Origin: a virus
Length of the DNA stretch: 22,040 nt
Strand: one strand, 5' to 3'
IMG/VR virus record: IMGVR_UViG_3300032132_000047
Location: 1-22,040 of that record
Shown: one piece after another, positions 1-22,040 of the stretch
Layout of the letters: each line of letters begins with the position of its first letter
Numbering within the stretch: position 1 is the first letter of the stretch
Made by a program: the position numbers and the translations under genes
Notes under the pieces: model-generated
Databases searched by the model: none
Seen by the model: only the letters and a program-made list of their open reading frames with translations
Told to the model about the DNA's origin: nothing

Positions 1-460
1 GAGTTAATAATTGTTTTGCATTAAATAAAACAATCATCTTTTTATGTTTAGGAGCTAAGGATTTAATAATACCAGCGGTGATAAGGGTTTTACCAGATCC
101 AGTAGGTGATTTAATAACCCCTCTTTTGTTTTGAAGTGCTTTGTTTATTAGATCTTCCTGGTAATCGTAATAAGGTATATTATCTATGGATTTTAGACTG
201 TAATCCTCTTCTTTAGTTTTAGGTAATTTAGGAGAGCATTTTATCTTTTCAAGATCTTTTAAAATTCTAGGTAAAAGTCCTGTTCTAAAAATACCAGACC
301 TAGAAATAAAGTGTTTCTTGCCATCCCACCCTCTTCTCCTGTAATTAGGTGAATATTCAGAGCCTGGGACTTTGAAGCTATATAATTTATCTAAAGCTCG
401 AATAAGCTCTGGGTTATCGGTGATAATTCTAGACTTTAGATTATTTATTTCTATACGCAT
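1..460 (-). CDS. uvsW: UvsW-like DNA/RNA helicase, N-terminal part (gene runs off the left edge)
   Basis: The reverse strand is open from an ATG at 460 to the window edge, giving 153 codons without a stop. Seen: an N-terminal region with GWDGKKHF near residues 44-51, a Q-motif-like YYDYQEDLI at 97-105 and a Walker A motif SPTGSGKT at 118-125, followed by the hydrophobic strand MIVLF. This is the layout of superfamily 2 helicases with a small N-terminal domain, as in T4 UvsW, which unwinds branched DNA and R-loops and moves phage replication from origin-dependent to recombination-dependent initiation. The DEAD/DEAH box and helicase C-terminal domain would lie outside the window. The gene diverges from the gp26-like gene across a 44-base gap. 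No clear ribosome binding site precedes the ATG, and a TATAAT box lies only 7 bases upstream, so the message may have almost no leader. Another phage SF2 helicase remains possible. Confidence 0.85.
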   Translation of the reverse strand, partial: MRIEINNLKSRIITDNPELIRALDKLYSFKVPGSEYSPNYRRRGWDGKKHFISRSGIFRTGLLPRILKDLEKIKCSPKLPKTKEEDYSLKSIDNIPYYDYQEDLINKALQNKRGVIKSPTGSGKTLITAGIIKSLAPKHKKMIVLFNAKQLLT

Positions 461-504
461 CACGACTATTATAGAAAAGTAGCAATAAGTATAGAAGGAA
501 TTTT
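461..504. promoter_or_regulatory. Divergent intergenic region with candidate promoters for uvsW-like and gp26-like genes
   Basis: This 44-base gap separates the two divergent starts. On the plus strand TATTAT (467-472) could serve as a -10 box about 33 bases upstream of the ATG at 505, and AGAAGGAA just before that ATG is a good ribosome binding site. The same bases read on the minus strand give TATAATA. The 13-base string at 467-479 (TATTATAGAAAAG) recurs with one extra G at 4437-4450, upstream of the other rightward structural operon start. No convincing -35 box is seen, which would suit a phage-modified polymerase, but that is inference. Confidence 0.4.
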
Positions 505-1263
505 ATGATTGAAAAGACTCTTAACAATCCTGAAAGTGATAATTTAAAACAAGACGTTGTTGACAGCATCTTAGAAAATCTCCCAGTCGAGGTTGAAACT
601 GAGGTATCTTTGCCGTCTAAAGGTAGGTTTTATTCTTTACCTAATCCCGCAGCAGGCGTATCTGTTAGACCAATGACTTTCGAAGACGAGAAGTCCCTTG
701 CTACAATTAAAAAATCTGATAAGGTCGAGCCCGTTAATTATTTACTAAGTAAGTGTGTTAATAATTTAAATATTAATGAACTTTTGCTTATGGATAAGTT
801 ATTTCTTCTCTACAAGATACGAGAAATATCTTATGGCACAGACTACAAGGCTGTGATATCTTGTCCTAAATGTTTTCAAGATTCAGAAGTTACGATTGAT
901 ATTTCTAAACTTCTATTGAATGAAGTTCCTGATGATTTATCAGATCCCAGGAAGATTGAGTTGCCTGCACTTAAAAAGTCTGTAACATTAAGATTCCCGC
1001 GTCTTAGAGATGAAAAATATTTGAATTTCATAGAGAATAAAAACATCCAATTGTGGAGATTTATAGAAGATATTGAAGGGCATACAGATAAGCAAGTAAT
1101 TGCTAAAGTTCTTGAAAAATTGCCATTAAAAGATATGCATGTATTAGTGTCTGAGCTAATGAAGCCAGAATATGGGCTGGATTCTAAAATTAATTTCATT
1201 TGTGGGGACTGCGAAGCAGAAACTGTAGTAAATATCCCTATAGGTGAGAATTTTTTTTCTTAG
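505..1263 (+). CDS. 26: T4 gp26-like baseplate/tail-assembly protein (zero-frame product)
   Basis: A 252-residue protein. The motif LPSKGRFY at 36-43 followed by VSVRPMTFEDE at 52-62 is the hallmark of the T4_baseplate (gp26) family. Two CxxC pairs, C120/C123 (CPKC) and C233/C236 (CGDC), probably bind one zinc ion. T4 gp26 is 208 residues long and is required for hub assembly. The start follows AGAAGGAA with normal spacing. The 3' end is unusual: the last sense codons are AAT TTT TTT TCT before TAG, forming a T TTT TTT slippery heptamer, and the -1 frame continues into a gp51-like segment. The gene heads the left structural block and, in the Mu/P2-like order seen here, occupies the place of the tail-assembly chaperone upstream of the tape measure. 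The family call is firm; the chaperone role is inferred. Confidence 0.82.
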   Translation: MIEKTLNNPESDNLKQDVVDSILENLPVEVETEVSLPSKGRFYSLPNPAAGVSVRPMTFEDEKSLATIKKSDKVEPVNYLLSKCVNNLNINELLLMDKLFLLYKIREISYGTDYKAVISCPKCFQDSEVTIDISKLLLNEVPDDLSDPRKIELPALKKSVTLRFPRLRDEKYLNFIENKNIQLWRFIEDIEGHTDKQVIAKVLEKLPLKDMHVLVSELMKPEYGLDSKINFICGDCEAETVVNIPIGENFFS

Positions 1264-1451
1264 AGATTGAAGAAGAATTACAGTTAGATAATCTATTTCA
1301 GGAAGCCTACATATTAGTAAAGGAAATTGGGGTCTCATACAGGGATGTAAAAGCCATGACCCGGATGGAGAGAAAACATTTCCTGAATTTATACGTAGAA
1401 GATATGGAGAGGCAAAAAGATGCAGTTGAACGGCAATCTAATCATAGATAG
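1248..1451 (+). CDS. 51: gp51-like segment expressed as a -1 frameshift extension of the gp26-like protein
   Basis: This -1 frame is open from just after a TGA at 1245 to TAG at 1449-1451. It has no ATG, GTG or TTG until an ATG at 1356, in the middle of what looks like a conserved helix, so independent initiation is unlikely. Joined at 1257 it adds 64 residues, making a fusion of about 315 residues (505-1257 joined to 1257-1451). The added part is acidic and helical, starting FLEIEEELQLDNLFQEAY, with SYRDVKAMTRMERKHFLNLY further on. A short helical segment ending in an xxERxxFLxLY pattern is typical of the T-domain of tail chaperones. In T4, gene 51 (hub assembly factor) directly follows gene 26, which supports the gp51 assignment. 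It overlaps the next gene by 32 bases. The assignment rests on position and pattern, not on an alignment. Confidence 0.65.
   Translation, partial: EFFFLEIEEELQLDNLFQEAYILVKEIGVSYRDVKAMTRMERKHFLNLYVEDMERQKDAVERQSNHR
1251..1257 (+). promoter_or_regulatory. Predicted -1 programmed ribosomal frameshift site (T TTT TTT)
   Basis: The zero-frame codons are AAT TTT TTT TCT TAG. Both tRNAs can re-pair perfectly after slipping back one base, giving the classic X XXY YYZ arrangement with X, Y and Z all T. The zero-frame stop is the second codon after the heptamer. An SD-like AGGTGA (1242-1247) lies 3 bases upstream, a position that can stimulate -1 slippage in bacteria. I see no strong stem-loop downstream; the best is a 5-bp AGATT/AATCT pairing (1264-1268 with 1290-1294). 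The eight-T run is also a homopolymer at which a sequencing error could occur. Confidence 0.68.
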
Positions 1452-2385
1452 ACATAATAGACCTAATGTATTACAACCCGTGGGATTGCGGGCTCTTTTT
1501 ATCAATGATGGCGTTTATCAAGATCCAGTAGCTATTAGTGGCGTCACCATTTTTAGAGAAGATAATAACTTCCCACCAAGCTCTATTCTTGGAGGCGATG
1601 GGCTGCTTTCTACTTCTCTAACAAAGGATCAAATCTTGATGCATTTTGGAGCATCGGGAGGTTTTCAAGTTGCAGCAGCTACTAGTGCAGCGTGCTATAA
1701 CCCAGATTCCGACCCATCTTCTTTAAGTGGCATATTTAGGATGGGGACAGGAGAATATGTAGTTGTCCTAGACGGTCAGAGATCTTATCCAGGAGGGCAG
1801 TATGCTTTCCACGGCTCAGGAACTAGCGTTCATATACAAAATGCGGCTTCCAGCGTTGCGAACTATATTGATGTATGGACTGTGCAATTGGCGGCGGGCT
1901 CAACTTACCAGTCCATGATAAATAACTTCTCGTTATTCAAAGACAAGTTCTTTATGATAACGGAGCCACTTCTTCTAAAGACTACCAATAAATTGTTAAA
2001 TAAAAAAATAGTCTTTGGTTCTAAAGTAGATTTGAAGATATCGACTGAAGTATCACTAGAGAATAAGAGCATTAGTGAGGCAGTTCATAATATATTCAAA
2101 GATTCTGTGGTAACTAGTGCAATGATTGATATCAAAAAACTAAATGAGTCAACTAATTTAGGGAGTCATGTCACAGTCTCGTCCTTCTCGGACACTTCTG
2201 CGGTTGTGGATATTACATCTGACAACACTATTATTTTGAATTGGGATACAGAGGCATTGAAGACTCATGCATCAACATTATCAGGTGCAATGGGCAGTTT
2301 AACTGGTCCTTATGCTATGCAAGTGAAGTATAGTGTTCTTAACCAAACTATAGTAACCCCGTTAATGCATTTTATGGTTGTGTGA
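1420..2385 (+). CDS. Unrecognised structural-type protein, 321 residues
   Basis: I do not recognise the family. The start is well supported by GGAGAGG at 1406-1412, seven bases before the ATG, inside the end of the -1 frame. The protein is rich in G, S, T and alternating hydrophobic residues, as in beta-rich virion proteins. It has an N-terminal segment MQLNGNLIIDRHNRP, a glycine-rich middle (residues about 80-150), TEPLLLKTTNKLLNKKIVFG near 187-206, and a C-terminal stretch (about 205-320) resembling Ig-like or beta-sandwich repeats. There is no signal peptide or membrane segment. It is probably translated from the same message as gp26/gp51, so a tail or virion role is likely. Its 3' end overlaps the convergent primase gene by 14 bases. 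Confidence 0.72.
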   Translation: MQLNGNLIIDRHNRPNVLQPVGLRALFINDGVYQDPVAISGVTIFREDNNFPPSSILGGDGLLSTSLTKDQILMHFGASGGFQVAAATSAACYNPDSDPSSLSGIFRMGTGEYVVVLDGQRSYPGGQYAFHGSGTSVHIQNAASSVANYIDVWTVQLAAGSTYQSMINNFSLFKDKFFMITEPLLLKTTNKLLNKKIVFGSKVDLKISTEVSLENKSISEAVHNIFKDSVVTSAMIDIKKLNESTNLGSHVTVSSFSDTSAVVDITSDNTIILNWDTEALKTHASTLSGAMGSLTGPYAMQVKYSVLNQTIVTPLMHFMVV

Positions 2386-3352
2386 GTGCGTTATTGATTT
2401 GATAAGAAAAATCAAAAGGTTTAGTATTTTTCTTAATATGAGTATTTAAATCAACCCCATCCGTGTGAGCCTCATTCCAATCTTTGTATCCTTTTGGAGG
2501 AAAGCAAAAGAAGAACTCACGCATTCCACAGAGCTTTCTAAGTTTCTCAAAATGTTTAATACCGCTTATTCCAGGGGAGTCATTATCAAATGCAATTATA
2601 ATTTTCCCTGGGGATTGAGATAGCATTTTAGCTTGCCATTTTGATATTTTACATCCCATAGCAGCGGTCGCATTTATGTTTTGTGATTGAAGGGAAATAG
2701 CATCTAATGGACCTTCACACACTAGAACTTCATTAGTATTATGTCTATAGGGATATAATATTAGAGATTTTTTAACATTTAGAGAATTGATGTATTTTGG
2801 TTGTAGGGAATCATCCAAGGAACGAGCTTGAAAGTGAGACACATTTTTATGTGCAGTTAGAGGGATAAGGATTCTGTTCTGATAAGGCTTTTCAGTAGTT
2901 ACATAAAAAGGGATTCGGGAACCCCATAACTTTCTAGAATCTATAAAAACCCAAGCCTTTGAAGAGACATCATCTTGAGGTTCCATGGTACGAGTGATTT
3001 TTGTAAGATGCTTAATAGGTTTGACCTCAACAGAAGACACAGAAGGCTCCTTAGATTGTCTAGGGCTTTCTGTGAGGTAGCTTTCCAAAGAAAACATAGA
3101 GAGAGCCGCCTTAGCGGAAATGCCCTCTAATATAGATACAAGCTTGTGAAAATCCCCCACCTCGCCTGACTTGAAGCACTGCCACAAGCCAGTTTCAGAG
3201 TTGATGCTCATATGACGTTTGTAGTCATTGTCTATAAATAAGGATGGAACTATAAATTCCACGTTATTTGAGGAAAGTTTGTATTTACCTTTAAACTTAC
3301 TTTCAAGGTATTCTTTAATAATATTAGGAGAAATTATGTTCATAGAAACCAT
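2372..3352 (-). CDS. 61: T4 gp61-like DNA primase (TOPRIM)
   Basis: A 326-residue protein, close to T4 gp61 (342). Seen: RILIPLTAHKNVSHFQARSL around 160-179 and PKYINS at 185-190, matching the RNA-polymerase-domain basic patch of DnaG/gp61 primases; the TOPRIM glutamate motif EGPLDA at 213-218; the TOPRIM acidic motif AFDND at 254-258; and YKDWNEA at 289-295, the usual end of the domain. It would make RNA primers for lagging-strand synthesis at the replisome. The N-terminal zinc-ribbon region is recognisable by WQCFKSGEVGDF (57-68), but the expected Cys/His ligands are mostly missing; only C59 remains. Two starts are possible, 3352 or 3343. Neither has a clear ribosome binding site, and both overlap the divergent nuclease start at 3336. 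The gene is convergent with the upstream structural gene. Confidence 0.88.
   Translation of the reverse strand: MVSMNIISPNIIKEYLESKFKGKYKLSSNNVEFIVPSLFIDNDYKRHMSINSETGLWQCFKSGEVGDFHKLVSILEGISAKAALSMFSLESYLTESPRQSKEPSVSSVEVKPIKHLTKITRTMEPQDDVSSKAWVFIDSRKLWGSRIPFYVTTEKPYQNRILIPLTAHKNVSHFQARSLDDSLQPKYINSLNVKKSLILYPYRHNTNEVLVCEGPLDAISLQSQNINATAAMGCKISKWQAKMLSQSPGKIIIAFDNDSPGISGIKHFEKLRKLCGMREFFFCFPPKGYKDWNEAHTDGVDLNTHIKKNTKPFDFSYQINNALTQP
3233..3240 (+). promoter_or_regulatory. Candidate T4-type late promoter TATAAATA
   Basis: An exact match to the T4 late promoter consensus, on the plus strand inside the primase gene and 95 bases upstream of the nuclease ATG at 3336. It would give a transcript antisense to the primase 5' end. 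In AT-rich DNA of this size one or two chance matches are expected, and a second exact copy at 3402-3409 lies inside the nuclease gene, so support is weak. Confidence 0.25.
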
Positions 3353-4115
3353 TAGTTATTCAAAAAGTTCAACTTTTAGTCAGTGCAAATTGAAATACAA
3401 GTATAAATATGTTGAGAGGTTAATGGGTGATAAACCAAGAAATGAAGACGCTTTGAGCTTCGGGTCTTATATTCATAAGGTTCTGGAAGAAGGAGTTGAA
3501 GCAAAGTGCTTGAAAGATCTGCAATCTCTTGCGGAGCAGCATAAGAAGAATTATAAGGTACCATTCTCTTATAAGGAAAAGACGAATAGATGTCTATCTA
3601 ATTTCCTAAATTTTAATGGAAAGTTGGGGGAAACGGTTGCCACAGAGCTTATATACGAGGTCACACTTGATAAAAAGAATAATATTAAGCAAAATGGAAT
3701 CATTGATAGAGTCATAAAAGGCAGTAATGGCGGCTACCTGATCATAGACTACAAAACCTCAAAACGAGAAAAAAACAAATTTGAACTCTTTAAAGACAGG
3801 CAACTACAATCCTACTGCTACGCAATCAGCGAGCAGTTCAAGGTTCCTGTTGATAAAATAGTGTGTGCTCACTACTACCCTGTTACTGGTCATTTTGTAG
3901 ACGTTAAGTATTCAAGGCCAGCTATTGCACAATGGAAACGAGAAGAGGTAGATAAGATCTGGCAGATTAGAAAAGCTAAGTCTAATGATTTAGTAGCCTC
4001 TGAGAACCAATTCTGCAACTGGTGTGAGTATCATGATATGTGTCCTCTGTTTGTTCCTTGCGAACATATTAACAAGAGGATTGATGAGCAAAAGCAGCTT
4101 AAGAAGAAAAAGTAG
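3336..4115 (+). CDS. RecB/Cas4-type PD-(D/E)XK exonuclease with probable Fe-S cluster
   Basis: Starting at the ATG at 3336 (preceded by AGGAGAA) the protein has 259 residues. A longer in-frame start at 3228 is unlikely because its first 36 residues lie opposite the primase and it has no ribosome binding site. Motifs seen: H47 in SFGSYIHKVLEE, D124 in GIIDRV, D138 and K140 in LIIDYKTSK (the D-x-K catalytic pair), and Q156/Y160 in RQLQSYCYAI. C227, C230 and C236 (CNWCEYHDMC) plus C17 (SQCKLKYKY) form the pattern of the 4Fe-4S cluster of Cas4 and AddB nucleases. It probably degrades or trims DNA ends in recombination, replication or host DNA breakdown. Similar nucleases occur in many T4-like phages. 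It lies head to head with the primase. There is no Cas1 or Cas2 nearby, so a CRISPR role is not indicated. Confidence 0.87.
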   Translation: MFIETISYSKSSTFSQCKLKYKYKYVERLMGDKPRNEDALSFGSYIHKVLEEGVEAKCLKDLQSLAEQHKKNYKVPFSYKEKTNRCLSNFLNFNGKLGETVATELIYEVTLDKKNNIKQNGIIDRVIKGSNGGYLIIDYKTSKREKNKFELFKDRQLQSYCYAISEQFKVPVDKIVCAHYYPVTGHFVDVKYSRPAIAQWKREEVDKIWQIRKAKSNDLVASENQFCNWCEYHDMCPLFVPCEHINKRIDEQKQLKKKK

Positions 4116-4116
4116 T

Positions 4117-4422
4117 CTAATTTTCTAAATGCTTTGTTAGCCTTCCCTGCACCAAGGGTCTGTAGATATCTACATCTACAGCTTCAAAAAAGTTCAATAC
4201 TTGTTCTTTTGAGTATTTACACTTTTTAGTTAAATATATATAAAGACTATCTATCTTTAGAGGTTTATTTGTAGTTAATGAAGATAATAACTTCATTTGA
4301 AATTGTTTTATAAACCTTTCAGAATAAGTATATCTCCATTTTTCTATAAATGTAGTACTTAATGTTTCATCTAGTAAATCTATAAAATCAATGATGTTAA
4401 TATCAATATTATCTTTATTCAT
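4117..4422 (-). CDS. Small protein of unknown function, 101 residues
   Basis: I do not recognise this protein. It is acidic at the N-terminus (DNIDINIIDFIDLLDETL) and otherwise predicted to be mainly helical, without cysteine pairs, a signal peptide or a membrane segment. The C-terminal half (KKCKYSKEQVLNFFEAVDVD) looks like a small helical adaptor. It fills the gap between the nuclease (stop one base away, convergent) and the divergent 146-residue gene. That fit, with no other gene to account for 300 bases, argues that it is real. Only a weak AG-rich stretch precedes the ATG. A phage regulatory or accessory protein is possible, but nothing in the sequence says which. Confidence 0.6.
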   Translation of the reverse strand: MNKDNIDINIIDFIDLLDETLSTTFIEKWRYTYSERFIKQFQMKLLSSLTTNKPLKIDSLYIYLTKKCKYSKEQVLNFFEAVDVDIYRPLVQGRLTKHLEN

Positions 4423-4423
4423 T

Positions 4424-4439
4424 ATATATTTAAATATAT
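4424..4439. promoter_or_regulatory. 16-bp perfect AT palindrome in the divergent promoter region
   Basis: ATATATTTAAATATAT is its own reverse complement and sits in the 28-base gap between the divergent starts at 4422 and 4451. It is followed by TATTATAGGAAAAG (4437-4450), nearly the string found in the gap upstream of the gp26-like gene. It could be a bidirectional promoter core or an operator. AT palindromes arise easily in AT-rich DNA, so function is uncertain. The AGGA of the shared string is also the ribosome binding site for the ATG at 4451. Confidence 0.35.
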
Positions 4440-4450
4440 TATAGGAAAAG

Positions 4451-4891
4451 ATGCCTCAATTTCAAGAAAATAAAAAAAAATTAATCCTTAGTAATGCACT
4501 TGCAAACTCAGGGATTAGGGGTGCAGTTAGTAAAGCAGGACGAATAGTGTTAAGCGCAGGGTTCATGCAGCCAGGAGATGTAGTGGTTTTTAATTATCGT
4601 AAAGATCATAGTAGTTATTACGAACCAGTCGTGGCAATGATAGTACAAACCAAAGTATCGTCAGGAGTTAGGATAAGCAGAGGGACAGGGCGTAAGCTCT
4701 TAACGTGTTTTAAAATAGAGGACGATCCAGAATCCAAGGAAGCACTAAGAAGGCTATATAGTAATAAGGGAAAATCTAGTTTTTACAGGACTTCTCGTAT
4801 GTTTGGTACTAGTAAATATAGGACTTATATTATGGATTCTTCGCATATGTCTAAGATATTTGAAATAAAAATAAACAAGGAGGGCTTGTAA
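4451..4891 (+). CDS. Unrecognised 146-residue protein upstream of the tape measure
   Basis: I do not recognise the family. The ATG follows TAGGAAAAG. The protein is basic, with QPGDVVVFNYRKD near 40-52, which looks like the first strands of a small SH3-like beta barrel, then EPVVAMIVQTK, an LLTCFKI strand, and a serine/arginine/tyrosine-rich tail (SSFYRTSRMFGTSKYRTYIM). There is no signal peptide or membrane segment. It is the first gene of the long rightward tail operon, and its stop codon directly touches the tape measure ATG, so the two are translationally coupled. A tail-assembly or minor tail role is likely from context only. Confidence 0.75.
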   Translation: MPQFQENKKKLILSNALANSGIRGAVSKAGRIVLSAGFMQPGDVVVFNYRKDHSSYYEPVVAMIVQTKVSSGVRISRGTGRKLLTCFKIEDDPESKEALRRLYSNKGKSSFYRTSRMFGTSKYRTYIMDSSHMSKIFEIKINKEGL

Positions 4892-6367
4892 ATGGTAGAG
4901 AGAGACCAGGGAACCCGAGCCGCAGCAGAAGGACTTAAGGCAGCACTTAGAGAACAGCACGCCGCAACGATAGCTTTAACCAGGGTTTACAATAAAGCTA
5001 TTGACCTGATGGTGGAGATGGATGCGTTACAACAAGCATCTTTATCTGTAGGCACTACTGCGAATAGACTAAGTGAGAAGTTAGGTACCAATCTTGAAGA
5101 CTTACCAGGAGGGATAAAAATTGGTATGGATCATGCTGTTCAGTTTCTGCAAGCAGGATTCAAAGACGTTAATGGCGGGATGCTAAAACTTGCTGGTGCC
5201 GCAAAAGCGACTGGGCAAAATGCGAACCTAATGATTCAAGGATTAGCTTCCATGGCGTCTATTCTACCCATGACTACTGAAGAGACTGGCAAGTTGGGTA
5301 TGACTATATTAGATTTTTCTGTAAAATATGGTACTACAGCCACTGCCATGATAGAAGCGTTGAAAGCAAACGCTAAGGCTATAGCCCTTGTGGGGGCTGG
5401 TAATACAGAGAGAGGAAAGCAATTAACCAAGGCTGTCGCTGGCTTAACGGCTCAAGCTCCATTATTTAAGGATACTATCACTCAACTAGCTAATAAGTTG
5501 TCCTTTGAAGAAGGAGCGGCGGATGTTCAAAATATGTTGGTACGTCTTGGAAGGGAAGATCTAGCGTTCCAAGCCATGGAAGGAAAGATTACGGCTGGAT
5601 TATTGCGTGAAATGGCGGCGGCTGAAGTAAAACAGTTTAATATGTTAACTGACGGTCTTAAACATAGTCAGTTTTTAAAGCAGCAGTTTTCTAAGGGTCT
5701 TTCCTTACAAGCAGATCAAATAGGGGCTTTAGAGGCTATGGAACTTTCCATTCAAGAAGGTTTTGATTTAGCGACTGCAAGCAGCGAAGAGGTCGCGGCA
5801 CACTTTGATAATAGTTTAACAACACAGATAAATGCACTTATAGGTGAGATTCAAGTTTCTTTACTTCCACATTTAGAGAAGATTGCTAATTTTGTCCAAA
5901 CAATCGTAAAATTTCTTGTAGATAACAAATTTGTGCAATTCCTAGTTAGTGTTGGCGGTAAATTTTTAATGATTGCTGGTTTATTTAAAGTTTTCATTGG
6001 AGCGTTTCAGGTTTTTAAAAACATGATCGCCGTCGCCTTAAAATCCATCTCCATGCCCCTCACACTCTTATTAACGGCAGCATGGCTAATATATGAAGCG
6101 ATTTCCTTTTTCGGAGCCAGTACTAAAAAAAGAGAAGACGAAGAGGCTATGTTGGCTCGTAGTAAAAAGGAAGATAAAGTTGAGAGGGACGCTGGTAGGC
6201 TTTCCAACACTGTAACCGCAGCCATTATGGCAGCACAGATGTCAACAGAGAGTGCGTTCTTTGGAGAAGATGTTACATTTGACCAACGAGAAAGAATTGC
6301 TGCTGCTGTTGAATTACTTGCAGCACGGACCAGCGGCGGTTCTCGATCAATTAGTGAACCAAACTAA
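4892..6367 (+). CDS. 29: Tail tape measure protein (T4 gp29 counterpart)
   Basis: A 491-residue protein with a start behind a strong AAGGAGGG ribosome binding site. Residues 1-320 are almost entirely helical and alanine-rich with no cysteine. Residues 322-408 contain several hydrophobic segments (VQFLVSVGGKFLMIAGLFKV, then TLLLTAAWLIYEAI), and the C-terminus is charged (KKREDEEAMLARSKKED) followed by a short helical end. This helical rod with a hydrophobic, membrane-competent stretch is typical of tape measure proteins, which fill the tail tube, set its length and are ejected ahead of the DNA. T4 gp29 has 590 residues, so the tail may be somewhat shorter than that of T4. The place between a chaperone-type gene and the tube-initiator gene supports the call. 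Primary-sequence identity to gp29 is not evident by eye. Confidence 0.78.
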   Translation: MVERDQGTRAAAEGLKAALREQHAATIALTRVYNKAIDLMVEMDALQQASLSVGTTANRLSEKLGTNLEDLPGGIKIGMDHAVQFLQAGFKDVNGGMLKLAGAAKATGQNANLMIQGLASMASILPMTTEETGKLGMTILDFSVKYGTTATAMIEALKANAKAIALVGAGNTERGKQLTKAVAGLTAQAPLFKDTITQLANKLSFEEGAADVQNMLVRLGREDLAFQAMEGKITAGLLREMAAAEVKQFNMLTDGLKHSQFLKQQFSKGLSLQADQIGALEAMELSIQEGFDLATASSEEVAAHFDNSLTTQINALIGEIQVSLLPHLEKIANFVQTIVKFLVDNKFVQFLVSVGGKFLMIAGLFKVFIGAFQVFKNMIAVALKSISMPLTLLLTAAWLIYEAISFFGASTKKREDEEAMLARSKKEDKVERDAGRLSNTVTAAIMAAQMSTESAFFGEDVTFDQRERIAAAVELLAARTSGGSRSISEPN

Positions 6368-6379
6368 AGGATATTAATA

Positions 6380-7378
6380 ATGAACTTACAATCTGTTATA
6401 GGAACTGGGGTAGCAGGGGTCGGAGGAATTTTAGGTGGCTATGTAAACAGGGCTCCTAGTCCTTATGATTTTTCATTACAAAGAAATATTCATGATAAAT
6501 CTTATCTGGAGTTTCATTTTCCAGACCCAGACAAGCTTGTAGCTCGTTTACCTTTTTATGAAAATATAGATATTAGGGAAAGTAAGAAGGCTAATATTAT
6601 TACGTATGATCCTATAGGTAGGAGTAGTTCGTTATATGCTTACGCTGGTGCTTCATCTAGATCTCTTAAATTATCGTTTTTTCTAACTCTACCTCATATT
6701 TTGGCAATGCATAAAGGAGCTTTGATTAGGTTTGATCCTGGATCTATGCCGAAGCGTAAAGCGAGCATAAGAGAAGAATTTCTAGCAGATCCAGAAAATC
6801 AGTATGTTCCGATCCCACCAGACCCATTCGAAGCAGAGATGACTCAGTTGAATCTTGGAATTATGGGTTCCGAAAATACTCCTCCTCTTTCGCAAGTACT
6901 TAATGATATTGAAAAAGAAAAGTTTACTGAGCGTAAAGGAATTGAAGCCAACGAATTTGCTCAAAATAAAGTTTCACAATTTGTTACTTCTGAAAATTTT
7001 GTTAAATACGTAGCATGGTGGGTTAATTTAATTAGGTCTAGTGTGTTAAATAATCAAACTGATTTAATGCAAGGTCCTCCTATTATTAGATTAAAGCATG
7101 GTGAACTGTATAACAATATTCCATGTATTTGTAAATCATATGATATATCATTCGATAATAACGCAGGTATGGATAGACGTTCTTTATTAAGTCGAAGAAT
7201 AAAGGTGAATATGAATTTAGAGGAGTTTAGAGCAGGCAATTTTGGAAAATATGATCATGCCTCTATACAACCCTTAGATAGAGATAACGTGGCTGGTTGG
7301 GAAGCTGTAATAGAATATACTACTACGGATCCTGGATTTGGCCCTTCTAAAGGAGCCTCTGGGCCTCTCTCAAGGTAA
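6380..7378 (+). CDS. 48: Baseplate tail-tube initiator (gp48/gp54-like)
   Basis: A 332-residue protein (T4 gp48 has 364, gp54 has 320). It has a glycine-rich N-terminus (GTGVAGVGGILGG at 8-20). The C-terminal half carries PPIIRLKHGELYNNIPCICK, SYDISFDNNAGMD, and RRIKVNMNLEEF, the pattern of the tube-like domain in gp48/gp54, Mu gp43 and similar proteins: a strand ending near a conserved lysine-serine, an acidic loop and then a long beta strand. These proteins cap the hub and start tail-tube polymerisation. There is only one such gene here, whereas T4 has two. It follows the tape measure by 12 bases with AAAGGA upstream. Which T4 paralogue it represents cannot be decided. Confidence 0.7.
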   Translation: MNLQSVIGTGVAGVGGILGGYVNRAPSPYDFSLQRNIHDKSYLEFHFPDPDKLVARLPFYENIDIRESKKANIITYDPIGRSSSLYAYAGASSRSLKLSFFLTLPHILAMHKGALIRFDPGSMPKRKASIREEFLADPENQYVPIPPDPFEAEMTQLNLGIMGSENTPPLSQVLNDIEKEKFTERKGIEANEFAQNKVSQFVTSENFVKYVAWWVNLIRSSVLNNQTDLMQGPPIIRLKHGELYNNIPCICKSYDISFDNNAGMDRRSLLSRRIKVNMNLEEFRAGNFGKYDHASIQPLDRDNVAGWEAVIEYTTTDPGFGPSKGASGPLSR

Positions 7379-7384
7379 TTTATA

Positions 7385-7669
7385 ATGGCACAATCTAGTC
7401 AATATTATTTAGGAAGTATAGACACTTATCATAAAAAGAAACGTCTTCTTATAGGTGCAGGTTCAGTAGGGTTTGATGCTATTGGAGAATCTATCCTTGA
7501 TTATGATATAGCTTATGTTATTAATGGTTATGAGCATAGACCAGACTTAATCTCTGATGTTTTTTACAATACCCCTGAGTATTGGTGGTTAATATTATTG
7601 TATAATAATATAGATGATCCCTTCGAAGGATTAAATGTTGGGGATCAGATTAAAATCCCTAAATTGTAA
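7385..7669 (+). CDS. 53: gp53-like baseplate wedge protein with LysM-like fold
   Basis: A 94-residue protein. The pattern YEHRPDLISDVFYNTPEYWW at 49-68, then LILLYNNIDDPFEGLNVGDQIKIP, is characteristic of the LysM-like core of gp53-type baseplate proteins: a paired Trp, an Asn-Asn-Ile, a Pro and a final GDxIxIP strand. T4 gp53 is 196 residues and clamps neighbouring wedges together; this version is about half that size and close to the bare LysM core, similar in scale to the P2 tail protein X. It sits between the tube initiator and the hub, and its TAA overlaps the next ATG (TAATG). Confidence 0.78.
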   Translation: MAQSSQYYLGSIDTYHKKKRLLIGAGSVGFDAIGESILDYDIAYVINGYEHRPDLISDVFYNTPEYWWLILLYNNIDDPFEGLNVGDQIKIPKL

Positions 7670-10600
7670 TGACTAACTTAGATGGGACTAATGTGGTAAG
7701 AGGTAAGCTATTAAATAAACCTCTATCAACACTGAATAAGATTCCTGTTGTTTCTATATTTATGACTAATAGTATTTCGGAAATGAATACTTTTTACGTT
7801 GGGAAATCAGATCCCAATGTGTTAGGGAATTTAAATAAAGAAGGCGAGAAAAAATCATTTCTTTTTAATAGACAAGACTCCAACTTTATTAGTTTAAAGC
7901 ATGATATTGGATTTAATGAAGCAAATAAAACACACATAGAGATACAATTATTAGATCCAGGTAGGGAATTTGAGTTAAACTTTATAGACGCAATGACTCA
8001 GAATAGAAACATCTATCAGACTGTAAAGAAGGTTTATATTACTTATGGGGTGGGCGATAGTATAAGTAATTGGGCTAGGCCCATTTTAGGATATATAACC
8101 AATGTTGATGTTAGTATAACATCCAAAGGAGCGCGTGTTATTACGTTAAATATAGCAGGCAAACCTTCTCTATTAACACATAGTAAGGACGATAAAAGTA
8201 TACCTTACATACAAATGGGTCAGCCTATTGCTACCGCTGGTATTGTTTCTTTTTATGGAAAAGATATTCCAAGCAATAAGGAAAATGAAAAATTTATAGA
8301 TTGGCTAGATGAGGCTATCTTCTTATGTATACAAAGGTATATAGAAAATATTTCGCAATACAAAGGTAATGTTATTGTGTTACTTCCAAGTATGAAATAT
8401 TCTAGTGGTAAGGACAAGCTAGTGGACTCCACTCGCTATAGAGAAGGGGCTCAACGCGCTCTGTACGGGTCCCTTTCGCTTAGGGATGCTCGCAATGAAA
8501 TTGTCAAGAGTGTTGATAGAGTAGTTAGACCTTTAGGACTTATGCTATCTGAAGTTACCAACAGTGAGATGAGCGAGGTGAATAAACAGAAGATGGTAAG
8601 TAGAGGACAAGCTCTTAAAATAGAGAGGGCTTCTGGGAGGGCACCTTATTATTTAATATTTCAATCCGGCGGTGATGATGATCCTAAAAATGAAAACAAA
8701 TCTAAACGCTTAGATTGGGAAGCTCCTTTAAAGGCTTTTGGTATAAAGTATATGAGTGATATTAATACAGATAAGTGGGCTGGGGGCATCGCAGAGCACA
8801 CCAAATGTATATACAGGGAAGTTGATGATATAGACCTAAAGAAATTATTTTTTAATAAAGGATTGATAAAAAATCCTTCTGATAATTGTGCTATTTGGGG
8901 CGCAGCAGAGCTAGTAAATTTATTTATGCAGGGATACCAGGAAACACCACAGTTCGGATCCCACCATCATACTACAGAACAATACCGACCACGCCACGGG
9001 TCCTTTAACGGCGGGGCAACCGCAAATTCTACAAGTACTGGACTGTCTTCCCCCCAGGGAAATGAAGAAAAATCTGACTTTATTTCCCGTGAGGATAGAT
9101 TAGCTAACATTCTTTCAATGCCAATAAAAGGAGGAACAATTATAGGATCTACTGCGGGTCATATATTTAATGCATTAAATGATAAAGAATTTAGAAGTAA
9201 AATGGCTGAATGGCATTCAGGTATTCAGGAAGGGTATACTGTGGATGTAAATAATATTTTTGAAGGTATGAATTCTTTAATATCTAATAATGATATTTCA
9301 AATTATATAGATTTTAATACAGGAAAACCTATTCCTATTTTTAGAGCTAATGTTGCTAATGCAGATGTAACAGACGTACAAGTTAAATTAAATCCAACTT
9401 ATTGGACATTTTTATTAGGCGTTTCCCAGACTCCTATAATTAAAACCAAAATAGAAGAAGTAAAAACTTTATCAATTATGGAAAAACTACATAAACGTCT
9501 TAAAAAGAATAAAGAGATTCAAAGATTATTAAATACAAGTAATATTAAAGGGCAGAAAGTTAAGTTAGGAGTTCTAATTGAAAATATTATCCCAGAGCTA
9601 CGTGACGCTTCTGAAGGTAAAACAATTATATTAGAAGGCTTAATAAAGTCTCTCATTAGTAATGACGAAGCTATATTTTCTCCTATCTCTCCTGAGAGGC
9701 TTGCTAGAAATTTATTAGATTATCAAAAGAATTTTTATAATCAATTACATAATATGTATTATCAAACTGATCTTGTATGTTTTCCAAAATTTAGTTATTC
9801 CAGTATGCTGGATTTATTAAAACCTGTATTTTTATATGCTGGACAACCTACAATATTGGGAGGTTCTGATGGAAATCCTATAGATAAAATGGCTTTGCAA
9901 AGCAGTGAAGATATTGAAAAATCAAAGAAATATTACTCTAGTTTCTTTACTGGATTTTATAAAGTGGCAGCATTCGAGCATATTATAACAAAAACATCTG
10001 CCGAATCACATTTTAGACTATTGAAATCACAAAGTAAATTTACTAACAAAGAAATAGATGAGTTTATTAATAATAAAAAAAAGAAAGAGGAGGAGAAGAA
10101 AGAGGCTAAGAAAGCTAGAAAGAAGGGGCTGAACCGTACCGGAAAAGAAAAGCTTACTAGTGAAAAGACAACAAAGGCCAAGGCAGCAGCAAAAACAGAA
10201 CAAGCATCACAAGATTTAGATGATACAGATGATCTTGAATTAGTGGTTCCCACTACGGGGGGAGAATTACAGCCGAGTGAAGATGCGATTCTACTCCCTC
10301 AAAATGAGGTAGAGGATGGAAAATTGAATTTGGTAGATCCACCCGTATTACGGCCCGGTGGCGAGATAGATTGGTCAGATCCAGAGAATATGCCTCCTGA
10401 AATTGCTAAATTAAAACCTATACCTATGAATTCTAATGTTATTCCTCTAGGAGAACCTGAGCCTAGAACAGATATAACTCTTGAAGAGCAGAAAAAATTG
10501 TCGGAGTATGCTTCTGAACAAAGAAGGGTCAAAGCAATGAATTCTGTTTTAGAAAATAATCGTCACCTTAAAATGGAACATCTTACAAAATCAGAACAAG

Positions 10601-10797
10601 CAGAAATAATTAATGAAGCAAACCGCCTGGGATTCAGTGAGCAGGAACAGGCAGAACTTCTTTGGGAAAAGAATGCTATTAATCAAAGAGGAAATCCTAT
10701 GTCTAATAATTTACAAAGTCAATATGAAAATTCTCCTTTTGGAGGATCACCTAAATGGCGGTCTCGGTGGGAAGCGCCATTTAAAACTCCTAGGTAA
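7669..10797 (+). CDS. 27: Oversized gp27-like baseplate hub protein
   Basis: A 1042-residue protein. The N-terminal 170 residues hold the hub signature: HIEIQLLDPGREFELNFIDA at 89-108, VYITYGVGD at 122-130, and PILGYITNVDVSITSKGARV at 138-157 leading to ITLNIAGK, as in the first barrel domain of gp27/VgrG-type hubs. T4 gp27 has 391 residues, so much has been added. Around 424-472 is a linker rich in G, S, H and T, with three adjacent histidines. Around 801-860 is a lysine/glutamate-rich, probably disordered or coiled stretch, followed by a proline-rich acidic region up to about 970. The last gene segment is helical and then glycine-rich. The position just before the spike gene matches the conserved hub-spike pair. 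It starts by a TAATG overlap. Hub function is well supported for the N-terminus; the other parts are unassigned. Confidence 0.68.
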   Translation: MTNLDGTNVVRGKLLNKPLSTLNKIPVVSIFMTNSISEMNTFYVGKSDPNVLGNLNKEGEKKSFLFNRQDSNFISLKHDIGFNEANKTHIEIQLLDPGREFELNFIDAMTQNRNIYQTVKKVYITYGVGDSISNWARPILGYITNVDVSITSKGARVITLNIAGKPSLLTHSKDDKSIPYIQMGQPIATAGIVSFYGKDIPSNKENEKFIDWLDEAIFLCIQRYIENISQYKGNVIVLLPSMKYSSGKDKLVDSTRYREGAQRALYGSLSLRDARNEIVKSVDRVVRPLGLMLSEVTNSEMSEVNKQKMVSRGQALKIERASGRAPYYLIFQSGGDDDPKNENKSKRLDWEAPLKAFGIKYMSDINTDKWAGGIAEHTKCIYREVDDIDLKKLFFNKGLIKNPSDNCAIWGAAELVNLFMQGYQETPQFGSHHHTTEQYRPRHGSFNGGATANSTSTGLSSPQGNEEKSDFISREDRLANILSMPIKGGTIIGSTAGHIFNALNDKEFRSKMAEWHSGIQEGYTVDVNNIFEGMNSLISNNDISNYIDFNTGKPIPIFRANVANADVTDVQVKLNPTYWTFLLGVSQTPIIKTKIEEVKTLSIMEKLHKRLKKNKEIQRLLNTSNIKGQKVKLGVLIENIIPELRDASEGKTIILEGLIKSLISNDEAIFSPISPERLARNLLDYQKNFYNQLHNMYYQTDLVCFPKFSYSSMLDLLKPVFLYAGQPTILGGSDGNPIDKMALQSSEDIEKSKKYYSSFFTGFYKVAAFEHIITKTSAESHFRLLKSQSKFTNKEIDEFINNKKKKEEEKKEAKKARKKGLNRTGKEKLTSEKTTKAKAAAKTEQASQDLDDTDDLELVVPTTGGELQPSEDAILLPQNEVEDGKLNLVDPPVLRPGGEIDWSDPENMPPEIAKLKPIPMNSNVIPLGEPEPRTDITLEEQKKLSEYASEQRRVKAMNSVLENNRHLKMEHLTKSEQAEIINEANRLGFSEQEQAELLWEKNAINQRGNPMSNNLQSQYENSPFGGSPKWRSRWEAPFKTPR
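10072..10200 (+). other. Lysine/glutamate-rich low-complexity segment inside the hub gene
   Basis: Purine-rich coding DNA (runs of AAA, AAG and GAG codons) encodes residues about 802-844 of the hub-like protein, with KKKKEEEKKEAKKARKK at the start and TTKAKAAAKTEQ at the end. It is probably a disordered or coiled linker. It lies within one uninterrupted reading frame. Confidence 0.7.
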
Positions 10798-10800
10798 GAA

Positions 10801-12048
10801 ATGACATTAGCAACAGCAGCAGTACTAAAAGGTAAAGTAATAAACGTTACTAGGTCTAGAGACGGTAAAGGAGGCATACTAGAATGTATTATTCCGTCTA
10901 CGGATCATGGTGTAAGTCCTGTTGAAATAGGGTCTGTTGGGATGATGCTGGTCCCTGTGGTGTATACCTCTCCTTATTCGTTTCATAATGATGGGTCTTT
11001 TTTCGCTATTCCTGCTCCAGGAACTGATATTTTAATACAGAGGGTAGGTCTTACGTATTATTATTCATCTTCTATTATTGGAGATGACGGATCCATGGTA
11101 GAAGAGCTTAGTGAATGGAGTGATGTTAGAAAATTTGATTTATTGTCCATTGATAGATTACATGAACCTTTGTATGACAAAAGGACTGATTTTCCTAGTA
11201 CAATTGCGTTAAGGCATCCCAGAGGCCACCGCCTTGTTATCCAAGACAATGTGGGAGACGAAGGGCCTGAACATATCTCCAAAATTGATATGCGGTCTGG
11301 TAAGGGAAAGATTGTTTCCCTAGACGACAGTGCCCTTATTGATTGTATGAGGGTAGGGATACTAAACGGTGAGGGAAAAGATACACTAGATGGTATTACG
11401 ATTGGACACGGTAAGGCTGACGTAATAGGGTCTAGATGTATAAAGGTAGAGACTGAATCAAATATAACCAGTATAGCGCATGAAGGGGAAATTAATAATG
11501 TAGTTGTAGAGGGAAAAAACTACAATATTGAAAATAGATCAATGGGAAAAAACGCTGATCCTTTTACTGGCGCGTCTCCAAGTTTCCCAAGTCCCGAACC
11601 TGAAAATTTTGGAAACATTTCTTTAGGCTCTCAATGGAAAGATATTAATTTAGTAGTAGGATCTCCCAATAACCCAGAGGGGGATCCTCAAATTATTATT
11701 GAACAGGTAGGCAATGCAGGTCAAGTGAGAATTAATGCAGATGGAAAAGTTGAAATATTCGCTAAAAGTATAGATATAAAAGCTACAGAAGGGGATATTA
11801 ATTTAAAATCTGAAACTGGGAATGTAAGAATTGAAGCGGCTGGGGAGTTTACGGCCAAGGCAACCGGAGATTGTATCATGAATTCAGAGAATGGAGATTG
11901 TACAGTAAAAGGTGGAAAAGTGCATCTAAACCCAGGAAGTGTATCGGTTACTGACATAACTCAATCCGCAGCGTCTACGGAAGAATTAAGACAATATATA
12001 CCATTTTGGTTTTTACAGGTGGGTCCTGCGTTTCCTCCTTCTCCCTAA
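10801..12048 (+). CDS. 5: Central spike protein (gp5/gpV-like), no lysozyme domain
   Basis: A 415-residue protein. Residues about 7-100 form an OB-fold-like domain (VLKGKVINVTRSRDGKGG, then PAPGTDILIQRVG and YYYSSSIIGDDG). Residues about 300-380 show the short repeated strands of a triple-stranded beta-helix, with GKVEIFAKSIDIKATEGDIN and GNVRIEAAGEFTAKATGD, ending in GGKVHLNPGS, the usual closing motif of gp5/VgrG/gpV needles. The spike trimerises on the hub and pierces the outer membrane. T4 gp5 has a lysozyme domain between the OB fold and the helix; here residues 100-290 show no lysozyme motif and look like further beta structure. After the helix is a 35-residue hydrophobic tail (YIPFWFLQVGPAFPPSP), which is unusual. 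It starts three bases after the hub stop. Confidence 0.85.
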   Translation: MTLATAAVLKGKVINVTRSRDGKGGILECIIPSTDHGVSPVEIGSVGMMLVPVVYTSPYSFHNDGSFFAIPAPGTDILIQRVGLTYYYSSSIIGDDGSMVEELSEWSDVRKFDLLSIDRLHEPLYDKRTDFPSTIALRHPRGHRLVIQDNVGDEGPEHISKIDMRSGKGKIVSLDDSALIDCMRVGILNGEGKDTLDGITIGHGKADVIGSRCIKVETESNITSIAHEGEINNVVVEGKNYNIENRSMGKNADPFTGASPSFPSPEPENFGNISLGSQWKDINLVVGSPNNPEGDPQIIIEQVGNAGQVRINADGKVEIFAKSIDIKATEGDINLKSETGNVRIEAAGEFTAKATGDCIMNSENGDCTVKGGKVHLNPGSVSVTDITQSAASTEELRQYIPFWFLQVGPAFPPSP

Positions 12049-12080
12049 CTACATACATATAACTAAGGAACTAAGTAATT

Positions 12081-14819
12081 ATGGTAAATTTTGATTGGGG
12101 AGCACTATCACAAGCACAAGCACAATCAGGTAATTTATTAACTTCTGTAGGCAAAGGGTTCGGTGCTCCTACATGCTTAACTAGCTTGGTTGGTGATGCT
12201 TTAGCGTTAATACCCATGCCTACCCTTCTAGGAATGCAGGATGCATCAGAAAAAGTTCAAGGAACAATTGACGGATGGATGGATAGCGCCAAAACAGCCC
12301 TTGAGTTGGATCTTGGAGTAAATGTAACAGTAACTCCTAATGGGGAGATTTCCGTTACTTCTAGAAACTCTAAATTTGGCAAAGAAGCTCCTGGATCAAA
12401 CTGGTTGACAGAGACAGCAGCATGGGTTAACGGTTTGGCTACATTTGGTAATGGTCTATATCAGTCTGGGGTTAGAGGATACAACCATTTTCAAGAAGTA
12501 AAAGGGTGTATAGAGACTTATTTAGATGGCGAAAAGTTTGCTGGAACTAATACGGCTAATCCTGGAGGTGCTCAAGCACAATTAACCACTGCTCAATTTG
12601 ATCAATTAATGCAAAGGAGATATGGCCCCAGATTAGCTGAACTTAGTAATATAAAAGCCGCTAGAGACCAATGGAGGGCTTTGCAAGACGGTATAGAAGA
12701 GGAGATTTTAAAAAGGATCGAAGATCCTACATTAGAACCAGAACTTCAATTTCCTGTGTCTGGCGTGTTATTTAGGATAGCTGGACCTTCAGGGATTCCA
12801 GAAGAGGAGGAAGTGATACGTTTGGTGTTTGGGCCTCCTAAGGCTGTTGAAGGACAGTTTGTAGTTTCCAGGGATGGGCTATACTATGATTCTCAGTCGT
12901 CTGGAGTTAGTGGAGTAACTAAGGTACTTAATTATATAGAAAGTAAAAAACCTTCTATTTCTCCTGCGGACAGGTGGAAATTCTCTTTCGATCCTAATTT
13001 AGGAGGTAAGGGAGTTCAAATTTCATCTAAGACTGTTAACCATTATATTGATACTATTTTTGATCCTAAAGTAATAAATGATAGAGATTCTCTCAGAGTG
13101 CATTATGATGCCGACCACTATCTTAAAAATTTAGAAGGGCAAAAATCTAAAAGAGTGTATGATTTATCATCTCATGTAGAGGAATTAAAAAATGATGGTG
13201 CATCAACAGCAGTTATTGAAAATACAAGACAAAGCCTTTATTCAGAAATATCATTATTTACAGAGAAGATTAATAAACGAAAGAAGCAAATTGAGATCGC
13301 AGTTGATATTCCTGCAAATTATGGGAATACAAGTTTATTCTTACCTGGGGAAGTTCCAGTTAATGATTTCTCATATTTACAACAGTTTAATTTTGCGGCA
13401 GATATAAGAAAACAAAAAGCCTTAGTGTTAGATCAGAAAGATATTAAAGGTAGTGTTCTACCTTATACTCCTAAATTTGTAACTAGTGAGCCAAATGAGG
13501 AGGTTGAGAATGTAGAGCATATTTTTGTTTCTAATATTGGAAAGGGCGAGATCCTTTATTCCAACACTGCGTCAAGTATTGTCGCACCACAATTAAGCAT
13601 AACAGATCAAATAGTTACTAGGGAGTTATCTGTTATTTATAATTATCTGGATCCTAATGTAGTTTCTCCCAGTTCTACTGATTTTAATATTACCAATTGT
13701 GCGGAGACTAAAATCTACAATAATGGACAACTTGCAGGGAAATCCGCCTCTGCGGTGTTTACTTCTGGGCTATCCGTGCCCTACCTTAAAGGAATTACAG
13801 AACAAGTTAATGATCATCCTTTTTACCCTTCAGGCGTAGGGTCATTTGTTAGAGCATCTTCAAGTGTAGAGCTGCAAGATCTTACTTATAATAAAGAAGG
13901 ATTTACTTTTGAAACATGGATGCATGTTCCTTATTTAACAGATGTTTCAAATGGATGGGGAGAAGATAGTCAGGATACTTCTGCATTGTATCGTCTAGTT
14001 CTCGCTAATGAGAACACAGGCATAGATCCTGGTCTTACGGCACAAACAAATCCTGAGCGTTTAGATATAGATTTAGGGGATGGAATTGTTAGGGGCATGA
14101 TAATGGGATTTACTAGAGATATACGTCTTACGAAAAATTCTGATTATGCAGATACGAAATGGGGATCAGAAGCTATGCAGAATTTAGCTAACTCCAGTTT
14201 ATCTTTCTTTGTGGCTCCTACCCAATCAATTAATGATGCCTCGGTAGGGCTAATTTATAGTGGATGTAATTATTCCACAACTCCTTCTTGGTATTCTTTC
14301 TCAGTTGATGCTAGCACTGCATCTCCAGAGGGCAATCAATACCTCTTATCAGCATCGGATGAATATATTCATGTAGCTCTTACCACAGACCCTTCAGAAG
14401 ATAACATAAGTTTATATGTTAATGGTGAATTATTATCGTCTTCTTCTTTAACCTGTTTAGGTAGAGACAAACATGAACCATTACAAATTCCTTCATTTAG
14501 AAAACAAAGTGGTTTTAATTATTCTGGAACTAACGTTGGTGCGTCTGCCAGTGCGGAGCTAAGATCGGGACCAAGGGCTGATTCATACTTCACTCCATGG
14601 ATTTTAGGAGGAGGATATACAGACGGAATTGCAGGTACTGGATTTATGGGGAATCATACTTTTGGTGCTATAAGTGGTTTACGAGGGCATTTAGGCAGTA
14701 CTAAATTTTATACTAGGGCATTGGACCAAGGAGAAGTGCGTATGAATTATAATGCTCAGAAAAACATTTTTGGAAATATAGAAACTCTGAAAACCTACAA
14801 TTTAGGAAAATATATATAA
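12081..14819 (+). CDS. Large baseplate-associated protein with C-terminal LamG-like domain
   Basis: A 912-residue protein lying between the spike and gp25. Residues about 605-895 carry a concanavalin/LamG-type jelly roll: FTFETWMHVPYL near 609, IHVALTTDPSEDNISLYVNG in the middle, and GLRGHLGSTKFYTRALDQGE before the end. This is the usual closing pattern of the LamG_3 family, whose members bind sugars or proteins. Residues about 355-420 are charged and helical (coiled-coil-like). The N-terminus contains a long helix-rich segment and a region DLGVNVTVTPNGEISVTSRN. It is likely a virion surface protein of the baseplate, possibly involved in receptor contact. AAGGAA lies 11 bases before the ATG; the intergenic gap of 32 bases is the largest in the rightward operon. 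The LamG part is well supported, the rest is unassigned. Confidence 0.75.
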   Translation: MVNFDWGALSQAQAQSGNLLTSVGKGFGAPTCLTSLVGDALALIPMPTLLGMQDASEKVQGTIDGWMDSAKTALELDLGVNVTVTPNGEISVTSRNSKFGKEAPGSNWLTETAAWVNGLATFGNGLYQSGVRGYNHFQEVKGCIETYLDGEKFAGTNTANPGGAQAQLTTAQFDQLMQRRYGPRLAELSNIKAARDQWRALQDGIEEEILKRIEDPTLEPELQFPVSGVLFRIAGPSGIPEEEEVIRLVFGPPKAVEGQFVVSRDGLYYDSQSSGVSGVTKVLNYIESKKPSISPADRWKFSFDPNLGGKGVQISSKTVNHYIDTIFDPKVINDRDSLRVHYDADHYLKNLEGQKSKRVYDLSSHVEELKNDGASTAVIENTRQSLYSEISLFTEKINKRKKQIEIAVDIPANYGNTSLFLPGEVPVNDFSYLQQFNFAADIRKQKALVLDQKDIKGSVLPYTPKFVTSEPNEEVENVEHIFVSNIGKGEILYSNTASSIVAPQLSITDQIVTRELSVIYNYLDPNVVSPSSTDFNITNCAETKIYNNGQLAGKSASAVFTSGLSVPYLKGITEQVNDHPFYPSGVGSFVRASSSVELQDLTYNKEGFTFETWMHVPYLTDVSNGWGEDSQDTSALYRLVLANENTGIDPGLTAQTNPERLDIDLGDGIVRGMIMGFTRDIRLTKNSDYADTKWGSEAMQNLANSSLSFFVAPTQSINDASVGLIYSGCNYSTTPSWYSFSVDASTASPEGNQYLLSASDEYIHVALTTDPSEDNISLYVNGELLSSSSLTCLGRDKHEPLQIPSFRKQSGFNYSGTNVGASASAELRSGPRADSYFTPWILGGGYTDGIAGTGFMGNHTFGAISGLRGHLGSTKFYTRALDQGEVRMNYNAQKNIFGNIETLKTYNLGKYI

Positions 14820-15283
14820 TGGCTTTAAATACAGATACTACTGTGTACGGGGTTGTTCCTACCATCAGTACCCGCAAGGGGTCTTCTTCCAATGTTAAAA
14901 AAAGGTACGGATTTTCATACCCATTATTTTCAAATACCAATGCTGGATACTATAGCAAAGAATCAGGCAAGGAATTAATAAGAAATAATTTAAAACAGTT
15001 GTTAACTACTAATTTAGGAGAACGAGTGTTACTCCCTGGGTATGGGTTAGATCTAAGAAAATATCTTTTTCAACCTATGGATAGTATTTTATTTGAAGCT
15101 ATAAAAACTGAAATATTAGCTGCCATAGCTAAATATGCTAAAGGGGTTAAAGTTATAAAATTAGGCGTTTACCCTGTGGATGAGTATGGAGCAGAAGGGC
15201 TTCAAGCTATGCAAATTAAATTAAGTGTACAAGTTGAAGAAATAGAAAGCACTACTTTTGAAGTTGGGGTTAAAATAGGATAA
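14819..15283 (+). CDS. 25: Baseplate wedge protein gp25 (GPW_gp25 family)
   Basis: A 154-residue protein (T4 gp25 has 132). The family motif GERVLLPGYGLDLRKYLFQP occupies 67-86, preceded by a helix (ELIRNNLKQLLTTN) and followed by ILAAIAKYAKGVKVIKLGVY and a closing beta strand pair. GPW/gp25 proteins sit at the sheath-baseplate junction, where they seed sheath assembly and bind the gp6/gp7 wedge core. It starts by a TAATG overlap with the LamG gene and its own stop overlaps the gp6 ATG, so expression is tightly coupled. Confidence 0.93.
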   Translation: MALNTDTTVYGVVPTISTRKGSSSNVKKRYGFSYPLFSNTNAGYYSKESGKELIRNNLKQLLTTNLGERVLLPGYGLDLRKYLFQPMDSILFEAIKTEILAAIAKYAKGVKVIKLGVYPVDEYGAEGLQAMQIKLSVQVEEIESTTFEVGVKIG

Positions 15284-16887
15284 TGGTATTTACAGGAGAA
15301 GTAAAATCTGATTTTATTAAGGATGTAGTAGTTTCTATTGATAAGAAACCAACGGAGATTGATTTCGCCGCTACTGATTTCCTATCAATAAGAGATTCAT
15401 TAATTGATTATATAAAAGCTGTATATCCTTTGGATTATGAAAATTTTTCCGAATCTGATTTAGGAGTAATGTTAATAGAGATTGTTGCTTATATGGGCTC
15501 TGTTTTTTCTTTGAAGGCAGATATGTTGGCTAATGAGAATTACCTACGAACTGCTAAGTTGCGAAGAAATGTTAAAAAGCTTTTGGAGCTTATTGGTGTT
15601 AGGATGAAAGGGCCTATTTCTGCGGCTGCTAATGCACAGATTACATGGCCGTGGACTGGGGGAGATCCTTTAGCCGCAGGCCCTATGGTAATAACTCCAG
15701 AGAATAGAGTTTTGACCATTACATCTCCTGAAGATGGTGCCGCTCTCTCGTTTGTTTTGTATAAAGTATTGAGTAATGGACAAGTTGATTTAGCAAATAC
15801 TACTGGAGAAATATCTCTTACCAAAGCAGAATCCACAGGTACAGCATTCAATGTCCATCCAGCGTCATCCTTGGTATTATTGGAAGGTTCTTTGGTAAAA
15901 CAAACTGGCACTTTCACTTCTACTGAGTTAGTGAAGTCTATAAGCTTATCACAGTTTCCTGTAGTAGAAGGTAGTGTAAGCGTGTACACAGATGGGGAGG
16001 CTACCGAGCAAGGGGTATTTACAGAAGTAGATAATTTATTTAGTGCGTCGGGCGGAAGCCATATGCTCTTCCAAACAATTTTAGATGATAATTATAAAGG
16101 TACTGTACTTTTTGGAGATAATATAACTGGACAATCGCCTTCCGTTGGTGACACTTATACTGTTACTTATAGAGTAGGTGGAGGTACTAGAGGTAATATT
16201 AAAAACGCTCTTATAAACGCATCTATTATTGGATCAATTGGTGGAACTTCGTATACTGGAACCCTTACTAATGTTTCAATGGGCACAGGAGGAGCGGATG
16301 CCGAGACAGTGGAACATGCTAAAAGACATGCTCCCATGACTTTTAGAAGGCAGGATAGATTAGTTACGCTACCTGATTATATAAATTTTGCTAATACACA
16401 CATAAGCTCCTATGGATCTACTGGGAAGGCTACCGCTGTTGTCAGAGAAGCTTTTAGTTCTGCTAATATAATTGATGTTTACCTTTTAGAGAAAGCTAGT
16501 AATTTACAATTAAGAAGGGCAACTCCTGAATATAAAACATCATTATTAGATGCAATTAATGTTAAAAAGATGCTAACTGATGAGGTGGTAGTTGTTGATG
16601 GGTTGATAAGAACTTTGGATTTAGTTGTAACTGTTAGGGTAGATAAAGAATTCAAAAGAGAGGAGCCTCAAATTAAAGCGTTAGTGAGAGACGTTATTCT
16701 TAATTATTTCTTTGTGGATAATAGAGAGTTTGGTCAATCTTTTTATACGCAGGATTTAATTAGACAAATTCATGAAATTGATAAAGTGCGGTTTGCAACT
16801 ATAGAGAACGTCCCAGAGTCTATAACGTTTGAGCAGAATGAAATTTCTCAATTAAATAACGTAACAATTAACTTAATAACTATTTAA
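15283..16887 (+). CDS. 6: Baseplate wedge protein gp6 (Baseplate_J family)
   Basis: A 534-residue protein (T4 gp6 has 660). The N-terminal helical part contains ENFSESDLGVMLIEIVAYMG, typical of gp6/gpJ. The central part is beta-rich with TVTYRVGGGTRGN near 298, and HAPMTFRRQDRLVTLPDYIN near 347-366 is the signature RxVTxxDY motif of Baseplate_J. The C-terminus is a ferredoxin-like region (LDLVVTVRVDKEF) and a final beta strand. Two gp6 chains and one gp7 chain form the core of each wedge, and the gp6 ring joins the wedges. Neighbours gp25 and the gp7-like gene complete the conserved W-J-I trio. Confidence 0.93.
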   Translation: MVFTGEVKSDFIKDVVVSIDKKPTEIDFAATDFLSIRDSLIDYIKAVYPLDYENFSESDLGVMLIEIVAYMGSVFSLKADMLANENYLRTAKLRRNVKKLLELIGVRMKGPISAAANAQITWPWTGGDPLAAGPMVITPENRVLTITSPEDGAALSFVLYKVLSNGQVDLANTTGEISLTKAESTGTAFNVHPASSLVLLEGSLVKQTGTFTSTELVKSISLSQFPVVEGSVSVYTDGEATEQGVFTEVDNLFSASGGSHMLFQTILDDNYKGTVLFGDNITGQSPSVGDTYTVTYRVGGGTRGNIKNALINASIIGSIGGTSYTGTLTNVSMGTGGADAETVEHAKRHAPMTFRRQDRLVTLPDYINFANTHISSYGSTGKATAVVREAFSSANIIDVYLLEKASNLQLRRATPEYKTSLLDAINVKKMLTDEVVVVDGLIRTLDLVVTVRVDKEFKREEPQIKALVRDVILNYFFVDNREFGQSFYTQDLIRQIHEIDKVRFATIENVPESITFEQNEISQLNNVTINLITI

Positions 16888-16888
16888 T

Positions 16889-19800
16889 ATGGTCACGCCA
16901 GGAATTAACCCTCATAATCCTTCTCCTAGAAAGTATTTCAAGAGTAATTATGTTGATGCTGTGGAGATGATTCTCCCTAGTGTATACACTCAAGATGAAA
17001 TTACGGCTAGTGGATTTGAGACTAAAAAAGAAGATCAAATAATAAATACTCACCTTAGACTAGCTGGATTATTGTCTCATCCAACTAGTAGTGTCGTGTT
17101 TGTATCGGGCGTGGCGGGCACTTCATATTCAAGTATTGGGAATCTTGCAGGAGCTTCTCAATATTTTATATCTCAAAATAATAATACGAAAATTACTCCA
17201 CAAAGTTTTGAGAGAGATATTTTAATACCTAGAGGAAAAAGTTTAAATGACTTCTCCTCCAGTGCTGATTTTTATGAATTTTTAGCGGGATCTTCGGCTC
17301 CTTTCTTGTCGTCTATTTATGGAGGACAGGCAGCATCAGGAGTTAGAGCCAGAACCAACGGAGCCTATGCCACTTCAATAGGGGCTCATGATGAAGACAC
17401 TCATATTCATCTTATAAATTCTTTATCATGGTTATACTTTCTTAATCTAAGTGGGGATGCGGGATATTACCACACATATGCGGGATCTAGTATAGTAGCA
17501 GATTTATTAACTAAAAAGACATATGCTGGAAAGACTATTTATTTAGATGATGCACTTAAGGCTTTATCAGAGTTTGTATTCTTAAATTATGAAACTTGTG
17601 CAGCTTGGCAAGATCATGGATTGATTCCTGACGATTATTTACCTTCAGGAGTTCGATCAGGCTATGTAGACGGGTCTATATCCAGTACATGGATTAGTGG
17701 AACTCAACCTTTAGATAATTTAAAAACTTTAATAAATATTATTTATTCCCCACAGGAAGCTAATTTACAAGATGCAAAGGTTATAAATGCTTTCCAGAAT
17801 TATATTGATGATGGTACATTATTAGCTTCTTTAGAAACTAAAGGACCTCTTCATAGGCTAATAAAAGCTTTTTCTTACTCTATGTTTGATAGGCTAAATG
17901 AAGCAGAAACATTAAATTTACTATATGACATTGAAGATTGTCCATCTGAATATTTACCATATCTTGGTGATTTAATTGGGTGGAAGTTATACGGCACAGA
18001 TGATACGAAAAGAAGATTGCAACTTAAAAATGCAGTCAATCTATATAAAAAGACAGGCACCAAAGCTTCAATCCAGGAGGCAGTAAATGCTTTGTTCTCA
18101 GAAGATGTTTTTGATGTTTCCGGGGACATAAAAGAGTTATGGGAATCTTACATTCCTAATCTAATTTATTATGCTTTAGCTACTGAGTCTACTCTGCTTA
18201 AAGATTTTACTACTTGGAACTCCGCTTCTAATAAATTAGGAGTAGAAGGATATTCCACTAGCAGCATGGATGAGAATATCAGGTTAGCAGTTGATCATAT
18301 TTTATTATACTTGGTCGTCTTGCATCCTGATCTTTTTAAATTAGGAGGAGAGCCTTTTCCAATAACTATTTTATCGGGCGGTACTGCTTTATCGTCCGTT
18401 GCTGCCTCTGCGTCCTTGAGTGCTGGTCCCATAATCCCAGGGATGAGTCTTTTCCTAAAGGATCCAACATTTGTATTTAATTATAGAAATAGAAATTTTC
18501 CAATACCCCCTTGGGAGAAAGCAAGTTATTATACCGATTGCGAAGTAACAGATAATCTTATTGATGATTTGAGAGATTTATTAACTTGTTTTGGAGTGTC
18601 CGAAAACTTCTCTAATATAGTAAGGGAGTATATTAAGGATAATACTCTGAGAGTAGACGATAGTATTAGAGATAATAATGGGTGGTTAATATTAACTTCT
18701 TCTGTAAATCATGCTCCAAATTTGTCTAGCGTCTTATTAGATCCTATTTCTAATAATATTGACGTATTTAGTATGTGGAATGGGAAGTCTTCTCATTTCA
18801 AATTTATAATGGCGGCAGATAGCTTTGATTTTTCTAAAAACTCATTTACTCATGATTCAAAATACGCGCCCCAATATGCAGCAAAATTAGCTAGAGATTT
18901 CTCCCCCGCCCACGCTATACCAGAATCTAGGCTTGAAACCTCTGGTAATGATTATTATGAGATCTCTGGATGGAGTCAACATTTTAATACTACAAAGTGG
19001 ATTATTCAAGCAGGAGCGTCTGCGGATGATTATGCTGGTTCTGGTTTTTCTTTAAGTGAATCGCCTTTACCTACTGCTGGATTTTTAAAACGTGATTATC
19101 CAGTTGCCCTAGCTAAGACGGGTGTTTCAGGTTTTCATTATGGGGGCACTAGAAGAGGAGGTTCCAATTCTCCAGGTTATAGGGCAATGAGGCGGGAGAA
19201 TGTTAATCAGCTACATTTAATTAATAGTGGTTTAGTTGTAGATAAAGTACCTGAGAGTGAGAACGCTTCTGGCGGTATTGTTATGGCTCCTAGAAATGCT
19301 ATTAGGAGACGAAACTATAAGTCTCTATTGCCTACAAAGGGGTATTATGATCGAACTGGCTTTAATATGCCTATATCTTGGGATTCATCTACGGTTGAAT
19401 TTAGTTATGTAGGAGGGACTAGCGGCACAGGAAACGATGCCGAAGCTACTAATAATTTATTCACAAATCTTAATGAAGGTTCTGGTTTTGGGTTTTTGCC
19501 TTTAGGCTATATTGCATCAGCAGGCTATTTTGCTTCAATTGATGATTATACGAATTTACCTTCTGTTTATGGGAGATGTGAAGATTTGAATTCTCCTAAT
19601 ATATTCTCAGGGGTTGTTACATCTTCAACGTTCCCTTGTAGAGGGCTAAGTGCTTTAGGGTCTGATGCTAGACATACACAATATTTAAGTGCTTGTGATA
19701 ACTATGTTGATAGAGGGCAAACGGCAGACATTATTCGTATTATGCATAGTATTCAGGAGAGACGTAAATTAGCAAAAGCGTCTTATTACGTAAATTCTAA

Positions 19801-21481
19801 TTTTAGTAGTTTTTCTAATGAGTATACGGACATGAAAGCTGAATTAAATTTTGCTAATAGCTCTACGGAATCAGATGGGTGGTTCCCAAACTCTATAGAG
19901 GATTATCATAATTTTAAATTTGATAGAGGATTGCATCAACTTTATAAGGTATACACAGAACAATTTTACAGACATGGGTTAAATGAAAATATTTACGAAC
20001 TTGAGGGGCCTCTAATCCATGGACATCTTTACGGATCTGGAATATTTAATGGTAGTTTTAATGTTTTAGGTCCTTCGAGTATTTATCATAAAACTAGTAC
20101 TAATCCCTTTGGGATGTCAATTGTCGCTTCTTCATTTTCAACAGCGTCTTCTCTAACACCTCAGAGCCTTGCCTTTTCTGGAATTTTAGAGCCTGGAGGT
20201 AATTGGACAGGAGCATCTCCAACAGAAGGAGGAGGAAGTTATGCGGTCACTGGAGGGCTTATAGCTTCTTCTGTATTTAATATATCAGGAGGGGTAGTTA
20301 GTTCGCTTGAAATAAGAAATAGACATATATTAAGTGGTATGGATTTGATACATGTTAGTGGTTGTGATTCTGCTAATGGTTTTGAATTTTATAATATTGC
20401 ATCTCAAAATGCTAGGAATAGTGGAAATCAGTATTATATTAATAATCCTTTAATTAAGTTGAAATCAGTTAGAGGTCTTTCACGATTGCGCTTTGCATTG
20501 AATGAGGCTAGTGGGCTAAAATCTTATTCCTCTTTTTATCCTAGAGATGATAACTCCTTGATTAATGACAATAAATATAGAATTAGCGTTCGTCATACAG
20601 GCGGGACAGAGGATGGTAAGTTTGTAGGAGGAGTTAGCATTGGCGTTTGGATTCATACAGAAATTGAAGATAATGCGTTTTGGTCGTATACTCCAAAGAG
20701 TAAATGGGAACAACGAGATGCTTCCTCCATTAGTGAGGGGCTTATTTTAGGAGAGCTTTCTCATACCTATAAGATACCTCTTAATCCCATACCTAGACAA
20801 ATAATAAAAGGAAGACCTGGATTATGCGGGAATACAGCACTGCAAAATACTACTGTTTCTAGTAATCCTTCTATAGCTTCAGAATTTTCCGAAGAAGATT
20901 ACTACACCATGGATGTTGATTTTCATACCTTCAATGAAGGCTTGGAAAGACGTAAATTAGCGACTGAATCTTATGGATCTGATTTTGCATCTAGACCATC
21001 AACATTAAATTCTAAGTTAATTAATCGTTTTGATTCAAGCAAATCAGAACATACTTCCTTTGCTCCTGAAATTCATAATACAAATCAAAATTATGTGTTT
21101 GAGTTTTTTATGATCCCTAATTCTCAAAATAAAAATAAATATGTTATTCTTGATCACATAGGATTAACTAACATAACCTTGAATGAAAAATTAACCTATG
21201 ATGTTAGTGGGGATGCTAGTCCTTTCCATTTTGAGACATTTATGAATTCATCAAAAGATATGTACACACCAGAGGACGTTAGAGTTATATTTAATTTCTT
21301 TAACTCTACTGTAGGCGTAAATCATTATTCTCCGTATGCATCAAGAGTAGTATCTGAAACAGCAGAATTGTTTGGAGTGAGTGGAGGTAGTAGATTAAGT
21401 TATAGACAACAACCAGAGTATTATACATATAATAAAGTTGCGGATTTTAGTAATTTAGATTCAATGGAAATAGTAAACTAA
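16889..21481 (+). CDS. 7: Giant gp7/gpI-like baseplate wedge protein
   Basis: A 1530-residue protein, longer than T4 gp7 (1032). Residues about 343-412 match the P2 tail protein I core: LPYLGDLIGWKLYG, then KRRLQLKNAVNLYKKTGTKA and SIQEAVNALF, a helical unit shared by P2 gpI, Mu gp48 and T4 gp7. The region before it contains long helices. After residue about 500 it is beta- and glycine/serine-rich, with jelly-roll-like parts around 1030-1270, possibly carrying surface or receptor-contact domains. The motif ERRKLA occurs twice, near 957 and 1353, each followed by a similar A/E-S-Y stretch, pointing to an internal duplication. It follows gp6 by one base with no clear ribosome binding site, so translation is probably coupled. 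The trio gp25-gp6-gp7 makes the assignment strong for the N-terminal third; the rest is inferred. Confidence 0.8.
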   Translation: MVTPGINPHNPSPRKYFKSNYVDAVEMILPSVYTQDEITASGFETKKEDQIINTHLRLAGLLSHPTSSVVFVSGVAGTSYSSIGNLAGASQYFISQNNNTKITPQSFERDILIPRGKSLNDFSSSADFYEFLAGSSAPFLSSIYGGQAASGVRARTNGAYATSIGAHDEDTHIHLINSLSWLYFLNLSGDAGYYHTYAGSSIVADLLTKKTYAGKTIYLDDALKALSEFVFLNYETCAAWQDHGLIPDDYLPSGVRSGYVDGSISSTWISGTQPLDNLKTLINIIYSPQEANLQDAKVINAFQNYIDDGTLLASLETKGPLHRLIKAFSYSMFDRLNEAETLNLLYDIEDCPSEYLPYLGDLIGWKLYGTDDTKRRLQLKNAVNLYKKTGTKASIQEAVNALFSEDVFDVSGDIKELWESYIPNLIYYALATESTLLKDFTTWNSASNKLGVEGYSTSSMDENIRLAVDHILLYLVVLHPDLFKLGGEPFPITILSGGTALSSVAASASLSAGPIIPGMSLFLKDPTFVFNYRNRNFPIPPWEKASYYTDCEVTDNLIDDLRDLLTCFGVSENFSNIVREYIKDNTLRVDDSIRDNNGWLILTSSVNHAPNLSSVLLDPISNNIDVFSMWNGKSSHFKFIMAADSFDFSKNSFTHDSKYAPQYAAKLARDFSPAHAIPESRLETSGNDYYEISGWSQHFNTTKWIIQAGASADDYAGSGFSLSESPLPTAGFLKRDYPVALAKTGVSGFHYGGTRRGGSNSPGYRAMRRENVNQLHLINSGLVVDKVPESENASGGIVMAPRNAIRRRNYKSLLPTKGYYDRTGFNMPISWDSSTVEFSYVGGTSGTGNDAEATNNLFTNLNEGSGFGFLPLGYIASAGYFASIDDYTNLPSVYGRCEDLNSPNIFSGVVTSSTFPCRGLSALGSDARHTQYLSACDNYVDRGQTADIIRIMHSIQERRKLAKASYYVNSNFSSFSNEYTDMKAELNFANSSTESDGWFPNSIEDYHNFKFDRGLHQLYKVYTEQFYRHGLNENIYELEGPLIHGHLYGSGIFNGSFNVLGPSSIYHKTSTNPFGMSIVASSFSTASSLTPQSLAFSGILEPGGNWTGASPTEGGGSYAVTGGLIASSVFNISGGVVSSLEIRNRHILSGMDLIHVSGCDSANGFEFYNIASQNARNSGNQYYINNPLIKLKSVRGLSRLRFALNEASGLKSYSSFYPRDDNSLINDNKYRISVRHTGGTEDGKFVGGVSIGVWIHTEIEDNAFWSYTPKSKWEQRDASSISEGLILGELSHTYKIPLNPIPRQIIKGRPGLCGNTALQNTTVSSNPSIASEFSEEDYYTMDVDFHTFNEGLERRKLATESYGSDFASRPSTLNSKLINRFDSSKSEHTSFAPEIHNTNQNYVFEFFMIPNSQNKNKYVILDHIGLTNITLNEKLTYDVSGDASPFHFETFMNSSKDMYTPEDVRVIFNFFNSTVGVNHYSPYASRVVSETAELFGVSGGSRLSYRQQPEYYTYNKVADFSNLDSMEIVN
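19757..20998 (+). repeat. Divergent internal repeat in the gp7-like gene (ERRKLA motif copies)
   Basis: A 14-base identity (AGACGTAAATTAGC) occurs at 19760-19773 and 20948-20961 in the same reading frame. It encodes the shared ERRKLA, followed by A(K)ASYY in one copy and T-E-S-Y-G in the other, then a serine/phenylalanine-rich stretch and a leucine/asparagine segment (MKAELNF versus NSKLINRF). The two copies are 1188 bases apart. Similarity beyond about 30 residues is not obvious by eye. Confidence 0.45.
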
Positions 21482-22040
21482 TGAAGATAAATGGGAAAAT
21501 AGAATTATATACAGATTTTGGTTCTAAAGATCAAAAACTTGTATTGGAGGATAATAATCTTATAGTTGATGGGGCGGGTGAGATTATTGTTGATATGTTG
21601 ACAACTACTCCAAGCTTGTCTGGTATACCTTCAGCATCGGCTGTTCTAGATACTTCTAATTATACAATTCAAGCTATGACCTTTGGGAAAGATAAAGAAG
21701 GTTATAAGTATCATGCTCATACTGATACTTGGAGTGGGATTGATTTTCTTTTAGGAAATAATATCTTGCATGGAACCGCAGCTAAGTTGTCCCCTTTTTC
21801 AGGAGCAATGGTTTTTGTGTCTTCTAATAATAATCCTCCAGGGGGAGTGAGTAGTTATTTTCCAAGCGGGGCTCATTATAATATCATGCCAAGCTTTCCT
21901 TCCCCTTTGGATACGAAATTAGAAACAAGGTCAGACACTATTTTTTCTAATATAGAAACACTTGAGAATATTTATGGTCCCTCGCTTCCAAATGCAAGTA
22001 AAGGTGCATTTTCTAATGCAGGGTCTAGAGGGCATAATGT
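21481..22040 (+). CDS. Distal structural protein, N-terminal part (runs off the right edge)
   Basis: The frame is open from the ATG at 21481 (TAATG overlap with the previous stop) to the window edge, giving 186 codons. The N-terminus MKINGKIELYTDF is followed by LEDNNLIVDGAGEIIVDMLT at 22-41 and a segment AMTFGKD, a pattern (asparagine-asparagine-leucine-isoleucine-valine, then a helix and a glycine-containing strand) common at the start of small tail-associated and fibre-linked proteins in marine phages. The later part has SGAMVFVSSNNNPPGG and a helix near 160. Position after gp7 suggests a baseplate periphery or fibre-attachment protein. The family is not identified with certainty. Confidence 0.75.
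   Translation, partial: MKINGKIELYTDFGSKDQKLVLEDNNLIVDGAGEIIVDMLTTTPSLSGIPSASAVLDTSNYTIQAMTFGKDKEGYKYHAHTDTWSGIDFLLGNNILHGTAAKLSPFSGAMVFVSSNNNPPGGVSSYFPSGAHYNIMPSFPSPLDTKLETRSDTIFSNIETLENIYGPSLPNASKGAFSNAGSRGHN

Follow-up and report, generated by a model that had tools for sequence, protein, structure and literature searches.

The window, meaning the whole 22,040-base stretch of a virus record that was analysed, carries a T4-type baseplate module that includes gp53-like, gp25-like and gp6-like wedge proteins; the gp53-like protein (94 aa, positions 7385-7669) shows a weak match to LysM at its C-terminus. Positions 505-1263 of the plus strand are occupied by a gp26-like ORF of 252 aa, referred to here as TAC-N. 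It matches the Pfam family PF12322 (T4_baseplate) with an E value of 4e-17 and 63 bits (cut-off 24.5), residues 36-251 being aligned to positions 9-218 of the 219 in the profile, and it matches phrog_150, 'baseplate hub', with an E value of 3e-24. Two CxxC motifs (C120/C123 and C233/C236) are invariant in the alignment columns over 42 relatives. The AlphaFold model of TAC-N is confident (pLDDT 88.5), and its Foldseek comparison with viral models recovered gp26 relatives, headed by that of phage SP-15 (E 5e-19), which confirms the gp26 family but not a TAC function. Among the weak matches of the model to PDB structures are the HK97 chaperone 2ob9_B (rank 10, E 2.5, probability 0.30, TM to the target 0.41, rmsd 4.5) and the phage-like YqbN, 3klu; the HK97 match is suggestive, although insufficient as evidence alone, and a profile search of PDB sequences returned chance-level matches only.

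The 3' end of TAC-N reads AAT TTT TTT TCT TAG in the zero frame from position 1249. It contains the slippery heptamer T TTT TTT (plus strand, 1251-1257) as part of a run of eight Ts (1251-1258), the sole run of at least seven Ts on the plus strand of the window, and it ends in the stop codon TAG at 1261-1263. The heptamer is separated from this stop by 3 nt, the single codon TCT, whereas in relatives the spacing is usually 9 nt. After a slip, the -1 frame continues for 64 codons (1257-1448) and then reaches a stop at 1449-1451. Its first ATG, GTG or TTG is the ATG at 1356, the 34th codon, and the conserved domain that it encodes begins upstream of that position. The next ORF (321 aa, plus strand, 1420-2385, no family match), whose product begins MQLNG, starts at an ATG within this frame and overlaps it by 32 nt. 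An earlier note on this DNA had described both an in-phase T TTT TTT just before the stop of the gp26-like gene and a 64-codon -1 frame that lacks a start codon before its middle and overlaps the next gene, and both descriptions hold.

The -1-frame extension, TAC-C (64 aa, plus strand, 1257-1451 with its stop), would yield a fusion of 315 aa, TAC-NC. Family profiles were needed, since no significant hit emerged when the window proteins were compared directly with T4 gp51 by BLASTP. In a single hhalign comparison, the family tail profile aligned to the C-terminal ~44 residues of T4 gp51 with an E value of 3e-6, and the fused family profile matched gp51 with an E value of 1.4e-6. In 24 of 34 relatives the tail is assigned to phrog_634 ('baseplate hub assembly catalyst'; best E 7e-5); the window TAC-C sequence alone had no significant match. 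Its AlphaFold model (pLDDT 88.2) comprises four helices, the last one long, and gave no Foldseek match.

TAC genes usually sit between the tail-tube and tape-measure genes, a placement that is usual rather than defining and that is seen in SP-15 and LIS04. The window pair is flanked instead by uvsW on the minus strand and by the 321-aa gene. In the window group at large, the downstream gene encodes a conserved protein of 309-332 aa, its start usually falls within the TAC-C frame, and the gene and its arrangement are kept in most relatives. A protein of 491 aa encoded at 4892-6367, helical, with hydrophobic segments and without a family match, is by its composition the likely tape-measure protein. 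This candidate lies 3.4 kb from the chaperone gene and is not adjacent to it; T4 gene 26 is likewise not adjacent to gene 29.

Conservation among uncultured relatives and isolates

When IMG/VR was first scanned with TAC-N (252 aa) as query, 63 relatives with 37-94% identity were obtained, which together with the window make up 64 loci (52 TAC-N ORFs after duplicate ends are collapsed). All 64 carry an in-phase heptamer 3-18 nt before the stop, in the form T TTT TTC in 50 and T TTT TTT in 14, followed by a -1 frame of 57-66 codons that encodes the same domain in each. A second scan, in which the alignment served as query, added 38 further contigs, every one with an in-phase T TTT TT[C/T] and a -1 extension of 54-64 codons. 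The in-phase heptamer and a homologous open -1 frame are thus found at 102 of 102 gp26-like loci on separate contigs. By comparison, of the 268 other ORFs with a length of 100 aa or more at the first-scan loci, not one has an in-phase run of six Ts within its final eight codons. At the first slip codon, all 53 non-redundant sequences use TTT, whereas the other phenylalanine codons of these genes comprise 250 TTT and 77 TTC, TTC making up about a quarter. The in-phase slip site is not a product of chance and is strongly conserved. Common descent links the 102 loci, so that the counts do not represent independent events; nevertheless, as judged from the sequences, there was ample room for loss of the motif at 37-94% identity.

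Substitution patterns indicate that the TAC-C frame is under purifying selection, with a median dN/dS of 0.23 over 527 pairs. For the window and L002, its closest relative (94% identical, on a different contig), pS is 0.146 and pN 0.035 in this frame. A run of eight Ts recurs in a few divergent relatives (L058, L064 and L053), most of the others having six Ts followed by C, a pattern that suggests drift between T TTT TTC and T TTT TTT.

A T TTT TT[C/T] junction followed by a -1 extension is also found in isolates, namely in the cyanophages S-RIM8, S-CAM1, S-ShM2, S-H34 and ACG-2014f and in Aeromonas phage 65.2, Nitratidesulfovibrio phage SRB7757, Stenotrophomonas phage RAS14, Pseudomonas phage Astolliot and Vibrio phage D482. 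In the public records examined, the two halves are annotated as separate genes or the extension is omitted: in several isolates the extension is a separate 'gp51', in S-RIM8 it is annotated from a late start, and in S-CAM1 it is unannotated. The small genes annotated as 'gp51, baseplate hub assembly catalyst' are likely to be frameshift extensions rather than separate genes.

Other arrangements occur within the same family. In SP-15, LIS04 and SagM-GXN1 (L066:3661-3922, L067:3676-3925 and L068:3709-4006, respectively), TAC-C lies in the +1 frame relative to the gp26-like ORF, and these phages share an NCC CGA motif, GCC CGA in SP-15, before the stop; TAC-C is likewise in +1 in LR756508 (L074). 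From their sequences, SP-15, LIS04 and GXN1 apparently employ a +1 frameshift within this chaperone family, which, if true, would represent a T4-type chaperone that uses the opposite shift. In the Ackermannviridae phage SenALZ1 (L164:1576-1786), the gp26-like gene is followed by an open -1 extension that does not begin with a start codon, and no canonical slippery heptamer is present at the junction (GAG ATT TTC ATT TAA).

Sequences flanking the slip site

A downstream structure or an upstream SD stimulator is common at sites of -1 programmed ribosomal frameshifting, but is not obligatory. SD elements that aid -1 shifts lie about 10-14 nt upstream of the slip site. The SD-like AGGTGA to which the earlier note had drawn attention is indeed present on the plus strand of the window, at 1242-1247, just upstream of the heptamer. 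It ends only 3 nt before the heptamer, a spacing that is wrong for a -1 shift, and it is shared with L002 and with no other relative, so that it was rejected as a frameshift stimulator; on sequence grounds, AGGTGA is probably non-functional.

In many relatives, a hairpin starts about 8-10 nt 3' of the heptamer, as exemplified by CUAGAAGAAG...CUUCUUCUAG in L009 and CUAAUAGAG...CUCUAUUAG in L054; the hairpins of L005 and L054 are strong. Compared with codon-preserving resampling, the hairpins of the relatives have a mean z of -1.5, with p <= 0.05 in 47% of the sequences; compared with dinucleotide shuffles the mean z is -1.45, against -0.14 for folding windows inside TAC-N. The corresponding site in the window (plus strand, 1267-1301) forms a weak, non-significant stem of -3.4 to -4.6 kcal/mol, and no significant downstream structure was found there (fold z +0.5 and +1.85). 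The window thus has neither a significant downstream structure nor a well-placed SD element. A single conserved downstream helix was rejected for the group as a whole, with pair counts for fixed helices not above those of shuffles and RNAalifold yielding no consensus; since no single fixed helix is supported, the lineages seem to form their own hairpins.

Proposed mechanism and rival explanations

The locus very probably encodes, by -1 programmed ribosomal frameshifting, the two chaperones TAC-N (252 aa) and TAC-NC (315 aa) of a T4-type contractile-tailed phage, a reading based on comparative sequence evidence and on analogy. Most ribosomes would translate TAC-N. In a minority, both tRNA-Phe on TTT TTT would move back by one base and pair anew on T TTT TTT, and these ribosomes would miss the TAG and continue in the -1 frame to produce TAC-NC, in which TAC-N gains the helical TAC-C domain of 64 residues. 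If the pair behaves like lambda gpG/gpGT and P2 E/E+E', both forms, present in a fixed ratio, would coat the tape-measure protein and deliver it while hub and tail are assembled, and would then depart. We infer slippage, its frequency and the chaperone function from the sequence, its reading frames, their conservation and selection, and the homology to T4 gp26 and gp51. The proposal of the earlier note that the gp26-like protein and a gp51-like C-terminus form one shifted product gains support from the slip sites at all 102 loci, the selection on the -1 frame and the homology of the extension to the gp51 C-terminus.

Transcriptional slippage could also generate the fusion, as the eight Ts present in the window, L002, L053, L058 and L064 make up a run long enough for RNA polymerase to slip on. 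On the other hand, 50 of the 64 loci of the first set possess only six Ts followed by C, which is too short for efficient transcript slippage and constitutes a proper tandem ribosomal site, and the phase of the heptamer is fixed, so that slippage by the polymerase rather than the ribosome appears very unlikely. A sequencing indel, or a decaying gene in which TAC-NC is really one continuous ORF, would likewise account for the two frames in the window, given that homopolymers are error-prone and that T4 gp51 is a continuous fusion of this kind. The occurrence of the same eight Ts and the same frames in L002, on a separate contig, makes an assembly indel very unlikely; the same frames recur on the 102 separate contigs, many of them with six Ts and a C instead of eight Ts, and the -1 frame is under purifying selection, which leaves this explanation with a practically negligible probability. 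TAC-C could instead be an independently initiated small gene that is coupled to TAC-N. Such an arrangement is conceivable for distant relatives (Cygsa01, Vibrio phage D482, K445, LR756511 and S-ShM2) in which an ATG overlaps the TAC-N stop, as in Cygsa01, K445 and LR756511, or lies just past it. It is hardly credible for the window, which has no ATG, GTG or TTG before codon 34 although the conserved TAC-C domain starts upstream of that codon, and most relatives, as well as S-RIM8, S-CAM1, Astolliot and 65.2, have no ATG at the beginning of the extension.

The remaining explanation accepts the frameshift and concerns the products, which may be structural hub components or factors of hub assembly only, rather than tape-measure chaperones. 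The window-group locus is not next to the tape-measure gene, and T4 gp26 is a hub component in some genetic work (PMC3004832); the same review, however, counts both gp26 and gp51 among the hub-assembly chaperones and records that gp51 is missing from the T4 particle (PMC3004832). Moreover, the pair lies directly upstream of a large tape-measure-like gene in SP-15, LIS04, 65.2 and cyanophages such as S-RIM8, and the production of two forms by one frameshift is the signature of TACs. A purely structural or hub-specific role is thus considered unlikely, and a pair of tape-measure chaperones is the preferred reading. With 102 contigs carrying the site, the T4-type chaperone frameshift would be widespread in uncultured phages.

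Comparison with known chaperone systems

In lambda (gpG/gpGT), P2 (E/E+E') and HK97 (gp13/14), one gene provides a short chaperone and a longer -1 frameshift product. The window is predicted from its sequence to follow the same scheme of a short form and a longer -1 form, although no sequence homology to these systems was found in a shallow comparison, and the structural echo of the HK97 chaperone is weak.

TAC genes of T4-like phages were reportedly identified by Vladimirov, Gautam and Davidson in 2022 (Virology 566:9-15), who are said to have found frameshifting conserved in several T4-like groups, T4 itself having the separate genes 26 and 51. The window group resembles these TACs, as reported, in belonging to the same family and in its predicted -1 slippage on a T run at the 3' end of TAC-N. 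It differs from the reported TACs in being located beside uvsW and a gene of roughly 320 aa rather than a tape-measure gene, and it represents an uncultured group with T TTT TT[C/T] and, in many members, a hairpin. The idea of a T4-type chaperone frameshift was already published in 2022, as is evident from the passages of PMC10885494 and PMC12846349 that cite it; what appears to be new relative to that work is the uncultured group and its apparently +1-shifting cousins SP-15, LIS04 and GXN1. In place of a frameshift, some T4-like phages have one gene for the short form and another for the fusion (PMC10885494), and T4-like TAC-N genes are known to contain poly-T signals (PMC12846349). The TAC locus of the Vandenendeviridae (phage Adele) is similar to that of the window in its conserved poly-T -1 frameshift site and in the kind of comparative evidence adduced for it, but belongs to another phage family, uses a GTTTTT motif and adjoins the tape-measure gene (PMC12846349). 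The cyanophage gp26/gp51 pairs (S-RIM8, S-ShM2, ACG-2014f and others) share the T TTT TTC junction and the -1 TAC-C with the window group, while differing from it in their annotation as two genes, in the ATG that some have near the start of the second, and in the large tape-measure-like gene directly downstream.

The earlier note had placed T4 gene 51 directly after gene 26, which is wrong: gene 26 (115802-116428, minus strand) and gene 51 (116479-117228, plus strand) are divergent. T4 gp51 matches the Pfam T4_baseplate family with an E value of 4e-52, and gp26 and gp51 align to each other in hhalign (E 2e-17); by these profile comparisons, gp51 is a full gp26-like domain with an extra C-terminus. 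As gp51 already holds the complete gp26-like domain, T4 has two genes that stand in for the frameshift, the window ORF corresponds to the short form, and the predicted frameshift product is the counterpart of gp51. It may be that the short and extended forms are conserved throughout the gp26/gp51 family while the route to the second form has changed repeatedly, a view to which we assign about even chances. Four routes would then be represented: the -1 shift on T TTT TT[C/T] in the window group, cyanophages and 65.2; the +1 shift at NCC CGA in SP-15, LIS04 and GXN1; a restart at an ATG over the stop in Cygsa01 and K445; and duplication with in-frame fusion in T4. The window resembles T4 in that TAC-N shares homology with both gp26 and the N-terminal domain of gp51, and its -1 tail with the gp51 C-terminus, whereas T4 has the divergent genes 26, the short form, and 51, the in-frame fusion, without a frameshift, and its gp51 thus becomes readable as the fused long form.
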